A stretch of 64,000 bases of DNA. It comes from Treponema sp. GTDB lineage: Bacteria; Spirochaetota; Spirochaetia; Treponematales; Treponemataceae. The translations under genes and the position numbers were made by a program. The notes under the pieces were generated by a model. It ran no database searches, was not told the origin of the DNA, and saw nothing but the letters and a program-made list of their open reading frames with translations. The stretch lies in the NCBI GenBank assembly GCA_016288205.1, contig JAEEYO010000025.1, forward strand, positions 62,001 through 126,000. Reading direction: 5' to 3'. Numbering within the stretch: position 1 is the first letter of the stretch; each line of letters starts with the position of its first letter. Shown here piece after piece: positions 1-64,000 of this stretch.

Positions 1-1884
1 GATCCTTCCGTAGCCGAGGGAAACAGATCGTATTCACCGGAGGAGCTGGCGGAGCAGCAGAAAGAAGCTGAGAATAAAAATCAAGATTCTGAAGTCTCTG
101 CAAGCGAAGAGGTGGATTCCGGGGAAGCTCAGGAAGATCAGACGGAAAATATTTCAGAAGAAAATGTAAACCAAGTTTCAGATGGCAACATCGAGGATCA
201 AACAGAAGCGGGAGAAAATATGGAAGAAAATTTTGTCGATAAAGAAGTTCCTGAAGAAAATCAGGATGAAGAGCTTTTCGTAGATGCGGCAGAAGGCGGA
301 GTCAACAACGAAGTGCTGGAGGATGATGACGTTGTTCCTTCACCCTTCTATTCCCCGCTGGTCGAAAACGAAGGTGAAAAGCAGATTGATTTTTCATCGG
401 AAGAGACAACCGAAGAAGAGGAAGACGGAGACGCAGGATTCATTGTTGATGCCGACTCAATCGTTCAGGCCGACATGAATGACTTCGCATACGACGAAGA
501 CTCTGGTATGTCCGTAAAATCTGACAGTGCCGATTCAGAAAGTGATTTGGAATCAACCCAAAATAACGCCATTCCAGATGCTGGAGAGGAAGATATGGAT
601 ATAAATACCAACACAAGCAGCGAATCACCGGATACAGCCGCGCTGATGAATGAGATCGCAAAAGAACTTTCTGTTCTGCGTCAGGAAATCAACGAGTTGA
701 AAAACGAATTCGCCGAGTTTAAGCGGAACGGTGTTGTCGCACCTTCCACAGAAAGTGCCCCCGCAGAAAAAGAAGAAAACGGATTCTTCGGAGACATGGA
801 TGATGACGATACAATCGCGCTTAGTGGTGACGAACTGAGCAATATCCTGAGCACGGCAGATTTTACGGAAGAAGCCGCTGATGGTGAGACCGCAGTTGAG
901 ACAGCCACAGAAAGCGAATCTGATGCCGCAAGCGAGGAAACGGTTTCTGAATCAGAGGATGGCTCTGATGAAAACTCAAGCAGAAGCATTTTCGGTTCTG
1001 TTGAGGACACCCCCGCTATTCCGGATCAGGTCAACTCATACGAGAACAATCTTCAGGTAGATTTCGCGGATGAAAATCTCCAGGAACCTGATCTGAATGA
1101 TGTGAATATTGATGTGAGCGACTCCATTAATGACGAGGAAGCAAGCGAAAGCGACGAAGCAAGTGATCTCCCCGGAGAGATTGATGTACCCAAAGCCGAC
1201 GATGACATCCTTGTGGAATCCTCAAGCTCAGATTTCATTGAAAGTGAAGAATCCGAGCCGGAAACAAGCGATTTTGAGGCACCCGCAGCCGACACAATCT
1301 CTGAGTCACAATCTTTCGACGAGCCCCAGATTGAAGAGGATGCAGGCACATCTGAATCATTTGTTTCTGAAAACGACGACATGAACGTTGAGGAAGACAA
1401 CAGCATTTCCCAGGACGAGGCCGACTATCTTTCAAAGGATGCACCTGTAGCCGAGGAAGATGAGAAGCTTGAGACCGGAATCTCCGAGGAACCTGTAAAC
1501 GAAGTCTTCAACAAATGGGAAAACTCAAATCCTGAAGATGAGACTCTTGAGGAACCGGCTGTTGAGGAAGACAACTTTGAAGCTCCCGCCCCCGCCGTTG
1601 AGGATAAAGTTGATGATGATGAGTTCAAGGAGCCCGTTTTTGCCGAAGCAGAGCCCGAAAGCGAACCTGAAGCCACTGTAAACATTGAGCCAGAGGAAGA
1701 AAATCCTGCCTCCGCAGCCGGCGTAAACGCGATTCCCGAAGATATGAAGGAAGAAATCAAGTCTGTCCTTGCTTACATGGACCAGCTGCTTGAAAGCCTT
1801 CCCGAAAACAAGATTGAGGAATTTGCAAAGTCAGAGCAGTTCAACACTTACAAAAAGCTTTTCAACGAGCTGGGACTCTCTTGA
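1..1884 (+). CDS. Highly acidic low-complexity protein, 5' end outside window
   Basis: The reading frame is open from base 1, so the gene is truncated at its 5' end; 627 residues are visible. No family is recognised. The chain is very rich in Glu, Asp and Ser and looks intrinsically disordered. It is interrupted by one predicted coiled-coil stretch (around ALMNEIAKELSVLRQEINEL, encoded near 640-720). A short ordered C-terminal helical segment (about the last 50 residues, AIPEDMKEEIKSVLAYMDQL onwards) looks like the only folded domain. A hairpin terminator follows at 1951. The next genes are two DUF115/Maf-like proteins, so a role in the same surface or flagellar process is possible but inferred only from position. 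A GTG at 112 could be an internal start, but coding character continues upstream of it. Confidence 0.75.
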   Translation, partial: DPSVAEGNRSYSPEELAEQQKEAENKNQDSEVSASEEVDSGEAQEDQTENISEENVNQVSDGNIEDQTEAGENMEENFVDKEVPEENQDEELFVDAAEGGVNNEVLEDDDVVPSPFYSPLVENEGEKQIDFSSEETTEEEEDGDAGFIVDADSIVQADMNDFAYDEDSGMSVKSDSADSESDLESTQNNAIPDAGEEDMDINTNTSSESPDTAALMNEIAKELSVLRQEINELKNEFAEFKRNGVVAPSTESAPAEKEENGFFGDMDDDDTIALSGDELSNILSTADFTEEAADGETAVETATESESDAASEETVSESEDGSDENSSRSIFGSVEDTPAIPDQVNSYENNLQVDFADENLQEPDLNDVNIDVSDSINDEEASESDEASDLPGEIDVPKADDDILVESSSSDFIESEESEPETSDFEAPAADTISESQSFDEPQIEEDAGTSESFVSENDDMNVEEDNSISQDEADYLSKDAPVAEEDEKLETGISEEPVNEVFNKWENSNPEDETLEEPAVEEDNFEAPAPAVEDKVDDDEFKEPVFAEAEPESEPEATVNIEPEEENPASAAGVNAIPEDMKEEIKSVLAYMDQLLESLPENKIEEFAKSEQFNTYKKLFNELGLS

Positions 1885-1903
1885 TTTTGTAAAATAAAAG
1901 GAT

Positions 1904-1932
1904 TCTAAAGGCTCACAAAATGGGTTTTTAGA
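1904..1932. repeat. Possible degenerate copy of the short palindromic intergenic repeat
   Basis: TCTAAA (1904-1909) and TTTAGA (1927-1932) form a short hairpin with GGCTC between them. This recalls the better-preserved copies near 33681, 48296, 55119 and 60807, but similarity is weak and the assignment is tentative. Confidence 0.25.
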
Positions 1933-1950
1933 GATTACGCAATCTGCAAG

Positions 1951-1983
1951 GGCCGTATCCATTTTTGGGTACGGTCTTTTTTT
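1951..1983 (+). terminator. Rho-independent terminator of the acidic-protein gene
   Basis: A 10-bp stem (GGCCGTATCC with GGGTACGGTC, two G-U pairs) closes a five-base loop ATTTT-type turn and is followed by seven T residues. It lies between the acidic gene and the first DUF115 gene, which excludes a start for the latter upstream of 2022. Confidence 0.85.
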
Positions 1984-2021
1984 GTCCACATAATGCCGAT
2001 AATTTCTTCAGGGGACAAAAT

Positions 2022-3497
2022 ATGGAAGGGATAATAATTGAAAAAAATAAAAACGGAGATTTGACGGCGACGGTCTCAGGCATAAGACTCTGCTCCGCAT
2101 ACAGTCCGCAGAAAGAAGCCGAGAGATTCGTTGAAAATCTGAAATGCTCCTTTGAGCCTTCCACCGTGGTCATAACAGGTCCCTGTCTGGATTACGCCGC
2201 AGCCCCCTTAAAAAAGCGATTCGGAAAAATCAAGCTGATTGCTGTCCATTATGCACCTGAGCTTGCTGGACAAAGCGTATGGGACAAGGAGTTTTTATCC
2301 GAAAGAGACTCCAATCTTGCCGAAGAGCTTTACTCCTATCTTGGTGAGGAAGAAATCTGTTCGACGCTTTTCTGCTCATGGCCGCCGTCCGAAAAAATCT
2401 TCGCGGAGGAATATCGCCACGCATGGAGCGAAATCAAGACGGCCGTGGTCAAAAGCCGCAATGTTCTTGCCACCATGACATACTTCGCAAAAAGATGGAC
2501 AAAAAACGCGCTCAATTTCTGCCTCTTTTCACGGAAAAACGCGTACATCCAAAAAGGCACGTCTGCGGTTCTCATCTGTGCAAGCGGAAGAAGCCTTGAA
2601 ACATCCATACCGTTCATAAAAAAATACCGGAAGAGATTTTTCCTGATTGCGCTCTCATCCGCCCTGAGTCCACTCCACAGCGAGGAAATTATCCCCGACC
2701 TGATTCTTTCAACCGACGGCGGTTACTGGGCAAAAAAACACATCTCGTTCTCTCTCTGCAACGATTACGATGTCCCTCTCGCTCTTCCTGCTGAAGCCGC
2801 ATGTTTTAAGAAATTCTACGACCGCACCATAATCCCGCTTTCCTACGGCGACGGATGCAGTGAGGCCCTAATCAAGGAATGTGGGTACACAAACATGCAC
2901 GCATACAGAAACGGCACGGTCAGCGGTACGGCGGCACTTTTTGCAATGGACATCACCGAGGGACCCGTATTTTTCTGCGGACTGGACCTTGCTCCTTCCA
3001 AGGGATTTGCGCACACACAGCCGAACGAGCTAGAAAATGAAAACTCCCTCGGCGATTTTAGGCTCAGGACAAGGGAAACAAGGATCGTACCTTCCACATT
3101 CCAGTCTCCGGCACTTTCCACTTACCTCGCATGGTTCCAGAATCAGGATTTCCACGGCAGGGTCCACCGACTTTCCGACCATTTTCCGTTCAGCAACACG
3201 CTTGGCTCCGTGGATGATGTGGACTGGAGCTATTTTGAAAACAACGCGGGCACAGGAAGAAAACCAAATTTCGTCTATAAAAACAATGATTTCAAAATCG
3301 AAGAGAGAAAAAATCAGCTCGCCTCAATAGTTTACGCACACATCAAGGATCCTGAGTGGATAAAAAACGCGCTTCCCGCAGAATATGTCGTCATGCGAAG
3401 AAAGGGAAATGAGAGCGACGGCAGCCTGGACGAAAAGATGAAAGATTTTTGTGATGAAATCCTCAGGATAAGCCTCAGAGCAATGGAGGAAAAATGA
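2022..3497 (+). CDS. DUF115 / Maf-type protein (first of a tandem pair)
   Basis: 491 residues from ATG 2022, preceded by AGGGGAC. An apparent earlier start at 1965 lies inside the terminator hairpin and was discarded. The central part carries the DUF115 (MAF_flag10, MptE-like) pattern: a nucleotide-binding-like loop VLICASGRSLE at about residues 183-193 and IPDLILSTDGGYW at about 224-236. Proteins of this superfamily include motility accessory factors implicated in putting nonulosonic-acid sugars on flagellins. Treponeme FlaB flagellins are known to be glycosylated, so this is a candidate transferase, by inference. The stop codon overlaps the next start (ATGA), indicating translational coupling to the second, divergent copy. 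Confidence 0.75.
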   Translation: MEGIIIEKNKNGDLTATVSGIRLCSAYSPQKEAERFVENLKCSFEPSTVVITGPCLDYAAAPLKKRFGKIKLIAVHYAPELAGQSVWDKEFLSERDSNLAEELYSYLGEEEICSTLFCSWPPSEKIFAEEYRHAWSEIKTAVVKSRNVLATMTYFAKRWTKNALNFCLFSRKNAYIQKGTSAVLICASGRSLETSIPFIKKYRKRFFLIALSSALSPLHSEEIIPDLILSTDGGYWAKKHISFSLCNDYDVPLALPAEAACFKKFYDRTIIPLSYGDGCSEALIKECGYTNMHAYRNGTVSGTAALFAMDITEGPVFFCGLDLAPSKGFAHTQPNELENENSLGDFRLRTRETRIVPSTFQSPALSTYLAWFQNQDFHGRVHRLSDHFPFSNTLGSVDDVDWSYFENNAGTGRKPNFVYKNNDFKIEERKNQLASIVYAHIKDPEWIKNALPAEYVVMRRKGNESDGSLDEKMKDFCDEILRISLRAMEEK

Positions 3498-5035
3498 TTT
3501 ACTCAAGTGTGATCAAAGCGAAAAACGGTTCCGAAGTGCCTCTTTTTGCCGACGGAAGCCCCATGCACTCAAAATACAATCCCGAAAATGAGGCGGCATC
3601 ATTCGCAAAGGATGCAAACGGTGGATTCATCGTAGTCTGCGGCATAGGCGGCGGATTCCACATTGAGTCGCTCTTAAATCGTCTGGACCAGAACTCCGCG
3701 ATTCTTGCCCTTGAAGCAGATTTCGAATCCCTGGAATTTTGCCGGAATCTTGATAAGGTAAAAAAAATCAGCTCCGATCCAAGACTAAGCTTTTGTACCT
3801 TTGAAAATCTTTCGGAAAATCTCGCCTCAACATATCTTCCTGCGGTTTACGGAAACTTTTCTTTTTACGTTTACCGCTCGTGGGAAGCACACAACAAGGA
3901 AATTTTTGAGCAAATCAGGAATGTGGTTGAAGAGAGCCTGAAAAGCATATCTGCGGATTTTTCCGTGCAGTCGCATTTCGGGAATATCTGGCAGAGAAAC
4001 ATACTCACGAACCTGCGTGGTTTTGAGGGAAATCCCCCGCTTCAAGTTGATTGCGAAAAAACGGCGGCAATAATCGCGGCAGGTCCCTCGCTAGACAAAA
4101 GCATCCTTGAGCTAAAGGAAAAACGCGGCGAATACACCATTTTTGCAACGGACACAGCCTATGGACCTCTCGTGACGAATCAGATCACCCCGGATTTTGT
4201 TGTCACCATTGACGCACAGCAGGTCTCCCTCGGTCACTTCATGGACCTGGAAAAAAGCGAGTCCACTACTTTTGTGTTCGACATAGCATCATCCCCATCA
4301 GCGGTGGCGGCGGTACGGTCGAAGGGGCTTCCAATCTATTTTCTAAGGAGCAGCCATCCCCTGTGCGCGGATCCGTCTTTGGAATCCTGTATGCCATTGG
4401 TTGAAAGCGGCTCTGGAACCGTAACCATTGCGGCATCTGATTTTGCACGTCAGGCAGGATATAAAAAGCTCAGGTTTTTCGGAGCGGATTTTGCATACAG
4501 CAGCGGAAAGTCCTACACGGCAGGGACATATCTTGAGAAAAACTTCGGCATAGCGGCAGGAAGGCTCAACACGGCGGAGACCCTTTATGACGCTCTCATG
4601 TTCCGTGCCCCATTAAAAAAAGCCCCGGCAGAATCACTCTACTCAGGCAGGCTGGAAAATCCCTTTACGAGCGATGTTCTTGAGTCCTACGGCACAAGTC
4701 TTGCATCCTGGGCTGAAAAATACGGCTATAAAGTGGAAAAATCTGTCTTTGAGTGCAAAATCAATGAAAAAAATCCAATTTTTTTGCAATTCAGGGGATT
4801 TAACTACAAAAAATATGCCGAAAATCTAATAAAGCAGTTGTCAGAAATTGCAACCATCAGGGAGGATTCCGCAGCTCGGGATGTGGTATGCAAAAGCAGT
4901 GGCACTATAAAAATGCTTCCTTATGTGGCATTTTTGCGAAAAAGACAGGATTTTGGGGATAAAGTCTGTTTTTTTCAGCTCCTGAAACTTGCATACCAGC
5001 GGGCAAGTCGGTATACTATAGGGTATGAAAACTAA
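3494..5035 (+). CDS. DUF115 / Maf-type protein (second of a tandem pair)
   Basis: 513 residues. ATG 3494 overlaps the previous stop by four bases and has GGAGG at 3486-3490. The N-terminal part has VVCGIGGGFHIESLL (about 47-61) followed by ALEADFESLEF, which looks like a Rossmann-type glycine loop and acidic turn. The DUF115 core follows with IIAAGPSLDKS (about 193-203), then ATDTAYGPLV and TPDFVVTIDAQQ (about 218-243). It is a distant paralogue of the preceding gene, and the two are probably co-expressed. The likely role is modification of a surface or flagellar protein, inferred from the family and not shown here. Its 3' end contains a promoter-like sequence for the next gene (4989-5017). 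Confidence 0.78.
   Translation: MIYSSVIKAKNGSEVPLFADGSPMHSKYNPENEAASFAKDANGGFIVVCGIGGGFHIESLLNRLDQNSAILALEADFESLEFCRNLDKVKKISSDPRLSFCTFENLSENLASTYLPAVYGNFSFYVYRSWEAHNKEIFEQIRNVVEESLKSISADFSVQSHFGNIWQRNILTNLRGFEGNPPLQVDCEKTAAIIAAGPSLDKSILELKEKRGEYTIFATDTAYGPLVTNQITPDFVVTIDAQQVSLGHFMDLEKSESTTFVFDIASSPSAVAAVRSKGLPIYFLRSSHPLCADPSLESCMPLVESGSGTVTIAASDFARQAGYKKLRFFGADFAYSSGKSYTAGTYLEKNFGIAAGRLNTAETLYDALMFRAPLKKAPAESLYSGRLENPFTSDVLESYGTSLASWAEKYGYKVEKSVFECKINEKNPIFLQFRGFNYKKYAENLIKQLSEIATIREDSAARDVVCKSSGTIKMLPYVAFLRKRQDFGDKVCFFQLLKLAYQRASRYTIGYEN
4989..5017 (+). promoter_or_regulatory. Sigma-70-type promoter inside the DUF115 gene end
   Basis: TTGCAT (4989-4994), a 17-base spacer and TATACT (5012-5017). 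The predicted transcription start falls about seven bases downstream, next to the ATG at 5025, so the transcript would be nearly leaderless. Confidence 0.55.
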
Positions 5036-6692
5036 AAGGAACATTTTATTCACAACGCTCATTCTAATCATATATATAATCACTGTTCTGGTCTATGCCA
5101 TCTCACTCTTCACGGAGTACAGAACCGGACCGGAAAGGACAGATTTCAGAATCAGTGAGCTGGTCAGGGAAACAAGGCAGAACGCACAGACCAACATGCC
5201 GGGAAGCGATTCATTCAACAGCACTCTCATCCGCTCCATGGGCAACGTCGCGGATTTGGCAGGACTTCAAGTACTCAAGGACGGCAAGCTGATTTTTTCT
5301 TATCCCAAGGATTTAAGCGAAAGCAATGCGGGACGCTCATCTTTCGTAAGGGTTAAAAGCGAAAAATTCAAAGGAAAGGACAGTTCCGAGCTTACAATGA
5401 CAGCGGCGGTCTACATGGTCACTCCGGATTCCTTTGCGAAAAAGGGAATCATAGCATTTTCCGTCATTCTCCTTACGACCGTAGCAGCAATAATTCATCT
5501 TGTAATGCTCTACCGCTCGGACAATCAGAGCCAGGCACAAAGCGAGAGCGATAATTATCAGATGGATGACGATGCAAAAGCGGTCAAAAACTCTGAGAAG
5601 AAGAAAAATAAATCCACGAACTTCACGATTGGTTCCGCATTCACGGATGAGAGAAAGTCCGATGACTTGAAAGAGCCTGATGAAAAGGAATTTACCGCAG
5701 ACCCAGTTGAGCCCTCAAGCGACGATGAAGGGCCCATTGATGACGTGACAGTATACGAAGAGCCTCCTCTTGACAGCGATGAGACAGTCGCAGATGAGAT
5801 TGCGGACGAGCAAAATCAGGCAGACGAAAGCGCAGATGATTCCTATGAGGATGATTCATACGAGCTGCCGGTCATTGGCTCAAATTTGACGCAGGAAGAG
5901 TACCAGGCACTCACCAAGGACTTGATTGACGAGCCGAGCATAGAAACTGAGCCAAACTTTGAAGAAATCAACGATGAGCCGCCCCAGCCCCAGTACTCGC
6001 TACCGGCAGAAAACACACCGGCAAGGATTTTTACCGACGGCCTGAGCCAGAGAAAGCCTGAAAAAGTTACTCCTCCGACGAACTACCTCAAACCGCTTCC
6101 GTCCCTGCCCGAGAAAAAAGAGGAAGAGCCCCTTCTCAAACCCGTAGCAGGAACTCGCCCCATGCCGGAAGGCCTTTTCTCTCCCGAAACAGGTTTTGGA
6201 TGGGAAGAATACATGATGCCGCGCCTTGACTCTGAGCTGATGAAATCCGCGTCGAGCGACCAGGACATTTCGCTTTTCATGCTCAACATTCCGAAGTTTG
6301 ACTGGACAAGCGACGCAGGTCAGGAAATCATCAGCATTATTGAAAAGACATTCCAGTTCAAGGATTTGATTTTTGAGTACGGTGAGTCGGGATGCTCCGC
6401 AATCATGCAGAACATGAACATCCGTGAAGCTCTGAAAACAGCAGAGAACCTGCACACCGACATTATCTCAACTTTGGCGAAAAGAAGCATTTACCGCATT
6501 GTGAACATAGGCATCTCCAGCCGCTCGCTCCGTCTCATTTCGGGAAAGCGTCTTGCGAATGAAGCGGAACAGGCACTCCTCCATGCCATGAACGAAAAGA
6601 ACACGCCTATTGTTGCATTCAAGGTAAATCCTGAGAAATACAGAAAGTACATTTCAAGGGAAGTCGCCAAGCTTGAGGAAAACAACGCATGA
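5025..6692 (+). CDS. Membrane protein with degenerate GGDEF-like domain
   Basis: 555 residues, overlapping the previous gene by 11 bases. Two membrane segments (about 7-28 and 145-165) bracket a periplasmic stretch of about 115 residues. They are followed by an acidic disordered linker (about 190-370) and a C-terminal domain (about 395-545). That domain resembles a diguanylate cyclase fold: DISLFMLNIPKF, then FEYGESGCSAIM where (R)YGGDEF would sit (YGESG at 452-456), then IVNIGISSRS and a terminal helix ANEAEQALLHAMNEKNT. The GGDEF signature is lost, so cyclase activity is unlikely; it may bind a nucleotide or act as a scaffold. The function is unproven. Its position beside Maf-like genes hints at cell-envelope or motility regulation. 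Confidence 0.65.
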   Translation: MKTKRNILFTTLILIIYIITVLVYAISLFTEYRTGPERTDFRISELVRETRQNAQTNMPGSDSFNSTLIRSMGNVADLAGLQVLKDGKLIFSYPKDLSESNAGRSSFVRVKSEKFKGKDSSELTMTAAVYMVTPDSFAKKGIIAFSVILLTTVAAIIHLVMLYRSDNQSQAQSESDNYQMDDDAKAVKNSEKKKNKSTNFTIGSAFTDERKSDDLKEPDEKEFTADPVEPSSDDEGPIDDVTVYEEPPLDSDETVADEIADEQNQADESADDSYEDDSYELPVIGSNLTQEEYQALTKDLIDEPSIETEPNFEEINDEPPQPQYSLPAENTPARIFTDGLSQRKPEKVTPPTNYLKPLPSLPEKKEEEPLLKPVAGTRPMPEGLFSPETGFGWEEYMMPRLDSELMKSASSDQDISLFMLNIPKFDWTSDAGQEIISIIEKTFQFKDLIFEYGESGCSAIMQNMNIREALKTAENLHTDIISTLAKRSIYRIVNIGISSRSLRLISGKRLANEAEQALLHAMNEKNTPIVAFKVNPEKYRKYISREVAKLEENNA

Positions 6693-6702
6693 TTTTGAGA
6701 TG

Positions 6703-6730
6703 GGTCTTAATTCTTGAGACCCTCTTTCAT
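6703..6730 (+). terminator. Putative terminator between convergent genes
   Basis: GGGTCT (6703-6708) pairs with AGACCC (6718-6723), followed by TCTTTCATTTT. It overlaps the last codons of the opposing TPR lipoprotein gene and would end the plus-strand operon. Confidence 0.45.
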
Positions 6731-7276
6731 TTTAGTCTCAATTTCTGAAATGGATTTTTCATCGGGGAAGCTTTCTTTGAACAGATGGAATTTCTCTTCG
6801 GCAATCTCGTATTTACCGTCCGCCATCAGAACCAGAATGTAGTTTTTCATTATGGACGCATCCGTGGGATTCGCCTCCGAAAGCTGCTTGTATTCTTCCA
6901 GGGCCGTCTTAAAATCACCGCTCATTGCATCCAAGTATGCAATTGAAAGCTTTATGTTCGTGTTGTCGGGATCTTCCTCAAGAAGCGAGCAATACATCTT
7001 ACGTGCGTTTTCCCAATCCTGAGCAAGAGCATAGCACCTCGCAATTTTGTATGAAAGCGCATTTCCCGAACCACCCGCATCAAGAGACATCTGATAGTAC
7101 TTTACCGCACTCTCATAATTCTTGAGCTTTTCGTGAGCCTCCGCAATCTGTGCATATTCCGCCGCAAGATTTTGCTCAACCACATGACTTTCACCCGGGA
7201 TGGAAAATCCTGTAGTCTTGCAGGAAAAAATGGAAACGCAGAGAATCAATGGAAATGCTATTTTACATACTTTCAT
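6707..7276 (-). CDS. TPR-repeat lipoprotein
   Basis: 189 residues from ATG 7276, which shares its A with the TGA of the upstream gene (TGATG). A TTG three bases upstream is a poorer start. The N-terminus is a lipoprotein signal with a lipobox-like IFSC near residue 20. The rest is tetratricopeptide repeats (YAQIAEAHEKLKNYESAVKY, SYKIARCYALAQDWENARKM, IKLSIAYLDAMSGDFKTALE, MKNYILVLMADGKYEIAEEK), about four units. It is probably a periplasmic protein-protein adaptor anchored in a membrane. It is the last gene of ileS-lipoprotein-TPR. The partner is unknown. Confidence 0.75.
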   Translation of the reverse strand: MKVCKIAFPLILCVSIFSCKTTGFSIPGESHVVEQNLAAEYAQIAEAHEKLKNYESAVKYYQMSLDAGGSGNALSYKIARCYALAQDWENARKMYCSLLEEDPDNTNIKLSIAYLDAMSGDFKTALEEYKQLSEANPTDASIMKNYILVLMADGKYEIAEEKFHLFKESFPDEKSISEIETKMKEGLKN

Positions 7277-8154
7277 CAATTTGCACCGCCGAATATGAAA
7301 TCCGCAATCTGCTCCTCAGTGAACTGCAAGTAAGGAATCTTCAGCGTATCACCTGATTTTTCCACTGGAAGTCCGGCAAGAGTCATCATGGTCAGGGCAA
7401 GATTTTTCCTGCGCTCGTCAACCGGGCTCAGATTGATTTCCATATTGTACTCACCGTCGCCGCATTTCGAAATCTTTCCGTATGCAGAGGAAAACCAGTT
7501 GGAAAAAGAGTCTCCCACAAATGATGCGAGCAGACTTCCCGGCTCCTTCAGATAAAAAAGAATGTCCTTGTCAAATTCATCGGCGGTCTCGAACCACTGC
7601 AAATGAGGACTTTCCTCCGGCATGGATTTTGAGGCGTATCGGTCAAGCATTTTGGTAACATCGCTTGAGACGAGTACAAGACTTCCGCTCGGAAAAGAAA
7701 CGGAATATGATCCGCCGTGGAAATATTTGAATTTCACGGATTTTTCCTTACCCGCAGAATCAGAAACTCGCACGGAATGGGATTTTTTTGTCCATCCCCT
7801 TTTTTCGTTCAAAGCAAGTCCCGCAAACGACGACGGAAAATTGCCCTCCGCCGCCATCTCAAGTTTTTGTCCGCCATTTGAAAAATCAAGTCCGGCATAA
7901 AGGTTCGTAATCCTTGAGACAACCATTGAGGCGTTGGACTCGGAAAGCGATGCCTTTTCCATCATGATTTTTTTCGTGAGCTCAGGATATTCCTTTACCG
8001 GAACCTTCATGTAAACCGAGTTATTTTCCCCCAGAAGATTTATCGTACTGGACTCAAATCCGACGCTTCCAGAGGAATTACATCCTGCAAGCAGAATCAT
8101 AGAAACGGCAAGCAGAATGTAAAAGAAATCCAGACTTCGTTTAGCCGGGGACAT
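7276..8154 (-). CDS. Lipoprotein of unknown function
   Basis: 292 residues from ATG 8154, four bases after the ileS stop and using GAGGG inside the ileS end as ribosome-binding site. A longer frame to 8301 overlaps ileS and was rejected. The signal peptide has a clear lipobox ILLAGC (about residue 24). The mature part is mixed alpha/beta with no recognised domain. It contains repeated phrases such as MKVPVKEYPELTKKIM and SFPSGSLVLVSSDVTKML, suggesting a soluble periplasm-facing fold. It is cotranscribed with ileS and the TPR lipoprotein. The function is unknown. Confidence 0.7.
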   Translation of the reverse strand: MSPAKRSLDFFYILLAVSMILLAGCNSSGSVGFESSTINLLGENNSVYMKVPVKEYPELTKKIMMEKASLSESNASMVVSRITNLYAGLDFSNGGQKLEMAAEGNFPSSFAGLALNEKRGWTKKSHSVRVSDSAGKEKSVKFKYFHGGSYSVSFPSGSLVLVSSDVTKMLDRYASKSMPEESPHLQWFETADEFDKDILFYLKEPGSLLASFVGDSFSNWFSSAYGKISKCGDGEYNMEINLSPVDERRKNLALTMMTLAGLPVEKSGDTLKIPYLQFTEEQIADFIFGGAN

Positions 8155-8158
8155 AAAA

Positions 8159-11100
8159 TCAGCCCTCAACTTTGGAAATCTTTGCGGTCCATGTCTTGTC
8201 ATCAGCCTCGGCAGTAAATCCGCCAGAAACGGAATCCTTCCATTCGGCTGTGGCGGCAAGCGTCTCCCCCGCGATGAAATCCCTGAACTGCACGAAAGCA
8301 TCCTTAAGCTCAGCGTCTCCGCTCACCTCAAGATTGATTCTGTCGGTAATCTCAAATCCGCTTTCCTTGCGCATATTCTGGATTCCACGGACCAAATCGC
8401 GTGCATATCCCTCGTGGCGCAAATCATCGGTAATCTTCGTCTCAAGTCCGACAGTCAGGGTTCCGTCATTGACAACCTTCATGTCTTCCTTTTCAATGCG
8501 CTCGACAATCACGTTCTCCGCCGTAAGATCCACGTCCTGTCCGTCCACGGTGATCGCAAGTGCCTGTCCGTCAAGGATCGCCGCAATCTGCTCGTTGCTG
8601 AGTTTGGCAATCTCCGCCGCAGCAAGCTTCATCTTTGGGCCAAGCTGTTTACCGAGCACACGGAAATTTGCCTTTGCGGAATACTCAACCAGCTCATCCT
8701 CCCTGTCGTGGAAAATGACCTTCTTTACGTTGAGCTCCTCGGCAATTGTGTCCTCCATTTCCTGCAGGACCTTTTTCTCATCGGCATCGCGGGTAACAAG
8801 TGCGACGGCTGAAAGAGGCTGCCTGTTCTTGATGTTGAACTGATTTCTGAGGCTTCTTCCCATGGACACAGCTTTTTGAACCGTGGTCATCTGGAACTCA
8901 AGCTCCTCGTCACGGAAGCGCTCGTTGTAAAGCGGATAGTCCATGAGATGAACAGATTCCTTGTCCTCCGCTGTTTTCAGATTCTGCCACATGGTCTCGG
9001 TAAGGAACGGAATGAAAGGAGCGGCCGTAAGCGTAAATGTCCTCAATGCAAGATAGAGAGCACCGTAAGCCTCAAGCTTGTCAGAATCAGAGCCGGATTT
9101 CCAGAAGCGACGGCGGTTTCTGCGGATGTACCAGTTGTTAATCTGGTCGATGAAACTCAGCCAGGGGTCAATCGCGGCGTTCAGGTCGTAGTCATCAAGG
9201 GCTGCGCTTACATCGCTCACCATTTTCTGTGCGACCGAAAGAATCCAGCGGTCAAGAGGATTGCTCGGAAGATGGTCATCAAACTCATGTCCGGTACAGG
9301 TAACACCGTCAATGTTCGCATATTGGATGAAGAAACTGTAGCTGTTCCAAAGCGGCAGGATAATGCTCTTGATTACATCGCGCACACCCTCGTCGGAATA
9401 GCGGAGGTCATCGGCCTTAACTACGGCGGAATGGGTCAAAAAGAGCCTCAAAGCGTCGGCACCGAATTTGTTGATTGCCTCAACCGGGTCGGTGTAATTT
9501 CTGAGGCTCTTGGACATTTTTCTACCGTCGGAAGCAAGCACGAGACCGTTTACAATGCAGTTTTCAAACGCAGGCTTGTCAAAAAGATGTGCCGCAAGAA
9601 CGGTGAGCGTATAGAACCAACCGCGCGTCTGGTCAAGTCCCTCGCTGATGAATTTCGCCGGGAAGTGGCTGTCAAAGTATTCCTTGTTCTCAAATGGATA
9701 GTGATTCTGCGCATAAGGCATGGAGCCGGATTCAAACCAGCAGTCAAAAACCTCCGGGATGCGTCTCATGGTTCCATTTTCGCAAGAGCACTTGAACGTC
9801 ACCTTGTCAACGAACTGCTTGTGCAAATCATCCAGATAGACTCCTGAGAGCTGCTTCAATTCATCGCGGCTTCCCACGCACACGGATTTTCCGCACTCAT
9901 CGCACTTCCAGATTGGAATAGGATTTCCCCAGTAGCGGTTGCGGCTGATTGCCCAGTCCCTTGCACCGGCGAGCCACTTTCCAAAGCGACCTTCCTTGAT
10001 GTGTGAGGGCTGCCACTTAATCTGGCTGTTTGCCTTGAGAAGTCTCTCGTGATAATCCGCGACCTTTACGAACCAGCTGCCGATTCCACGGTAGATGAGC
10101 GGTGAACTACATCTCCAGCAATGCGGATACTGGTGCTTAATCTGCTCGCGCTTTACAAGTTTGCCCTCTTTTTTAAGGCGGTCCATGATGTCCTTGTCAC
10201 ATTCCTTTACGAACCTGCCCTGATAGTCAGAGACCTCAGCGGTAAACTTACACTCAGCGTCAATCGGTTCCATCGCAGGGATTCCCGTTCCCTGGAAAAC
10301 CTTGGAGTCGTCCTCACCGAATGCGGGAGCAATATGTACGATTCCGGTACCGTCCTCGGTGGAAACATAATCCGCGTTGAACATACGGAAAGCACCGTCC
10401 GAACCGTCCTCCTTTACCGCAAGATTCGCAAAATACGGGAAAAGAGGCTCATATTTTGCACCGATAAAATCAGCGCCCTTTCTCTTGTAGATGATTTCGT
10501 AGTCCTTTTCATCCTTATAATATGCTCCAAGGCGGCTCTCAGCAAGGATGTAATAGTCCCCGCTCTCCTTGTCCAAAATCTTCACGTAATCAATGTCTGG
10601 TCCCATACAAAGTCCCTCGTTTGAAGGAAGGGTCCACGGCGTTGTGGTCCATGCAAGGAAATAGGTCTTACCGTTGGTCATGTCAGGATCGCTGAATGCC
10701 TCTGGAGCACGAGTGATTTTGAATCTGATGGTGATTGCGGGGTCCTGAACTTCCTTATATCCCTGTGCGAGCTCGTGGGTTGAAAGAACCGTGGAGCAGC
10801 GGGGACAGTAAGGCAGAATGTATTTTCCCTCGTAGATGAGTCCCTTATCCCAGAGAGTCTTTGCGACCCACCAAATTGATTCCATAAAATCCGGATTCAT
10901 GGTCTTGTAGTCGTGGTCAAAATCAACCCAGCGTCCCATGCGTGTGATTGTCTTACGCCATTCCGATGTATAGCGGAGAACCGACGCACGGCACTTGTCG
11001 TTGAAATTTGCAACGCCATAGGCATCAATCTCATGCTTTGAGTTAAGGCCGAGCTCTTTTTCAATCAGATTTTCGACCGGAAGACCGTGGCAGTCCCAAC

Positions 11101-11350
11101 CGAAGCGGCGCTCAACCTTCTTTCCCTTCATTGTCTGATAGCGGGGAATAATATCTTTGATTGTGGACGGAATGAAGTGTCCGAAATGGGGCAAACCGGT
11201 GGCAAATGGTGGACCGTCATAAAAAACGTACTCTTCGGCACCTTCACGCTGAGAGACGGACTTTTTGAAAGTGTCATTGTCCGCCCAGAACTTAAGGATT
11301 TCCTCTTCCTGCTTCGGGAAATCAACTTTCGGGTCAACTGCTTTATACAT
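8159..11350 (-). CDS. ileS: Isoleucyl-tRNA synthetase
   Basis: 1063 residues. Charges tRNA-Ile in the cytoplasm. The start at 11350 is preferred because AAGAGGAT sits at the right distance upstream; a start nine codons earlier (11377) has no Shine-Dalgarno. The HIGH-type motif is PHFGH (54-58) and the KMSKS motif is at 611-615. The editing domain lies between them (WTTTPWTLPSNEG near 234-246), and CPRC/CWRC/CDEC clusters are visible. Both length and the GLPHFGH form match the long, eukaryote-like class of bacterial IleS (the class that includes mupirocin-insensitive enzymes) rather than the E. coli type; that comparison is from family knowledge. It is the first gene of a three-gene operon with two lipoproteins. 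Confidence 0.97.
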   Translation of the reverse strand: MYKAVDPKVDFPKQEEEILKFWADNDTFKKSVSQREGAEEYVFYDGPPFATGLPHFGHFIPSTIKDIIPRYQTMKGKKVERRFGWDCHGLPVENLIEKELGLNSKHEIDAYGVANFNDKCRASVLRYTSEWRKTITRMGRWVDFDHDYKTMNPDFMESIWWVAKTLWDKGLIYEGKYILPYCPRCSTVLSTHELAQGYKEVQDPAITIRFKITRAPEAFSDPDMTNGKTYFLAWTTTPWTLPSNEGLCMGPDIDYVKILDKESGDYYILAESRLGAYYKDEKDYEIIYKRKGADFIGAKYEPLFPYFANLAVKEDGSDGAFRMFNADYVSTEDGTGIVHIAPAFGEDDSKVFQGTGIPAMEPIDAECKFTAEVSDYQGRFVKECDKDIMDRLKKEGKLVKREQIKHQYPHCWRCSSPLIYRGIGSWFVKVADYHERLLKANSQIKWQPSHIKEGRFGKWLAGARDWAISRNRYWGNPIPIWKCDECGKSVCVGSRDELKQLSGVYLDDLHKQFVDKVTFKCSCENGTMRRIPEVFDCWFESGSMPYAQNHYPFENKEYFDSHFPAKFISEGLDQTRGWFYTLTVLAAHLFDKPAFENCIVNGLVLASDGRKMSKSLRNYTDPVEAINKFGADALRLFLTHSAVVKADDLRYSDEGVRDVIKSIILPLWNSYSFFIQYANIDGVTCTGHEFDDHLPSNPLDRWILSVAQKMVSDVSAALDDYDLNAAIDPWLSFIDQINNWYIRRNRRRFWKSGSDSDKLEAYGALYLALRTFTLTAAPFIPFLTETMWQNLKTAEDKESVHLMDYPLYNERFRDEELEFQMTTVQKAVSMGRSLRNQFNIKNRQPLSAVALVTRDADEKKVLQEMEDTIAEELNVKKVIFHDREDELVEYSAKANFRVLGKQLGPKMKLAAAEIAKLSNEQIAAILDGQALAITVDGQDVDLTAENVIVERIEKEDMKVVNDGTLTVGLETKITDDLRHEGYARDLVRGIQNMRKESGFEITDRINLEVSGDAELKDAFVQFRDFIAGETLAATAEWKDSVSGGFTAEADDKTWTAKISKVEG

Positions 11351-11417
11351 ATTATCCTCTTGTAGCTTTTTTGCCATTAAATTGATTTAGTTTATCATAA
11401 TGTATAAAAATAATCTA

Positions 11418-11446
11418 TAGACCAAAAGCACTTTTTATGGTATATT
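11418..11446 (+). promoter_or_regulatory. Sigma-70-type promoter of the methyltransferase gene
   Basis: TAGACC (11418-11423), a 17-base spacer and TATATT (11441-11446), followed by a short leader and GGAG just before ATG 11468. Confidence 0.5.
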
Positions 11447-11467
11447 TTCAGCACACAAAGGGAGAAA

Positions 11468-12643
11468 ATGGAATTGACCGGTAACGAAACCCACGGACAA
11501 AGCGAAGAAAAAATCAGATATCAGGCGGAACTCTTTTCCAACAGGCTCGCAAAGCAACACAGGCAGCTTCGGAAATGGGCAAGGAAAAACCGCGTCTCGT
11601 GCTACAGGCTCTACGACAGGGACATCCCGGAGATTCCCCTTTCATGCGACCTCTACACTTTTCTTCCACCGGGAACCGACGACAAACTTTCCGCCGCACT
11701 TTTCATAAAGGATGAAGCCGAGACAATCAGCAGAAACGACGCGGCATCAGCACAGATTCTCAAGGATGAGCTTAAGCGCACCTACCTGCATCTCTACCTT
11801 TACGAAAGACCCTACGACAAGCCCGAGGATGAGGAAAAAAAGTGGCTCGACGCAATGGCAGATTCCGCCGCAAAAACCCTGGGCATAGAGCGCGGCAATG
11901 TGATAATCAAGACACGCAAAAAGCAGGCCGGAAATGACGAGGGGCGGCAGACCCAGTACGAAAAGATTGAAAGCGGCACACAGATTCGGGGACTCGTGCA
12001 GGAACAGGGCCAGATTTTTACCGTAAATCTTTCGGACTACATTGACACGGGGCTTTTTTTCGACCACAGACCGCTCAGAAATCACATACGCATGACTTGC
12101 TCAGGAAAATCGGTTCTGAATCTTTTCTGCTACACGGGAAGTTTTTCAGTCTATGCGGCCGAGGGAAAGGCAAAGCGGATTGAGAGCGTGGACATGAGCA
12201 AAACCTACCTTGAGTGGGCTGAAGATAACATGAAACTGAACGGATTCAACGACGAAAACCGATACATTTTTACCCGGCAGGACGTAAACGGATTTTTGAA
12301 CCAGAAAAACGCGGAAGTCGCAAATGCACAAGGGACAAACAGATTCGACATAATCATCCTGGACCCGCCCACATTCAGCAACTCAAAGCGAACCGACACA
12401 GTGCTTGACATAAACCGAGACTGGCCCTCCCTCGTGGAAAAATGCCTGAACATACTCACTCCCCGCGGAATTCTCTATTTCAGCACGAACAGCAGACGGC
12501 TCTCATTCAACGAAGAGCTGCTTCCAAAATCAGAATCGGGGGAAAGTCTGTACAAGGCGGAGGAAATCACGGCAAAAACCATCCCGGAGGACTACAGGAA
12601 CAGTAAAATTCACCGCGCATGGAAGATTGAGAGGAAATCCTGA
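11468..12643 (+). CDS. Class I SAM-dependent rRNA methyltransferase, RlmK-like
   Basis: 391 residues, divergent from ileS. It resembles the C-terminal half of E. coli RlmL/RlmKL, the 23S rRNA guanine N7 methyltransferase. An N-terminal RNA-binding part (RLAKQHRQLRKWARKN, CYRLYDRDIPE) precedes a Rossmann fold. That fold has the SAM motif VLNLFCYTGSFSVYAA (about 217-232), the acidic loop ESVDMSKTYLEWA and the catalytic loop IIILDPPTFSNSKR (about 295-308). The target base is inferred from the family, because close relatives act on several rRNA sites. Ribosome-binding site is GGGAG at 11460-11464. Confidence 0.88.
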   Translation: MELTGNETHGQSEEKIRYQAELFSNRLAKQHRQLRKWARKNRVSCYRLYDRDIPEIPLSCDLYTFLPPGTDDKLSAALFIKDEAETISRNDAASAQILKDELKRTYLHLYLYERPYDKPEDEEKKWLDAMADSAAKTLGIERGNVIIKTRKKQAGNDEGRQTQYEKIESGTQIRGLVQEQGQIFTVNLSDYIDTGLFFDHRPLRNHIRMTCSGKSVLNLFCYTGSFSVYAAEGKAKRIESVDMSKTYLEWAEDNMKLNGFNDENRYIFTRQDVNGFLNQKNAEVANAQGTNRFDIIILDPPTFSNSKRTDTVLDINRDWPSLVEKCLNILTPRGILYFSTNSRRLSFNEELLPKSESGESLYKAEEITAKTIPEDYRNSKIHRAWKIERKS

Positions 12644-12726
12644 GCCGAAAAGGGAATTTATATCAAAAAAATCTCAAATTTGTAAATTTCGTAAGATTTC
12701 TTCTTTATTATTTTTCGGAACTGTGT

Positions 12727-12738
12727 TATACTTATAAT
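12727..12738 (+). promoter_or_regulatory. Tandem -10-like sequences before the small orphan gene
   Basis: TGTTATACTTATAAT contains TATACT (12727-12732) and TATAAT (12733-12738) back to back. No good -35 is seen, though TGnTATACT fits an extended -10. Confidence 0.35.
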
Positions 12739-12798
12739 GGCTATATAGTAAACGCAACAAGACAATTTACATAAAAATAATTCGCAAGAGGAAATGAT

Positions 12799-13062
12799 AT
12801 GGACGAAGCAGCAGTGAAGAATTTTTTGTTGATTAAACCGGGCGATGCTGAGGAGACTTTCAAAGGATTTATGTCTGCAAACGGCGGAAATTTGGAAGCA
12901 AGTGTCGCACAGTATCTTGAAAATGCCGTGGATGCAGGAAGCAAAAACGGCTCGGCTGAATATACGGCATGGTGCGCGGCGGCGGCAAAGGACATTATAG
13001 GAGGAAAATACGCATCCCTCGCAGACGTTCAGAGTGCGGCAGATGCGTTTGCAGGAAACTGA
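12799..13062 (+). CDS. Small helical protein of unknown function
   Basis: 87 residues, starting at ATG 12799 with AGAGGAAA upstream. The product is acidic and Ala/Gly-rich, probably all-helical, with a single cysteine (AAYTAWCAA region) and no signal peptide or membrane segment. Composition and the good ribosome-binding site favour a real gene over a chance frame. No family is recognised. It stands alone, with a promoter-like sequence before it and a non-coding inverted-repeat segment after it. Confidence 0.55.
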   Translation: MDEAAVKNFLLIKPGDAEETFKGFMSANGGNLEASVAQYLENAVDAGSKNGSAEYTAWCAAAAKDIIGGKYASLADVQSAADAFAGN

Positions 13063-13101
13063 TATCTTATTACCCCATTGGTATGTATCAATCCCTAGCC
13101 A

Positions 13102-13376
13102 GTGTTTGAATAGTATTGGATAAAGCAAGTGCCGAAAATATTGCATGGGAAGCCCAATGTTGATTGAGGAGACGCTGTAATGGAGGTGAGGTTCGTGACA
13201 AGCAGGCATTTGTGCGGGCCGAACGAAGTGAGTGCAATACCTTATACCGCACTCCATGACTGATTGGCACGGTTCTCGCCGTAAATGAAAGCGTTTCCTC
13301 ATTTAGGTTTGTGTTTTCCGAGTTTAATAAGGTTTGCACTTGCTTTCTACACCAATATGACTGATTATTCAAGCAC
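13102..13376. repeat. 275-bp segment with long imperfect terminal inverted repeats
   Basis: The left arm 13102-13132 contains GTGTTTGAATA, TATTGG and AAAGCAAGTGC in order. The right arm 13336-13376, read on the minus strand, contains GTGCTTGAATA, TATTGG and AAAGCAAGTGC in the same order with different spacers. The inner 11-mer is identical and the outer 11-mer has one mismatch. The outer right block includes the last codons and stop of the OmpA-like gene. The interior has no convincing gene but does contain another hairpin (GTGCGG 13212 with CCGCAC 13247) and a repeated 10-mer ATGACTGATT (13256 and 13357). It could be a MITE-like element, or an inverted duplication of the ompA 3' flank. This covers the gene-free stretch 13063-13364. 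Confidence 0.45.
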
Positions 13377-14600
13377 GGTGATTTCCACACGGCGGTTTTT
13401 TGCCATTCCTTCCGGGGTATCGTTTGACGCAAGCGGCTTAGTTGCACCGAATCCCTTGCACAGAATCTGCTCGGAGGGAATGCCTCTTTTAATCAATTCC
13501 TGAGCAATCTTTTGCGCTCTCTCTTCGGAAAGCTTTTGCTGGGCGCGTGGATTTCCAGTGTCCGCACAATGTCCCGCAATCATATAAAGAGACTTCGGTG
13601 ATTTTTTCAGCACATCCGCAATCAAATCCAAGCGTTGGGTTTCTCCCGGGAGCAGTTCCGCACTGTCGCTATTAAACTGGAGATTGTTCAGCGTAAGTTT
13701 TATTCCGGCCTTTGTCTGCTCCAGAGTGATCGGTCCAGGTCCACCCTTTTCCCCCTCAAGTTCCGGCAGCTTCACATCCTCAATGGTCTTTGCAATCTCC
13801 TTTTTGTCCACATGCGGAGAGAATTCCGTGAAAAGAGAAATGGTCCCCCTAAAGCCCACGGATTTTCCGTTCGAGTAATTAAAGGTCTCGTCCACAGTGT
13901 CATTGCACAAAAGCATCATCCCGGATTTCTTGCTAATATAAAGATTTGCGACGTGTTTTCCAGAGGCTCCCACAAGATTTTCATCCCCGTCCTCGTCCAA
14001 GTATGCAAGACCGTAACGAGTCGCCCATTCAGCCTTAACCACATAGACATCCTCGCCGTTCCAGCTTGAGTCCCTCAAATATGTGTAGCGTACAAGCATG
14101 GGAATCTTCGTAAACACGGCCTTGTCAAAAGGATCCACAAGCCTGTAAGACTCCCCGGTCCAGCTCTCTCCCGCCTTGATTTTTTCCTCCGGCATTACGG
14201 GAAAATTCCTGAACTCAGGACAGATTATTCTCTCTTCCTGGACAAACCAAACGTTGGGTTCCATCTCAAAATTGCACTCTTCTGCAAGATTGATTTGCGG
14301 AAGCACGGACTGCATGTTTCTCTTGGTTTTCTGTGTGATTGCAAAGTCCCCGGTAAAATGCAGGTGTCCAGATTTTTTCTCTTCCCGCGTGCTCACATCC
14401 TCCACAAAGGCACGGATCTCACGGCTCGTAAGTCCCTTGTAGGCACCGTTCTCATACCGCCTTAAATCAGTGCGCTCGGTAAAAGTAAAGTTGCGTCCCC
14501 CGGAAAATGAGACGGGAGCAAAATCCCCCGCGAAGGAGTCCGTTGCTAATGAAAGAAAAATAGAAAAAAGTGAAATCCTGAAAAGCGTCCTATGGCTCAA
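13365..14600 (-). CDS. OmpA-family cell-envelope protein
   Basis: 411 residues from a TTG at 14600, chosen because GGGGAGG (14607-14613) lies six bases upstream; an in-frame TTG at 14627 lacks such a site. The signal peptide ends near ATDSFA. A large N-terminal domain of unknown fold follows, built of beta-rich segments including GRNFTFTERTDLRRY and ESYRLVDPFDKAVFTKIPML. The C-terminal 110 residues are an OmpA-like peptidoglycan-binding domain: LNNLQFNSDSAELLPGETQR, IAGHCADTGNP, LSEERAQKIAQELIKRGI and NRRVEITVLE. It probably sits in the periplasm, tethering the outer membrane or a sheath-related component to murein. Its last codons form part of an inverted repeat. Confidence 0.85.
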   Translation of the reverse strand: MSHRTLFRISLFSIFLSLATDSFAGDFAPVSFSGGRNFTFTERTDLRRYENGAYKGLTSREIRAFVEDVSTREEKKSGHLHFTGDFAITQKTKRNMQSVLPQINLAEECNFEMEPNVWFVQEERIICPEFRNFPVMPEEKIKAGESWTGESYRLVDPFDKAVFTKIPMLVRYTYLRDSSWNGEDVYVVKAEWATRYGLAYLDEDGDENLVGASGKHVANLYISKKSGMMLLCNDTVDETFNYSNGKSVGFRGTISLFTEFSPHVDKKEIAKTIEDVKLPELEGEKGGPGPITLEQTKAGIKLTLNNLQFNSDSAELLPGETQRLDLIADVLKKSPKSLYMIAGHCADTGNPRAQQKLSEERAQKIAQELIKRGIPSEQILCKGFGATKPLASNDTPEGMAKNRRVEITVLE

Positions 14601-14689
14601 AGCATACCTCCCCAAAAGCGATTTCAAACCCTACTCTTATAAAATCATCCTGGAGCCGTTTTGTTACGGAAAATCAATTCCGCTGACGA

Positions 14690-14718
14690 TTGAAAATGTC
14701 CGTGCGCTGTGCTATACT
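14690..14718 (+). promoter_or_regulatory. Extended -10 sigma-70 promoter
   Basis: TTGAAA (14690-14695), a 17-base spacer and TATACT (14713-14718), preceded by TGC to give an extended -10. It serves the gene at 14763 and lies upstream of the divergent OmpA-like gene. Confidence 0.7.
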
Positions 14719-14762
14719 GATTTAAACTCAAACAATTTTTAGAATCATTTGGAGGCATTAAA

Positions 14763-15254
14763 ATGGGAGAATCAAAGGCAAAATCTTCGGGGGGAATAGG
14801 AAAATTTTTCCTCGCCATTCTCATAATACTCTTGATAATATGCGCGGGCCTGTTTGCATACAAAAAATTCGCACTGGATTACAACGGAAAATACGCGAAT
14901 GACAAGCTCGTATACACAAAAGATTTCGGGCTCTGTATGCTCGTGACCTATCACACGGAGAATCTTGAGGGAGACGCAAAAGGTTATGCCATTGTGAGGA
15001 TTCCTCCAGCAGCCCTGCTCATGCCCATCGCGACCAAAAATTTCAAGGAACAGAGGCTGGAAAACGACCCTTCCAATTCTGAGGACATGCTTCGAACCTA
15101 CCAGCTGAGCGCGACAATTGGCGACAATGATTTTGTTGACAAACTGTCAAAGTTTTTCGGCTCCGACAAAGGCACAAAGAGCTACGACATCGGAAACAAC
15201 GGAAAATACTTTATTCTCGACGCAATGGACTACCTTGAGTCCCTGGAGGATTAG
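14763..15254 (+). CDS. Membrane-anchored protein of unknown function
   Basis: 163 residues with GGAGG at 14751-14755. One N-terminal membrane segment (about 13-34, FFLAILIILLIICAGLFAY) leaves a domain of about 125 residues, probably outside the cytoplasm. That domain has no recognised motif; it contains GDAKGYAIVRIPPAALLMP and a C-terminal DAMDYLESLED. It is a monocistronic unit with its own promoter. Confidence 0.65.
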   Translation: MGESKAKSSGGIGKFFLAILIILLIICAGLFAYKKFALDYNGKYANDKLVYTKDFGLCMLVTYHTENLEGDAKGYAIVRIPPAALLMPIATKNFKEQRLENDPSNSEDMLRTYQLSATIGDNDFVDKLSKFFGSDKGTKSYDIGNNGKYFILDAMDYLESLED

Positions 15255-15278
15255 TAAACACCCCCTCATCATCCAGCC

Positions 15279-16727
15279 CTACCTTTCGGAAAATGGGAAG
15301 AGCGGGATGGTGTCGGTTATTTCCGTTGAATCGGGCTGGACGTGCTTGTAAGGCAAACGGATTATTTTCGCACTGTACCCAAATTCCCAGAAAGGAATTT
15401 CCGTCGGCATGACCTTAACCTCAGCTTTCCACCGTCTGATTTCATCCTCCATTTTCTTAGCCGCCACCGGCTCATCAGAAAGTGCGAATGGATTTTTATC
15501 AGATTTTTCAATACTCACGAAATTTGAGTCCTGGCCCTCTCCCGCAATCATATAAGTGTATGAAACATGCCCGATTCCATCCGCAGTGTAAATGTTTTCT
15601 CCGGCGCACAAATATTTTCCGTCAACAAACGCGAAGTTCCTGAAATTCAAATTGTCGTTCCGCACAAAGATTTTCTCATAAGTCTTGTTGCCGTCCCAGT
15701 CCATAAAATAAGTAATGAAATCTGCTCCCAAGCGTTTTCTGGAATCCCCGTCATATCCCACTCTCTGACCGAAAAACAAAACTCCCCCGTCAAAAAATTT
15801 TGACTTGCAGTAATTGTATGTTGTGTCAGAGGAGCTTTCATCAATGTCATACGAGCAGATAAAATCCCCGCCGCCGGAATATCGCGACACGAGCGTAGAA
15901 TCCGAATTTTTCATGTAGAGTTTCACGAGCAAATTTTCGTTTCCCGCGTCGTTTTTAAAATCAATAAAACGGATGTCCGAGCCGTCATATTTGCAGCCCA
16001 AGCATTTTTCAAACTCCAAATCGCCCGTAAGCTGGAGAATCGCCTGTCTTTCAAAACTCTGCCGTATTCCGAAATAAACTTTGTCCTCAAAAGCCGCAAG
16101 CCCGATGAGCTCATCATTTCTAGGCGTAAAAACCGACACAGATTTTTTCAGGTTGCCGTCCAAATCAAATGCAAGAAGGAAAAGATCCCAGCCAAATAAT
16201 TTAAAACTCCTCTGGCCGTCAAAGGCGACGTAAATCGTATCCTTTCCGTTGAACGCATACCGCTGCGACTCATAGGCACTTTGATTTTTCAAGCTGTAAG
16301 ATTTGTAGGAGACCACCTTTCCGTCCTTGATTCTGAAAAAAGCGAAACGGTTGTCTGAATATGCCGCGTAGACCGTGAGTGCAATTTCATTTGAACCGAG
16401 CGCATAGAGTTTAAGGAAATCATAGTGGCTGTAGTTTTCGTCAAATTCCCAGCACTTAAAGCCCTCAAGCTCAATCTGGAAACTTGAGTCATAAGCATTG
16501 TTCACATATTTGTTGATTAAAATGAGACATTCCTTGGAGCTGTCGGCCTGATCCGTCGCCACCACAGCCTCGTAAACTGTGTTGCCATAGGAAATCATAT
16601 CCATTTCCATTGAAGTGTAGGATGGAAGCACATTGAATTTTTCATCCGACACATCTTTTCTGCCGCCCGCAAAAAGACCAGCACAAACAATGCAGGCAAC
16701 TAAAATCAATGCAAAAAATTTTTTCAT
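15279..16727 (-). CDS. Secreted protein of unknown function, possible beta-propeller
   Basis: 482 residues, start supported by GGAGAGACT just upstream. The N-terminus is a signal peptide, KKFFALILVACIVCAGLFAG. A Cys followed by AGLFAGG gives a possible treponeme lipobox, so the product may be a lipoprotein. The mature part alternates short beta-strand-like blocks (LILINKYVNNAYDSSFQIEL, LYALGSNEIALTVYA, FAFFRIKDGKVVSY, TIYVAFDGQRSFKL), consistent with a WD40/YVTN-like propeller, but no signature is clear. The function is not known. Confidence 0.6.
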   Translation of the reverse strand: MKKFFALILVACIVCAGLFAGGRKDVSDEKFNVLPSYTSMEMDMISYGNTVYEAVVATDQADSSKECLILINKYVNNAYDSSFQIELEGFKCWEFDENYSHYDFLKLYALGSNEIALTVYAAYSDNRFAFFRIKDGKVVSYKSYSLKNQSAYESQRYAFNGKDTIYVAFDGQRSFKLFGWDLFLLAFDLDGNLKKSVSVFTPRNDELIGLAAFEDKVYFGIRQSFERQAILQLTGDLEFEKCLGCKYDGSDIRFIDFKNDAGNENLLVKLYMKNSDSTLVSRYSGGGDFICSYDIDESSSDTTYNYCKSKFFDGGVLFFGQRVGYDGDSRKRLGADFITYFMDWDGNKTYEKIFVRNDNLNFRNFAFVDGKYLCAGENIYTADGIGHVSYTYMIAGEGQDSNFVSIEKSDKNPFALSDEPVAAKKMEDEIRRWKAEVKVMPTEIPFWEFGYSAKIIRLPYKHVQPDSTEITDTIPLFPFSER

Positions 16728-16790
16728 AGTCTCTCCAAAATCATTTATATTAATTTTACAGTGTTTATCCTGGAAATGTCAACAAGAAGA

Positions 16791-17966
16791 TTATTCCTCG
16801 GGAACCTCAATGCTGCCGTAGTCCGCAATCATGTCGGCAATGTGCACATGCTCAATCAGCACGAGATTTTTCCTGATTTTTTCGTAAAGACGCAGCTCGC
16901 CTGTTCCGGAACCGCTTCCCGCAGTTTTCAAAAGCCGTCTCTTTCCCTCGGGACACTCGTAGCCACGGATAAACATGCTTGTGTCCATGGAATAGCCGTC
17001 AATGTCCACCACGTACTTTGAGTCGCTTATGCTAACCGACCAGTGGAATTTGGTTCCTTCCTCGGAGTCTGGATTTTCGGTAAACTCATAGTTCACGTCG
17101 TAGCGCTTTGATTTTGATGCATAAAAGAGAACCGTCCTGCCCTCAAGCGACACAAACACATTGATTCCGCCGCCGTACACACCGTCCACAACGAAGCAGG
17201 ATTTTTCCAGAGTCTTTCCGTTGATGATGCTCGTGAGATTGGAGCTGTTCAAATGGAACTGTCTTGAAGGAAGAGACTTTCCCCATGATTTTTCAAAATA
17301 TCCGCAGGACTTCGGAGCCGTAACCTCGTATTCCTCGCCGTCAAGCACAATGCGACCCTCAAAGACCGTGCGCGCACCGCTCGGAGCCCAGAAGACACCG
17401 CTTCCCTTGGAGACCGGGAATGAAATCTGCTTTTCGTAGCGGAGATTCCACGTCATCTTTCCGCTCTGGCACATATACTCAGGACTCTCAATCAAATCTG
17501 CCTTTGAAATCTGAACCGTACCGTATGTGGAAGAAGTCGTGAGCGAACAAAAGTTGCTCTCATCGGTACCGACTTTGAAAAGCAAATCTGTTTTTCCGGT
17601 CTGTATCTGGTCTGAGGGGAAATATGCGTCAATATGCTTGCCGTTTTCGCAAAGGACTCCCGCACGCACCATGACAAAACTTGGCTGCACGAGGGTCTCT
17701 GATTTCATGTTTTTTGCTGAAAGAGAACCTGCCAGCGCACTGTGCAAATCCTCTTCAGTGACTTTGTTTCTTGATTTGTATCCCAGCAAACATTCGCTTG
17801 GAGAAATTGCCGGATTTACAGTATAAAACTCAATGAAAAAAACACGCTCTTCCCCCGTACTGATATGAGAGGCCGTAGTTACCAGCCTCCAACGGTCGTA
17901 TCCGCTTTTTTTCAGAGAACCTTTTAACATGTATTTTTCATTGCTGTTTATTTTCTGAGTTGTCAT
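16791..17966 (-). CDS. Tocopherol-cyclase-like (lipocalin-type) protein
   Basis: 391 residues with GGAAGGAA before ATG 17966. It resembles the bacterial branch of the tocopherol cyclase-like family. The diagnostic region is CGYFEKSWGKSLPSRQFHLN, where relatives have GYxExDWGxSFPxxxxWxQ. A second recognisable phrase is SFPVSKGSGVFWAPSGARTVFEG. There is no signal peptide. Bacterial members have no established substrate, and treponemes are not known to make tocopherol, so the name should not be read as a function; binding or processing of a hydrophobic ligand is the inference. Confidence 0.65.
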   Translation of the reverse strand: MTTQKINSNEKYMLKGSLKKSGYDRWRLVTTASHISTGEERVFFIEFYTVNPAISPSECLLGYKSRNKVTEEDLHSALAGSLSAKNMKSETLVQPSFVMVRAGVLCENGKHIDAYFPSDQIQTGKTDLLFKVGTDESNFCSLTTSSTYGTVQISKADLIESPEYMCQSGKMTWNLRYEKQISFPVSKGSGVFWAPSGARTVFEGRIVLDGEEYEVTAPKSCGYFEKSWGKSLPSRQFHLNSSNLTSIINGKTLEKSCFVVDGVYGGGINVFVSLEGRTVLFYASKSKRYDVNYEFTENPDSEEGTKFHWSVSISDSKYVVDIDGYSMDTSMFIRGYECPEGKRRLLKTAGSGSGTGELRLYEKIRKNLVLIEHVHIADMIADYGSIEVPEE

Positions 17967-18038
17967 TTCCTTCCACCAAAATCACATTGCAGGATAAATA
18001 CAAATCCCCTACACTGATATTCGGAAGAAAATATCAAC

Positions 18039-18263
18039 TTATTTAAACATTTTCTGCAATGTTTTATTCATGCCCTCCCTGTCAGAGGGAAAGTTTTCAT
18101 CCAGGAATTCAAAGCACTCCTGGGCATTTTTCTGAACGTGCTCGTACCAAATAGAATAAAGCTCGTGCTCAAAGTTTGGTCCTGGGAACGGAGCTCCCTG
18201 CACATCAGAAACCAGCTGCCTGATCATGCTTAAAAACCTTGCTGTTTCTACTTTCTTATCCAT
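18039..18263 (-). CDS. Small conserved-looking protein of unknown function
   Basis: 74 residues, with AGGAGATAGTA before ATG 18263. Probably all-helical and cytoplasmic: RFLSMIRQLVSDVQGAP, then FEHELYSIWYEHVQKNAQEC, then a helix ending KTLQKMFK. Aromatic residues in the middle suggest a small folded domain rather than a chance frame. No family is recognised. Confidence 0.55.
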   Translation of the reverse strand: MDKKVETARFLSMIRQLVSDVQGAPFPGPNFEHELYSIWYEHVQKNAQECFEFLDENFPSDREGMNKTLQKMFK

Positions 18264-18314
18264 TACTATCTCCTAAAATCCTTTGTCAAAATCCATAAAT
18301 TCCCACAACATATA

Positions 18315-21300
18315 TTATACAGAAATTTTAATAATTTTGCCACTATTTTCTTTATTTTTTGGCAAAAACATTTCTTTTCCGCATATAATTACCCTTTTGT
18401 ACCGCTCATTTGTACTGATTGAGCTCTCATAATACCTTTTTGCGGCCTTTTGAATCTCCGCGGGCGTTATTGAAAGCAGCCATCTGACACGTCTTTCCAT
18501 CATGTGCGGATTGATTCCGATCAGTTCCCTGTAGAAAGCGACCTTTCCCTTCTGATACGGTGTCCGGGGCGGTACTTCCTCCGAATAGCAGCCAGTGATG
18601 GCCTTTTCAATGTCCTCGGGGGAAAACTTTTTGTCCGCCATATCTTTCAGGATGTCAAACAAAGACTCCAATGAGGCAAACGGCTTGGGATCCCTGTAGG
18701 TCAGGAAAACCATATATTTGTCCAGGGCGTCCTCAAAAAGCGTCACACCGTAGGCACCGCCGATCGTCCGCACGGATTTCCAGAAATCGTTGTTCTCGGC
18801 ATAATGGCAGAACACCATGTCCGCCACGCAGTCCCTTGTCTCCAAGCCCGAACTCCGCATGGAAGCACACGCGTAACCGACGGTACCGTTCACAAGGATA
18901 AGCTCATCGACAAAGCTCGGATTGAATTTCTTTCTGTTAGGTCTCTGCACGACCTCTCCATCCAGCTCAATCAGTTTGAAAAAATCCTCGTCAATGGAAG
19001 GATATGCTTTTTTGGGAGGGATGAGGGACAGCTTTGTTATGAGATCCGGGATGAGTTTTTTCGCATCCTGAAGACACTCCTTGTCGCCCGTCATTTGGAG
19101 GATTGCACCGCTCGAAGTGATTTTTTTCAGAAGCTTTTTCAGCATCTGCGAGAAATCCTTCGTGGGAAGGTCGTTCAGCTTTTTGATTGTCTCAAGCATG
19201 GAAAGACCGTGCCAAAGCTCCTGAATGGCATAAGACCTGCTCAAACGGCTCTGGGCGCGCATGGCTGCATAATGATTTGCGGAAGGGACTACGGAAGCTT
19301 TCATTGCGGAAAAATCGGCCCTTACAAGCTCCTTTAGACGCTCCTCGTCGGAAAAATCCACGGTGGAAATGCATTTTGCGAGCATGTCAAGCCCCTCAGG
19401 AATCTTTTCCCGGAGCACGCTCACTTGTACAATCATCCAGTCCCGCCCGTTGTAGTCCTTCGCGGGATTCTTTTCAGAAATCCAGTCAACCTTGTCCGTT
19501 GAAAAAAGACTGGATCCCATGTTGCCCGCAATTCCCTGGCTGACACACAGAGCGCGGCTCCATGACATTCCTCCCCAGCCCACCTGAGTAAGCCATGCGG
19601 AAATCATCGGTATGTAAGCGTAGTCCTTCGGATGCAGAGTGTCCACCGGGAATGCCACATTAAAATAAAGGATTCCGTTCGTGGGCTGCTCGCATGAAAA
19701 CAAAGTGATTCCGTTCACGCTTGATTTCACCGTCTTTAGAATCTCCGCGCCACCCTTGAGGTCCTTCACCCTGATTCTGGGCAGGAGATTTTCTTCCTCG
19801 GGACTCAGCTCGGCATTTTGGAAAGCGTACATTGAATCAACCAGCGCACGGATTTTTTTCTCGCCGAGTTTGTTTACAGCCGACTCCACATTTGCCTTTT
19901 CCATCTTTGTCCTGTCGCGCATCCATTTTACGGAAGGGGTAACTGTCACAAGCGAGCAATTCTCATTGTCAAGAAGATAGCGGTGAATCATCTCAGAAAT
20001 GTATCCGGGATTCGCCTCTATCTTTTGTTTCAGGCGTGCAAAGCTGCTGTTCATAAGAAGAGTTTCCCAAGGCTTGCATCCGTAACGCCATCCGCGCATA
20101 CAACGACGCATCAAAACCAAGGAATAGGGACCGCCGCCACGCACAATCTCACGGTTGGAGAATTCGAACTCCATGCACACTCTGTCAAGATCCGCCTTGT
20201 CAATTCCATCTCGGCATATTGACTCAAGGATGCTGTAAATCTCCTTTTTGACTTTCTTCGCATTTTTCAGCTCAACGCCCCTGAGTCCGCATGTCATCAC
20301 AGGATATTGCAGAGAATACGATCCGCCTGTCTCTGATGAAATGTCCTTGCCAAGTCCCGACGCAAAAAGTCTCTTGTTTAGCACGGAAGAATCTCCCTCC
20401 ATAAGAAGAGTCTCCAAAAACAAAAGCTCCATCGTCTGCTCAGGACGCTTGTTCTTTTTCACGTCGATTTTCCAAACGCAATCCACGTTGCTGTTTTTTT
20501 CGTCATCAGTCACGGGACCGTAGCTGTGCACATTCGGCTCAATCACGCAGGATTTGTCAGGCTTCGGATATGCGGCTTTTTTTCCCGGGTCCTTGATTTT
20601 TGAAAGCACGTTTTTGTCCAGAAAATCAAGCTGATCCTCGGTGGGCACATTTCCATAAAGGAAGAGATGGCAGTTCGCGGCACAGTAATATTTTTTGTGA
20701 TAGGCCTTCAATTTTTTCAGCGTAAGATTCGGAATCTCCATAGGATCCCCGCCGGATTTGAACGCATACTGGGTGCCGGCAAGAATTGCAGAATAAAGCG
20801 ATGAGGAGACGACCGTATCAAAAGATGAGTATGCGCCCTTCATCTCATTGTAGACGACACCCTGTATTGAGGGATTTCCCTTTTCGTCATACTCCACGCG
20901 GTGACATTCCTGCAAAAAGATTTCCGGTCTGAGGAGCGGGAAAAAAACTGCGTCGGCATAAACCGAAAAGAGATTGAAATAATCTTCCCGGATTGTGGAG
21001 CTTGCGGGAAAGACTGTGCTGTCAGGAGCGGTAAATGCATTCAGATAAGTGCTCACGCTCTGATTTGCCATGCGTATAAAAGGATCGCGGATCGGATATT
21101 TTTCGGAGCCGCATAAAACACTGTGCTCAAGGACATGTGCCACACCGGAACTGTCCAATGTCGGTGTCTTAAATGAAAAAGCGAAAAGGTTCTCCTCATC
21201 ATCATTCAGCAGATGGAATACTTCCATGCCTGTTTTCTCGTGCACAAGATAGATTCCTTTTGAAGAGCAGTCCTCCACGTCCACAACATCGAGCACACGG

Positions 21301-21332
21301 AAGCCTTTGTAAACGCTGTCTTTTTTCATCAT
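18315..21332 (-). CDS. M16C zinc metalloprotease (PreP/Cym1-like)
   Basis: 1005 residues, about the length of presequence-protease-type M16 enzymes. The inverted zinc motif HVLEH is at 66-70 (HxxEH: His66, Glu69, His70) and the distal zinc ligand is probably Glu163 in YNEMKGAYSS. Later M16 repeats are catalytically inactive, as usual. There is no signal peptide, so it is probably a cytoplasmic oligopeptide-degrading protease forming a closed chamber. Its start overlaps the stop of the fliG-like gene (ATGATG spanning TGA), so the two are translationally coupled. ATG 21329 is an equally possible start. Confidence 0.92.
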   Translation of the reverse strand: MMKKDSVYKGFRVLDVVDVEDCSSKGIYLVHEKTGMEVFHLLNDDEENLFAFSFKTPTLDSSGVAHVLEHSVLCGSEKYPIRDPFIRMANQSVSTYLNAFTAPDSTVFPASSTIREDYFNLFSVYADAVFFPLLRPEIFLQECHRVEYDEKGNPSIQGVVYNEMKGAYSSFDTVVSSSLYSAILAGTQYAFKSGGDPMEIPNLTLKKLKAYHKKYYCAANCHLFLYGNVPTEDQLDFLDKNVLSKIKDPGKKAAYPKPDKSCVIEPNVHSYGPVTDDEKNSNVDCVWKIDVKKNKRPEQTMELLFLETLLMEGDSSVLNKRLFASGLGKDISSETGGSYSLQYPVMTCGLRGVELKNAKKVKKEIYSILESICRDGIDKADLDRVCMEFEFSNREIVRGGGPYSLVLMRRCMRGWRYGCKPWETLLMNSSFARLKQKIEANPGYISEMIHRYLLDNENCSLVTVTPSVKWMRDRTKMEKANVESAVNKLGEKKIRALVDSMYAFQNAELSPEEENLLPRIRVKDLKGGAEILKTVKSSVNGITLFSCEQPTNGILYFNVAFPVDTLHPKDYAYIPMISAWLTQVGWGGMSWSRALCVSQGIAGNMGSSLFSTDKVDWISEKNPAKDYNGRDWMIVQVSVLREKIPEGLDMLAKCISTVDFSDEERLKELVRADFSAMKASVVPSANHYAAMRAQSRLSRSYAIQELWHGLSMLETIKKLNDLPTKDFSQMLKKLLKKITSSGAILQMTGDKECLQDAKKLIPDLITKLSLIPPKKAYPSIDEDFFKLIELDGEVVQRPNRKKFNPSFVDELILVNGTVGYACASMRSSGLETRDCVADMVFCHYAENNDFWKSVRTIGGAYGVTLFEDALDKYMVFLTYRDPKPFASLESLFDILKDMADKKFSPEDIEKAITGCYSEEVPPRTPYQKGKVAFYRELIGINPHMMERRVRWLLSITPAEIQKAAKRYYESSISTNERYKRVIICGKEMFLPKNKENSGKIIKISV

Positions 21333-22816
21333 ACATACACCTCGTCGTCAGAGTCCCTGCCCCTTACAATCAACTCGCCGGTTTCCCACGCGCGACGCAA
21401 ATCGGCATAAAAACGCGACGTAACTTTTTCACATTCGGATCTCAGCAAGTGTGTCTTCAAAATCTCCTCGTCCTCAATGGCAAGTGCCCTGCGTTTGGAA
21501 ACATTCGCAAAGATTTTATCCCTGAACGACGCATTCTTTCCGCGCAAGAGAAGCACGATTTCCTCATCCTTCATGTCATGAAGCTTGTTCTGCAGGTAGC
21601 GGTCGTCGGCACCGATTACATCCTCCTCGGTAAAGAGGCGTCTTCTCAAATCTGCTCCAAGCTCGGGATCCTCATCGCTCAAAGTACCGATGATTGAATA
21701 TTCCGTGTTTGGATCCATGCGTTTGAGGATTTGCGCAAGGACGTTTCTTCCGTCAAGGTTCTGCGTGTTGACGGTGTTCTGGGTCATCATCTTTTCACGA
21801 AGCGACTTGTTGATTTGCTCAAGGACTTCGGGTGAGACAGGCTTCATTTTCGCAAGACGCATGACAACATCAGCCTTGTTTTTCGGCTCCATCCGGTTTA
21901 TGACCTGGGCGGCTTTTTTGGGCTCAAGCTGGGAAAGCACGATGGACTGGACGGCGGGCGACTCACCATCAAGCAAGACACCCACACGCTCGGCATTCGC
22001 ATCCTCAAGATAATCAAAGGGTTTTCCCTCAGGATATTGCACGACCTTCTGCAGCATCTGCTCGGCTTTTTCGCTTCCGTAGGCTTTTGTGAGCATGGTC
22101 CTTGCGGTATCAATTCCACCGGACTCCCTCGCCTTTACAAGCAGAGACTCAAATTCTTTCAGTACCTGCTCTGCCTCTTCCTGGCTCACGTGCCTGATCG
22201 CTGCGATTTCCGGGATGATTTTTTCAGTCTGTTCTTCCGTAAGATGCGGCAGGATTTTCGCGGCCTCATCAATGCCTATTACCACCATGAATTTTGCTAC
22301 GCGGCGGTAAATGCTTTCGGATTCCCCTTCCTTTTTATCCGTTTCCGGCACCATGATAAGTCCGCCGGATGTGAGCTTTGACGCAGCCTCACGGACATCT
22401 TCATCGGTGGTGTTCTTTTTGGCAAACCAAGTTCCGCTTTTTGCCGCAAGTTTTGCCTGCTCACGTGCCTTCAAATCCTCGGCGGAAAGAGTCGTGCTTC
22501 CCTTGGCCAAGTTTTTTCGCGTTGAATGCTTCGGTTTGTAATCATCATTCTTTTCTATTGGACGCGGAGTGTATTTTGGCGGCTCTACATTCGGACTTCC
22601 CTTCTGCGGATTTCCTGAAAGCTCGTCGATTTTTCGGTTGATTTTTTCGAACACAGGCATACGAACCAATGGCTCCGTACCGGGTTTTGAAGTTCTGCGA
22701 ATCTCCTTGGACACGCTGACGACATCCGCATTTTCATCTTGGGCTGGAACGGCGGGATCTTTTTCTGTCCCTTTCACTTTATTGTACGCATTTAGTCTGT
22801 ATTCATTGATATTCAT
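21329..22816 (-). CDS. fliG: FliG paralogue (flagellar switch protein, FliG1-like)
   Basis: 495 residues, longer than typical FliG because of a charged, disordered N-terminal extension of about 165 residues. From residue 170 it has the armadillo-like FliG pattern: KFMVVIGIDEAAKILPHL, DANAERVGVLLDGESPAVQS, AAQVINRMEPKNKADVVMRL, then DEDPELGADLRRRLFTEEDV and a C-terminal torque-helix region ANVSKRRALAIEDEE. The conserved EHPQ motif is replaced by ESPA (285-288). Spirochaetes encode two FliGs, and divergence plus the extension suggest this is the accessory FliG1-type protein rather than the main rotor FliG. It is coupled to a downstream protease. No Shine-Dalgarno precedes the ATG. Confidence 0.8.
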   Translation of the reverse strand: MNINEYRLNAYNKVKGTEKDPAVPAQDENADVVSVSKEIRRTSKPGTEPLVRMPVFEKINRKIDELSGNPQKGSPNVEPPKYTPRPIEKNDDYKPKHSTRKNLAKGSTTLSAEDLKAREQAKLAAKSGTWFAKKNTTDEDVREAASKLTSGGLIMVPETDKKEGESESIYRRVAKFMVVIGIDEAAKILPHLTEEQTEKIIPEIAAIRHVSQEEAEQVLKEFESLLVKARESGGIDTARTMLTKAYGSEKAEQMLQKVVQYPEGKPFDYLEDANAERVGVLLDGESPAVQSIVLSQLEPKKAAQVINRMEPKNKADVVMRLAKMKPVSPEVLEQINKSLREKMMTQNTVNTQNLDGRNVLAQILKRMDPNTEYSIIGTLSDEDPELGADLRRRLFTEEDVIGADDRYLQNKLHDMKDEEIVLLLRGKNASFRDKIFANVSKRRALAIEDEEILKTHLLRSECEKVTSRFYADLRRAWETGELIVRGRDSDDEVYV

Positions 22817-22823
22817 ATACTAT

Positions 22824-22852
22824 ATTTTAATTTATATATCGCTAATTGGCAA
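22824..22852 (-). promoter_or_regulatory. Sigma-70-type promoter of the fliG paralogue
   Basis: On the minus strand: TTGCCA (22852-22847), a 17-base spacer and TAAAAT (22829-22824). The start of transcription is predicted at or within a base or two of the ATG at 22816, and no ribosome-binding site is visible, so translation may be leaderless. Confidence 0.5.
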
Positions 22853-23179
22853 GTGGGAACAGCGATTTTTATTAAAATCAGTGTATTTTTGACAAAATCA
22901 GATAATTTACATTTTTTTCTAACAATATTGTATAAATAGAACGATATTCTAGTATACTAGTATTCAAAAAGTAATGGACTTAAAATATGGACAGAAAAGC
23001 AACAAAAATTTTACCAGCGACAAGACCTTTGCTGAAAACAAGGATAATGTTAAAATCTACCGGCCGAGAAAAGTCTTTTTATATGGCGGCCCTTTGGTAT
23101 GCGAAAAGAATCAAAACACGCTTTCCCGCAAAATTCAGGTATAAATCATCCACGCACGAGTCGGATTAAAATAAAAATA
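22853..23179. other. AT-rich intergenic region without a convincing gene
   Basis: The region contains a perfect 12-bp palindrome CTAGTATACTAG (22949-22960) whose halves also form a direct repeat CTAGTAT-A-CTAGTAT. Two overlapping short frames (22974-23144, 56 codons; 22987-23169, 60 codons) lack ribosome-binding sites. A tiny gene cannot be excluded; the palindrome overlaps a -10-like TATACT. Confidence 0.4.
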
Positions 23180-23211
23180 CCCCTGAAAAATGCGGTGCAA
23201 ATTCTCAGGGG
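23170..23211 (-). terminator. Terminator of the oadGAB operon
   Basis: On the minus strand, CCCCTGA (23211-23205) pairs with TCAGGGG (23186-23180), followed by TATTTTTATTTT. It lies 42 bases beyond the oadB stop. Confidence 0.75.
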
Positions 23212-23252
23212 CATCATTGATATAATCCAGCGATTAATCTATGCGGACTCTA

Positions 23253-24680
23253 TCAGCCGAACGTAGCGATGAACACACCGGCGGCGATTGCTGTACCGAT
23301 AACACCGGAAACATTCGGTCCCATTGCGTTCATAAGGAGGAAGTTTGACGGATCGTATTCCTGTCCCACCTTGTTTGAGACGCGTGCGGCCATTGGAACG
23401 GCAGAGACACCTGCGGAACCGATGAGCGGATTGATTTTCTTTCCCTTTGGCAGGAAGATGTTCATCAGCTTTGCCATGAGGATTCCGGCGGCAGTAGCAA
23501 CACAGAACGCGAGCAGACCAAGGATGATAATTCCGATGGACTTTCCGTTGATGATTTTCTCAGGAGTCATCTGGCTTCCGACACCGAGAGAAAGAAGGAT
23601 TGAAACAATGTTCATAAGCTCGTTCTCTGCTGTCTTTGAAAGTCTGTCCACGCATCCCACCTGCTTGATGAAGTTACCGAATGCGAGCATACCGATCAGA
23701 GGAGCGGCGGGCGGCAAAAGCAGGATAGTCAGTGCAAGAAGCATCATGGGGAAAAGAACCCTTTCTGTCTTGCTTACGGGGCGGAGCTGATCCATGTGGA
23801 TAAGACGCTCTTTCTTGGTGGTCAGAACCTTCATAATCGGAGGCTGAATCATCGGAACCAGAGCCATGTATGAATAAGCGGCGACCGCGATAACGGCCAT
23901 CAGCTCAGGAGCAAGCTTGGCGGAAACATAGATTGACGTTGGACCGTCTGCTCCACCAATGATTGCGATTGCACAGGCCTGCATGATGTTGTAGTCCGTG
24001 TTGAGTCCGGGAATCAGGTTCATAAGGGACACACCGAAAAGCGTGAAGAACACTCCGAACTGTGCGGCACCACCGAGCAATGCCATCTTCGGGTTTGCGA
24101 TGAGCGGACCGAAATCTGTCATGGCACCGATGCCCATAAAAATCAGCATTGGGAAGAACTCGTTTCCGACACCAGCCTTGTAGATGATATGGAGCATTCC
24201 GTCGGGTCCCTCACCCATGTTGGCACCAAGGATGTTCACCAAAATGGTACCGAATCCGATGGGGATAAGGAGAAGCGGCTCGAATCCTTTTGCGGCTCCA
24301 AGGTAGACGATCAGGAATCCGATTGCGATCATAATCAGGTACTGATATCCGGGAGCTGATGACGCAAACGGTGCTTTTGTCTCCTCGTGAACCTCAGCAA
24401 CAGGAGCTTCCTTTCCGGTCGTGTGAATCATCTTGTAGATTCCAGTGGACTTCCAGATGTTGTTAAGGAACTTTCCGACCTGCACATCCTTTGAGTCACC
24501 CCAGTTCTCGGTACCCTTGATAATGTGATCCCAAGACGCGTGGGACTCATCTTTCTGAACCTGCACAGAATTATCCTGCGCGAATGCCCTTGTCGTGAAC
24601 GACATTACACCGGCGATCGCCATAATGGCAATCATCACAAGGGCGATTTTTTTATTTCTCTCTGTCTTTGAAACAGGCAT
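23253..24680 (-). CDS. oadB: Oxaloacetate/glutaconyl-CoA-type decarboxylase, sodium-pumping beta subunit
   Basis: 475 residues. It is the integral membrane subunit that couples decarboxylation of the biotin-bound carboxyl group to Na+ export. Family landmarks are the [19 protein letters not shown] loop and the C-terminal [17 protein letters not shown] and [17 protein letters not shown]. The N-terminus is unusual: a signal-like helix ([23 protein letters not shown]) and about 75 hydrophilic residues ([20 protein letters not shown] onwards) precede the canonical core, making it longer than the usual form of about 430 residues. It follows oadA by 16 bases, with a GAGGT site upstream. Confidence 0.93.
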
Positions 24681-24696
24681 ATCTAAACCTCGTTAA

Positions 24697-26787
24697 TTAC
24701 AAAATCTCTGCGACGACCTGGCCGTTTGTCAGCTGTGAACCTGCGCTTGCGATGAAATGCACTTTTCCAGCAGCACCAGCCTTAATCTCAAGCTCCATCT
24801 TCATGGACTCAATTACGATTACGGTGTCATTTGCGCTGACTGTCGCACCTTCTGAAACTGCCGTGCGGAGGAACACACCAGCAACGGGAGCCTTAACAGG
24901 TTTTCCACTGCCAGAAGCTGCTGCAGGAGCCGCCGCCGGAGCCGGAGCTGCAACAGGTGCGGGAGCGGGAGCTGCTACAGGAGCCGCTGAGACAACACCG
25001 CCGATGGATGCAAGAACCTGTCCGTTTGTAATCTGAGTTCCAGCGGGCACTGAATATGTGATTGTACCAGCCTCAGGAGCCTTTACCTCAAGCTCCATCT
25101 TCATGGACTCAATGATGATTACAGTCTGTCCCTTCTCAACCTTTGTTCCGTTGGAGAAGCACTGCTTGAGCAATGTACCTGCAACAGGAGCCTTTACATC
25201 TACTCCACCGGTAACTGCTGCTGCGGGAGCTGCTGATGCAACAGGTGCGGCACCTGCGGGTCCGAATGCAACATTGTATGCGACTCCGTTTACATTGACG
25301 CTCATGCTGTCTCCGGCAGGACCAGACGTTACGTTGTAAGCAGTTCCGTTTACTGTCACTGTATATGATCCGCCCTTTCCACCGTTTCCAGCAGAAGCAG
25401 GAGCGGCCTCTTTCTTTGCGAATGTTGAAGCGGCATCAACAGGTCCCTTTGCACGCTCGGCGAAGAACTTGGGAGCGACATTGGGGAACATCGCGTAAGT
25501 AAGGACATCCTCATCAGAGCCGTTACCGCCGGCCTTCTTTGCTTCCTCAACCATCTTGTCCCACTCGTTCGGAATCTCATCAGCGGGGCGGCAGGTCATT
25601 ACCTTGTCCATACCGTTCTGCTCAAGAGCCTTCTTTACAAGCTCCGGGTTTGCATCAGTCGGGAGAGCACCGAACTTTCCTGTAATCAAGTTGCGGAAAT
25701 CCTGGGTCATTGTCTTGTAGCGTCCCATCAGAACGTTCATGACAGCCTGTGTACCAACAATCTGGGAGGTCGGTGTCACGAGAGGAACATATCCTGCATC
25801 CTTGTGAACGCGTGGGAGCTCTTCAAGAACCTCGTCCATCTTGTCGCCCGCATTCTGCTGCTTGAGCTGACTCTCAAGGTTGGAAAGCATACCGCCCGGA
25901 ACCTGAGAAAGAAGAATACGAGTATCTGCTCCGAGGAATGAAGACTCAAGTGAAGAATAGTGCTTGCGGACCTCACGGAAATAAGCCGCAATTTCAAGAA
26001 GAGCTGATGTGTCAAGACCAGTGTCCATATCAGTTCCCTTGAGCATTTCTACGATTGTCTCTGTCGGTGAGTGAGAAGTACCCATGGACATGGAAGAAAT
26101 TGCCGTGTCAAGCCAATCAGCACCAGCCTCAGCCCCCTTCAAAAGTGTCGCGACGGAAAGTCCTGTGGTTGCGTGTGTGTGGATTTCAACAGGAAGATCA
26201 ACCTTTGACTTGATTGCCTTTACCAAATCATAAGCGGCATAAGGCTTCAGAAGACCGGACATATCCTTGATACAGATTGAGTCTGCACCGAAATCAGCAT
26301 AGGTCTTTGCAAGCTCGGCATATTTTTCAATCGTGTGGAAAGGAGTCACGGCATAGCTGATTGCCATCTGTACGTGCTTTCCAGATTTTTTGGCGGCCTT
26401 TGTGGCACATTCCATATTGCGTGGGTCATTACATGCGTCAAAAATGCGGAAACAGTCAATACCGTTCTTTGCGGCGGTCTCAACGAACTTTTCAACCACA
26501 TCATCAGCATAGTGGCGGTATCCGAGCAGGTTCTGTGCGCGAAGGAGCATCATGATTTTTGTGTTCGGCATTGCGGCATGGAGCTTGCGGAGTCTTTCCC
26601 AGGGATCCTCATTCAGGAAGCGGATGCAGGAGTCGTAAGTGGCTCCACCCCAGCCCTCTACAAATTTATATCCGATCTTATCGAGCATCGGACAGGCAGG
26701 CAGCATATCGGCTGTCGTCATACGTGTTGCGTGAAGACTCTGGTGAGCGTCACGGATTACAAGTTCAGAAATTCCAACTTTAGACAT
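24697..26787 (-). CDS. oadA: Oxaloacetate decarboxylase/carboxyltransferase alpha subunit with two biotinyl domains
   Basis: 696 residues. Transfers carboxylate from oxaloacetate (or a related substrate) to biotin. The carboxyltransferase TIM barrel occupies about 1-460: RDAHQS (12-17), ICIKDMSGLLKP with the catalytic-type Lys174, and EIHTHATTG with metal ligands His203 and His205. After an Ala/Gly linker comes a duplicated TVNGTAYNV/NVNGVAYNV assembly-type motif (475-510). Two complete biotinyl domains follow, each with ESMKM: Lys563 and Lys663. They are joined by a Pro-Ala linker. One biotinyl domain is the rule, so the tandem pair is notable. Ribosome-binding site AGAGG; the gene lies between oadG and oadB. 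Confidence 0.95.
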   Translation of the reverse strand: MSKVGISELVIRDAHQSLHATRMTTADMLPACPMLDKIGYKFVEGWGGATYDSCIRFLNEDPWERLRKLHAAMPNTKIMMLLRAQNLLGYRHYADDVVEKFVETAAKNGIDCFRIFDACNDPRNMECATKAAKKSGKHVQMAISYAVTPFHTIEKYAELAKTYADFGADSICIKDMSGLLKPYAAYDLVKAIKSKVDLPVEIHTHATTGLSVATLLKGAEAGADWLDTAISSMSMGTSHSPTETIVEMLKGTDMDTGLDTSALLEIAAYFREVRKHYSSLESSFLGADTRILLSQVPGGMLSNLESQLKQQNAGDKMDEVLEELPRVHKDAGYVPLVTPTSQIVGTQAVMNVLMGRYKTMTQDFRNLITGKFGALPTDANPELVKKALEQNGMDKVMTCRPADEIPNEWDKMVEEAKKAGGNGSDEDVLTYAMFPNVAPKFFAERAKGPVDAASTFAKKEAAPASAGNGGKGGSYTVTVNGTAYNVTSGPAGDSMSVNVNGVAYNVAFGPAGAAPVASAAPAAAVTGGVDVKAPVAGTLLKQCFSNGTKVEKGQTVIIIESMKMELEVKAPEAGTITYSVPAGTQITNGQVLASIGGVVSAAPVAAPAPAPVAAPAPAAAPAAASGSGKPVKAPVAGVFLRTAVSEGATVSANDTVIVIESMKMELEIKAGAAGKVHFIASAGSQLTNGQVVAEIL

Positions 26788-26815
26788 AGATTATAACCTC
26801 TTATATTATTAACAA

Positions 26816-27067
26816 TTATACAGATAATTTCTCGTGTACGGCAGCAGCGATGGCGGCAACAACGGCACCTTCATCCGCAGCGGCGGGGGCAGCACTCTTT
26901 ACCTGAGCAGTCTCTTTTTTCTCAGGCTCCTTGTCCCATTTCAAAGCATGAATAATGGCGTGCATAAGGACCATTGACAAAATCATTATGATTAGAAAAG
27001 AAAACACAACGCCCATTCCAAGAAGCGTCAGAATACCGCTTTGGCTGAGCATATCAGAAACATACAT
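26816..27067 (-). CDS. oadG: Oxaloacetate decarboxylase gamma subunit
   Basis: 83 residues from ATG 27067, with GGAGGA at ideal distance; the longer upstream frame has no coding character. One N-terminal membrane helix (ILTLLGMGVVFSFLIIMILS) is followed by an Ala/Pro-rich tail, the standard architecture of OadG, which holds alpha to beta. It is the first gene of oadG-oadA-oadB, transcribed from a strong promoter at 27137-27165. Confidence 0.85.
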   Translation of the reverse strand: MYVSDMLSQSGILTLLGMGVVFSFLIIMILSMVLMHAIIHALKWDKEPEKKETAQVKSAAPAAADEGAVVAAIAAAVHEKLSV

Positions 27068-27136
27068 ATAATTCCTCCAGGCCTTTGAGCAGATCTTTTC
27101 CTCCGAAGATGAAAAAAATTCTGTCGGCTTATAGCG

Positions 27137-27165
27137 ATTATAATTAAATCGTGCAATTTGTACAA
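27137..27165 (-). promoter_or_regulatory. Promoter of oadGAB
   Basis: On the minus strand: TTGTAC (27165-27160), a 17-base spacer and a perfect TATAAT (27142-27137). The leader is about 65 bases long. Confidence 0.7.
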
Positions 27166-27260
27166 TAGAAAACAGATTAAATTTGTGAAGAAAATTTATG
27201 CAAAATTTAACATAGATTTGTATTTTCTTGCAAAATCTTGAATTTTTGGGAAACCGCGGC

Positions 27261-28508
27261 TTAAAAAACGAAGAGACGCTGTCCGTCCTTGTCCGCATTG
27301 AAGGAGTCGAAAAGCTTGAACGCATCGATTCCGTTTATCCATGTGCCGAAAGGATATGCCTTTATGAGATTCATTCGTCCGTCCTCAATCTGCTTGCTCG
27401 TAATTCCGTAGCGTATGGACGAGTCTGCCTCAAGAAGAGCCGAGTACTGATCGGCAAGCCTGACCATTTTTCCGTCCACAGGATTGAAATCATCCGAATT
27501 GTATTTTGTGTTCAAATCTTCGAAGCTCACGTGCTCAATTTTTCCGTCAACCAAGATTCGGTTCTGGAACTCGTCGCTCGTAAAATAGAGCATCTCGTCC
27601 TTGTAAAAATCTTCCATGAGGGGAACCAGCTCGCGGCTCACGATGATGTCCTCAATGTCCTTTACAATGGAAGGAAGTCCGTCGGTGGCCTGTTTTACCG
27701 GGGAGATTATGTCCCTTGTCACGGCCTCAGGCAAATCGTGGAAAAGAGCGGAGAAAAAATTATTGTAAACACGCTTGGAGCACATTTTTGCGCCGTTCTC
27801 ATGCATAAAAAGAAGGGTCAGAACCGAGACAAAAAAGCAATGCCCCAGAACCGATGTCTTTGGAACTCGCGGAGTCTGATTCCACCTTGTCTGAAAACGC
27901 AGCTGCTCTATCCGCATGAGAAAATCAAAGGGCTTCTGTTTCGTTATGAGAAGCTGAAGTCCCCGCAAATCAAGGAAAGTCTGCAAATCCGCGCTCACTT
28001 CTTTTTTGATTCTCTCAAGTCTCTCCGGCTCATTCACCATGCTTATCATCTCAAGCTCACGCATGGTCGAATATTTATGTGCGGCACCGTAAACTCTGGC
28101 AGTCTGCTCTTGAACCGGAGTCAGCGAACCATTGCCGCATTTTGCAGCGATATACTCCCGGAAGCGTCCGAAAATCTCGTCGTTCTCAATCATGCCGCGG
28201 TACTGCTCAAGCACCCACTCATTCAGACGGCGGTATTCATCGGGATATTTTGCATGAATCAGTCTTTGCACCGGACTTTTAATGTCACAAAGGGCGATTT
28301 TTCTGAGCAGGTCAAAGACGGAGGCGTAAATCATCCATTCCCAGTCGATTTCAACTCCCCTGTTCTCCTCATATTTTCCAATTATATAGGAGACGACCAT
28401 CTTTTCAGCGGCCTTGTCCATTTCCACAAGGTCAAAGGGTCTAACAAGATCGTTCCATCGATCAATGGAAAAGCCCTCGAAAATCTTCAGCGCAAAGTCC
28501 CTCTTCAT
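27261..28508 (-). CDS. HD-domain phosphohydrolase, YfbR-like
   Basis: 415 residues. The HD domain shows VLGHCFFVSVLTLLFMHE (first His) and ALFHDLPEAVTRDIISPVK (His-Asp followed by the DIISPVK stretch typical of YfbR-type 5'-deoxynucleotidases), then a distal VRLADQYSALLEADSSI. The N-terminal 200 residues are a helical extension with no known domain. Likely hydrolyses nucleotides or a related phosphate ester in the cytoplasm; the substrate is not determined. It lies downstream of an orphan gene and recN in one strand group. Confidence 0.75.
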   Translation of the reverse strand: MKRDFALKIFEGFSIDRWNDLVRPFDLVEMDKAAEKMVVSYIIGKYEENRGVEIDWEWMIYASVFDLLRKIALCDIKSPVQRLIHAKYPDEYRRLNEWVLEQYRGMIENDEIFGRFREYIAAKCGNGSLTPVQEQTARVYGAAHKYSTMRELEMISMVNEPERLERIKKEVSADLQTFLDLRGLQLLITKQKPFDFLMRIEQLRFQTRWNQTPRVPKTSVLGHCFFVSVLTLLFMHENGAKMCSKRVYNNFFSALFHDLPEAVTRDIISPVKQATDGLPSIVKDIEDIIVSRELVPLMEDFYKDEMLYFTSDEFQNRILVDGKIEHVSFEDLNTKYNSDDFNPVDGKMVRLADQYSALLEADSSIRYGITSKQIEDGRMNLIKAYPFGTWINGIDAFKLFDSFNADKDGQRLFVF

Positions 28509-28522
28509 TTTACTGCGGCTTC

Positions 28523-29323
28523 CTATTTTTTACCCTGCTTTTTGTCGGCTTCCATCTTCGCTTTCCAAACACCGGCTTTCTTTTTCATTTCCTCGGCGGC
28601 ATCACTCTCGCCCAGAACCAAGGCAATGCGACGTCCGGCAAGAAGGAAGTTGATAGCCATCTGCATGTCCGGCTCACTTCGGGTTGAAAGCTCGTATTTG
28701 TCGCGGTAGTCCATGGAGCTCTTGTCCAAAAGACGGCGCACAAGCTGGATGTAATAATGGGATGTGTCATGGTCGGGATGTCCGGGCTCATCAAGCACCT
28801 TACCGGCTTCCTTCATATCAAGAAGGTTCTTTGCAACCGTGGTAAAGCGTGCCCTGAGCTCAACAAAAGACCACTTCCACTTTGAGTTGTCACCGAGAGC
28901 ATCGGAAAGTATCTGAATCAGAAGTCCGATTTTACGCACAAGGTAAAAACGCTTCTCAACCTTGAATTCCGGGATTTTCTCAAAGAACGGCGCAAGATCG
29001 CTGTAAGGACAGTCAACAAAATTGGATACGACTTCCTCCAAATAGATTATGGCCTTGTAGATTGTCTTACGGCAGTCGTTCAGTGCCTCGTTGTTTTTGG
29101 TCTCAAGAATCTTGAGCGAGACAGAGTTTATGGACATATAGAGCGTAGATACATAGAGCATTTCATCAGCAAGCTCTATTTTCTTGTACTCCGCACCGTC
29201 CTTGTTGCTACGAATTTCCGCAAGAACCGCCTTTTCCCTGGCCAAGCACTTGTCGATTGAAGCCTTTATGCTCTTGGATCTCTCAGCGAATTCCGCACGA
29301 CGCTCTGTTGGAATATTTGCCAT
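28523..29323 (-). CDS. Helical protein of unknown function
   Basis: 266 residues. Its ATG shares the final A of the recN stop (TAATG) and uses GGAGGAATTTA, so translation is coupled to recN. The chain is almost entirely helical and charged, without signal or membrane segments. Visible blocks are RSKSIKASIDKCLAREKAVL, DEMLYVSTLYMSINSVSLKI and PGHPDHDTSHYYIQLVRRLL. The C-terminus is lysine-rich. No family is recognised. Confidence 0.65.
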   Translation of the reverse strand: MANIPTERRAEFAERSKSIKASIDKCLAREKAVLAEIRSNKDGAEYKKIELADEMLYVSTLYMSINSVSLKILETKNNEALNDCRKTIYKAIIYLEEVVSNFVDCPYSDLAPFFEKIPEFKVEKRFYLVRKIGLLIQILSDALGDNSKWKWSFVELRARFTTVAKNLLDMKEAGKVLDEPGHPDHDTSHYYIQLVRRLLDKSSMDYRDKYELSTRSEPDMQMAINFLLAGRRIALVLGESDAAEEMKKKAGVWKAKMEADKKQGKK

Positions 29324-31029
29324 TAAATTCCTCCGAATCTCTCTAGCATGGAAGCCGCATGTTCCAGTGATGCAGCAGAACTACTGTCTCCCGAAAGCAT
29401 TCTCGCAATCTCCTTGACCCGATTTTCACCCAAAACAGGGAAAACCTTGGTTGATGTAGAGCTTCCGTCCACGCCTTTCTCAATTTTAATCTGATTATCG
29501 GCATAAACGGCGATGCTTGCAAGATGTGTTATGCATAAAATTTGCTTTCTGGACGCTAATTTTTTCATGTGCTCACCGATGGCGACCGCAATTTCCCCTC
29601 CGATTCCTGTGTCAATCTCATCAAACACAAGGGTTCCGACCGTATCAGCGTTGGAAAGTATGGTTTTCATGGCAAGCATCACACGGCTGAGCTCACCACC
29701 GGATGCGATTCTGGCCAAGGGAAGCAATGGGGAGCCCGGATTCGCGCTGATAAGAAACTCAACGTCGTCCATTCCGTAGGGACCGCACTTCTGCACCATT
29801 CCGTCCCCGGATTTTTCCACTATGCCCACACGGAAGCGTGTATCCTTCATACCGAGTTTTTTTAGGATTTCTTCGATCGCACCCGACATTTTTTCAGCCG
29901 CAGCCTTACGTTTCGCACTGATTTGCTTAGCCGCAACGTAAACCTTCTTCTCCGCCTCCGACACAGACTGCTCCAAGGCACTTTTATCCTGAGTAAATGA
30001 AGAAAGCTTTTCCAGCTCATCGCTTGCCTTTTTACAATATGAAAGCAAATCATCCGCCGTAGCCCCCTGATGCGGGACATATTTTTTCTTCAGGCGATTG
30101 AAAAGCTCAAGCCTTTCCTGCACCTCGGCAAGTCTCTCCGGGTCAAAAACAAGGGTCTGGCCGTAATGCCTGAACTCCTGCGAAATGTCCTCAAGCTCAT
30201 AAAAAGCGGATTGCAATCTTCCGTCAAGGGACTCAAGTGATTTGTCCATGGAAACTACCGACGGCAAAACAGAACGGAGTCTTCTCATCGCAGCAAGGAT
30301 ACCGCCCTCGCCCTCGCTTCCGTCAAACGCACCGTTGATTTCCTCTATTCCGCCGTAAAGTTTTTCAAAGGAACTAAGCCGGTTCTCCTCAGCCTCAAGC
30401 TCAGACTCTTCCCCCGCCTTTATGTTCAATGCCTCAATCTCGCTCACGGCAAAAGAAAGCATCTCAATGCGGTTGTTGCGGTCCGACGCATCGCTGTTCA
30501 TCTCGTCAAGTGTGCGCCTTTTTTCGACCAAATCAGCATAAAGGGACGTGAAATTCTTTACCTCGGCGACCAAATCACCATAAATATCAAGATAACGCCT
30601 GTGCTCGGAGACTTTCATCAGAGACTGCTGCTCGTGCTGACCGTGGATGTCCACCAAAAATGATGCGAAACTCAAAAGATCCGCCTTGGTGACGGGGGTT
30701 CCTCCAATCCACGCTGAGGATTTTCCGCTGTCCCGGATCATGCGCCTGATGAGGATTCTGTTTTCGTCGCTCTCAATGCCATGCTCGTCAAGCCATTCCG
30801 CCGCTTCCTTGCCGCCGTCCAAAAGGAAGGTACCAGAAACCTGAGCTTCCGTGCATCCGGTTCGAATCTGCTCCACACCAGCCTTTCCACCGAGCAAAAA
30901 AGCGAGGCTCCCTATGAGTATGGATTTTCCGGCTCCGGTCTCACCGCTCAAAACAGTAAATCCGCCGCCAAATTCCACATGTGCGCTGTCAATCAGTGCA
31001 AAATTCTTTATATCCAATTCCTCAAGCAC
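29323..31029 (-). CDS. recN: DNA repair protein RecN
   Basis: 568 residues, GTG start with GGGAGG upstream. SMC-like ATPase acting at double-strand breaks. Walker A is GETGAGKS (about 29-36), the central part is coiled coil, and the ABC signature/Walker B region reads ASGGELSRVMLAMK then LVFDEIDTGIGGEIAVAIG, with CITHLASIA after it. Length is standard. The start overlaps the nadK stop by eight bases, giving a nadK-recN-orphan coupled unit. Confidence 0.96.
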   Translation of the reverse strand: MLEELDIKNFALIDSAHVEFGGGFTVLSGETGAGKSILIGSLAFLLGGKAGVEQIRTGCTEAQVSGTFLLDGGKEAAEWLDEHGIESDENRILIRRMIRDSGKSSAWIGGTPVTKADLLSFASFLVDIHGQHEQQSLMKVSEHRRYLDIYGDLVAEVKNFTSLYADLVEKRRTLDEMNSDASDRNNRIEMLSFAVSEIEALNIKAGEESELEAEENRLSSFEKLYGGIEEINGAFDGSEGEGGILAAMRRLRSVLPSVVSMDKSLESLDGRLQSAFYELEDISQEFRHYGQTLVFDPERLAEVQERLELFNRLKKKYVPHQGATADDLLSYCKKASDELEKLSSFTQDKSALEQSVSEAEKKVYVAAKQISAKRKAAAEKMSGAIEEILKKLGMKDTRFRVGIVEKSGDGMVQKCGPYGMDDVEFLISANPGSPLLPLARIASGGELSRVMLAMKTILSNADTVGTLVFDEIDTGIGGEIAVAIGEHMKKLASRKQILCITHLASIAVYADNQIKIEKGVDGSSTSTKVFPVLGENRVKEIARMLSGDSSSAASLEHAASMLERFGGI

Positions 31030-31876
31030 GTGGACCTCCCGCCCAGTTCAGCTTGCTTTGTAATGCAGCATAAAACTTTTCAAGTGTATAGCCCGCAAGT
31101 TTAACCGTATACGGAGGAATGCTCAGTTCCACACGGTCATCCTTAAGCAGGGCAAAATCTATCTGTCCGTCCACCGTCAGTCCCACATCGGTCCTGGACT
31201 CCAGCACACGGATTTCAAGTTTTCCGTCGGCAGAAAAAACAATGGGTCGGGCAGAAAGACTAAATGAGCTGATCGGAGTGAGTACCAAAGCTTTCAAGCT
31301 CGGTGAAATGATTGGGCCTCCCGCACCCGCAGAATACGCCGTTGATCCGGTCGCAGTAGAAACAATGAGTCCGTTCGCCTTGAAGGGGCCCAAAAACGCA
31401 CCGTCATAGGAAACGTCCATGTTTATGAGCCTTGAAGCCGCAGTACTTGAGACCGTCACATCATTCAGGCCCGTAGCCTCAAACACAGACTGTCCGTTAC
31501 GGAACACCTCGGCTGTCACCAGATGCCGCTCGCTGCAGGGAAGTTTTTCTTCTATATATAGGCCCAGAAATTCCTTCCAGTCAGATTTCTGTATGCCGGC
31601 AAGAAATCCGAACTCCCCCAGATTTACGGCAAAAACCGGAAGCCCCAAGGGACCGCAGCCACGGGAAGCGAACAACACGGTTCCGTCTCCCCCCAAAGTG
31701 ATGACAAAATCAACGCCCAAAAATGACGTGCTCACCTCTTTGCCAAAAGCACTCTGTCCGTCATAGGAAAAAGTCCTGACGCCAATGCCCCTCTGCTCCA
31801 GGAAAAGCTCAATTTCCCGGCCCATTTCCGAGGCATCCTTTTTGAATGTGTTTATGACAATCAGGCAACGTTTCAT
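31022..31876 (-). CDS. nadK: NAD kinase
   Basis: 284 residues. Phosphorylates NAD to NADP. GGDGT is at 62-66, followed by NLGEFGFL and the second conserved block NGLIVSTATGSTAYSAGAGG. Ribosome-binding site GGAGAAAATAA. The adjacency nadK-recN is common in bacteria and supports the call. Confidence 0.95.
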   Translation of the reverse strand: MKRCLIVINTFKKDASEMGREIELFLEQRGIGVRTFSYDGQSAFGKEVSTSFLGVDFVITLGGDGTVLFASRGCGPLGLPVFAVNLGEFGFLAGIQKSDWKEFLGLYIEEKLPCSERHLVTAEVFRNGQSVFEATGLNDVTVSSTAASRLINMDVSYDGAFLGPFKANGLIVSTATGSTAYSAGAGGPIISPSLKALVLTPISSFSLSARPIVFSADGKLEIRVLESRTDVGLTVDGQIDFALLKDDRVELSIPPYTVKLAGYTLEKFYAALQSKLNWAGGPRA

Positions 31877-31913
31877 TTATTTTCTCCAGTACAAATCCAT
31901 ACCGCACCACCGA

Positions 31914-33029
31914 TCATGGCAGCGACGAAAGGACTTTGACCACCCTCGAGGCATCCTTTTGTCCAAGGCGTGGATAAAGCGGGAACAATGCGCTCCTGAG
32001 CAAAAGTGAATTCGCACAGATGCACTGTCCGGCAAGTTCTTCCTGTCTCATCGCAATGATGGAGTCCTCATAGGCCTGCCTAATCTCTATCCCTTTTTTC
32101 TGGGCATAGGCTTTCACGTCCTTGAATCCAGAATTCAGCACGAGCGGGAATGAGTAGATTGTGGATCCCTCATCGGACGCACGCACAAAGGTCTTGTGTT
32201 TTCCAGCCATAATCGCACGGTTGTAAAGGGCAAAAAGATCCCTTCTGGTAGCCTCGTTTCTCTTGAACTCCTTGATTTCAACAAAAGCAAGGGCAGCGTT
32301 CATATCCGGCATAATGTCCGTGCTGGGGGCGTTGTCCGCTATGGCCTTGAGCGTAATCCATTCCTTCCGGGCGGGCGCAAAAACAACGGCTCCTCCTCCC
32401 GCAGTGATTATGTCCGTGTCCTCCATTCCAAAAATGGCATATTTTCCATACATTCCGGCAGATTTTCCCTTTGGAGCCTCAGCCTCATCCTTTTCTTCCC
32501 CGGTCTTTTCTGCTTTTTCATTTCCACCCTGATTCTGTGCCTCCTCCGAAGCCTCCACAGGATAGTATGAGAGAGCCGACTGAGAAATATCCTCAATTAC
32601 CGGTATGTCAAGTCCAAGATAGCTTTTCATGTCCGGCAGGATTCCCATGTTTTCCCTCAGGACCAGAACACGACCGCCCTCAGAAACGGCCTCCTCCACA
32701 TTTTTCATGGGAACAAGCCCCGTGCTTTCCTCAACGTCAAGAACCATCGGAACATAGCCAAGCTTTTCCACGGTAAGAATCTGCCACGCTGGAGCCAATG
32801 CGCTCAACATCACCTTAGCCCCGGCCTGCAAGTCCAAAGCATGGAGGGCATATTCAAGGGCGATTGCCGAACTTCTCACTGCCACGGCGCCATCGCATTT
32901 TGTCACTTCCTTTACGGTCTGAATCAAGCGGGCATTCATTTCCCCCGGACCGATTTTTTCATCCACCATGCAAGTCAGCACGGCCTCCATTTCCTTGCGT
33001 CTTATGGTCGAGCTGTACGTCTGTATCAT
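31914..33029 (-). CDS. DegT/DnrJ-type PLP-fold protein lacking the catalytic lysine
   Basis: 371 residues. The fold matches DegT/DnrJ/EryC1/StrS sugar aminotransferases: VRSSAIALEYALHALDLQAG where GTxAL occurs, then VMLSALAP, PMVLDVEESTGLV and VIEDISQSAL (Glu146-Asp147, PLP ring contacts). In the region that normally reads SFxxxKxxTTGEGG it has IFGMEDTDIITAGGGAVV, so the Schiff-base lysine aligns with Thr205. A charged, disordered insert (about 158-192) precedes this. It is therefore unlikely to be an aminotransferase; a regulatory, scaffold or sugar-binding role is possible. It stands between nadK and cheW with no obvious sugar-nucleotide cluster. Confidence 0.7.
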   Translation of the reverse strand: MIQTYSSTIRRKEMEAVLTCMVDEKIGPGEMNARLIQTVKEVTKCDGAVAVRSSAIALEYALHALDLQAGAKVMLSALAPAWQILTVEKLGYVPMVLDVEESTGLVPMKNVEEAVSEGGRVLVLRENMGILPDMKSYLGLDIPVIEDISQSALSYYPVEASEEAQNQGGNEKAEKTGEEKDEAEAPKGKSAGMYGKYAIFGMEDTDIITAGGGAVVFAPARKEWITLKAIADNAPSTDIMPDMNAALAFVEIKEFKRNEATRRDLFALYNRAIMAGKHKTFVRASDEGSTIYSFPLVLNSGFKDVKAYAQKKGIEIRQAYEDSIIAMRQEELAGQCICANSLLLRSALFPLYPRLGQKDASRVVKVLSSLP

Positions 33030-33148
33030 ACTTGAATAAATCCTTCTTTAATAAATTACATAAAAATCCATACCCCATCCGCAAATGACTCCATCTGCAG
33101 ACGGAAGTTTACAACCGAGAAAATTCGAAATTATGAGCAATGCAAAAA

Positions 33149-33640
33149 TCAAGCTCCCGGCTCCAAAATCTTCTGAAGCTCGTTGGCATTGAACATCTTG
33201 CGAGTGTCCAAAATAATCAGGTAGGCTGTTTCCTGCCTTACGACACCCTCAATATATTCAGTACCGATTCCGCTCAGCATCTGTGGCGGCGGCTTAATCT
33301 CACTGCGCTCCACCGGAACAACGCGGTTGATGCGGTCAATTATGATTCCAATCTTGTTTCCCTCAATGTCCAGGATTATGAATCCACCCTCATCCTCGTC
33401 ATAAAGGTCCTCTTCCTCTGTTACCTTCCTCTTTTGGATATGGAAGCGTTTGTGCAGATTGATAATCGGGATAATCTCACCACGGAGATTGATGATTCCC
33501 TCTACATAATACGGTGCGTTCGGGATTGGACGAACCGTCTGCACCTTCACGATTTCCTTGACATCCATGATGTCCACGCCGTACAGCTCATCACCAAGCT
33601 GAAATGTTACCAGCTGATACTGTGTATTTTCCTCGGCCAT
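33149..33640 (-). CDS. cheW: Chemotaxis adaptor CheW
   Basis: 163 residues from ATG 33640, with GGAGGAGTCAGGA upstream; an upstream in-frame extension to 33676 was not used. It links chemoreceptors to CheA. Landmarks are QLVTFQLGDELYGVDIMDVK, PNAPYYVEGIINLRGEIIPI and IGIIIDRINRVV, with a short acidic insert (EEEDLYDEDEGG) before the second half. It appears to be monocistronic, separated from comF by a palindromic repeat. Confidence 0.95.
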   Translation of the reverse strand: MAEENTQYQLVTFQLGDELYGVDIMDVKEIVKVQTVRPIPNAPYYVEGIINLRGEIIPIINLHKRFHIQKRKVTEEEDLYDEDEGGFIILDIEGNKIGIIIDRINRVVPVERSEIKPPPQMLSGIGTEYIEGVVRQETAYLIILDTRKMFNANELQKILEPGA

Positions 33641-33680
33641 TCCTGACTCCTCCAAAAACAATATTTTTAGAAACACTTAT

Positions 33681-33715
33681 GGCAACATCTAAAAACTGAA
33701 GTTTTTAGAGGCTCC
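33681..33715. repeat. Short palindromic intergenic repeat, best copy
   Basis: The core is a perfect hairpin CTAAAAACT-GA-AGTTTTTAG (33689-33708) flanked by GGCAACAT and AGGCTCCC, which pair partly. Similar elements occur near 48296, 55119 and 60807. It lies between comF and cheW and may act as a terminator. Confidence 0.6.
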
Positions 33716-33746
33716 CTATATTACTATTTTACACCAACAATCAATT

Positions 33747-34538
33747 CTAGTCCACTATAAAAAGTGAAAGAACCTTAACTTTTCTTATTCCCAGACCCTT
33801 TATTTTTTCGGCACATCCCGCCACGGTGTTTCCTGTTGTTATAACATCGTCCACAATTACCGCGGTTCCGGGAATTTCACCGCATTTTCCCCTTGATTTT
33901 GCCCATTTCGCAAGCTCCCGGCCACATTTCGGCGAAATTCCGTACACGCTGTCCCTTGCCAAAAAGCGTCCACGGCGGTCCTTTTTCTTCTGCTGCTCCG
34001 AAGAGTGCCTTTCCAAAAGCCGCAGCACACTGTACCCGTAGGTTGACGAAATCAGAGTGCAAAGCTCATCCACCTGGTCCCATCCCTTGCTCCTGATTTT
34101 TCCCGGCCTTGGAGGTACAGGCACAATCACGCAGGACTCAGGATCCAGACCGGCAGATTCCAGTCCCTGGACCGCAGCCCGCGCAAAAAGAAGGGAGAGA
34201 GACCTCTCATTGGACATTTTCCAGTCAAAAAGCAGTTTCTTCCTCCATTGTCGGTATGAAAAAAGCGCGATTACACCGTCCGTACCGCCAAGGACACATT
34301 CCGTCCTGCAGGCCGTGCAAGTCCCTTTCTGCCCCAAAAGTATTTTACCGCAAATCCGGCACCGCTCAAAAGTCCTGAGTGGATCCGACAAAATCCTTTC
34401 CCCGGCGCATTTTCCGCAAAGAGGCATGTCATAGCAGTCTCCTCCGCAGCAGATACACTTTCTCTCGGCAAAAGCGAATGAGAGCAAGGTCCTGAGCCAT
34501 CTCCTGACTCCCCCTGTTCTTGCAGATTTTTCTTTCAT
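33747..34538 (-). CDS. comF: ComF-family phosphoribosyltransferase-like protein
   Basis: 263 residues from ATG 34538; a TTG 13 codons upstream is possible and neither has a clear ribosome-binding site. The N-terminus has paired zinc-finger cysteines (CICCGGDC, LCGKC, CRICGK, CTAC). The C-terminal part has the PRTase fold with a VIVDDVITTGNT phosphoribosyl-diphosphate loop. ComF proteins help process single-stranded DNA during natural transformation; whether this organism is competent is unknown. It is the last gene of the tamB-bamA-ompH-mutS-comF group. Confidence 0.85.
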   Translation of the reverse strand: MKEKSARTGGVRRWLRTLLSFAFAERKCICCGGDCYDMPLCGKCAGERILSDPLRTFERCRICGKILLGQKGTCTACRTECVLGGTDGVIALFSYRQWRKKLLFDWKMSNERSLSLLFARAAVQGLESAGLDPESCVIVPVPPRPGKIRSKGWDQVDELCTLISSTYGYSVLRLLERHSSEQQKKKDRRGRFLARDSVYGISPKCGRELAKWAKSRGKCGEIPGTAVIVDDVITTGNTVAGCAEKIKGLGIRKVKVLSLFIVD

Positions 34539-34628
34539 ATAAATATATGGTCCGCAAACCTTCGCCACGGTAATCAAATCTGCAAAAAAAATCTAAAAAA
34601 ATCACCTCGGATAGATATTTTGGAGATT

Positions 34629-37250
34629 TCACCTACCCGAAAGCGTTTTTTTCCAGCGTGCCACAGCCTTCAAAGCCTGCATCGGAGTCGTGTTGTCCAA
34701 ATCCACCGAAAGAATCTCGTCAAGAATCATCTCCTCGTCGGAAAAGAGGGCTCCGGTCCATGAGTCGCTTTTTTTGGCAGACTCCTCATTTTTCTTCTTG
34801 CACTCCTCAGCCGGCGGGAAATTCGGCGCGGATTCCGGCAGATTTTTTGACGACGCATCCGACTGAATCTTCTCAAGCAGAACTTTCGCACGGTCAATCA
34901 CCGGGGATGGAACTCCGGCAAGAGACGCAACATGGATTCCGTAGCTGTTTTGAGCCGCACCCGCAATCACCTTCCTGAGGAAATGAACCGAATCCCCCTC
35001 TTCCGAAACAGCCATGCAGAGTTTTTTCAACATGGGATGCTCCATGCGTGTAAGCTCATGGTAGTGCGTGGCAAAAAGGGTCTTGCACTTTATCCTTTCA
35101 AGCAGATACTCGCTCACGGCCCAGGCTATGGAAAGTCCGTCCTCAGTGCTGGTACCGCGTCCAACCTCGTCCATAATCACAAGGGAACGCTCCGTCGCCG
35201 AACGAAGGATTCTTGCAGTCTCGCTCATCTCCACAAGGAAGGTTGACTCACCTCGCGCAAGATTGTCCGAAGCACCCACACGGCAGAAAATCCTGTCAAC
35301 TATGCCAAGCCTCGCCGAGTCCGCGGGGATAAAACTTCCGGTCTGCGCAAGAAGAGAAATCAGCGCGTTCTGCCTAAGGAAAGTACTTTTACCTGCCATG
35401 TTTGGGCCTGTAATCAGAGCAAAAAATCCGCCGCCGTCGTTTGCCATAAGAGAAAGTGAATTCGGAACAAATTCGCCTGTGGGAAGATGCATTTCCACTA
35501 CCGGATGCCGTCCGTTTGAGACCTCGAACTCTGTTCCCTCCGTCATCTCCGGGCGAACCCAGCTGTGGATTACGGCGGCCTGGGCAAGGGATGAGGCAAC
35601 ATCGGTATACGCGACTTCCTGTGCGGTCTGCATAAGATAGGGAACAAATTCCTTAAGCCTGCCCCTCACTTCCAAAAAGAGATCCCGCTCAAGCTCCAGT
35701 ATTTTCGCCCCCGACTCGTTTAGGCTCTGCTCCAGCTCCTGAAGACGCGCGGTGGTAAATCTGTCGGCGTTCACAAGAGCCTTTCTAAGGATAAAATGCT
35801 CCGGGACCTTGCTGACTTTGCCCCTGGAAACCTCAATATAATAGCCCATGTTGCCGTTATTCTTGATTTTCAGCCCCTGGATTCCTGTCGCCACCTTTTC
35901 TTCCTCAAGATATTCGTCCAGAATGCTGTTGAAATTCTTCTGAACGTCCCGCCAGTGATCCAGTTCCTCCGACCAAAGAGGCTTTATGATTCCTCCGTCG
36001 GTAAGCGAAGTGGAAGGATCGTCAAGAATGGAGTCCCCGATCAGCTTGATGATTGATTCAGCGACATCGGATGGCAGCACGGCAAAATCCATGCCGGAAA
36101 GAACCTCGCGTGTTTTAAGCCACAAAATAAGGGATGACCTGAGTGCCTGTAAGTCCTTCGCATGAGCCTTGTCCATAGCGATTCTGCCGGAAAGACGCTC
36201 AATGTCAAGTATGCCGTCCAGCATGTCCCGGACTTTTCTGAGCAGGGAGCGGTCATCAACAAAGGTCTGCACATGATTTTGCCTTGAGACGATTTTACCC
36301 ATGTCCGTAAGCGGAAACATAAGCCACTCGCGGATAAGGCGGCTGCCCATCGCTGTCCTCGTGTGATTCACGGTCTCAAGCAGACTGAACTGAGTGCTTC
36401 CGTCGCGCAGATTGTACAATATCTCAAGATTTTTTCTGGACGACTCATCAATCATAAGATATTCGGCATCGTGGTAGACGGTAATTGATTTTACATGCGG
36501 CGAAGGTGCGTTCGTCGTCTTTTCCAGATAATCCAGGAGGAATCCTGCCGGAGGCACTTCGGTAGAATCCTCGGAAAGCGAGAATGAGTTGAGGTTCGCC
36601 GTCTTGAATTGCTTGATAAGCTTGCCGTAGCCCATCTCCGCATTGAAGTTCCAGTCAGGATACCACGAGACGGTCATGTTCGGATGCGTGGAAATCAGGT
36701 CGGAGATTACGGGTCTGTCCTTGAGACTCTGGGGCAAAATCATTTCCTTAGGTCCGCATCTGCCCACCTCTTTCGGAAGAAGCTCGTCAAGCTCATTCGC
36801 CGGGAAACTCGTAGCCTTGAATTCACCGGTCGTAACGTCAATGAACGCGAATCCGCATTTTCCGTGGCTCACAAATGCCGACGCAAGAAAGCTGCTTGCA
36901 CCGCCGTCAAGATACTCACTCTCAAGTGCCGTACCCGGTGTGATTACCTCGACGATCTTACGCTCCGTAAGCCCCTTTCCCTTGGCAACCTCGCCAATCT
37001 GCTCCGCGATCGCAATCTTTTTACCGAGCCGCAAAAGCCGCGCGATGTAGATTTTTGAAGAATGATACGGAACCCCGCACATCTTTCTGTCCACGCGGTG
37101 AGTCAATGTAAGATTCAGAAGCCGTGACACCTCCTCGGCATCACGGTCAAACATTTCATAGAAATCGCCCAGTCTGAAGAAGAGCACGTCATCAGGATAT
37201 TTGTCCTTTAGGCTCTGGTACTGGGCAAAAAGAGGAGTATCGTCTGTCAT
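34629..37250 (-). CDS. mutS: DNA mismatch repair protein MutS
   Basis: 873 residues, standard length. Recognises mismatches as a dimer. The mismatch-contacting FYE motif is at residues 30-32 (GDFYEMF). Walker A is GPNMAGKST near residue 620, followed by the Walker B region VIMDEVGRGTSTEDG and FATHYHELT. The C-terminus carries a charged linker and a short tetramerisation-like tail. It follows ompH closely in a cell-envelope operon. Confidence 0.97.
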   Translation of the reverse strand: MTDDTPLFAQYQSLKDKYPDDVLFFRLGDFYEMFDRDAEEVSRLLNLTLTHRVDRKMCGVPYHSSKIYIARLLRLGKKIAIAEQIGEVAKGKGLTERKIVEVITPGTALESEYLDGGASSFLASAFVSHGKCGFAFIDVTTGEFKATSFPANELDELLPKEVGRCGPKEMILPQSLKDRPVISDLISTHPNMTVSWYPDWNFNAEMGYGKLIKQFKTANLNSFSLSEDSTEVPPAGFLLDYLEKTTNAPSPHVKSITVYHDAEYLMIDESSRKNLEILYNLRDGSTQFSLLETVNHTRTAMGSRLIREWLMFPLTDMGKIVSRQNHVQTFVDDRSLLRKVRDMLDGILDIERLSGRIAMDKAHAKDLQALRSSLILWLKTREVLSGMDFAVLPSDVAESIIKLIGDSILDDPSTSLTDGGIIKPLWSEELDHWRDVQKNFNSILDEYLEEEKVATGIQGLKIKNNGNMGYYIEVSRGKVSKVPEHFILRKALVNADRFTTARLQELEQSLNESGAKILELERDLFLEVRGRLKEFVPYLMQTAQEVAYTDVASSLAQAAVIHSWVRPEMTEGTEFEVSNGRHPVVEMHLPTGEFVPNSLSLMANDGGGFFALITGPNMAGKSTFLRQNALISLLAQTGSFIPADSARLGIVDRIFCRVGASDNLARGESTFLVEMSETARILRSATERSLVIMDEVGRGTSTEDGLSIAWAVSEYLLERIKCKTLFATHYHELTRMEHPMLKKLCMAVSEEGDSVHFLRKVIAGAAQNSYGIHVASLAGVPSPVIDRAKVLLEKIQSDASSKNLPESAPNFPPAEECKKKNEESAKKSDSWTGALFSDEEMILDEILSVDLDNTTPMQALKAVARWKKTLSGR

Positions 37251-37266
37251 TTCAACTTACAGTCTG

Positions 37267-37803
37267 TCAGAACCTGAGTCCAAGCTCATAAATGACGGCG
37301 TTTGTCAGGTCCACGGAAGGACTGTACCACAGAACCGCATTTGCCTGCTGCAAGCTGAGCACCATGCTGTAGCCTTCCCTTTCCGCAACGGACTGTATAA
37401 TAGAATAAAGCCTCTTGTAAAACGCATCGTTGTTCTGGAGCTCTTTTTTCAGAGTCTGCAGCTCATCATTCTTGGCGGCCGTGTATTCCGTAAGATAATT
37501 TGTCTTTTCGGTAATCTTGGCCTGAGTTGCCCTCGCATTCTCCCTGTCTCCCTTGCGCTCATATTCAAGCTTGCGGGTCTGGAGAGTCTGGAGTTCCTTT
37601 GTAACGGAATCAATCTCATTCTGGAATTCTGTCCTTTTACGCTCATAATTGCGTACGGGTGCCGAATTCTTGTAGAATGCCTGATAGACCCTGGCAGTAT
37701 CAACGACTGCGAATTTCGTAATCTGCTGGGCGAACAACGGAGTAGAAAGGCCGAGCACGGTCAGAACTCCGAGGATGATAAATCTTTTAATCTTAAGTTT
37801 CAT
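37267..37803 (-). CDS. OmpH/Skp-family periplasmic chaperone
   Basis: 178 residues from ATG 37803, with AGGAGAAATGCT upstream. The signal peptide ends at STPLFA-QQ. The mature part begins with ITKFAVVDTARVYQAF, the usual Skp start, followed by a long coiled coil (NYERKRTEFQNEIDSVTKEL to KKELQNN) and a beta return at AEREGYSMVLSLQQANAVLW. Skp-like proteins escort unfolded outer-membrane proteins to BamA, whose gene lies immediately upstream. Confidence 0.9.
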   Translation of the reverse strand: MKLKIKRFIILGVLTVLGLSTPLFAQQITKFAVVDTARVYQAFYKNSAPVRNYERKRTEFQNEIDSVTKELQTLQTRKLEYERKGDRENARATQAKITEKTNYLTEYTAAKNDELQTLKKELQNNDAFYKRLYSIIQSVAEREGYSMVLSLQQANAVLWYSPSVDLTNAVIYELGLRF

Positions 37804-37852
37804 AGCATTTCTCCTTGCCATTGTTTTTGTTAGTGTCCCGGATAGCGAAACA

Positions 37853-40342
37853 CTAGCGGTTTGTTATATTGAATGAAAGCACAAAGTGCCAACTCTTAAG
37901 CCATGATGTCGGATTTCCATAAGCATCCGTGCTTCTCAGTCCGTCGTCGGTAAACTTGAAATTGTTCACCAAAAGAAGTCTGAGCGGGAACTGCTGCAAA
38001 CAGAAACGTGCGCTCGGTCCATAGCTGAAGTACCAGTCATCGGGATTAGCAAAATCCGTGAAAAGCTGCTCCGGCTTGTCCTTGATGAGAGAAGCGTCGA
38101 AGAACAGGTCAACGGCAAGCAGACCAGGAAGAACCGGCATACGAAGCTCAAGCGTATTGTTCCAGAGAGCCCTTCCGCGTCCCCTGTCGTAATTGTAGAT
38201 TGTCCATCCCCTTCCGTTGAACATACCGTCAATATAAAGCTGGCTTGACTGCTTGATGGTTGTGTTGGGAAGCGGGAACTGCATTGAAAGTCCTGAATAT
38301 GCCATAAGGATCAGCTTGAGACCCCAGTTTTCGGTGAACTTATGGTCAAAGAGAGTGAAGTACAGCTCTGCCTTGGTGTCGGTTTTGAGGAAGAATTCGT
38401 TCTCTCCCCATTCTTTTGCGAAAGGCAAAAATCCCTTGGGAAGAAGTCCATACCATGAAAGTCTCTGGCTGAAGAACCATCCCGATGAGGGGTCGTAATT
38501 CACGTTGCGTCCGTCGGCGGAGAAGGTTCCGTAGAGAGAGTTCCTCGGCTCCCAGTTTCCGCTATAGTCGCTGACCGTTGAGTCATAGGGAACATACAGG
38601 GATGAGTCGTAGATATTGTCTATGATGGAACCGGAGATTCCACCTGACAGAGTGAGGATTGCAAAATCCGGAGTCCAGCGGCGGCCGAGAGATGCGGAAA
38701 GATTGAACTCATGCTGCTCATACTGCATGTAATATCCGGAATCAGATACGGTACCGTCCGGCTCAATGTGCATACGCGGCGTGGTCTCGGTGGAGTGTCC
38801 GTAAGTAAACGAGAGATTGTTGCTGATCGGGAGTCCGAAAAGCCAGTTCTGTCCATAACCGACAGAAACGGACTGCTCATCGGTGGAAAGCTTCACGGAT
38901 GCCGAAAGGGATTTTCCCTCTCCGAAAAGGTTCGAGTCCTTGAGGGTCGCGAAGACGGAAACAGGGAACTGATCAGGATCGGAAACACCGCTGAATGTAA
39001 GTCCGAAATCAAGGACGGTAGTGCTCTGCTCAGTAACATCAACCACAACGTCAACGAGATTTGACTCGGAGCCCTGAGAGATCTCTGGATAAATCTGTGA
39101 GAAGAACTGCGTGTTGTAAAGGTTCCTGAGTCCTGTGGTTATCTTTGTGTTGGAGAAGATGTCGCCGCTCTCAATTGGAATCTCGCGCCTGATCACCTCC
39201 TCCTTGGTCTTTGTGTTTCCCTTGATAATCAGGTTCTCAATGTGGCTGCGGTCATTTTCCTGTATGGCGATTATGTAGCCTATGGTCTTCATCTCGGTGT
39301 CCTTCACAATCTGTGCCTGGAACTGATTTGAAGTATAGCCGTTCTCATAATACTTGTTCTGAACCGCCATCACGCTTTCCTGGAATTTCGTCTCGTTATA
39401 AGTGTCGCCGACTTTCTGCCTTACCAGCGACTGAAGGGATTCTGTGGAGAAAACCTTGTTGCCCTGGAACGTTATGCCGGAAAAAGTATAGACGGAGCCT
39501 TCCTGAATGTTGAATTTGATGAGAAGCTCCTGACGGTTCTTTTCCTCGTTGTACTCAGAGTCCACGGTGTAGTTGAGAACCTTCGCGTCCACATATCCGC
39601 GGTCTGTATAATAGGAAGTAATTGTCTTGACATCCTGCTCAAGCTGGGACTCCTTGAACGTACCCTTCTGGAAAAGTCCGATTTCCTTGAGTGAAAGCTT
39701 GCCCTTGAGAGTATTCGCGCTGACGGATGAATTTCCAGTAAAAGAGATTTCCTTAACGACGGTCTGCTGTCCCTCATCAATCATAAAGGTAATCATAAAA
39801 CCGTCTTTGAGCTCGTCCACAGATGAGCTTACCTTGATGTCGGTATATCCCTTGTCGATGTACAGGTCACGGATAGCGCGCTCGTCCATGTATCTTGTAC
39901 CGTCGTTGTAGATTCCCTTCTCCTTGCTGGAGACGGCATCCTTCAAATCCGCAAGCCTAACCTGCCGGTATCCCGTGAATTTAATCCTGACGATTACGGG
40001 GCTCTCAACAACAACAAGAGTGATGTCTATGGTATTGCATGTCTCCTGAGTTCCATCGCCCGGTGTTACGCGGATGTCCGTTATGTCCTGAAAATAATCC
40101 AGGCTGTAGGTTCTGTTGTATATATCCTCTATGACGGCATCGGAAAATCTCTTTCCGACATATCCCGCCGTGATTCCCTCAAGATCGGATGCCTTAACAT
40201 TCTGCAGCCCCTCAAAAGAGACAGACCTAATCACCTTGTCATAATACCAGCCGTCAGATGACTGGGAAAATACGGGAAGGGAAATCAGGGCCGCAAAAAA
40301 AACAGCCGAAATCAACAATAGTACACCGTGCTTGTTACGCAT
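37853..40342 (-). CDS. bamA: Outer-membrane protein assembly factor BamA
   Basis: 829 residues from ATG 40342 (AGAGGA eight bases upstream); a GTG two codons earlier is less likely. The signal peptide ends at SLPVFS-QSS. Five POTRA-type repeats follow (VIRSVSFEGLQNVKASDLEG, VIVRIKFTGYRQVRLADLKD, VVKEISFTGNSSVSANTLKG, TFSGITFQGNKVFSTESLQS, HIENLIIKGNTKTKEEVIRR) and then the Omp85 barrel. The chain ends FVLSFNITNR rather than with a terminal aromatic residue. It inserts barrel proteins into the outer membrane and lies between tamB and ompH, a functional group. Confidence 0.95.
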   Translation of the reverse strand: MRNKHGVLLLISAVFFAALISLPVFSQSSDGWYYDKVIRSVSFEGLQNVKASDLEGITAGYVGKRFSDAVIEDIYNRTYSLDYFQDITDIRVTPGDGTQETCNTIDITLVVVESPVIVRIKFTGYRQVRLADLKDAVSSKEKGIYNDGTRYMDERAIRDLYIDKGYTDIKVSSSVDELKDGFMITFMIDEGQQTVVKEISFTGNSSVSANTLKGKLSLKEIGLFQKGTFKESQLEQDVKTITSYYTDRGYVDAKVLNYTVDSEYNEEKNRQELLIKFNIQEGSVYTFSGITFQGNKVFSTESLQSLVRQKVGDTYNETKFQESVMAVQNKYYENGYTSNQFQAQIVKDTEMKTIGYIIAIQENDRSHIENLIIKGNTKTKEEVIRREIPIESGDIFSNTKITTGLRNLYNTQFFSQIYPEISQGSESNLVDVVVDVTEQSTTVLDFGLTFSGVSDPDQFPVSVFATLKDSNLFGEGKSLSASVKLSTDEQSVSVGYGQNWLFGLPISNNLSFTYGHSTETTPRMHIEPDGTVSDSGYYMQYEQHEFNLSASLGRRWTPDFAILTLSGGISGSIIDNIYDSSLYVPYDSTVSDYSGNWEPRNSLYGTFSADGRNVNYDPSSGWFFSQRLSWYGLLPKGFLPFAKEWGENEFFLKTDTKAELYFTLFDHKFTENWGLKLILMAYSGLSMQFPLPNTTIKQSSQLYIDGMFNGRGWTIYNYDRGRGRALWNNTLELRMPVLPGLLAVDLFFDASLIKDKPEQLFTDFANPDDWYFSYGPSARFCLQQFPLRLLLVNNFKFTDDGLRSTDAYGNPTSWLKSWHFVLSFNITNR

Positions 40343-40409
40343 AAACACATTCCTCTTACTTTATAATATGAAGAAAACTGACCAAACTTAAAGTAAGGCT
40401 CTCTTTCTC

Positions 40410-43400
40410 CTAAAACGCGATTCTCCATGACAGCGTTATTGATGTATCCGGAACCAGGGAATTCTGTAGGTTCTGAAGGTCCGGAGCCATCTGCCATCGT
40501 ATATTGGCAAAGGGAGCGGCAAGTTCAAAACCGATTTCCGGCCTGAATACAAGACGTCCTGTAGAATCCTGCCCCTCGGAAACGGCATTCTGATCGTAGG
40601 TCCATTGAAGCATGGCGTCCACGTAGATGTCATTACCGAAGTATTTGCCTATATAAACAGTCGAATTGTCAAAATAGTTACCAATATTATTCGATTCTGT
40701 AGAAGCAGAACCAAGAATACCATTATTTATAGCATTTTGCAACAGGCTTGTTCTCAAAGAGAATATATCAAAATTACACAAATCACGCAATGCATTCTCG
40801 ATTTTTCTTACAAAAACTGTTTGGGCGAACCAGTCACCGGTTGCGACGACCATATTCGTGAGTGAAGAGGAGTCGCCGCTGAGGATTTGACCGAGCATCG
40901 CACGGATTTCCTCCTCCGATCTGGCCGGCAATGAGGTCAGCGTAGGATTGAAGGACGACATGTTCTGGGCCTGTGCGGTCAGGATGATTGTAACGCTGTT
41001 TCCGTATGAGTCACGCTCCCTTGTCTCAGCCCTCAGGGTAAGCTCAGGGTCAAATTTACGCTGGGACTCGTTCAGTATAATTTTTCCCTGCTTCAGATAG
41101 AAGTTGCGGCTTAAATAGAAGACTTCCCCGCCCCGCAAGACTACATCACCCTTCACCGACCACTGTGAGCTTGCGGTGTCCATGCTGATGTGGACCGATG
41201 AATCCGGAGCCACGAGACCTCTCAGGATGGGATTCACGACGAAATTCACTTTGTTGCCGACATTTACGTCCAAATCCACCGAGACAGGGAGGTTCTTTTG
41301 TTTGTCATCCGCTTTCTGAGCCGCGTCATCCTTTGAGGAAATAGTCGCGAGGTCGTTTATGCTGTCCAGAACGGTCGCCTGAGTGTCCTCGACAAAGACG
41401 TTTCCAAGCACGGCGATTCCCTGCTGTCCGTAGGATATGTCGAGTCTGGCCTGCACCTTTCCGACTACATTCAGGAAGCCCTTGTCCATCTCAAGCGGGA
41501 TGAAGTGCCCCTCGTCAGTACGCACGCTGATAGAGACATCCTCCAGACTGAGCCTGTCCATCACGATTCCCGCGCTGACGTTTATGTTGTTCTCCTTGAT
41601 TTTGCATACCGTCTCAGGAAGAGTAATAGTGCTGTTCTCCATGTTCAGCTCGAAATCGGAGGCCGTTATGTGGCTCGGTATGAATGCGGGCGAATTCACG
41701 TCCAGATTCTTTCCGGTGAGCTTTCCGTTTATGATCGGGTCGGAAACAAGTCCCGTGATGTCGGCATATCCGGTCACCTCACCGCCGAAGAGGTTCAACG
41801 TATCAGAATTGACCATGAAGGCAAAATCCGCGAGCCTCATGTAAAGGTCCGTCAAGTGGAAATCAAGCAAACTGTCCTTAACGCTTCCGTCAAGAACGAA
41901 ATGCAGGGGCTTCTCCTCCTCCACCATGAAATGCATGGCTCCGTCATCCAGTATGTATCCGCTCAGCCCAAGATAATCGTCGGACTCAACTATGATTATG
42001 CCGGGAGCGCGCATGGCTGTGAGGTGAACGGGAATCTTTTTCTTTATGAGGCTTCCTGTAAGCGGATCAGCGTCCAGATGCACCGTGATCTCATCGGGAA
42101 CGGCAAAAAGGGACAGCAGGTAATTCTTTTCCTCAGGATCGGGTGGCTCCTTCATGCTTTCCATGGAAATCTCTATGGGAGCGGAAAGCTTGACATCATC
42201 CTCGCCCATCCTGAAATCAGCGTCCAGTTTTCCAGAGAAAGTGGCCAGGTCAAGCTCGCCGTGCACGTCATCCACGTTGAAATCACGCCACACTGCGTTG
42301 AAGTTCGGAATCTCGATCTTTCCGTGAACGAAATCCGCCTGCCCCGAAACCAGCAAGGGATATCCCTGGAGCTGCATGGAAAGGGAGTCAAGGGAGACCG
42401 TCATAAAGAGATCCGCAAGGGTTCCTGTGGCGACTATGCTTCCTGAAAGAGTGTCGTCGCTGTGCTGCCTTGACAAAACGCGTCCGATCGGGAACTGGCT
42501 TATGTCCGCCTCTGCGTTAAAATAGAAACTGTTCATGATAGCGTCCGCACCGAGGGGCATACCGTCCGGATTCGTCACTTCGGCCGAGATAGCTATCTTT
42601 TCTCCGGTAACGTCATTCTCAACCCCTATGTCCACGTTCGCTATGTCAAACACACCTTCGTCGGTAAAGAGCCACTTCACGTATCCGTCACCGAGCAAGG
42701 TAGAGAGTGTGTCGGTGTATGAGATGGCGTCAAGGGTCACTCCGTCATCAATGAGCCGCCCGGAGAGAGCAAGCTTCGGACTTATGCCGAGTTTGTCAGT
42801 GAGTTCGGAAAGCTCAAGGTTGTCAACGTTGACACGCAGCCCCTCCATGTTCGAGTAGGAGAATCCCCCGCGAAGAGAGAGCGAGAGCATGAGGTCAAAT
42901 ATTGAGACAGGGAGCTCGGTGAACTGGAAGGTTCCGTTCATGGGATTGGTGAAATTCACGTTGCACTCAAGTCCGTAGTCTCCCGTCATGCTAAGCCACT
43001 GCCCTATGCTGAACACACCCGAAAGCGAGTACGGAATGTCGTTGAAGAAACAGTTTGTTCCGAATATTATCTGGTTCTCCTCAAGGAAGAGGTCCGCGGA
43101 AGCCGTCGCACGGAATGACTGCTTTCCATAAACAATCTCCAGCTGGGACACGTTCACGCTGCGGTTGGATCCGTCAAGCGAAAGGAGCATCATCTGACGG
43201 TCCTCCATGGTGTTAGCGACGATTATATAAGGACAGTTGAACGTGAAGGATTTCATGTCGGTCGAGAGGTAAATTTCCCCCGAGCTGATGAATGGGGCGA
43301 GTTTCGGAGCAATGGAGCTCATCTTAGCCTCCGTATCTCCACCAGCGACCGCACCCAAGGTCTTCACGACAGTGTCAAGATACATGCGGTTCACGTCCAC

Positions 43401-44894
43401 TTCCATCTCAACGGACATATTTTTCGCGGTAGAGACAGTTCCCTCCACCGAAATCTCTCCGGGCTGCTCGGCATCCTCATGTGTGTAGTCGTTGAAAGAC
43501 GCGGAGAAATCCAGTACCTTTCCGTTCACCTTGACATCCGCCTGAACCGCAGTAAGGGACACGTCACCGACGTTCAGCTGGGGGGAGAACACCGTGTACA
43601 AGTTTCCGACAGAATCCACATATATGTCCCCGGAGAAATTCGCTCCGTTCGGCAGGGTAAAATGCCTGAGCTCAAGAACTCCATTAGGCTGCAGCCCCGC
43701 AATGGCGAAGTTACCGGAGAAGGACGCGCCAATCATGCTTCCCTCGGCGTTCAATGATGCAATCCTTACGTTGCGGTTGTTTCCCGAAAGATTGAAAGAG
43801 ACATTCTCGGAGGACGGGATGATTCCATACGGCAGGAAGAAATTTCCCTTTGCCTTCCACTCGTATTCCTTGGTATTGATGTTGACGCTCGCGCTCGCAT
43901 CGGTCGTGACCTTGAGCCCCTTGAGCTTCTTGAGAGTGCCTGTCAGCGGAGGCATCTGCACGATGGAGAACGGATCAAGGTTCGTCGTGGAGACCTCAAC
44001 GGAAGCATCCCCGCTCTCAATGTTGTACTGGGCAGAGAGGGAGTACGGCATGGTCCGCTTAGTGGTCCTGAGCATGGCCATTCCGTCGCTGTACCTGACG
44101 AGGAATTCCGCTTCGCTGAGTGAATAATCCGCCTTTCTGAGCCTGTCCAGAGCCACAGTGGCAGAGCTTCCCGAAATATCCGAGACAAGGGTTCCGTCCA
44201 CCCTGATTTTCGCGCCCGCAGTTTTTCCACCCAGGGCTTCAAGGGATGCGATGAAGGTTCCGTCAACAGAAGCGTTTAGAGAGACTCCCTTCTGTCTCTG
44301 GGAAAGCTGGGTCCGCCTAAGGACAGCCGACACGTCGTTCTTGCCGTCGTTATAATGCACGCGGACATTTTTAAGCTCCACGGTAAAAGGAAGACCGAAG
44401 ATCACGTCCTTCACGGCATCAATGGACTCCTGGTTAAATCCGCCCGAATCCGCATCGTCCTTCTTCTTCCCGCCCAGAGCCATGATTTTGTCAACCACGT
44501 TGGAGTATCGGACCATATCCAGCTCTACGTCTATGTCGTTAAGGACCAGCTTGGAGAACGCCGTCTCAACATTTCCGGTAAGCAGCTTGAAGATATTGTA
44601 GCGGATCACGCCGTCCCTGATTTTGAGTATGCTTCCCCCCGTCTCAGCGTCCGTAATCTCAATTCCGTTCACGTGGATTCCGGTCAAAATGGAGGGGGAA
44701 AGGCTCCTGTAAGACACATCTATGCCGAGTGTCTCCGAAAGCTTTTCGCGGACGGTCTGCTCGTAGCGCGCGATGGTGGAATTTATGAAGGCATGGAGGG
44801 GCCTGATTATGGCATATACGCCGCCAAGCAGGATGAGAAAGAGTAAAACTGATAGCGAATTCCTAATCCACCGCTTCATAAAGAGTCCGAACAT
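40410..44894 (-). CDS. tamB: TamB-type translocation/assembly module protein
   Basis: 1494 residues. One N-terminal membrane helix (RNSLSVLLFLILLGGVYAII) anchors a very long beta-taco (AsmA/DUF490-like) chain that spans the periplasm. The C-terminal TamB domain is clear: VVLRGGEVFYLSRNFYLKQG, RKFDPELTLRAETRERD, LTSLPARSEEEIRAMLGQIL, and a terminal barrel-like DTSITLSWRIAF. TamB-type proteins bridge inner and outer membranes for protein or phospholipid delivery. It is directly followed by bamA. The start at 44894 lacks a strong ribosome-binding site, and ATG 44879 is an alternative. Confidence 0.92.
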   Translation of the reverse strand: MFGLFMKRWIRNSLSVLLFLILLGGVYAIIRPLHAFINSTIARYEQTVREKLSETLGIDVSYRSLSPSILTGIHVNGIEITDAETGGSILKIRDGVIRYNIFKLLTGNVETAFSKLVLNDIDVELDMVRYSNVVDKIMALGGKKKDDADSGGFNQESIDAVKDVIFGLPFTVELKNVRVHYNDGKNDVSAVLRRTQLSQRQKGVSLNASVDGTFIASLEALGGKTAGAKIRVDGTLVSDISGSSATVALDRLRKADYSLSEAEFLVRYSDGMAMLRTTKRTMPYSLSAQYNIESGDASVEVSTTNLDPFSIVQMPPLTGTLKKLKGLKVTTDASASVNINTKEYEWKAKGNFFLPYGIIPSSENVSFNLSGNNRNVRIASLNAEGSMIGASFSGNFAIAGLQPNGVLELRHFTLPNGANFSGDIYVDSVGNLYTVFSPQLNVGDVSLTAVQADVKVNGKVLDFSASFNDYTHEDAEQPGEISVEGTVSTAKNMSVEMEVDVNRMYLDTVVKTLGAVAGGDTEAKMSSIAPKLAPFISSGEIYLSTDMKSFTFNCPYIIVANTMEDRQMMLLSLDGSNRSVNVSQLEIVYGKQSFRATASADLFLEENQIIFGTNCFFNDIPYSLSGVFSIGQWLSMTGDYGLECNVNFTNPMNGTFQFTELPVSIFDLMLSLSLRGGFSYSNMEGLRVNVDNLELSELTDKLGISPKLALSGRLIDDGVTLDAISYTDTLSTLLGDGYVKWLFTDEGVFDIANVDIGVENDVTGEKIAISAEVTNPDGMPLGADAIMNSFYFNAEADISQFPIGRVLSRQHSDDTLSGSIVATGTLADLFMTVSLDSLSMQLQGYPLLVSGQADFVHGKIEIPNFNAVWRDFNVDDVHGELDLATFSGKLDADFRMGEDDVKLSAPIEISMESMKEPPDPEEKNYLLSLFAVPDEITVHLDADPLTGSLIKKKIPVHLTAMRAPGIIIVESDDYLGLSGYILDDGAMHFMVEEEKPLHFVLDGSVKDSLLDFHLTDLYMRLADFAFMVNSDTLNLFGGEVTGYADITGLVSDPIINGKLTGKNLDVNSPAFIPSHITASDFELNMENSTITLPETVCKIKENNINVSAGIVMDRLSLEDVSISVRTDEGHFIPLEMDKGFLNVVGKVQARLDISYGQQGIAVLGNVFVEDTQATVLDSINDLATISSKDDAAQKADDKQKNLPVSVDLDVNVGNKVNFVVNPILRGLVAPDSSVHISMDTASSQWSVKGDVVLRGGEVFYLSRNFYLKQGKIILNESQRKFDPELTLRAETRERDSYGNSVTIILTAQAQNMSSFNPTLTSLPARSEEEIRAMLGQILSGDSSSLTNMVVATGDWFAQTVFVRKIENALRDLCNFDIFSLRTSLLQNAINNGILGSASTESNNIGNYFDNSTVYIGKYFGNDIYVDAMLQWTYDQNAVSEGQDSTGRLVFRPEIGFELAAPFANIRWQMAPDLQNLQNSLVPDTSITLSWRIAF

Positions 44895-44929
44895 GCTCCG
44901 ACGGCCACGGATAACGCCTTCCGCACCGA

Positions 44930-44958
44930 TTGAATTTTTTCAGGTTCTGTGCAATACT
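44930..44958 (+). promoter_or_regulatory. Promoter of tmk
   Basis: TTGAAT (44930-44935), a 17-base spacer and AATACT (44953-44958) preceded by TGC, similar to the extended -10 at 14713. Confidence 0.5.
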
Positions 44959-45009
44959 GACCTTATCTAATAATATATCAAATTTACGCAAAATATAGAA
45001 GGTTTTTTT

Positions 45010-45660
45010 ATGATATTACACAATTTTATTGTCCTTGAGGGCATAGACGGCGCCGGCACATCCACCCAGCTGGACATTATAAGAAACAAACCGGGGACGG
45101 AAAGGTTTCTTTTCACAGCCGAGCCCACGACTTACGAGACCGGACGATTCATCAGGCGAATGCTCTCCGGGGAAATTGAGGTAAGCAACGAGACTGCGGC
45201 ATATCTTTTCGCGGCGGACAGGAACGAGCACGTCAACGGCAGGCTCAGGACCACAGGGGACAGGAACCTCATAACGGGAATAAGGGAGGCAACGAAGAGC
45301 GGAATGACCGTAATCTGCGACCGCTATCTTTTCTCAAGCCTCGCCTACCAGAGCATAAACTGCAGCCCGGATGTCCCCAGGATGCTCAACAGCCTGTTTC
45401 CGCTCCCATCCCTCCTGGTCTACCTGGACATTAACCCGGACGATGCCCTGAAAAGGATTGAAGGACGCGGGGAAAGGGAAATCTACGAGAAAAAGGACTT
45501 CCTTGAGAAGACCGTCGCGCAATACAGGCTCATTTTGAACGAGTACAGCGGTGAAAAGGGAAAAGGCATGAAAATCCTTGTTTTGGACGCTACGAAAACG
45601 AAGGAAGAAATCAATGCGGCCATAATGCGTGAAATCAAGGCTCTGGAGGTAAAATCATAA
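45010..45660 (+). CDS. tmk: Thymidylate kinase with non-canonical P-loop
   Basis: 216 residues. Phosphorylates dTMP. The family pattern is strong: VLEGIDGAGTSTQ at the N-terminus, AEPTTYETG, LFAADRNEH, the DRY block ICDRYLFSSLAYQS and the LID region RIEGRGEREIYEKKDFLE. The P-loop reads GIDGAGTST (residues 11-19), so the usual Lys of GKT/GKS is Thr. The DNA (ggc aca tcc acc) leaves no doubt about this reading. Other residues are intact, so it may be an active variant. Coupled to the next gene (one-base gap). Confidence 0.9.
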   Translation: MILHNFIVLEGIDGAGTSTQLDIIRNKPGTERFLFTAEPTTYETGRFIRRMLSGEIEVSNETAAYLFAADRNEHVNGRLRTTGDRNLITGIREATKSGMTVICDRYLFSSLAYQSINCSPDVPRMLNSLFPLPSLLVYLDINPDDALKRIEGRGEREIYEKKDFLEKTVAQYRLILNEYSGEKGKGMKILVLDATKTKEEINAAIMREIKALEVKS

Positions 45661-45661
45661 G

Positions 45662-47005
45662 ATGCTTGCGTTTATGATGGCGGTCTTCTTTTTTATGAAG
45701 CTGGTGCTGGACCCTTACCAGGAGATAATGGTGGAGTCTGCGAAATATCCGTTCAGAATAAGAAGAAAATCCCCGTCCCCCGCCAAAGAAATCACGAACA
45801 TCGCCCTTATCCTTTTAATGATTTTCTCTGTCATAGGCTGCATCGTGTTCTATCTTGACGGAGAATATCTCCAGTGTGTCCTTACCGGGATACTTTCCAT
45901 CTCGTGCATGGCGATTTTGTGTGAAAAAAACGCGATCCTGATTTATTACGACAAAAACTCAATCCACATCAGGAGGCATCTCAAATACCACGTTCTCTCC
46001 CCCGGCGATTTTACTGAATCCGTACACGACAAAAAACGGCGCAAGTACATAATCAGCTTCGGGGCAAAATCATTTTCCGTGCCGGACTACTTTCCGGGGA
46101 TTGATTTTCTGGTCGAGAATCTCAACGCGCTCAAGACACTTTTTTCCACACGAGAGGGAATGGACTTTCTGAAGGACTACATAAAGGAAAGAACCGGAAA
46201 AAGCTCGCTCATTCTTCACGCTGATTTTGAAAGGGTTGCGGGACTCCGGGACTCGAAATTCGGCGGACTGCCATACTGGAATCCGAAAATGGAATATCCC
46301 AAGGACGAAGACGGATGCGGGATGCAACTTCTTTGCCAAATCAACTTTTCGGAACTGCACGAGAAAGCGGACATTCAGCCGGGCGGGGAAAAGGATTTGC
46401 TTCCGAAAAAAGGAATCCTGCAATTCTTCATCTCCACGGATCCAGAAAATCTCTTGGCAATATATGACGACGTGGAGCAGAAAAACTGGCGGATTGTTTT
46501 CCACGATGAGATTGACGAGAGTATTTCCGAGGACGACGTAAAGCAGCTTGTCCCGGACGCGGATTTTCTTGACTGGTCCATACTGCAAAAGACCTGCGCG
46601 ATAAATTTTTCAGAAGAGACGTCTTACATGAAGCCAAGGGATTTTCAATTTGACGCTTTGCTCAAGGATGCGGCAGGAAAACTCACCCGGGATGAGAACG
46701 CCGTGCTTGATGCCGTCCGGTGCTGGAACTATTTAATGAACCCTTACGCCGACGATCTCTTTCAGATGCTTTACCAAAGCGAGTGCTATACTCTGGGCCA
46801 CCCGGATTTTGCATTCGTTGATCCAAGAGAGTCCACAGTGACGGAGGACTCCCGCTCATTCTACGACACAACCCTGCTCCAGATAAATTTTGAGGCCGCC
46901 GACCACGAGCTTTTTGAGGATGACACCTGCTCTGATCCCATGATTTTTCTCATCAATTCCGAAGATTTTGCCCGGCAGGATTTTTCAAGGGTGATGTGCT
47001 GCTAG
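45662..47005 (+). CDS. Membrane protein with DUF1963 (YwqG-like) domain
   Basis: 447 residues, starting one base after the tmk stop and without its own ribosome-binding site. Three hydrophobic segments (about 2-16, 44-65, 70-87) precede a cytoplasmic-looking domain of the DUF1963 type: DSKFGGLPYWNPKMEYPKDE, MQLLCQINFSELHE, LPKKGILQFFISTDPE, and a C-terminal TTLLQINFEAADHELFEDD. DUF1963 proteins are of unknown function and are often encoded in contact-dependent or stress loci. The membrane fusion is unusual for this family. Confidence 0.75.
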   Translation: MLAFMMAVFFFMKLVLDPYQEIMVESAKYPFRIRRKSPSPAKEITNIALILLMIFSVIGCIVFYLDGEYLQCVLTGILSISCMAILCEKNAILIYYDKNSIHIRRHLKYHVLSPGDFTESVHDKKRRKYIISFGAKSFSVPDYFPGIDFLVENLNALKTLFSTREGMDFLKDYIKERTGKSSLILHADFERVAGLRDSKFGGLPYWNPKMEYPKDEDGCGMQLLCQINFSELHEKADIQPGGEKDLLPKKGILQFFISTDPENLLAIYDDVEQKNWRIVFHDEIDESISEDDVKQLVPDADFLDWSILQKTCAINFSEETSYMKPRDFQFDALLKDAAGKLTRDENAVLDAVRCWNYLMNPYADDLFQMLYQSECYTLGHPDFAFVDPRESTVTEDSRSFYDTTLLQINFEAADHELFEDDTCSDPMIFLINSEDFARQDFSRVMCC

Positions 47006-47051
47006 TTTTTTGCTTTAATCAAAAAAAAATCAAAAAAATCCGCACATGCTA

Positions 47052-47080
47052 TTGACACAAATTCTGTTTTCCTGTAACAT
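47052..47080 (+). promoter_or_regulatory. Consensus sigma-70 promoter of the tRNA gene
   Basis: TTGACA (47052-47057), a 17-base spacer and TAACAT (47075-47080). Transcription is predicted to start about seven bases before the mature tRNA. Confidence 0.85.
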
Positions 47081-47093
47081 ACTAATCATTCGT

Positions 47094-47166
47094 GGTGGCG
47101 TAGTCCAGTCGGTAGAACAACGGACTCATATTCCGTATGTCAGTGGTTCGATCCCACTCGCCACTA
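47094..47166 (+). tRNA. tRNA with CAU anticodon (probably elongator Met)
   Basis: Seventy-three bases fold as a cloverleaf: acceptor GGTGGCG/CGCCACT, D arm GTCC/GAAC, anticodon stem ACGGA/TCCGT with loop CTCATAT, T arm AGTGG/CCACT with TTCGATC, discriminator A; CCA is not encoded. The anticodon stem lacks the three G-C pairs of an initiator. tRNA-Ile with a modified C34 cannot be fully excluded. Two irregular pairs are visible: G1-U72 and C12-A23. It has a consensus promoter upstream and a terminator downstream. Confidence 0.9.
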
Positions 47167-47177
47167 TACTCAAGAAG

Positions 47178-47207
47178 GGACAGTTCATTTTTGGGCTGTC
47201 CTTTTTT
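47178..47207 (+). terminator. Terminator of the tRNA gene
   Basis: GGACAG (47178-47183) pairs with CTGTCC (47196-47201), followed by six T residues. It separates the tRNA from argF, whose reading frame runs open upstream through the tRNA. Confidence 0.85.
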
Positions 47208-47255
47208 CTTTTGGCACGCTCCCTAAATCAGGAAGACCGTCCGAGGAGGATAACT

Positions 47256-48206
47256 ATGGAAGCTGAAAAATTTGAAAGTCCGTTCAAGGGCCGCAGCCTT
47301 CTGAACTGGATTGATTGGACACCGGATGAAATACTCCAGATTCTGGACTATGCTTTCCTCGTAAAGAAGCAGTCCCACGCGGGTGAGGTGCACCAGCGTT
47401 TTCTGGGAAAGACCATCGCGTTGATTTTTGAAAAACGCTCCACAAGAACCCGCTCCTCATTTGAGACGGCTTTCGGCGAGGAGGGAGGACATCCCGTATT
47501 CATGTCAACCGCGGACATTCAGCTCGGCGGCAAGGAAAGCGTAGAGGACACAGCGAGGGTCATGGGTCGCATGTTCAACGCGATTGAGTTCCGTGGCTTC
47601 AAGCAGGAGCACGTGGAGCAGCTCGCGAAATACTCAGGAATCCCCGTGATCAACGGACTCACCGACGACTTCCACCCCACCCAGGTTCTTGCCGACGTGA
47701 TGACCCTCAAGGAGCATTTCGGAAAGCTCAAGGGACTCACAGTCTGCTTCTGCGGAGACGGAAGAAACAACATGGCACGCTCGCTCATGCTGATCTGCTC
47801 AAAGCTCGGAATGAATTTCTCATTGTTCTCACCGAAGGAGCTGTTTCCGGCGCAGGACATACTCGACATCTGCAAGCCGTTCGCGGAAAAATCAGGCGCG
47901 AAGATTGCGGTCTCATCCGAAAAGGACGTGGTCGTGGGCGCCGACTGTCTCTATACTGATGTATGGGTATCAATGGGCGAGGAAAAGCTCAAGGAAGAGA
48001 GGATCCGTCTGCTCAGGGACTACCAGGTGAACGCCGATTTGATGAAGCACACCGGAAAAAAGACCGTATTCCTGCACTGTCTTCCCGCCGTCAAGGAACA
48101 GGAAGTCACCGAGGAGGTCTTTGAGGGACCCGACAGTCTGGTTTGGGACGAGGCCGAGAACCGTAAGCACACGATCAAGGCAATAATGCTCGCCCTCATA
48201 AAATAA
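47256..48206 (+). CDS. argF: Ornithine carbamoyltransferase
   Basis: 316 residues from ATG 47256 with GAGGAGGA at 47243-47250; the open frame continues upstream through the tRNA but that is not coding. Condenses carbamoyl phosphate and ornithine to citrulline, or the reverse in arginine catabolism. Motifs: carbamoyl-phosphate-binding STRTRSSFE, FHPTQVLADVMT, ornithine loop DVWVSMGEE and HCLPAVKEQEVTEEVF. No other arginine genes lie nearby, so anabolic versus catabolic use cannot be judged. Confidence 0.95.
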   Translation: MEAEKFESPFKGRSLLNWIDWTPDEILQILDYAFLVKKQSHAGEVHQRFLGKTIALIFEKRSTRTRSSFETAFGEEGGHPVFMSTADIQLGGKESVEDTARVMGRMFNAIEFRGFKQEHVEQLAKYSGIPVINGLTDDFHPTQVLADVMTLKEHFGKLKGLTVCFCGDGRNNMARSLMLICSKLGMNFSLFSPKELFPAQDILDICKPFAEKSGAKIAVSSEKDVVVGADCLYTDVWVSMGEEKLKEERIRLLRDYQVNADLMKHTGKKTVFLHCLPAVKEQEVTEEVFEGPDSLVWDEAENRKHTIKAIMLALIK

Positions 48207-48258
48207 ACGTGACCTTTAAATTTTGCAAAAAAATTTGCCCAAATAACGCAAATTATCC

Positions 48259-48287
48259 TTGCAAAACCTCAAGTTTGAAATTATACT
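48259..48287 (+). promoter_or_regulatory. Promoter of the secreted-protein gene
   Basis: TTGCAA (48259-48264), a 17-base spacer and TATACT (48282-48287). The predicted transcript begins at the edge of the palindromic repeat at 48296, which then lies in the leader. Confidence 0.6.
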
Positions 48288-48295
48288 ATTATTAA

Positions 48296-48332
48296 GGCAG
48301 CCTCTAGGGACATCCGTTTTTAGACGCTGCCC
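48296..48332. repeat. Short palindromic intergenic repeat
   Basis: GGCAGCCTCTA and TAGACGCTGCC form the arms (six outer pairs, a mismatch, four inner pairs) around a changed centre. It matches the 33681 copy in its outer arms (GCCTCTA) and in GTTTTTAGA. Confidence 0.45.
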
Positions 48333-48408
48333 AAATAAGATTGATTTTCCGCACGTCAAACCGGTGTACAAGGCCCGGAAAGAAAGCGGAGATTCGAGGA
48401 AGGATTTT

Positions 48409-48846
48409 ATGAAAAAAATTATCATTGCGGCACTGCTGGCCGTATGCATGGCAATCCCCGCTCTGGCCCAGAGCAACTCTTCGGACTCAACTCCAATCTG
48501 GAACCACGGGGACAATGTTTCCGACATCACATATCACTCTACCCCGGTCTACAGCATTATGCAGACAAAGGACGCATACGTGGTGTTCTATCAGACCCAG
48601 GGACTCAAGGTTGAGAAGACAATAATCCCCAAGGACTGGCAGAAGGCGGGAGAAGACAAGAAGCTCTATTTCCGCAACAAGGCTCCGGGACTTGACACTT
48701 ACATGACAGTAGTCTACAAGGGTGGCTCTTTCCACCGCGTAATTCTTACGGTAAATCCGAGCAAGCTCGACCCGGTTTGGGACGTAGCTCCAAGTTACGC
48801 GCAGGTTGACGCTTCCGGCATAGACACTCTGGAAGTGAAATTCTAA
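48409..48846 (+). CDS. Small secreted protein of unknown function
   Basis: 145 residues from ATG 48409, with GAGGAAGGA upstream. The signal peptide is KKIIIAALLAVCMAIPALA with cleavage before QSN. The mature domain (about 125 residues) is beta-rich: ITYHSTPVYSIMQTKDAYVV, GLKVEKTIIPKDW, GLDTYMTVVYKGGSFHRVIL and a terminal IDTLEVKF. It may be periplasmic. It has its own promoter, with a palindromic repeat in the leader. No family is recognised. Confidence 0.7.
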   Translation: MKKIIIAALLAVCMAIPALAQSNSSDSTPIWNHGDNVSDITYHSTPVYSIMQTKDAYVVFYQTQGLKVEKTIIPKDWQKAGEDKKLYFRNKAPGLDTYMTVVYKGGSFHRVILTVNPSKLDPVWDVAPSYAQVDASGIDTLEVKF

Positions 48847-48948
48847 GAGAAATTGCTATCTAACTTCTAAAAGCAGAACAAAAGCTCAGGAATGGGTCGG
48901 ACGTGGTCTCTCATGCCCGGCCATTTTCTGTTGACAAAGGTGGAAAAA

Positions 48949-49932
48949 ATGGTACCTATTACAGAGCAGCAGGTGGAATCCTTCAGAACCTTCATCGAAG
49001 CCCATGACACGTTTTTGATTGCGGGGCACAAGGAGCCGGACGGAGACTGCATGGCATCCAGCATAGGAATGGCGAACATTCTCAAGCATCTCGGCAAAAA
49101 ATACACTCTGCTCAACGCGGGTCCATTCAAGAGAGCGGAAATCAAAAAATTCGCACCACTTTTCAGAAGCGACGTTCCACGCATGTCGGCTCAGGACAAG
49201 GCAAGATGCGGACTTATAATAGTGGACTGCTCCGAAATCTCACGTCTTGGAGAGCTGGACGGAAGCCTTGAGGGACTTGACACCTTCATCGTGGACCATC
49301 ACAAGACATCCGATGCGAACGCACCCCATTGCATAATCAATCCCTCCTCCCCGGCTGCGGCATGTCTCGTCCAGCAGATCCACGAGGGTCTAATCGGAAA
49401 GCCAGACGCAAACGAGGCCCACACGCTTTTCTTCGGACTTGCGACCGACTCAGGATTTTTCCGATACCTGAACCAGAATGACTCAAGCGTCTTTGAATGT
49501 GCCTCAAGACTCACGGACGCGGGCGTAAATCCAAGGGAAATATATCAGGAGATGACCGGGGGTAAGCCCTGGAACACAAGGAAGCTCCTTGCCATAATGC
49601 TTGAGAGAGCCGAAAGATACTGCAACGGAAAGCTGGTCGTCACCTACGAGGAGCAGGCGGACACAAGAAAATACGGTCAGGAAGGAAGGGACTCGGACGC
49701 GCTGTACACGCTCATGCTTTCCACCGAGGGAGTCGAGGCGGTTCTTTTCGTAAGGCAGGAGAGCGACACAAACTGTACGGCGGGATTCAGGTCCGTCGGT
49801 GAGTGCGACGTAAGCGCAATAGCTGCGAAATTCGGCGGCGGCGGCCACAAAAACGCGTCAGGAGCGAGCATACAGGGCCGTCTTGAGGGAATAATCCCCG
49901 CAATCATAGAAGAGTTCGAAAAAGTTCTGTAG
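48949..49932 (+). CDS. nrnA: NrnA-type DHH/DHHA1 phosphoesterase (nanoRNase/PAP phosphatase)
   Basis: 327 residues from ATG 48949 (AGGTGG upstream); a frame start at 48892 was rejected. It degrades short oligoribonucleotides (and, in relatives, pAp or cyclic-dinucleotide products such as pGpG/pApA). Motifs: IAGHKEPDGDCMASSIGMAN, LIIVDCSEISRLG, the DHH block FIVDHHKTSD and the DHHA1 block AKFGGGGHKNASGAS. Length is typical. The clean-up of linear dinucleotides would complement c-di-GMP signalling (a PilZ gene lies in this window), but that link is inferred. Confidence 0.92.
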   Translation: MVPITEQQVESFRTFIEAHDTFLIAGHKEPDGDCMASSIGMANILKHLGKKYTLLNAGPFKRAEIKKFAPLFRSDVPRMSAQDKARCGLIIVDCSEISRLGELDGSLEGLDTFIVDHHKTSDANAPHCIINPSSPAAACLVQQIHEGLIGKPDANEAHTLFFGLATDSGFFRYLNQNDSSVFECASRLTDAGVNPREIYQEMTGGKPWNTRKLLAIMLERAERYCNGKLVVTYEEQADTRKYGQEGRDSDALYTLMLSTEGVEAVLFVRQESDTNCTAGFRSVGECDVSAIAAKFGGGGHKNASGASIQGRLEGIIPAIIEEFEKVL

Positions 49933-49953
49933 GCAAGCTGAGCTTTCCTGTAA

Positions 49954-51150
49954 TTAGTCGTCCGCCCTCTCATGCACAAAATTGATGAATTCCCACGTCT
50001 CCGCAAGGCTTGAGGTCTTCGCCGTGTACATATAGCGTCCCATCTGCGGCCAGTTCATGCGCGGCATCTCCTCCTGCATCACGATTTTCTGACCGTAAGC
50101 GTCCATTATCTCCTCGTGGGTGTGGACATATCTGTGGCAGTCACGCCGGCTTGCATAGGCACACCATGAGTGCTCGTCCTTCTGCGGATGAATCAGCTTG
50201 TCTTCCGTAACCATGTCGGCGAAAATCTGGTAGACATCGGTGCTGTGGGCGAAATTCATCATGTCTGTCGTATACCCACCGGCGGGCCTCATGTTCACTT
50301 CCAGAGCAACGAAATCACCCTTGTCCCCCAATCCGGGCTTAGGGTCATTCAGACGGAAAAACTCAAGGTGCACGAAGCGGCTTTTCACACCGAACGCTTT
50401 CACAGTCTTTCTGCCAAGAGTCCGAAGACCCTCGGGAACAGTGTCTGCCGTAAAATACCAGAGGTCAAGCTGCTTCTCAACTATGTCCATGATTGACGGA
50501 GGCCATGTCGTCATTGATTCAAAGAGCGGATCTCCGTTTGAGTCAACTATCGCGTCGTATGAGCAGATGTCCCCGGAAATGAATTCCTCCATAACGTAGG
50601 GTGTCTCAATTCTCCGGTCAAAAAATGACTTAAGCCCATCAAGGTCAACAATCTTGTAAGTGTCCGTGGCTCCTACGCCGATGTCGGGCTTGGCGATGAT
50701 TGGAAAGGAAACCTCGTCGGTAAATCTCTTAGCGGAATCAAAATCCGTGACCTTGTGCTGTCTTGCCGTCGGAATGCCGTTGTCAAGGTAAATTCTCTTC
50801 ATCAGGGACTTTTCCTTTATGAAATCAACCCTGTCCGCCTGTATGCCGCTTGTGACGTTGAAATCAGTACGAAGCCTCGCATCCTGAACAAGCCAGAACT
50901 CGTTGTTGGATTCAATCCAGTCAATCTTGCCGTATTTGTAGGAGAAAAAAGCAACGGCCTTAAAAACCTGTGCATAATCCGAGAGCTTGTCTACGAAATA
51001 ATATTCAGTCAGGCTCGACTTTAGCTCCTTGGAAAGCGTATTGTACGGCGCGTCCCCAATTCCAAGCACGTTGGCTCCGTTTTTATGAAGCCTGTCGCAG
51101 AAATTCTGATAGGTGCGCGGAAAATTCGGCGAGATAAAAATGAAATTCAT
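49954..51150 (-). CDS. ATP-grasp domain enzyme of unknown substrate
   Basis: 398 residues from ATG 51150, with GGGAGGAGCTT upstream; a start six codons earlier was not used. The pre-ATP-grasp domain begins FIFISPNFPRTYQNFC. The ATP-grasp fold shows DFIKEKSLMKRIYLDNGIPT, FPIIAKPDIGVGATDTYKIV, TPYVMEEFISGDICSYDAIV, HLEFFRL and ALEVNMRPAGGYTTDMMNF (Mg-binding E and N). It ligates a carboxylate to an amine or similar group, as in carbamoyl-phosphate-synthase-like or amino-acid ligases. The substrate cannot be read from sequence. It neighbours an esterase on the same strand. Confidence 0.82.
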   Translation of the reverse strand: MNFIFISPNFPRTYQNFCDRLHKNGANVLGIGDAPYNTLSKELKSSLTEYYFVDKLSDYAQVFKAVAFFSYKYGKIDWIESNNEFWLVQDARLRTDFNVTSGIQADRVDFIKEKSLMKRIYLDNGIPTARQHKVTDFDSAKRFTDEVSFPIIAKPDIGVGATDTYKIVDLDGLKSFFDRRIETPYVMEEFISGDICSYDAIVDSNGDPLFESMTTWPPSIMDIVEKQLDLWYFTADTVPEGLRTLGRKTVKAFGVKSRFVHLEFFRLNDPKPGLGDKGDFVALEVNMRPAGGYTTDMMNFAHSTDVYQIFADMVTEDKLIHPQKDEHSWCAYASRRDCHRYVHTHEEIMDAYGQKIVMQEEMPRMNWPQMGRYMYTAKTSSLAETWEFINFVHERADD

Positions 51151-51199
51151 AAGCTCCTCCCAAATCAAGATAATTCAGTACAAGTCATGCCACCTGCAA

Positions 51200-51970
51200 T
51201 CATGCAAAGGTGATTTTATTCTCTATTTTTTTCTCCCCAAGAAGATACGGAAGAAAATACTCCGCCTGCTTTTTCCACCAGGGCCAGTCATGGTTCACGT
51301 CATGCCCCCAGAAATCAGTCCACGCATGTATTCCCTTTTTGTCCAGTGTGCCGCGCAAGTCTTTCAGGGTACGAACTCCGTCATCCTCCCACGCCCCCTG
51401 TCCCACGCAGAAAATTATCCTCCTCTGATTGTAGAGCCGGATATGCGGATGGTTTTCGTCCATGTTGCGCAGGAAGACCTCCACCGAATTGTCGTAAAGA
51501 GTCGGGTCCATCCAGCCGTGATAAAAATACGCGGAATCATACACCCCCGAAAGAGAGAGCATACCGCCGAAAAGATCCGGCCTCCTGAAAAAAAGAATCG
51601 CGGCATGAATCGCACCCATGCTCAGTCCCAGAAGCAAGGGAAGCTCCGACGAATTCTCCTTTTTCACGAACGGAACCACCTCGTCCACAAGATAATGGAA
51701 ATAACTCTCCTGCCTCGCGCTCCTCCATGAGTTCTCAATCCTTTCATCGGACCAGCTCTCCTCATCCACCGAATCCACGCAGAAAAGCTGAATCCTGCCG
51801 CCGTCTATCCATGGCGAAAGAGCGTCGGTGAAGCGGAAATCCTCGAAGTTGTGGCATTTTGAGTCCTGGGTAGGAAGCCCAATCACTGGAATTCCATCCG
51901 TGCCGTAAATCTTGATGTGCATTTCCTTTTCCAGGGATTTGCTGAAATGCGAAATTTCTCTAGATGTCAT
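51200..51970 (-). CDS. Alpha/beta-hydrolase, esterase-D/enterochelin-esterase-like
   Basis: 256 residues with AGGAGAAGAAA upstream. The nucleophile elbow is GLSMG (Ser117). The acid is probably within LFGGMLSLSGVYDSAYF or the following strand, and the catalytic His lies in the C-terminal FWGHDVNHDWPWWKKQ. There is no signal peptide. The family hydrolyses acyl, acetyl or S-formylglutathione esters, and homologues are often annotated as putative esterases. Ends 50 bases before the ATP-grasp gene; possibly an operon. Confidence 0.85.
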   Translation of the reverse strand: MTSREISHFSKSLEKEMHIKIYGTDGIPVIGLPTQDSKCHNFEDFRFTDALSPWIDGGRIQLFCVDSVDEESWSDERIENSWRSARQESYFHYLVDEVVPFVKKENSSELPLLLGLSMGAIHAAILFFRRPDLFGGMLSLSGVYDSAYFYHGWMDPTLYDNSVEVFLRNMDENHPHIRLYNQRRIIFCVGQGAWEDDGVRTLKDLRGTLDKKGIHAWTDFWGHDVNHDWPWWKKQAEYFLPYLLGEKKIENKITFA

Positions 51971-52100
51971 TTTCTTCTCCTGCCCTAATTGAGAGTTACC
52001 CGATTATAGCGAATTTCAGGAGCCTGTACAAATATGGATTTTTTATCGCGACGCATAGATTTTTCCTATAAACCCGCAGACAGTTATTTTCAAATTATTT

Positions 52101-52160
52101 GATTAGAATCTAACCATTTTAATTATATTCTAATCGAATAATTATCTTCTAACTAAAATG
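52101..52160 (+). promoter_or_regulatory. Repeats upstream of a sigma-54 promoter (candidate activator sites)
   Basis: GATTAGAAT (52101-52109) and ATTCTAATC (52127-52135) form a perfect nine-base inverted repeat. TCTAAC, TCTAAT and TCTAAC also recur at 52109, 52129 and 52148, that is every 19-20 bases, two helical turns. CATTTTA (52115) pairs with TAAAATG (52154). The group lies roughly 120-180 bases before the predicted start, the usual place for enhancer-binding proteins. The rest of 51971-52347 is AT-rich with no gene. Confidence 0.5.
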
Positions 52161-52254
52161 TTTTTTTCCGCATAGTTTCTTCTGTTTTTTTTATCTTATT
52201 CTATTACAATAAATTACCACACAGACTCAAAAAAGAGCCCGTACTTCAAAAAAC

Positions 52255-52270
52255 TTGGCACGGAATTTGC
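52255..52270 (+). promoter_or_regulatory. Sigma-54 (RpoN) promoter, -24/-12 type
   Basis: TTGGCACGGAATTTGC: GG at -24 (52257-52258) and GC at -12 (52269-52270) with exactly ten bases between. It matches the TGGCAC-N5-TTGC consensus at all fixed positions. Transcription is predicted to start near 52281, about 67 bases before ATG 52348. Treponemes are known to encode RpoN. Confidence 0.8.
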
Positions 52271-52347
52271 TTTTATTATTCCGCGGACATTCTGGCGGAG
52301 AGGAGGATGCACGCAAGTTTCGTGATTGAAAAAAGAGGATAAAGGAA

Positions 52348-53364
52348 ATGAAGAGACTTGAGACCCTGTATCAAGACATGTGCGAGGGAAAAATAAGCAA
52401 TGACAGGGCATGCAACATTATTATTGACGCAATCTACAAGAACAAGGTTTGGTTCGGTCTTGCCACGCTGGAGCTGGACGATCTGCACGACTTTCTGCTC
52501 TACTACATGGGAAAAGTAATGGTCGCCATGAAAAACTACAGGCCTGAACAAGCGGCTCTGTCGTCATATCTGTATGCGAGCGTCAACAACGCGCTTTCCT
52601 CATGGAAGAAAAAGCAAAGGCAGGTGATTCTTGCGGAAAAAAGCTTCAATCTTGTGCAGGAGGTGTATTTCGAGGAAAACTCGGGGCTGTATGATGTGAG
52701 GGAAGGTCATGTCGTGTGCCAGAAAAGCGACAGCGAAATCCGTCATTCGCTCAAGGAGGTTGAGGATTTCAAAAAATCATATCATCCTGTAACTTATTCC
52801 GGCAGAAAGTATTACAGGAACGGCGCGGCGGTTTTCAACAAAAGGATGGACAGACTGAGAAAGGAAGCGGTTCTGATTCTCATACTCAAGTGCTGTTATT
52901 CTGTGGGGCCGGACGAGATTGAGAAAGCATCCGTTCTTCTCGGGATGGACGTGAAGGAGCTTTCGGAGCTGATTCAGAAGGCAAGGCAGGTCATGGCCGA
53001 AAAAAAGAAGCATTTCGATGACATAAAGGCATCCAGGGACAACGCATTTTTCTACAAGCGCAAGTACTCCATGATTTCGGCATCCAGCGGCATCAGCCCC
53101 TATGACAGCAATATACTCAAGGAAAAGGAGGAGAAGAAGGACAAAAAATGGCGGGACAAGAACCTCAAGCTCAAGGGATTCCGGTCGATTGTTCCGTCAA
53201 ACATCACGGTGTCGAAGATTCTGGGCATGTCGGACAGGCACGTAAAATATATTCTCAAATCCGCGGAGAAATTTATAGACAATATTTCGCTAAAACGCTA
53301 TTATGATTGGCATGAAAATCTATTTGGCAAGCGGAAATTTGAACAAGAAGCGGGAAATGAGTGA
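52348..53364 (+). CDS. Divergent sigma-70-like regulator
   Basis: 338 residues, preceded by AAAGGAA. The part LDDLHDFLLYYMGKVMVAMK followed by FxPE-AALSSYLYASVNNAL (about 44-85) resembles sigma-70 region 2, where a DL-rich helix leads into SYL-xxxVxNxL. A lysine/arginine-rich linker follows. Two helix-turn-helix-like units are visible, ASVLLGMDVKELSELIQKAR and SKILGMSDRHVKYILKSA, the latter like region 4. Similarity is weak, and the recognition residues are not those of ordinary sigma-70. It is most likely a transcription regulator or alternative sigma factor. The gene is driven by a sigma-54 promoter and its 3' end overlaps rdgB by 53 bases. Confidence 0.55.
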   Translation: MKRLETLYQDMCEGKISNDRACNIIIDAIYKNKVWFGLATLELDDLHDFLLYYMGKVMVAMKNYRPEQAALSSYLYASVNNALSSWKKKQRQVILAEKSFNLVQEVYFEENSGLYDVREGHVVCQKSDSEIRHSLKEVEDFKKSYHPVTYSGRKYYRNGAAVFNKRMDRLRKEAVLILILKCCYSVGPDEIEKASVLLGMDVKELSELIQKARQVMAEKKKHFDDIKASRDNAFFYKRKYSMISASSGISPYDSNILKEKEEKKDKKWRDKNLKLKGFRSIVPSNITVSKILGMSDRHVKYILKSAEKFIDNISLKRYYDWHENLFGKRKFEQEAGNE

Positions 53365-53989
53365 GCTTTTTCCCGAGCACACAATTGTTACACCCAAGGA
53401 CGAGGGAATTGATTTCGATCCTGACGAGACCGGAAGCACATTCTACGAAAACAGCCTCATAAAAGCAAGCGCGCTGTACAAGATAACGGGATGCCCAGTA
53501 CTTGCGGACGACTCCGGAATCTGTGTGGACGCACTCGGCGGGATTCCAGGAATATTCTCATCGCGATACGCCGGCCCAGATTTTCCCCACGGACGTCCAG
53601 ACGGCAAAAAGACGCCCCAGGAAGACCAGAACCGTATGCTCATACAGCAGCTCAACGACATGCTCGCATCGGGCAAGGTTGACACAAGCGCAAGGGACGG
53701 ACTTTTCCCGAACGGCCCCAGAAGCGCGAGGTACATCTGTGCTATGGTCTTTTACCTTGGTCCAGGACGACTTTACGTGAGCCAGGAGACAATGGAGGGA
53801 ACCATAATAGAGAGAGCCGAAGACCAGCGTGGCGAAAACGGATTCGGATATGACCCTCTCTTCTTCCTGCCCCAGTACGGAAAAACGAGCGCGGAAATCT
53901 CCCCGGATGAGAAAAATGCCATAAGCCACAGGGGAAAGGCTGCCCGGATTTTGAAGCAGATTGTGGAAAAAGTGCTCTCCGGACAATAA
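53312..53989 (+). CDS. rdgB: XTP/dITP diphosphatase (RdgB/HAM1)
   Basis: 225 residues from ATG 53312, chosen because family members begin MKIYLASGN; ATG 53303 is in frame three codons earlier. Hydrolyses inosine and xanthosine triphosphates to keep them out of DNA. Motifs: LASGNLNKKREMSELF, FYENSLIKASALYKITG, CPVLADDSGICVDALGGIPG and a terminal NAISHRGKAARIL. The start lies inside the upstream regulator gene and lacks a good ribosome-binding site, so translation may depend on coupling. Confidence 0.93.
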   Translation: MKIYLASGNLNKKREMSELFPEHTIVTPKDEGIDFDPDETGSTFYENSLIKASALYKITGCPVLADDSGICVDALGGIPGIFSSRYAGPDFPHGRPDGKKTPQEDQNRMLIQQLNDMLASGKVDTSARDGLFPNGPRSARYICAMVFYLGPGRLYVSQETMEGTIIERAEDQRGENGFGYDPLFFLPQYGKTSAEISPDEKNAISHRGKAARILKQIVEKVLSGQ

Positions 53990-54034
53990 TCCTGGAGTTA
54001 AAAAACATAAAAAGCAGGGGTACAGAAAAAAAAT

Positions 54035-54085
54035 GCAAAAAAAATAAAATTTTTTGCTAAAGTTTGTATCCTTACTTACCGATAG
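54035..54085 (+). promoter_or_regulatory. Sigma-28 (FliA)-type promoter of the first flaB
   Basis: TAAAGTTT (54058-54065), a 12-base spacer and ACCGATAG (54078-54085), close to the TAAAGTTT-N11-GCCGATAA consensus with one extra spacer base. Directly upstream is an A-tract palindrome GCAAAAAA/TTTTTTGC (54035-54057), which may be curved or act as an UP-like element. Confidence 0.75.
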
Positions 54086-54149
54086 GTGTTAATGTAGGTG
54101 AATATGGCCGCTCAACTTCGTAGAAGACAACGCCAGTTCCTACAGTAAG

Positions 54150-54216
54150 AGATTGCAGATGTAGCCTTGTAATGCGGATGCAATCTTTTGCAAACAGGCA
54201 GAAAGGATTTTGCCTG
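54150..54216 (+). promoter_or_regulatory. Structured leader of the first flaB with CsrA-like site
   Basis: Two hairpins. AGATTGCA (54150-54157) pairs with TGCAATCT (54179-54186). CAGGCA (54195-54200) pairs with TGCCTG (54211-54216) around a ten-base loop GAAAGGATTT that presents GGA. A further GGA lies in the Shine-Dalgarno GGAGGA at 54239-54244. CsrA typically binds such paired GGA sites and blocks translation. Confidence 0.55.
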
Positions 54217-54251
54217 ACACAAAAAAACATAGTTCCACGGAGGAAAACACT

Positions 54252-55112
54252 ATGGTTATCAATCACAACATGAGTGCAATGTTTGCACAGCGTTCAGAAG
54301 GCCTCACAGAGGTTAACAATCAGAAGAACATGGAAAAACTCTCATCTGGCATGAAAATCAACCGTGCTGGTGACGATGCATCCGGACTGGCAGTTTCTGA
54401 GAAGATGCGTAGCCAGATTCGCGGATTGAACAAAGCTTCTGAGAACGCAAAAAATGGTATCTCATTCATCCAGACAACAGAAGGTTATCTGCAGGAGACT
54501 GAGGACATCATCCAGCGCATCCGCGAACTTGCAATTCAGTCAAGCAACGGAATCTACACCGATGAGGACCGCACAATGATCCAGGTCGAGGTTTCTTCTC
54601 TCATCGCTGAGGTTGACCGCATCGCTTCACACGCACAGTTCAACGGAATGAACATGCTCACAGGACGCTTCGCACGCCAGACAGGTGAGAACAGCGTTAC
54701 TGCTTCTATGTGGCTCCACATTGGTGCTAACATGGACCAGAGAACACAGGTTTTCATCGGTACAATGACCGCTGCAGCTCTCGGAGTACGCCAGGTTGGA
54801 ACTGAGGAAATCCTCACCCTCGCAACTCCTGAGGATGCAAACCGCGCAATCGGAACTCTGGACGAAGCAATCAAGAAGATCAACAAGCAGCGTGCAGATC
54901 TCGGTGCATACCAGAACCGCCTTGAGATGACAGTTATCGGACTCGACATCGGAGCCGAGAACCTCCAGGCATCTGAGAGCCGCATCCGCGACACTGACAT
55001 GGCCAAGGAGATGGTGGACTTCACCAAGAACCAGGTCTTGCAGCAGGCCGGAACAGCGATGATCGCTCAGGCAAACGCTCAGTCACAGACAGTTTTGTCT
55101 CTGTTGCAGTAG
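54252..55112 (+). CDS. flaB: Core flagellin FlaB (first copy)
   Basis: 286 residues from ATG 54252, with GGAGGA upstream; an in-frame start at 54210 was rejected. Subunit of the periplasmic flagellar filament core. The N-terminal D0/D1 region ([51 protein letters not shown]) and the C-terminal D0 ([20 protein letters not shown] to QTVLSLLQ) are joined by a short middle, as usual for spirochaete FlaB, without outer D2/D3 domains. The conserved stretch [20 protein letters not shown] lies in the D1 region where treponeme flagellins are reported to be glycosylated. Driven by a sigma-28-type promoter with a hairpin leader. Confidence 0.96.
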
Positions 55113-55118
55113 AATATT

Positions 55119-55156
55119 GGGGAGCCTTGAAAAACTCAGGTTTCTTGAGGTTTCCC
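55119..55156. repeat. Short palindromic intergenic repeat after the first flaB
   Basis: GGGGAGCCTTGAAAAACTCA and the complementary side TTTCTTGAGGTTTCCC form a hairpin with several mismatches. It matches the repeat family (GGGAGCC, AAAAACT core). Lying just after the stop, it may terminate the flaB transcript. The rest of 55113-55360 has no gene. Confidence 0.5.
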
Positions 55157-55360
55157 GAATCTGCGGCATGATGAAATGCAGGAGAAGGGATTTTTGACTG
55201 GAATTCTTTCCCCTGCATAACTGTATGGACAGATCTTCTTGCGTAATCAAATCGCGAAAAAGAAAATCCGTTCAATGACTCCACCGCTCCAGATAAAACT
55301 GGGGCCTGATGTTTGAAATTACCCTCCATGAGGTCCGGGTACGGATCAGACGGTATGGGT

Positions 55361-55423
55361 TGTCATTTTAAGGGGCGACAAAAGTTTTCCTTTACAAAAT
55401 TTAGGTTTTGTGATAAAATGACA
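55361..55423 (+). promoter_or_regulatory. Promoter of the second flaB inside nested palindromes
   Basis: A sigma-70-type promoter, TTTACA (55391-55396), 17-base spacer, TAAAAT (55414-55419), is enclosed by a perfect ten-base inverted repeat TGTCATTTTA (55361-55370) and TAAAATGACA (55414-55423). An inner one, ACAAAA (55394-55399) and TTTTGT (55406-55411), lies between the promoter elements. The -10 is part of the outer arm. No sigma-28 consensus was found. Confidence 0.65.
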
Positions 55424-55503
55424 ATTCATGCCGTATGGGTCTGAAAAAATTTGTCGGTCAGGGGCGCAAAAACTGCCGGCAAGAACACGGACATACGCAG
55501 ACA

Positions 55504-55518
55504 CAGGCAAGATGCCTG
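55504..55518 (+). promoter_or_regulatory. Leader hairpin of the second flaB, shared with the first
   Basis: CAGGCA (55504-55509), loop AGA, TGCCTG (55513-55518): the same six-base stem as in the first flaB leader. GGAGGA follows 16 bases later (55535-55540), set in CATGGAGGACA, a plausible CsrA site over the ribosome-binding site. Confidence 0.5.
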
Positions 55519-55545
55519 ATGTGTAATGAATCATGGAGGACAATT

Positions 55546-56400
55546 ATGGTTATTAATCACAACATGAGCTCAATGTTTGCAAACCGCCAGCTTGGAATCA
55601 ACAACGATTCTCTTCTGGGCAACATTGAGAAGCTCAGCTCTGGAATGAAGATTAACAGAGCTGGTGATGATGCTTCTGGACTTGCAGTTTCTGAAAAGAT
55701 GCGCAGCCAGATCCGCGGACTGAACCAGGCCAACAGAAACGCCAACAATGGAATTTCTTTCATTCAGACGACTGAGGGCTACCTGCAGGAGACAACAGAC
55801 ATTCTGCAGCGCATCCGCGAGCTTTCTGTACAGTCTGCCAACGGTATCTACACAGACGAGGACCGCATGCAGATTCAGGTGGAAGTTTCACAGCTTGTAG
55901 CTGAAGTAGACCGCATCGCAAGCCATGCCCAGTTCAACGGTATGAACATGCTGACCGGCCGCTTTGCCGCAAACTCCATCTCTGGACAGATCATGCAGCT
56001 GCACATTGGTGCAAATATGGACCAGCGCATTGAAGCTTTCGTCGGAACGATGACTGCTGAGGCATTGGGACTTAAGGGCGCACAGGGACTTGAGGAGCAG
56101 ATCAGCATCTCTACACCAGAGGCTGCTAACCTTGCAATCGGCACCATCGACAACGCTCTCAAACTGGTAAACAAGCAGAGGGCAGACCTTGGAGCATACC
56201 AGAACCGCCTGGAAATCGCTTCCAGAGGTATTGCTATCGCAGCCGAGAACACACAGAGCTCAGAATCTGTCATTCGTGACACAGACATGGCAGCTCAGAT
56301 GGTCGAGTACACAAGGGATTCTATCCTTACTCAGGCCAGCACAGCTATGTTGGCACAGGCCAACAGCCAGTCTCAGAACGTATTGGCACTTCTTCAGTAG
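55546..56400 (+). CDS. flaB: Core flagellin FlaB (second copy)
   Basis: 284 residues from ATG 55546, with GGAGGA at 55535-55540; the longer upstream frame is leader. A close paralogue of the preceding Fla[40 protein letters not shown], then the conserved [20 protein letters not shown] and [20 protein letters not shown]. Differences cluster in the middle (about 165-205: [13 protein letters not shown] versus the first copy's [15 protein letters not shown]). Treponemal filaments contain several FlaB proteins in different amounts. The promoter type differs from that of the first copy, suggesting separate control. Confidence 0.96.
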
Positions 56401-56410
56401 TATTTCAAAT

Positions 56411-56463
56411 CGCATCAGATGTTTGAGAGATATCTGGATGTCATCTTTTTAACAGATGATGCG
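56411..56463 (+). other. Large imperfect hairpin between flaB and flaG
   Basis: CGCATCA (56411-56417) pairs with TGATGCG (56457-56463), and TGTT/AACA continue the stem; the inside holds AGATATCT and GATGTCATC, both self-complementary. No T-run follows, so this may be an attenuator or RNA-stability structure rather than a simple terminator. A pyrimidine tract (about 56484-56510) separates it from the flaG ribosome-binding site. Confidence 0.4.
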
Positions 56464-56526
56464 TAAGAGTGAGGATGGGTGCGCCCCCTTCCCCTCTCTT
56501 CTCTTTTATTTCAGGAGGAAAAGTCC

Positions 56527-56901
56527 ATGAATGCAATAAGTATGATTGGACAGACAATGGCAATGGATGGCCGTTCTTTCGCAACAACCCCTGGAAGTAC
56601 CGTACCGCAGATAAGTTCGTTTGCGGCAACAGTTCCCGTGAGTGCTGCGGAAGTATCAGAGTATCTTGCCGATAATCTGGCCAAAACGAAACAAACTGTC
56701 CAAGAACTTCAGGAGCTTTCCAACATGGTTCTCGGACATAAACTTGAGTTCTCTGTCAACAGCGAACTTGACAAGGTTATTGTCAAAGTGATAGACCCTG
56801 AGACCAATAAAGTAATCAGGCAGATTCCATCTGAGGATTTGCAGAAAATCCAAATTCAGATGAAACATGCCATTGGGTTGCTCTTTGATGAAATGATATA
56901 G
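56527..56901 (+). CDS. flaG: FlaG-family flagellar protein
   Basis: 124 residues from ATG 56527 with AGGAGGAAAAG upstream. The disordered N-terminal part (to about residue 50) precedes a FlaG domain: LEFSVNSELDKVIVKVIDPE, TNKVIRQIPSEDLQKIQIQM and a final helix. FlaG proteins influence filament length or assembly in other bacteria; their exact role here is unknown. It sits between flaB and fliD, the usual place. Confidence 0.88.
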   Translation: MNAISMIGQTMAMDGRSFATTPGSTVPQISSFAATVPVSAAEVSEYLADNLAKTKQTVQELQELSNMVLGHKLEFSVNSELDKVIVKVIDPETNKVIRQIPSEDLQKIQIQMKHAIGLLFDEMI

Positions 56902-56964
56902 CAGTGCATCCTGTTTGCGAAAATGGGACGTATGCTTAAAACTATTTGAAGGGACGGGGATAGG

Positions 56965-59028
56965 ATGGCAGACGGAATCAGCATACCGGGTGTTACCGAC
57001 AAATACAAGACGAATGATCTCGTAGAAGCTCTTATGGAGACGGAGAGAATTCCGCTCAAAAGAGAACAGAACCAGCTTGAGGTGTACCAGAGTCAGCAGA
57101 ATGCTTGGCGCGATGTAAACCAGCGTATGTCTTCCCTGAGGGAAAGTGTGAAGTCACTTTATTCTTTTGAAAACCCTTTCAATAATAAATTGACCACATC
57201 CTCGGACGAAGTTGCTATTACAGCGGATGCTAATCGTAATGCTGACTGTGGTTCTTTTAAAATCGAAGTCATTCAACCCGCCACAGCAGACAGATTTCTC
57301 AGCGGCAACATTGACCGCAACATGAGAGTTGAATCAGGAATTTACACTTTTGTCGTAGGTGATAAGACCGTTTCATTCAACTGGAAGGGCGGTAAACTCA
57401 CAGATTTTGTATCCGCACTGAACAAACGCGGCACCAACGTAATCAAGGCAAGCGTAATCGGAGTGACATCAAAGGAACGCTCGCTTCTTATAGAATCCCT
57501 TAAGACAGGAAAGGGAAATTCACTTATTTTTAAAGACAAGGCGCTTGAGCTCGCCAAACAGATAGACATGGTGACGGAGTATGAGGCAAACACATCTCCC
57601 ATCGCCTCCAACATGGACAAATTCAAAACTCCGTCCACACTCACAGACGAACAGCAGAACATGCCGCCGATCACCAAAGCAGGTGTAAAAGCTGACGGCA
57701 GCACCATAACAATCCCCCCGCGCGGAGGAATAGAGATTCCCATTCCACAGGAAGTAAAGGATCTTCCGGACGGAAAGATTGAATTCGTCATGGACGCCCA
57801 GCCAACCGACGACATTACCGAGGAGCTCAACCTGGGCTCGGCGCTCGACATGGCAAGTCCCGGACACATTGAGTACAAGGGCGTTACCGTATACAATGAG
57901 GAAAACGAGACTACCCTTTCCATGGAGCTCGCAGACGTTCCCCTTGAGCCGATTGACGACGACCGCTTTGTTTTCATAAAGAACGAGGACGGCAGCGAGG
58001 AAGAGCTTTCCCCGGAGCACATAGTATCTGGAAGCGACGGAAAAGCCAGGATTGTCATTCCGCTCAAAGAGTACCCGGATGCCGTGGCCGTAATCATCAG
58101 GAACAGCAACACAGGAAAAACTCTCGCAATGTCCATGCCCGAAACCTATGATTCCGAGAAAAAATCCGGCTGCTCACCGAATCATCCCATTGTAATTGCC
58201 GACGACGCAATCATCAAATACGAGGGAATCACAATCACAAGACCCACGAACGACATTGACGACGTTGTGCCCGACGTTACCCTTCACGTTCACGAAAAAA
58301 CCGAGCGCACCGCCACAATCAACATAAAGGAAGACAAGGAAAGCGCAAAGGACGCACTGATAACCTTCGTCGGAAAATACAATCAGGTGATTGCCGAGAT
58401 GAACGTCCTGACATCTAACAAGCCGGAAGTCGTAACGGAGCTGGACTATCTGAGCGATGAAGAGCAGGAAAAAGAGATGAAAAAACTCGGAATGTTCCAG
58501 GGAGATTTCACTCTCAACAACGGAAAGAGCCAGTTCCAGAAAATCGTCTCCAACAGCTACAACTACGGATTCGACGCGGACATCACCATGCTGAACCAGA
58601 TCGGCATCTCAACCAACGCGAGCGGACGCTCCACTGGATACAACGCATCGCAGCTCCGGGGCTATCTGGAGATTGACGAGAAAAAACTGGACAGCCAGCT
58701 TGAGCAGAATATGTCGCAGATTAAAGACCTCTTCGGATTCGACACCGACGGAGATTTAATCATCGACAGCGGAATCGGTTATGAGCTTGACAAGCAGCTG
58801 ACCGCGTGGACACAAACCGGCGGCATAATCGCAACAAAGAACAGCACGCTCAAGAGCAATATTGACAGGACAAACTCAAAGATTACAAAGCTGGAAGCAC
58901 AGCTTGATACAAAGGAAGCCGAGCTGAAGTCGAAGTATTCCACGATGGAAAGCTCTCTGAACAGTCTGGAAAAGCAGCAGACAACGCTCAACAACTGGGC
59001 AGATTCCATGCAGAAAAGCCGAAAGTGA
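56965..59028 (+). CDS. fliD: Filament cap protein FliD
   Basis: 687 residues, larger than the enterobacterial cap (about 470). N-terminal D0/D1: ISIPGVTDKYKTNDLVEALM and PLKREQNQLEVYQSQQNAWR. An insert-rich middle (about 190-450) includes an acidic, proline-containing domain absent from short FliDs. The C-terminal part returns to the FliD pattern: ALITFVGKYNQVIAEMNVLT, QIGISTNASGRSTGYNASQL, then a coiled coil SNIDRTNSKITKLEAQLDTK to the end. It caps the growing periplasmic filament and is required for FlaB polymerisation. Confidence 0.93.
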   Translation: MADGISIPGVTDKYKTNDLVEALMETERIPLKREQNQLEVYQSQQNAWRDVNQRMSSLRESVKSLYSFENPFNNKLTTSSDEVAITADANRNADCGSFKIEVIQPATADRFLSGNIDRNMRVESGIYTFVVGDKTVSFNWKGGKLTDFVSALNKRGTNVIKASVIGVTSKERSLLIESLKTGKGNSLIFKDKALELAKQIDMVTEYEANTSPIASNMDKFKTPSTLTDEQQNMPPITKAGVKADGSTITIPPRGGIEIPIPQEVKDLPDGKIEFVMDAQPTDDITEELNLGSALDMASPGHIEYKGVTVYNEENETTLSMELADVPLEPIDDDRFVFIKNEDGSEEELSPEHIVSGSDGKARIVIPLKEYPDAVAVIIRNSNTGKTLAMSMPETYDSEKKSGCSPNHPIVIADDAIIKYEGITITRPTNDIDDVVPDVTLHVHEKTERTATINIKEDKESAKDALITFVGKYNQVIAEMNVLTSNKPEVVTELDYLSDEEQEKEMKKLGMFQGDFTLNNGKSQFQKIVSNSYNYGFDADITMLNQIGISTNASGRSTGYNASQLRGYLEIDEKKLDSQLEQNMSQIKDLFGFDTDGDLIIDSGIGYELDKQLTAWTQTGGIIATKNSTLKSNIDRTNSKITKLEAQLDTKEAELKSKYSTMESSLNSLEKQQTTLNNWADSMQKSRK

Positions 59029-59035
59029 GGACTAG

Positions 59036-59626
59036 ATGATACTTAAGATAAACGGAGAGACCGTAGACGTAACATTGGAAAATGAGAAGACCGTGGGTGA
59101 TTTCCTAAAGTCCTTCGAGGAAGAGGCAGCGAGCAACGACGCAACAACAACATCAATCGTGCTTGACGGCAAGACAGTTCCAGCCGACCAAATTGATTCC
59201 GTACTGGACCAGCCTCTCTCCGACTCCACAAAGATGGAGCTTACAACCGTTTCGCAATCTGCAGTGATTGAGGAGCTGAAAAGATGTTCCGGCGAATTCG
59301 ACCAGCTCAAGGCTACGTTGGAGGAAGTTTCAGTGCTTCTTCAGAGCGGCAAGGATTCAGAGGCAAGTGCCGTAATCTCAAATCTTGCGGAGACGGTTGG
59401 AAATTTTGTAATCGCGGCAAGATACGCTACCCTGTTTCCGTCCCTTTATGAAAAAATCCTCATTGACGGCAAGGACATTGGCACATTCTTCGAGGAGTTC
59501 ACTGACATACTCAAGGATTTTGAGACGGCAATGCAGGACAAGGATACCGTTACGGTCGGTGATCTTTCCGAATACGAGATTTCACCAAGGCTGACGATGA
59601 TTTCAGAGGCTGTTGGACAGCTTTAG
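59036..59626 (+). CDS. Conserved-looking protein in the FliS position, unknown function
   Basis: 196 residues, seven bases after fliD. The N-terminal 70 residues look like a ubiquitin-type beta-grasp fold (MILKINGETVDVTLENEKTV, IVLDGKTVPADQIDSVLD). The C-terminal 120 are helical (AVIEELKRCSGEFDQLKATL, SNLAETVGNFVIAARYATLF, FFEEFTDILKDFETAMQDKD). There is no signal peptide. In many bacteria fliS, the flagellin chaperone, follows fliD. No FliS-like sequence is seen here, so this may be the spirochaete chaperone or export factor; that is inference from position only. Confidence 0.65.
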   Translation: MILKINGETVDVTLENEKTVGDFLKSFEEEAASNDATTTSIVLDGKTVPADQIDSVLDQPLSDSTKMELTTVSQSAVIEELKRCSGEFDQLKATLEEVSVLLQSGKDSEASAVISNLAETVGNFVIAARYATLFPSLYEKILIDGKDIGTFFEEFTDILKDFETAMQDKDTVTVGDLSEYEISPRLTMISEAVGQL

Positions 59627-59679
59627 CAAGCAAAGCAACTTGGCTGTGCAGTTCATATAAAAAAAGTGTGGAGAAAAAA

Positions 59680-60798
59680 ATGAACTTTGAGACTACCGGA
59701 TCGCCTATTTTGGCCAGGCAAAATCCTGCACTCTATAAATTCATAGTTCTGTCGCTCATCATAGTCGCCTTTTTTCTTTTGGTGGCATATATTGCAAAAA
59801 GAATCAGCAAGTGGATGTCATCAGATGAATATCTTGAAGCAAAAAAATCCATGCCGACCACAAAAAAGAACGTGAGCACGATCGCAAGAAAAGCCATGCT
59901 TACACCCGAGGAAACAAAGCTGCTCTGGCACATTTGCAGGACACACCAGGCACCAAACATAATCTACGCCTCGCGGGATCCCATCACACTCAAGGGACTC
60001 TTCTCCACGCACTACGAGCTGATGAAAGCAAATGCCGAAAGCGAAACACGCAAGGAAAAATTTTTCACGCTGTATTATAAAATCAGCACGATGCAGAACA
60101 ACAACAAAAAGCTCAAATCCACAAGCGGACTTAGAGAAGGTCAGGAATGTATCTTCAAGGACTCAAGAGGACAGGAGTGGACGTTCACGGTCATCAAAAA
60201 CACAAGCAGCTTCATTGAGCTTGAGATCGCTCGCTCACTTTTCATCCTGGGAAGCAGACCCGCCCCCTTGTCCAAAATCCAGATAAGCGCAAGAATCACG
60301 GCGGACGAGGTCTATTCCTTCCTGACCAGGGTAATACGCTACGAAGAAAAACCCGACGGAGCATACACCATCTCAATCAGCCCGGCAAATGTCGTGAAGC
60401 AGATACGAAAAAGACAGCACAGGCGAATCGCAACCGAAACAAGGTGCCGCATCGCAAAAATTATACCGGCAGTTAAAAAATCACCTGCGGATCCGGGATA
60501 TGTGCAGGACGGAGAGGATTTTGAGGGCGTGCTTCTGGACCTCAGTGCCGCAGGATGCTCCTTCGCAACCTTCATGGAAATTCCATCCGGAAAATATGTC
60601 AAAGCCACGTTCCAGTTCAACGGCAAGGATTTTAAAGCCCTGGGTCTTATAGCGGGCCAATCCGAGATTCTGTACAGGATGCCCTACCGCCACCACGTAA
60701 AATTCACGTCAATCAGTACCGAATCAAAGAACGCGATTCAGGAATATGCCCTGGGATTCTGCACCAATACTGATGTTTTTCCGCTCCGCGCCCGATAA
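59680..60798 (+). CDS. Membrane-anchored PilZ-domain protein (c-di-GMP effector candidate)
   Basis: 372 residues from ATG 59680, with GGAG upstream; a GTG four codons earlier is the site's own sequence and was rejected. One N-terminal membrane helix (about 18-40) is followed by a central domain like the YcgR/PilZN N-terminal region (CIFKDSRGQEWTFTVIKNT, FIELEIARSLF). The C-terminal PilZ domain has the two c-di-GMP motifs, RQHRR (245-249, RxxxR) and DLSAAG (287-292, DxSxxG). It probably modulates flagellar rotation or export in response to c-di-GMP. It is the last gene after fliD and the orphan. Confidence 0.87.
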   Translation: MNFETTGSPILARQNPALYKFIVLSLIIVAFFLLVAYIAKRISKWMSSDEYLEAKKSMPTTKKNVSTIARKAMLTPEETKLLWHICRTHQAPNIIYASRDPITLKGLFSTHYELMKANAESETRKEKFFTLYYKISTMQNNNKKLKSTSGLREGQECIFKDSRGQEWTFTVIKNTSSFIELEIARSLFILGSRPAPLSKIQISARITADEVYSFLTRVIRYEEKPDGAYTISISPANVVKQIRKRQHRRIATETRCRIAKIIPAVKKSPADPGYVQDGEDFEGVLLDLSAAGCSFATFMEIPSGKYVKATFQFNGKDFKALGLIAGQSEILYRMPYRHHVKFTSISTESKNAIQEYALGFCTNTDVFPLRAR

Positions 60799-60806
60799 TT
60801 AAATAA

Positions 60807-60843
60807 GGGATGTCTTTAAAAACTCAAGTTTTCATGGGCTCCC
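60807..60843. repeat. Short palindromic intergenic repeat after the pilZ gene
   Basis: GGGATGTCTTTAAAAACT, CA, then AGTTTTCATGGGCTCCC form a long imperfect hairpin with an eight-base core. Similar to the copies at 33681, 48296 and 55119. It could terminate the flagellar operon and lies next to the promoter at 60846. Confidence 0.55.
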
Positions 60844-60845
60844 AC

Positions 60846-60874
60846 TTGTATTATTTTGGGAATTAAGGTATTCT
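60846..60874 (+). promoter_or_regulatory. Promoter giving a near-leaderless transcript
   Basis: TTGTAT (60846-60851), a 17-base spacer and TATTCT (60869-60874). The predicted start is about base 60881, the A of the ATG, and no Shine-Dalgarno precedes the gene. Confidence 0.5.
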
Positions 60875-60880
60875 ATACGT

Positions 60881-61150
60881 ATGAAAGTTGTTGAAATTAA
60901 CTCCGTTGCGAAGGAAGAAGGATATATCTATTACCTGAACCGATATACGGGAACAGCAGTGCTTGACATTCTCTCATCAAAAGTGAATCTTCCGGTAAGT
61001 TTCAGCATTGAAATCAATCCGCTTGGAATGCGGAACATCGAAATTGATTCTCTCCCGGCTGATCTCAACTACCCTGTAATGCCGGTGAAAAAAGCTCTCA
61101 AAGTCTTCATTGACAATATGTACAAGCAGGGTGAGCTTCCCCAGGTCTGA
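60881..61150 (+). CDS. Small conserved-looking protein of unknown function
   Basis: 89 residues, without a ribosome-binding site and at the predicted transcription start. Mixed alpha/beta: KVVEINSVAKEEGYIYYLN, SFSIEINPLGMRNIEIDSLP, and a final helix PVKKALKVFIDNMYKQGELP. No signal peptide. It is followed at 14 bases by tsaE, so it probably belongs to that operon. No family is recognised. Confidence 0.65.
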   Translation: MKVVEINSVAKEEGYIYYLNRYTGTAVLDILSSKVNLPVSFSIEINPLGMRNIEIDSLPADLNYPVMPVKKALKVFIDNMYKQGELPQV

Positions 61151-61163
61151 GACGGAGAAAACA

Positions 61164-61595
61164 ATGCATTTCGTCACGCGATCCCCGGAAGAAACCATTG
61201 AGCTAGGAAGAAAAATCGGACGGCTGCTAAAAAGTGGCGACGTAATTGCAATGACAGGCACACTCGCTGCCGGAAAAACCACAATCACAAAAGGAATTGC
61301 CGAAGCTCTTGGTGTGGACGACGTTATAACCAGCCCCACATTTTGTCTCATCAGTGAATACAACGGAAAAATGCCCCTTTACCACATGGACGTGTACAGG
61401 CTTGAGGGCGCGGAAGATTTCATCAACCTGGGCGTGGAGGACATGCTCTACGGAGACGGAGTATGCATAGTTGAGTGGAGCGAAAAGGTCGCATCTGAAC
61501 TCCCCAAGCGCACAATCAAAATGACGATTACCCCAAACGCCGACGGAAGCCGGGACATTGAAATTGAAAACTGGAACAACGGGAGCATAGAATGA
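61164..61595 (+). CDS. tsaE: tRNA t6A biosynthesis ATPase TsaE
   Basis: 143 residues from ATG 61164 (GGAG upstream); the longer frame to 61110 overlaps the preceding gene. P-loop GTLAAGKTTITKG (about 31-43), then SPTFCLISEYNGKMPLYHMDVYRL and VCIVEWSEK, all typical of the family. Works with TsaB, TsaC and TsaD on threonylcarbamoyladenosine in tRNAs reading ANN codons. Overlaps tsaB by four bases. Confidence 0.95.
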   Translation: MHFVTRSPEETIELGRKIGRLLKSGDVIAMTGTLAAGKTTITKGIAEALGVDDVITSPTFCLISEYNGKMPLYHMDVYRLEGAEDFINLGVEDMLYGDGVCIVEWSEKVASELPKRTIKMTITPNADGSRDIEIENWNNGSIE

Positions 61596-62278
61596 ACTCA
61601 CTTGCAATAGACTGCGCGGTCTCGAAGATTGCCATAGCCGCAAAAAAAGACGGAAAGATGGTCAAGACCGTACTTGACATTGGAATCAGACAGTCAGAAA
61701 AGCTCCTCCCCGCCGTGGATTATGTCATGCGAGAAATGGAGCTCTCCCCGTCTGATTTGACCTGCACCGTAACCACGCTTGGTCCCGGAACTTTCACAGG
61801 CCTCAGGCTCGGACTCTGCACACTCAAGGCACTCACGCTCAGCAACAATGTCCCCCTCTACGGCATTCCCTCTCTGGACGCATACCACTGGAACATACGC
61901 AATGTGGGAGGAATCCATCTCTCCGTAATTGAGTCAAAGGAAGAGGAATATTTTTACTCGGTATTCGACGGCGGAAAAAAGATCCACGAGGATGACGACA
62001 AGCACATAGACGAAATTCTCTCCATGTTCAGCGAGGAGGACACCCTGCTTGTCTCCGGTCCTGGTGCCGCATCTTTCGTTGAGCAGACGAGGGAAAGAAA
62101 ACCGCTCTTGAAACTGAGCGCGATTACACCATGGACAGATTGCTGTGAGTCTCTTTTTGAAATGGCTGAGGAAAAAATCAGCAGGAAAGAAAAGCCGCTT
62201 GAAGATTACGACGGTCCGCTCTATGTACGAAAAAGCGAGGCTGAGATAGTCTACGAGCAGAATCAAAAGAAAGAATAA
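61592..62278 (+). CDS. tsaB: tRNA t6A biosynthesis protein TsaB
   Basis: 228 residues; its ATG overlaps the tsaE stop. ASKHA-fold partner of TsaD: LAIDCAVSKIAIAAKKDG, QSEKLLPAVDYVMREMEL, and the GPGTFTGLRLGLCTLKALTL signature. Partly degenerate as expected for TsaB. Convergent with csrA, six bases apart. Confidence 0.93.
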   Translation: MNSLAIDCAVSKIAIAAKKDGKMVKTVLDIGIRQSEKLLPAVDYVMREMELSPSDLTCTVTTLGPGTFTGLRLGLCTLKALTLSNNVPLYGIPSLDAYHWNIRNVGGIHLSVIESKEEEYFYSVFDGGKKIHEDDDKHIDEILSMFSEEDTLLVSGPGAASFVEQTRERKPLLKLSAITPWTDCCESLFEMAEEKISRKEKPLEDYDGPLYVRKSEAEIVYEQNQKKE

Positions 62279-62284
62279 ATAGAA

Positions 62285-62503
62285 TTACGCGAAAAGATTT
62301 TTGAGGGCATCCTCTGAGGAACGTGCGGCCGCAGCCCTGTTTTCTGCCTGAATCTCATCGTAAACTTCCTGGCGGAACACCTTTACGTTTTTCGGTGCCT
62401 CCACTCCAATCTTTACGAAATCGCCATGCACTTCAATTATGGTCAGGCTGATGTCATTGCCAATGCGGATTTTTTCATCGACTTTGCGGGATAGAATCAG
62501 CAT
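62285..62503 (-). CDS. csrA: Carbon storage regulator CsrA
   Basis: 72 residues, with AGGGGGAAAAA upstream. RNA-binding dimer that blocks ribosome binding at GGA motifs; in flagellated bacteria with FliW it times flagellin synthesis. The sequence [20 protein letters not shown], then [20 protein letters not shown] and IQAENRA, is typical, with a slightly long C-terminal tail. Overlaps fliW by seven bases. The flaB leaders in this window contain matching sites. Confidence 0.97.
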
Positions 62504-62949
62504 TTTTTCCCCCTCTGTCTGCGCTCAAGACCTTCGAGCAACTTATATTTGGTGCTCCATCTTGAGTCATCGACGATTACCTGCATGGCCTTGCGGTTCT
62601 TCTTGTTGATTACGAGAGGTCCCATCAAGTTTGCGGTAACAGGATTTCCATCGCCCGGAACTGTAACGAGCGTCATCACGCGGACATCGGCAGGATCATC
62701 AATCCCAATTTTTTGCAGCTCCTTGTCGTCAATGTCGGTCTCATAATCGCCACAAACAAGGAAGGGATCAATCATCAAAAAAGCAAGGTTCTCATTCTGC
62801 AGCGACTGAAGCCACACGAAAGGATGATACGTGCTGTCATAAAGAGCGAAGGTCGTATAGTCCTCAAAGCCAAAGAGTCCGGCTGGAATTGTAATGATAT
62901 GTTCCTCAGGAACCTCAACGATTCCCGAGGCTTTGGTCTTTATCTGCAT
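62497..62949 (-). CDS. fliW: Flagellar assembly factor FliW
   Basis: 150 residues, with AGGGTGAA upstream. Antagonist of CsrA that is sequestered by unexported flagellin. Motifs: [40 protein letters not shown] and [20 protein letters not shown]. Located between flgL and csrA, the order usual in treponemes. Confidence 0.95.
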
Positions 62950-62972
62950 TTCACCCTACCCGATGATCTTGT

Positions 62973-64000
62973 CTAGCGGAGATAATCAAGAAGAGTACTT
63001 GAGTACATCTTGCCTGCGTTGCTGAGTGTGGCCTGGTGCACGTAATCAAGCATCTTGAGGTCGGTGATTGCCTCGCTCATGTCAATGTCACCCTCGCGGC
63101 TCACAAGCTTTGTCACATTCAGATTGTTCAGAGACTGTCTCTGGATGTTGTTCTGCGCTCTCTCGTAGTCGCTTCCGTTCTTTGCAAGACGTGTGGTAAG
63201 ATTGCTCATTCCCTGATCAATCACACCAAGGACGCGTGAACCGATTGCCTCATGGTCACCACGGTACATTGCGTCGCGAAGTGCAATCACAGAGTCGAAA
63301 AGTGATCCGCCTGAAACGCTTACGCTGTTGCCAATGTTATATGGAGGAAGCTGGCTCTTGTCCTTAATCATTCCGATTTCCTCAAGCACGTTTCCGCTCG
63401 CATCCGCAAGCCACATCTGATGTGCATCGGTTGTGCGGAGGTTAAGTCCACGGCTCAGAGGATCAATTGACGCACGGATTGCAACACCGCTGTTGTTGAT
63501 TTTAGCAGCAACAGAATAAATGTTGTCGCCCGCATTGATCTCAATGTTAACGCCGTCAACATAAATCACGCTGTCGCTTGAAGCCTGCCATGCGGAAAGA
63601 TCGCGCTGTCCCATGTACACCTGAGGCTCGGCCCAGAAAACTTTGTTTCCGGAATTCTCAACGTCGAGATAAGCGTTCTCGTCAACCTCAACTTTGTTTC
63701 CCTCAATGTTTCCGTTGTACTGTACGGTCGTAATCAGAGGCTCTGCGGCACCCTCAACATTTCCCATTGAAACTTCAAATGCCGTCACGTTGTTGCGTGT
63801 TCCTGCGAAAAGAGAATTTCCATCAGGTCCCACGGCGTTTGCGTTCTGGACAAGCTCCTTCAAAAGCTCATCGACTTCAACGGCCATGTTCTTCAAATCT
63901 TCCGGAGTATTGATTCCGTTCGCACCCTGAACAGCAAGCTCGCGGACTCTCTGCATAATCTCAAGATTCTGGTGAATGTAGCCTTCCCTCACCTGGAAAT
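62973..64000 (-). CDS. flgL: Hook-filament junction protein FlgL (HAP3), 5' end outside window
   Basis: The frame is open to the window end; about 342 C-terminal residues are visible. FQVREGYIHQNLEIMQRVRE, LAVQGANGINTPEDLKNMAV and NANAVGPDGNSLFAGTR correspond to the flagellin-like D1 region. The C-terminus SEAITDLKMLDYVHQATLSN to LLDYLR is the D0 helix. Joins the hook to the FlaB filament. It heads the visible flgL-fliW-csrA unit; flgK would be expected just outside. Confidence 0.94.
   Translation of the reverse strand, partial: FQVREGYIHQNLEIMQRVRELAVQGANGINTPEDLKNMAVEVDELLKELVQNANAVGPDGNSLFAGTRNNVTAFEVSMGNVEGAAEPLITTVQYNGNIEGNKVEVDENAYLDVENSGNKVFWAEPQVYMGQRDLSAWQASSDSVIYVDGVNIEINAGDNIYSVAAKINNSGVAIRASIDPLSRGLNLRTTDAHQMWLADASGNVLEEIGMIKDKSQLPPYNIGNSVSVSGGSLFDSVIALRDAMYRGDHEAIGSRVLGVIDQGMSNLTTRLAKNGSDYERAQNNIQRQSLNNLNVTKLVSREGDIDMSEAITDLKMLDYVHQATLSNAGKMYSSTLLDYLR

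Follow-up and report, generated by a model that had tools for sequence, protein, structure and literature searches.

A coupled pair of DUF115 genes in Treponema as candidate Maf-type glycosyltransferases of the flagellin FlaB

The locus and its genes

A stretch of 64,000 nucleotides from Treponema sp. (contig JAEEYO010000025.1, positions 62,001 to 126,000) was analysed and is called the window here. It begins with genes for an acidic protein, two Maf-type proteins of the DUF115 family (DUF115-a and DUF115-b, or a and b) and a membrane protein (Table 1). The DUF115 genes overlap by 4 bp (ATGA at 3494-3497) and DUF115-b overlaps the membrane protein gene by 11 bp (5025-5035). The preliminary description had reported these reading frames and a tight coupling of two DUF115 genes. 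Both were confirmed, and the two proteins scored 74.6 bits (DUF115-a) and 105.6 bits (DUF115-b) against PF01973, whose curated cut-off is 34.6. The start of DUF115-a is most likely the ATG at 2022, which gives 491 residues and has a Shine-Dalgarno-like GGGGA run 6 nt upstream; a TTG at 1965 was considered and is unlikely.

Table 1. Features of the locus and the presumed acceptor genes (window coordinates)
Feature	Position	Strand	Remarks
Acidic-protein ORF, C-terminal 627 aa of a 1098-aa gene	1..1884	+	Truncated at the window edge
Terminator-like hairpin between the acidic gene and DUF115-a	1948..1979	+	14 pairs and a T-run
DUF115-a, Maf-type protein, 491 aa	2022..3497	+	ATG 2022; PF01973; motif His present, loop Asp and Gln absent
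DUF115-b, Maf-type protein, 513 aa	3494..5035	+	PF01973; has Asp220, Asp240, Gln242 and Tyr341
Membrane protein, degenerate GGDEF-like C-terminal domain, 555 aa	5025..6692	+	
Terminator-like hairpin closing the DUF115-a/b/GGDEF-like unit	6702..6722	+	Convergent with a TPR lipoprotein gene
Flagellin (FlaB), presumed acceptor	54210..55112	+	PF00669 2.8e-40, PF00700
Flagellin (FlaB), presumed acceptor	55435..56400	+	PF00669 7.5e-42, PF00700

Since a strong hairpin precedes DUF115-a, the acidic gene is probably a transcription unit of its own, and DUF115-a, DUF115-b and the GGDEF-like gene probably form another, within which the two DUF115 genes would be co-transcribed. The four genes had been described as one cluster; their conserved order bears this out, but the hairpin likely leaves the acidic gene outside the unit. 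The order acidic gene, a, b, GGDEF-like gene was found repeatedly across the Spirochaetia. In 80 further loci retrieved through b, DUF115-a lay directly upstream of b in 71 of the 72 loci with room for it, and the GGDEF-like gene followed b in 77 of the 80. Because the order recurs both across the class and in these further loci, the arrangement of a, b and the GGDEF-like gene is beyond chance.

In most genomes, a protein of roughly 300 residues without a Pfam match is encoded between the acidic gene and DUF115-a (e.g. L040 6166-7053, L044 9357-10283). It is absent from the window and was not found in this genome. A search of this genome for a GAF-like gene gave no match, a result of little weight because the query had no positive control. 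On the other side of the cluster, a TPR lipoprotein and a TP0453-family lipoprotein are encoded on the minus strand (6707-8301), convergent with the cluster and adjoining ileS.

The whole acidic gene (L005 14588-17884) begins some 1.4 kb upstream of the window edge and encodes 1098 residues, 31% of them D/E. Three strongly conserved islands (YGVWVK, DETIALTGDELDNI and the C-terminal about 50 residues) are set in a long acidic linker, and the protein is probably disordered. The gene is divergent to a DivIC-family gene, with Sua5 also there. The linker, the islands and this position suggest a scaffold near division or envelope genes. The membrane protein has one hydrophobic segment at its N-terminus, another around residues 140-160 and a C-terminal domain at 395-530 with weak similarity to GGDEF diguanylate cyclases. 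Its GGDEF scores were below threshold (14.0 against 23.8 for Pfam, 22.1 against 37.4 for TIGR00254). Unlike in the cyclases, the GG(D/E)EF signature was missing in all 20 aligned homologues from the Spirochaetia, in agreement with the loss noted earlier in this protein.

In the 1.14-Mb genome G077 of the Treponema family, the cluster adjoins genes resembling troD/troR, gpm and TpN15, and SmpB, signal peptidase and HemW lie beyond the acidic gene. The T. pallidum numbers TP0454-TP0458, which had been considered for the cluster, did not fit this place; we take TP0172-TP0176 to be the likely ones.

Fold, paralogues and motif residues

AlphaFold models of DUF115-a and DUF115-b, built from class-wide alignments, had pLDDT values of 83 and 82. 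Compared with the Magnetospirillum magneticum Maf structure 5mu5 they matched over the full length (Z 20.0 with 451 aligned residues and Z 19.8 with 445), and both models show the three-part Maf layout of an N-terminal Rossmann-like, a central and a C-terminal helical domain. Both proteins share the PF01973 core with the Maf flagellin glycosyltransferases, such as Magnetospirillum 5mu5, Aeromonas Maf1, the Campylobacter maf genes and the Clostridium botulinum Maf. The PseD subfamily profile (NF050051, cut-off 670 bits) gave only 19 bits for DUF115-a and 56.9 bits for DUF115-b. A plasmid search for outside Mafs returned one weak match.

The central domain aligned with the CMP-sialyltransferases Cst-I, Cst-II, ST8SiaIII and ST6Gal1 (Z 8-10). 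With the GT42 enzymes Cst-I and Cst-II (Z 8-9) a GPSL loop is also shared, and residues 138-166 of Cst-II align with the GxDF...Y stretch of DUF115-b, whose profile matches Cst-II weakly (E about 0.01). In contrast to the GT42 enzymes, DUF115-a and DUF115-b add N- and C-terminal domains, their acceptor is presumably a protein, and the sequence identity is very low. The core fold was also found in the archaeal MptE-like 6-hydroxymethylpterin diphosphokinase 8sd5, a PF01973 namesake (Z 14-15). A pterin role is unlikely, since both DUF115 proteins differ from this enzyme by the flanking Maf domains and a flagella-linked distribution.

The pair does not stand alone. This genome holds four PF01973 genes: a and b, a third beside a penicillin-binding protein gene and a fourth close to mutS2. 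Most DUF115-bearing Spirochaetia likewise have about four copies, which fall into four clades, a, b and two solo genes (c and d); such a set of ancient paralogues distinguishes them from other Mafs. In a rapidly computed maximum-likelihood tree with 76 proteins, in which several long branches are uncertain, each clade was split off by one branch (SH-aLRT 99, 99, 97 and 99 for a, b, c and d), and the four-way split needs only three changes, the smallest possible number. By this tree, a, b, c and d are considered four ancient Maf clades of the Spirochaetia. The two paralogues proposed before exist as a pair, but they are two of four DUF115 genes in this genome, and the pair is missing from some flagellated genomes. 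In G077 the c paralogue appears as two overlapping frames (L071 5767-6645 and 6483-7856) and may be split there, while its relatives hold intact copies.

Pair formation by overlapping genes and clade-specific motif residues set a and b further apart from other Mafs. At the column of b-Tyr341, all 28 b proteins have Tyr, whereas His is found in a (26 of 27), c (10/10) and d (9/9). The column of b-Asp220 is acidic in b, c and d (Asp, once Glu) and in none of the 28 a proteins. At b-Gln242, Gln is present in b (28/28) and c (10/10), and a has mostly Gly. In 73 further DUF115-a proteins, the His was found in 72 of 72 readable cases and Gly in 72 of 72, and the Asp in none. Tyr341 was left uncounted in the 80 further b loci, as the scan pattern itself contains this residue.

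In the Magnetospirillum Maf, too, the loop Asp and Gln are missing and the His is kept, and Tyr341 of DUF115-b aligns with Tyr162 of Cst-II, in an alignment that reaches only the Tyr162 region. The signature difference between a and b is therefore not a simple loss. The catalytic-base histidine of Cst-II is His188 (PMC4202792). Tyr341 was first read as marking the loss of a catalytic His, which the alignment of b with Tyr162 makes less likely. At the signature positions, DUF115-a thus resembles the Magnetospirillum Maf and DUF115-b resembles Cst-II, a likeness that may bear on their substrates. DUF115-a could be inactive, as two residues retained by the other three clades are missing from it, though 5mu5 lacks them likewise. 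Different use of donor or acceptor by a and b is possible, as is a heteromer, and the clade-specific signatures are compatible with the earlier proposal that the paralogues act on different sites or donors.

Co-occurrence with flagellin and NeuB

The distribution was surveyed in 148 Spirochaetia genomes with the presence of flagellin as a proxy for flagella. PF01973 was found in 108 genomes, flagellin in 117 and both in 106. The 11 flagellin-positive genomes without DUF115 all belong to one family (f21) with Borrelia-sized genomes of 1.0-1.8 Mb, in which no NeuB match was obtained at all. Outside this family, DUF115 was present in 106 of 106 flagellin-positive genomes, and nearly all of them have a strong NeuB, with two incomplete genomes (G001, G098) as the clear exceptions. 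Among the 31 flagellin-negative genomes, a DUF115 match was seen only in G104 and G029, and the profiles of a-d, the four long families, matched neither locus. NeuB matches in flagellin-negative genomes were weak (E 1e-6 to 1e-14) and came mostly from frames of ~650 residues, which probably encode another enzyme; G053 and G104 were exceptions. Counted by lineage, DUF115 was present in 34 of 35 flagellated and 0 of 6 flagellin-less lineages (Fisher test, p 1.6e-6, kinship ignored); the survey holds about six lineages of the latter kind, and the co-occurrence counts likewise ignore phylogeny. The co-occurrence check proposed in the preliminary description hence came out with DUF115 tracking flagellin and genuine NeuB, and the a/b pair, whose presence in non-flagellated relatives would have spoken against a flagellar role, was not found among the 31 flagellin-negative genomes.

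Of 30 flagellated genomes inspected individually, 27 carry the pair itself. It is missing from G012 and G021, and G006 has only b, so the flagellated state does not strictly depend on the pair. In a wider phylum sample, the b profile matched 117 of 120 genomes, the three misses being from the same Borrelia-sized family; its matches outside the Spirochaetia may represent other DUF115 clades.

Flagellin-less lineages served as in-locus controls for the neighbouring genes, as some of these families keep the acidic C-terminal domain and the GGDEF-like gene. In f11, the GGDEF-like gene follows the acidic gene after 15-25 bases and the a/b pair is missing between them. In f19, the GGDEF-like gene is grouped with Sua5, a small membrane protein at the place of DivIC and a small protein with the YGxW motif, and the pair is missing. 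Genus g16 of f13 has no flagellin, strong NeuB or DUF115 and keeps the GGDEF-like gene elsewhere in the genome. Because these lineages keep the neighbours without the pair, only the DUF115 genes follow flagellin. The GGDEF-like gene, though predicted to be translationally coupled to DUF115-b, is separable from it in evolution, and on these comparisons both it and the acidic gene are regarded as separable passengers and not as required parts of an enzyme unit.

Gene placement together with flagellin or nonulosonate genes is common in other Mafs, though not strictly defining. The a/b pair differs here, as its locus is not beside flagellin or nonulosonate genes: the FlaB genes are about 50 kb away in the window and the NeuB-SAF gene of this genome is on another contig. 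Short PF01973 frames of 274-316 residues were seen near strong NeuB, at distances from under 1 to about 10 kb (G104:C8:10564, G025:C1:4603380, G100:C17:177000); that of G104 is its DUF115 match mentioned above. They are probably part of a polysaccharide context and separate from the long Maf proteins.

Proposed function and alternatives

Work on Aeromonas places both the binding of flagellin by Maf and its glycosylation in the cytoplasm, ahead of the chaperone and export steps (PMC4065374). The FlaBs of T. denticola are reported to carry a 450.2-Da glycan that is essential for filament assembly (PMC9481697), and Leptospira FlaB1 has putative glycans where core and sheath meet (PMC13144727). 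The latter paper cites Wyss 1998, whose title states that sheath proteins are not glycosylated. The literature found names no transferase for the T. denticola glycan.

We think it likely that DUF115-a and DUF115-b are coupled Maf-type glycosyltransferases which move a CMP-activated nonulosonate-type sugar onto FlaB and do not require their neighbours. The conserved NeuB would lead to the nonulosonate-type sugar, which would be CMP-activated. The two proteins, presumably co-transcribed and translationally coupled and representing two of the four ancient Maf paralogues, would modify freshly synthesised FlaB in the cytoplasm, ahead of its export, by transferring the sugar to Ser/Thr residues. That the DUF115 set glycosylates flagellin is supported by association, namely the co-presence with flagellin and nonulosonate synthesis, which is shared with known Mafs as is the full-length fold. 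We infer the enzyme activity, the donor, the acceptor and a difference between a and b in donor or site. The simplest reading would be that the whole spirochaete DUF115 set glycosylates FlaB and that the pair provides two of its members. The preliminary description had proposed FlaB modification as a possible role of the cluster; this is upheld for the pair by the flagellin/NeuB association and the Maf fold, but not for the acidic and GGDEF-like genes, which persist in flagellin-less lineages without DUF115. The survey offers up to four defined candidate transferases per genome for the FlaB glycan, marks the neighbours that can be set aside and provides a natural contrast in the flagellated family without DUF115 and NeuB, which makes the question of the FlaB transferase directly testable.

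Instead of two independent transferases, a and b might form an obligate heteromer with divided labour, in which, for example, b binds the CMP-sugar and a presents the flagellin or supplies another residue. The fixed adjacency with overlap would fit this, as would the opposite class-wide deviations, with the loop Asp and Gln in 28 of 28 b and 0 of 28 a proteins, the His in a (also in the further loci) and the Tyr in b. However, b may be complete alone, given the alignment of Tyr341 with Tyr162 of Cst-II, a may be so too, given that 5mu5 has no loop Asp and Gln either, and b occurs without a in G006. We consider the heteromer unlikely. The same low probability is given to its extension to the class, a heteromeric Maf of the Spirochaetia whose two paralogues, of ancient divergence, adjacent with few exceptions and opposite in their active-site signatures, would jointly modify FlaB. 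The Maf literature examined contained no description of a division of labour among Maf enzymes.

A role of the DUF115 proteins in cell wall synthesis or division instead of flagellin modification, with an indirect flagellar link, is very improbable. DivIC and MurG are neighbours at the a/b locus and a penicillin-binding protein gene at c, and the models resemble the division regulator SteA (Z 11-12), but this fold is general to SteA, MptE and thiamine pyrophosphokinase. Moreover, flagellin-less lineages hold Sua5, the acidic and the GGDEF-like genes at the same place without the pair, and DUF115 co-occurs with NeuB and flagellin. Slightly less probable still is a single modification machine of all four genes with an acidic scaffold and a GGDEF-like regulator, which the class-wide order and the GGDEF-like gene downstream of b would favour, but which is opposed by the persistence of both outer genes without flagellin or DUF115 in f11 and g16 of f13, by that of the GGDEF-like gene without the pair in f19 and by the hairpin that separates the acidic gene from DUF115-a.

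Two further observations concern the flagellar region of the window. A PilZ-domain protein is encoded at 59668-60798, just downstream of fliD and the flagellin genes, and a minus-strand frame at 62973-63998, cut by the window end, shows a partial match to the flagellin N-terminus (E 3e-7).

Follow-up and report, generated by a model that had tools for sequence, protein, structure and literature searches.

The window analyzed here is a stretch of 64,000 nucleotides from a Treponema sp. (GenBank assembly GCA_016288205.1, contig JAEEYO010000025.1, positions 62,001 to 126,000). Positions 31914-33029 of the window are filled, on the minus strand, by a single intact open frame with an ATG start, encoding a protein of 371 aa. 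We use the name DegTx for this lysine-less DegT-fold protein and for its homologues. The upstream neighbour was cheW (33149-33676, minus strand), while nadK, encoding NAD kinase (31022-31876, minus strand), was found downstream, with recN (29323-31029, minus strand) next in the gene order. A 266-aa protein with no Pfam match is encoded after recN (28523-29323, minus strand); it is a conserved neighbour, with the same location in many Spirochaetia loci. An earlier, sequence-only reading of the locus had described the DegTx gene as intact, which proved correct; its strand is the minus strand.

At an E value up to 1, the only Pfam match of the window protein was PF01041 (DegT/DnrJ/EryC1/StrS), with a score of 79.5 bits versus a cut-off of 19.8. 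None of the NCBIfam models reached its cut-off on this protein. The best of them scored 58.3 bits versus 420 (LegC), and the named sugar aminotransferase models also remained below their cut-offs, with 53.3 versus 631 bits for ArnB, 44.2 versus 423.5 for PseC, and 28.9 versus 434.85 for WecE. Because PF01041 is the only Pfam match and no NCBIfam cut-off is reached, automatic annotation would tend to label DegTx an aminotransferase. The AlphaFold model of the window protein, computed from 56 sequences, had a mean pLDDT of 90.6, and its best structural match was ArnB, the UDP-4-amino-4-deoxy-L-arabinose aminotransferase (Z 41, 338 aligned residues, rmsd 2.3). Based on the PF01041 match and on the superposition of the predicted model on ArnB, the window protein is a DegT-fold protein.

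For each genome, the DegTx sequence taken was the best match to either the window protein or an order-level profile, and the missing lysine was not used as a criterion. A total of 136 DegTx sequences were aligned, all from the Spirochaetota: 63 at the order level, 16 at the class level (79 Spirochaetia sequences), and 57 deep ones from the rest of the phylum. They were compared with 33 lysine-bearing spirochaete DegT paralogues from the window genome and related genomes, which formed the alignment A2. The alignment A1 comprised 56 DegTx orthologues from 59 order-level loci, L052, L024, and L030 being left out. The gene was a single open frame in 58 of the 59 order-level loci. The exception was L052 (genome G051), in which the frame was split into two overlapping open frames; this locus was left out of all alignments. 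In addition, we examined 80 loci from named records, the best 80 of 420 relatives obtained in a scan for a Treponema-type motif. All 80 came from Treponema or unresolved spirochaete records, and they partly represent the same genomes as the other sets, from which they are not independent.

In the profile-profile alignment of A1 and A2 (hhalign), which ran ungapped through the site, Asp206 of the window protein (codon at 32412-32414, minus strand) was paired with the invariant Schiff-base lysine of the lysine-bearing DegT proteins, the window genome's own paralogue among them. Asp206 belongs to an altered lysine loop (residues 199-214, IFGMEDTDIITAGGGA; 32388-32435, minus strand), which also carries Glu203. 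The sequence-only reading had assigned the lysine position to Thr205 on the basis of the motif GMEDTDIITAGGGA. This motif is present, residue 205 is a Thr and the lysine is absent, but the true equivalent is Asp206, one residue further on. Thr205 was rejected on the grounds of the hhalign result and of the paralogues themselves, in which the residue before the Schiff-base lysine was mostly Thr (23 of the 33 sequences).

Overall, the Schiff-base position was a lysine in none of the 136 DegTx sequences versus all 33 spirochaete paralogues in the same alignment, and the window protein, with D206, lacks the lysine that PLP-dependent DegT aminotransferases carry in their SFxxxK loop. The main claim of the earlier reading, a DegT-fold protein without its PLP lysine, was thus borne out by the Pfam match, the fold, hhalign, and the alignment counts. 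The residue that replaces the lysine was Asp in most order-level sequences (49 out of 63), mixed at the class level (Gly in six of the 16 sequences, Asp in four, others in the rest), while Met (24) and Ser (11) were the commonest residues in the 57 deep sequences. It was Asp in all of the 80 named-record loci (best 80 of 420). We searched for an alternative alignment with a lysine in the site, as well as for orthologues retaining the lysine; neither was found among the DegTx homologues examined (136, 103, and six sequences, in overlapping sets).

Other lysines were also considered. Position 205 was a lysine in 13 of the 136 DegTx sequences and was scattered otherwise; therefore, no conserved catalytic lysine was recognized there, and Lys205 was rejected as a substitute Schiff base. 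K12, K311, and K365 were rejected in the same way. No lysine column of the window protein exceeded 106 of the 136 sequences, and thus no substitute Schiff base was apparent. In the DegTx of family f25 (L205, L210, and L281; g60), the lysine position was occupied by Arg. In the two genomes tested, these proteins matched PF01041 with about 230 bits, far above other DegTx, and they may represent a less altered form.

The rest of the cofactor pocket appeared to be remodelled as well. In DegT aminotransferases, a Thr and the aromatic residue after it (positions 79 and 80 here) form a pair facing PLP, with the aromatic residue stacking on its ring. Among the lysine-bearing paralogues, Thr was found at position 79 in 33 of 33 sequences and Phe or Tyr at position 80 in 32 of 33. 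The window protein has A79-P80 instead, order-level DegTx have Ala or Ser at position 79 and almost always Pro at position 80, and the complete pair was observed in none of the 136 DegTx sequences; Thr79 alone was kept in four of the 57 deep ones. Asp147 (codon at 32589-32591, minus strand), the equivalent of the Asp to which the PLP pyridine nitrogen is paired, was retained in 134 of the 136 DegTx sequences and in all 33 paralogues. Judging from this retention, PLP, PMP, or another planar ligand could still be held non-covalently.

Arg52 (codon at 32874-32876, minus strand) lies in the loop which, in DegT enzymes, faces the PLP phosphate. Arg52 and Glu203 were both present in all 79 Spirochaetia sequences. 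Arg52 was observed in none of the 57 deep sequences and in none of the 33 paralogues, and Glu203 in only one of the deep sequences. By homology, the two residues occupy the former phosphate and lysine loops, where they probably form a salt bridge that would fill part of the pocket in the Spirochaetia. Moreover, the loop from G213 to A246 was 43-56 residues long in the paralogues; in Spirochaetia DegTx it had 30-34 residues, and in deep DegTx 30-45, the latter range overlapping that of the paralogues. Deep DegTx also kept more of the old lysine loop, with Ser at position 201 in 40 and Phe at position 202 in 47 of the 57 sequences. The acidic insert that the earlier reading had noted before the site (about residues 157-190; 32460-32561, minus strand) is real; however, it varies between lineages and is poorly predicted (pLDDT of 49-66 for the block 161-190), and it lies outside the defining change. 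Its length differed between species, and 23 of the 63 order-level homologues had at least 20 residues there.

DegTx therefore resembles ArnB and the other DegT aminotransferases in its whole fold, its PF01041 match, and its pyridine-nitrogen Asp, but differs from them in having neither the Schiff-base lysine nor the Thr-aromatic pair; compared with lysine-bearing DegT proteins, the active-site loop of the Spirochaetia forms is also shorter, and DegTx occupies its own side of the tree. As far as its residues tell, the evidence says that DegTx cannot work as an ordinary aminotransferase, and it very probably does another job.

To place the loss of the lysine, we built two trees, in which the lysine-bearing sequences were spirochaete paralogues and, in the careful tree only, eight plasmid-borne proteins from other phyla besides. 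In the careful tree of 62 proteins, from which the site columns had been removed, a branch with 100/100 support separated all 45 lysine-less proteins from the lysine-bearing ones, namely nine of spirochaetes and the eight others, which were intermingled. In a quick tree, in which the site was left in, the 15 lysine-bearing sequences were likewise set apart by a branch (support 99). The placement of the f25 sequences was unsure: they stood beside the lysine-bearing sequences in the quick tree (81), but inside the lysine-less side in the careful tree (92/79). The tree is most simply read as one early loss of the Schiff-base lysine, on the stem branch of the Spirochaetota forms, with the gene inherited vertically thereafter. 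As the trees are unrooted, a loss rather than a gain is suggested by the spread of the lysine across the family. The change runs through the phylum and looks to have a single origin. The eight plasmid matches were all ordinary arnB genes (20-28% identity), and a plasmid origin of DegTx was rejected, as was a phage origin, since no DegTx match was found in the phage collection.

DegTx matches were found in 59 of the 59 genomes of the order that were searched, the window's own included. Across the phylum, 244 of 296 genomes had a match at an E value of 1e-15; weak matches in this set may be ordinary DegT proteins. The deep loci were drawn from the stronger matches; genomes with weak matches (E of about 1e-16 to 1e-25) were left out, and so were the 52 of the 296 genomes without a match, of which 32 were not among the genomes listed. 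Family f7 had no genome among the matches listed in the phylum search. The gene was retained, beside cheW, nadK, and recN, in a genome of only 1,139,633 bp in a single contig (G114). In this genome, the DegTx protein (L173) was identical to the window protein at 148 of 341 aligned residues; the part after window residue 281 was longer, with 146 versus 91 residues, and reached the common C-terminal end.

DegTx is under strong purifying selection. For three DegTx pairs, dN/dS was 0.067, 0.094, and 0.111, and for one nadK pair it was 0.075; these are single pairs, with a dS of 1.3-2.3 for DegTx, and the values are hence rough. Together with the absence of the lysine across the Treponema loci and beyond, this selection supports the retained, non-aminotransferase function that the sequence-only reading had implied.

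Gene order was compared in loci with enough flanking sequence. At the order level, the gene immediately upstream of DegTx was cheW in 54 of 56 loci and the one immediately downstream was nadK in 62 of 63; at the class level, the corresponding counts were 10 of 14 and 16 of 16. DegTx, nadK, and recN followed one another in most Spirochaetia loci (recN was not found after nadK in L037, L176, and L177), and the order cheW, DegTx, nadK, recN was common in the class. Among the deep loci, DegTx had nadK as a direct neighbour in 8 of 57 loci, whereas cheW adjoined it in 5 of 54. Two of them (L194 and L197) showed cheW-DegTx-nadK, and a third (L196) did likewise with one STAS-domain gene in between; because of these loci, the arrangement may be ancestral. 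In the conserved neighbourhood of Treponema, only cheW, nadK, and recN were seen, with no pathway genes.

A PTPS-family gene was located directly downstream of DegTx in 26 of the 57 deep loci (L195, L198, L201-L204, L209, and 19 of L242-L281). Nevertheless, no PTPS match was obtained in 19 of 25 DegTx genomes tested; a dependence of DegTx on PTPS was thus rejected, and the link is at most local. CheW was not matched in any of the 12 genomes of family f13 that were tested, all of which keep a DegTx without the lysine and with nadK adjoining; DegTx is therefore not tied to chemotaxis. Conversely, in two f7 genomes tested, CheW was present and a PF01041 match was absent. Finally, DegTx was the only PF01041 protein at an E value of 1e-10 in 10 of 25 genomes, and all ten proteins, when inspected, lacked the lysine; other PF01041 paralogues were present in the window's own genome. 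Persisting in genomes without CheW, PTPS, or any other DegT protein, DegTx therefore depends on none of them.

These observations bear unequally on the possible explanations. The strongest rival to the reading we prefer, although a rather unlikely one, is that DegTx is a new, PLP-independent enzyme, whose old pocket would carry out acid-base chemistry with no cofactor on a substrate resembling a sugar or a nucleotide, using the conserved residues Arg52, Asp147, Glu203, Asp242, Asn244, and Arg262. All six showed little or no variation across the order-level orthologues, and three of them sit in loops lining the DegT active site. However, the rarity of Arg52 and Glu203 in the deep sequences means that a chemistry shared across the phylum would need other residues, and the Treponema neighbourhood, limited to cheW, nadK, and recN, offers no pathway to which such an enzyme would belong. 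DegT enzymes without the lysine are known among the ColD and E1 (RfbH) dehydratases, and a PMP-dependent 3-dehydratase of this kind, in which the lysine is replaced and PMP is bound non-covalently, would be compatible with the retained Asp147 and with the presence of ColD and E1 among the structural matches of the DegTx model. The two share with DegTx a DegT fold without the lysine, but they carry His at the site, in agreement with the titles of the structures 3bb8 and 3b8x, which name H220 and H188. In DegTx, the position was Asp in the Treponema loci, the window and the 80 named-record loci included, and varied freely elsewhere. His was found in only 3 of 136 sequences (none of the 63 order-level, one of the 16 class-level, and two of the 57 deep ones). 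In addition, the Thr-aromatic pair is gone, the loop is mostly shortened, and the RfbH model scored 23.8 bits on the window protein versus a cut-off of 423. The dehydratase-like role put forward in the earlier reading is accordingly disfavoured, and we regard it as improbable; the regulatory or cell-surface role that it also named may apply.

Lysine-less LCB1 is a subunit of serine palmitoyltransferase and, by analogy, DegTx might be an inactive subunit pairing with a catalytic DegT paralogue. Like DegTx, LCB1/SPTLC1 is a PLP-fold protein which lost its lysine and was kept all the same, although it belongs to another family. A strong match to an ordinary DegT protein (E of 1e-40) was indeed found in 36 of 39 relatives, but the ten genomes in which DegTx is the sole PF01041 protein provide no catalytic paralogue, so that a heterodimer with an ordinary DegT protein is not obligate across the family, and this explanation seems very improbable. 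An accessory role in chemotaxis, together with the neighbouring CheW, is suggested by the position of cheW in the order-level loci; given that f13 genomes keep DegTx next to nadK with no CheW match, that cheW adjoins few of the deep loci, and that the two f7 genomes have CheW and no PF01041 match, we consider it more doubtful still. The least credible explanation is that the gene is decaying or an artefact, or that the alignment is misplaced and the lysine lies elsewhere. The split frame of L052 and the 13 sequences with a lysine at position 205 would fit with it; the purifying selection, the single open frames in all of the other order-level loci, the ungapped profile alignment, and the lack of a well-conserved lysine column speak against it.

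Lysine-less proteins of PLP folds, such as ColD/E1 and LCB1, were already known. A phylum-wide clade of lysine-less DegT proteins, kept even in a 1.14-Mb genome, was not found in the open papers searched, and neither was any work on DegTx, passages of PMC6522883 included; subscription journals were mostly outside the scope of this search. DegTx clearly exemplifies how an old enzyme fold can be put to work without catalysis or without PLP, since it was found in all 59 genomes of the order, some of them without another DegT protein, and in the 1.14-Mb genome, though it is no ordinary aminotransferase.

The reading we prefer is that DegTx is a PLP-free pseudo-aminotransferase. According to this proposal, the Schiff-base lysine would have been lost early, and the DegT fold kept while the cofactor pocket was remodelled: the lysine and the Thr-aromatic pair were replaced in every aligned homologue and much of the active-site loop was shortened, while the pyridine-binding Asp stayed. 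The protein would most likely be a non-transaminating housekeeping dimer, as other DegT proteins dimerise. The vacated pocket might bind a protein partner or else a small ligand, phosphorylated or similar to a sugar nucleotide, and DegTx would act as a sensor or scaffold; this is the weakest step of the proposal. Taken jointly, early loss, remodelled pocket, and a housekeeping dimer serving as sensor or scaffold appear reasonably probable to us. More tentatively, and with rather less than even confidence, DegTx might be a core spirochaete pseudoenzyme dating from the ancestor of the phylum, a cofactor-free sensor or scaffold related perhaps to the cell envelope or to NAD(P) supply. The latter is suggested by nadK, which was directly 3' of DegTx in 78 of the 79 Spirochaetia loci, and the former by a divergently transcribed RlpA-type gene, with DPBB and SPOR domains, which adjoined DegTx in 27 of the 57 deep loci (for example L201:6183-7130 and L207:3642-4562).

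PTPS and RlpA-type neighbours occurred together in 19 of the 57 deep loci. Pfam confirmed PTPS in five loci and RlpA in three, the other counts being obtained with small profiles built from those; many of the deep loci with these neighbours are interrelated, and the counts are thus not independent. The PTPS proteins carried the motif CExxHGH in all 26 deep and all 8 Treponematales cases, a form which, according to PMC5041015, hybrids between the queuosine and folate types may show.
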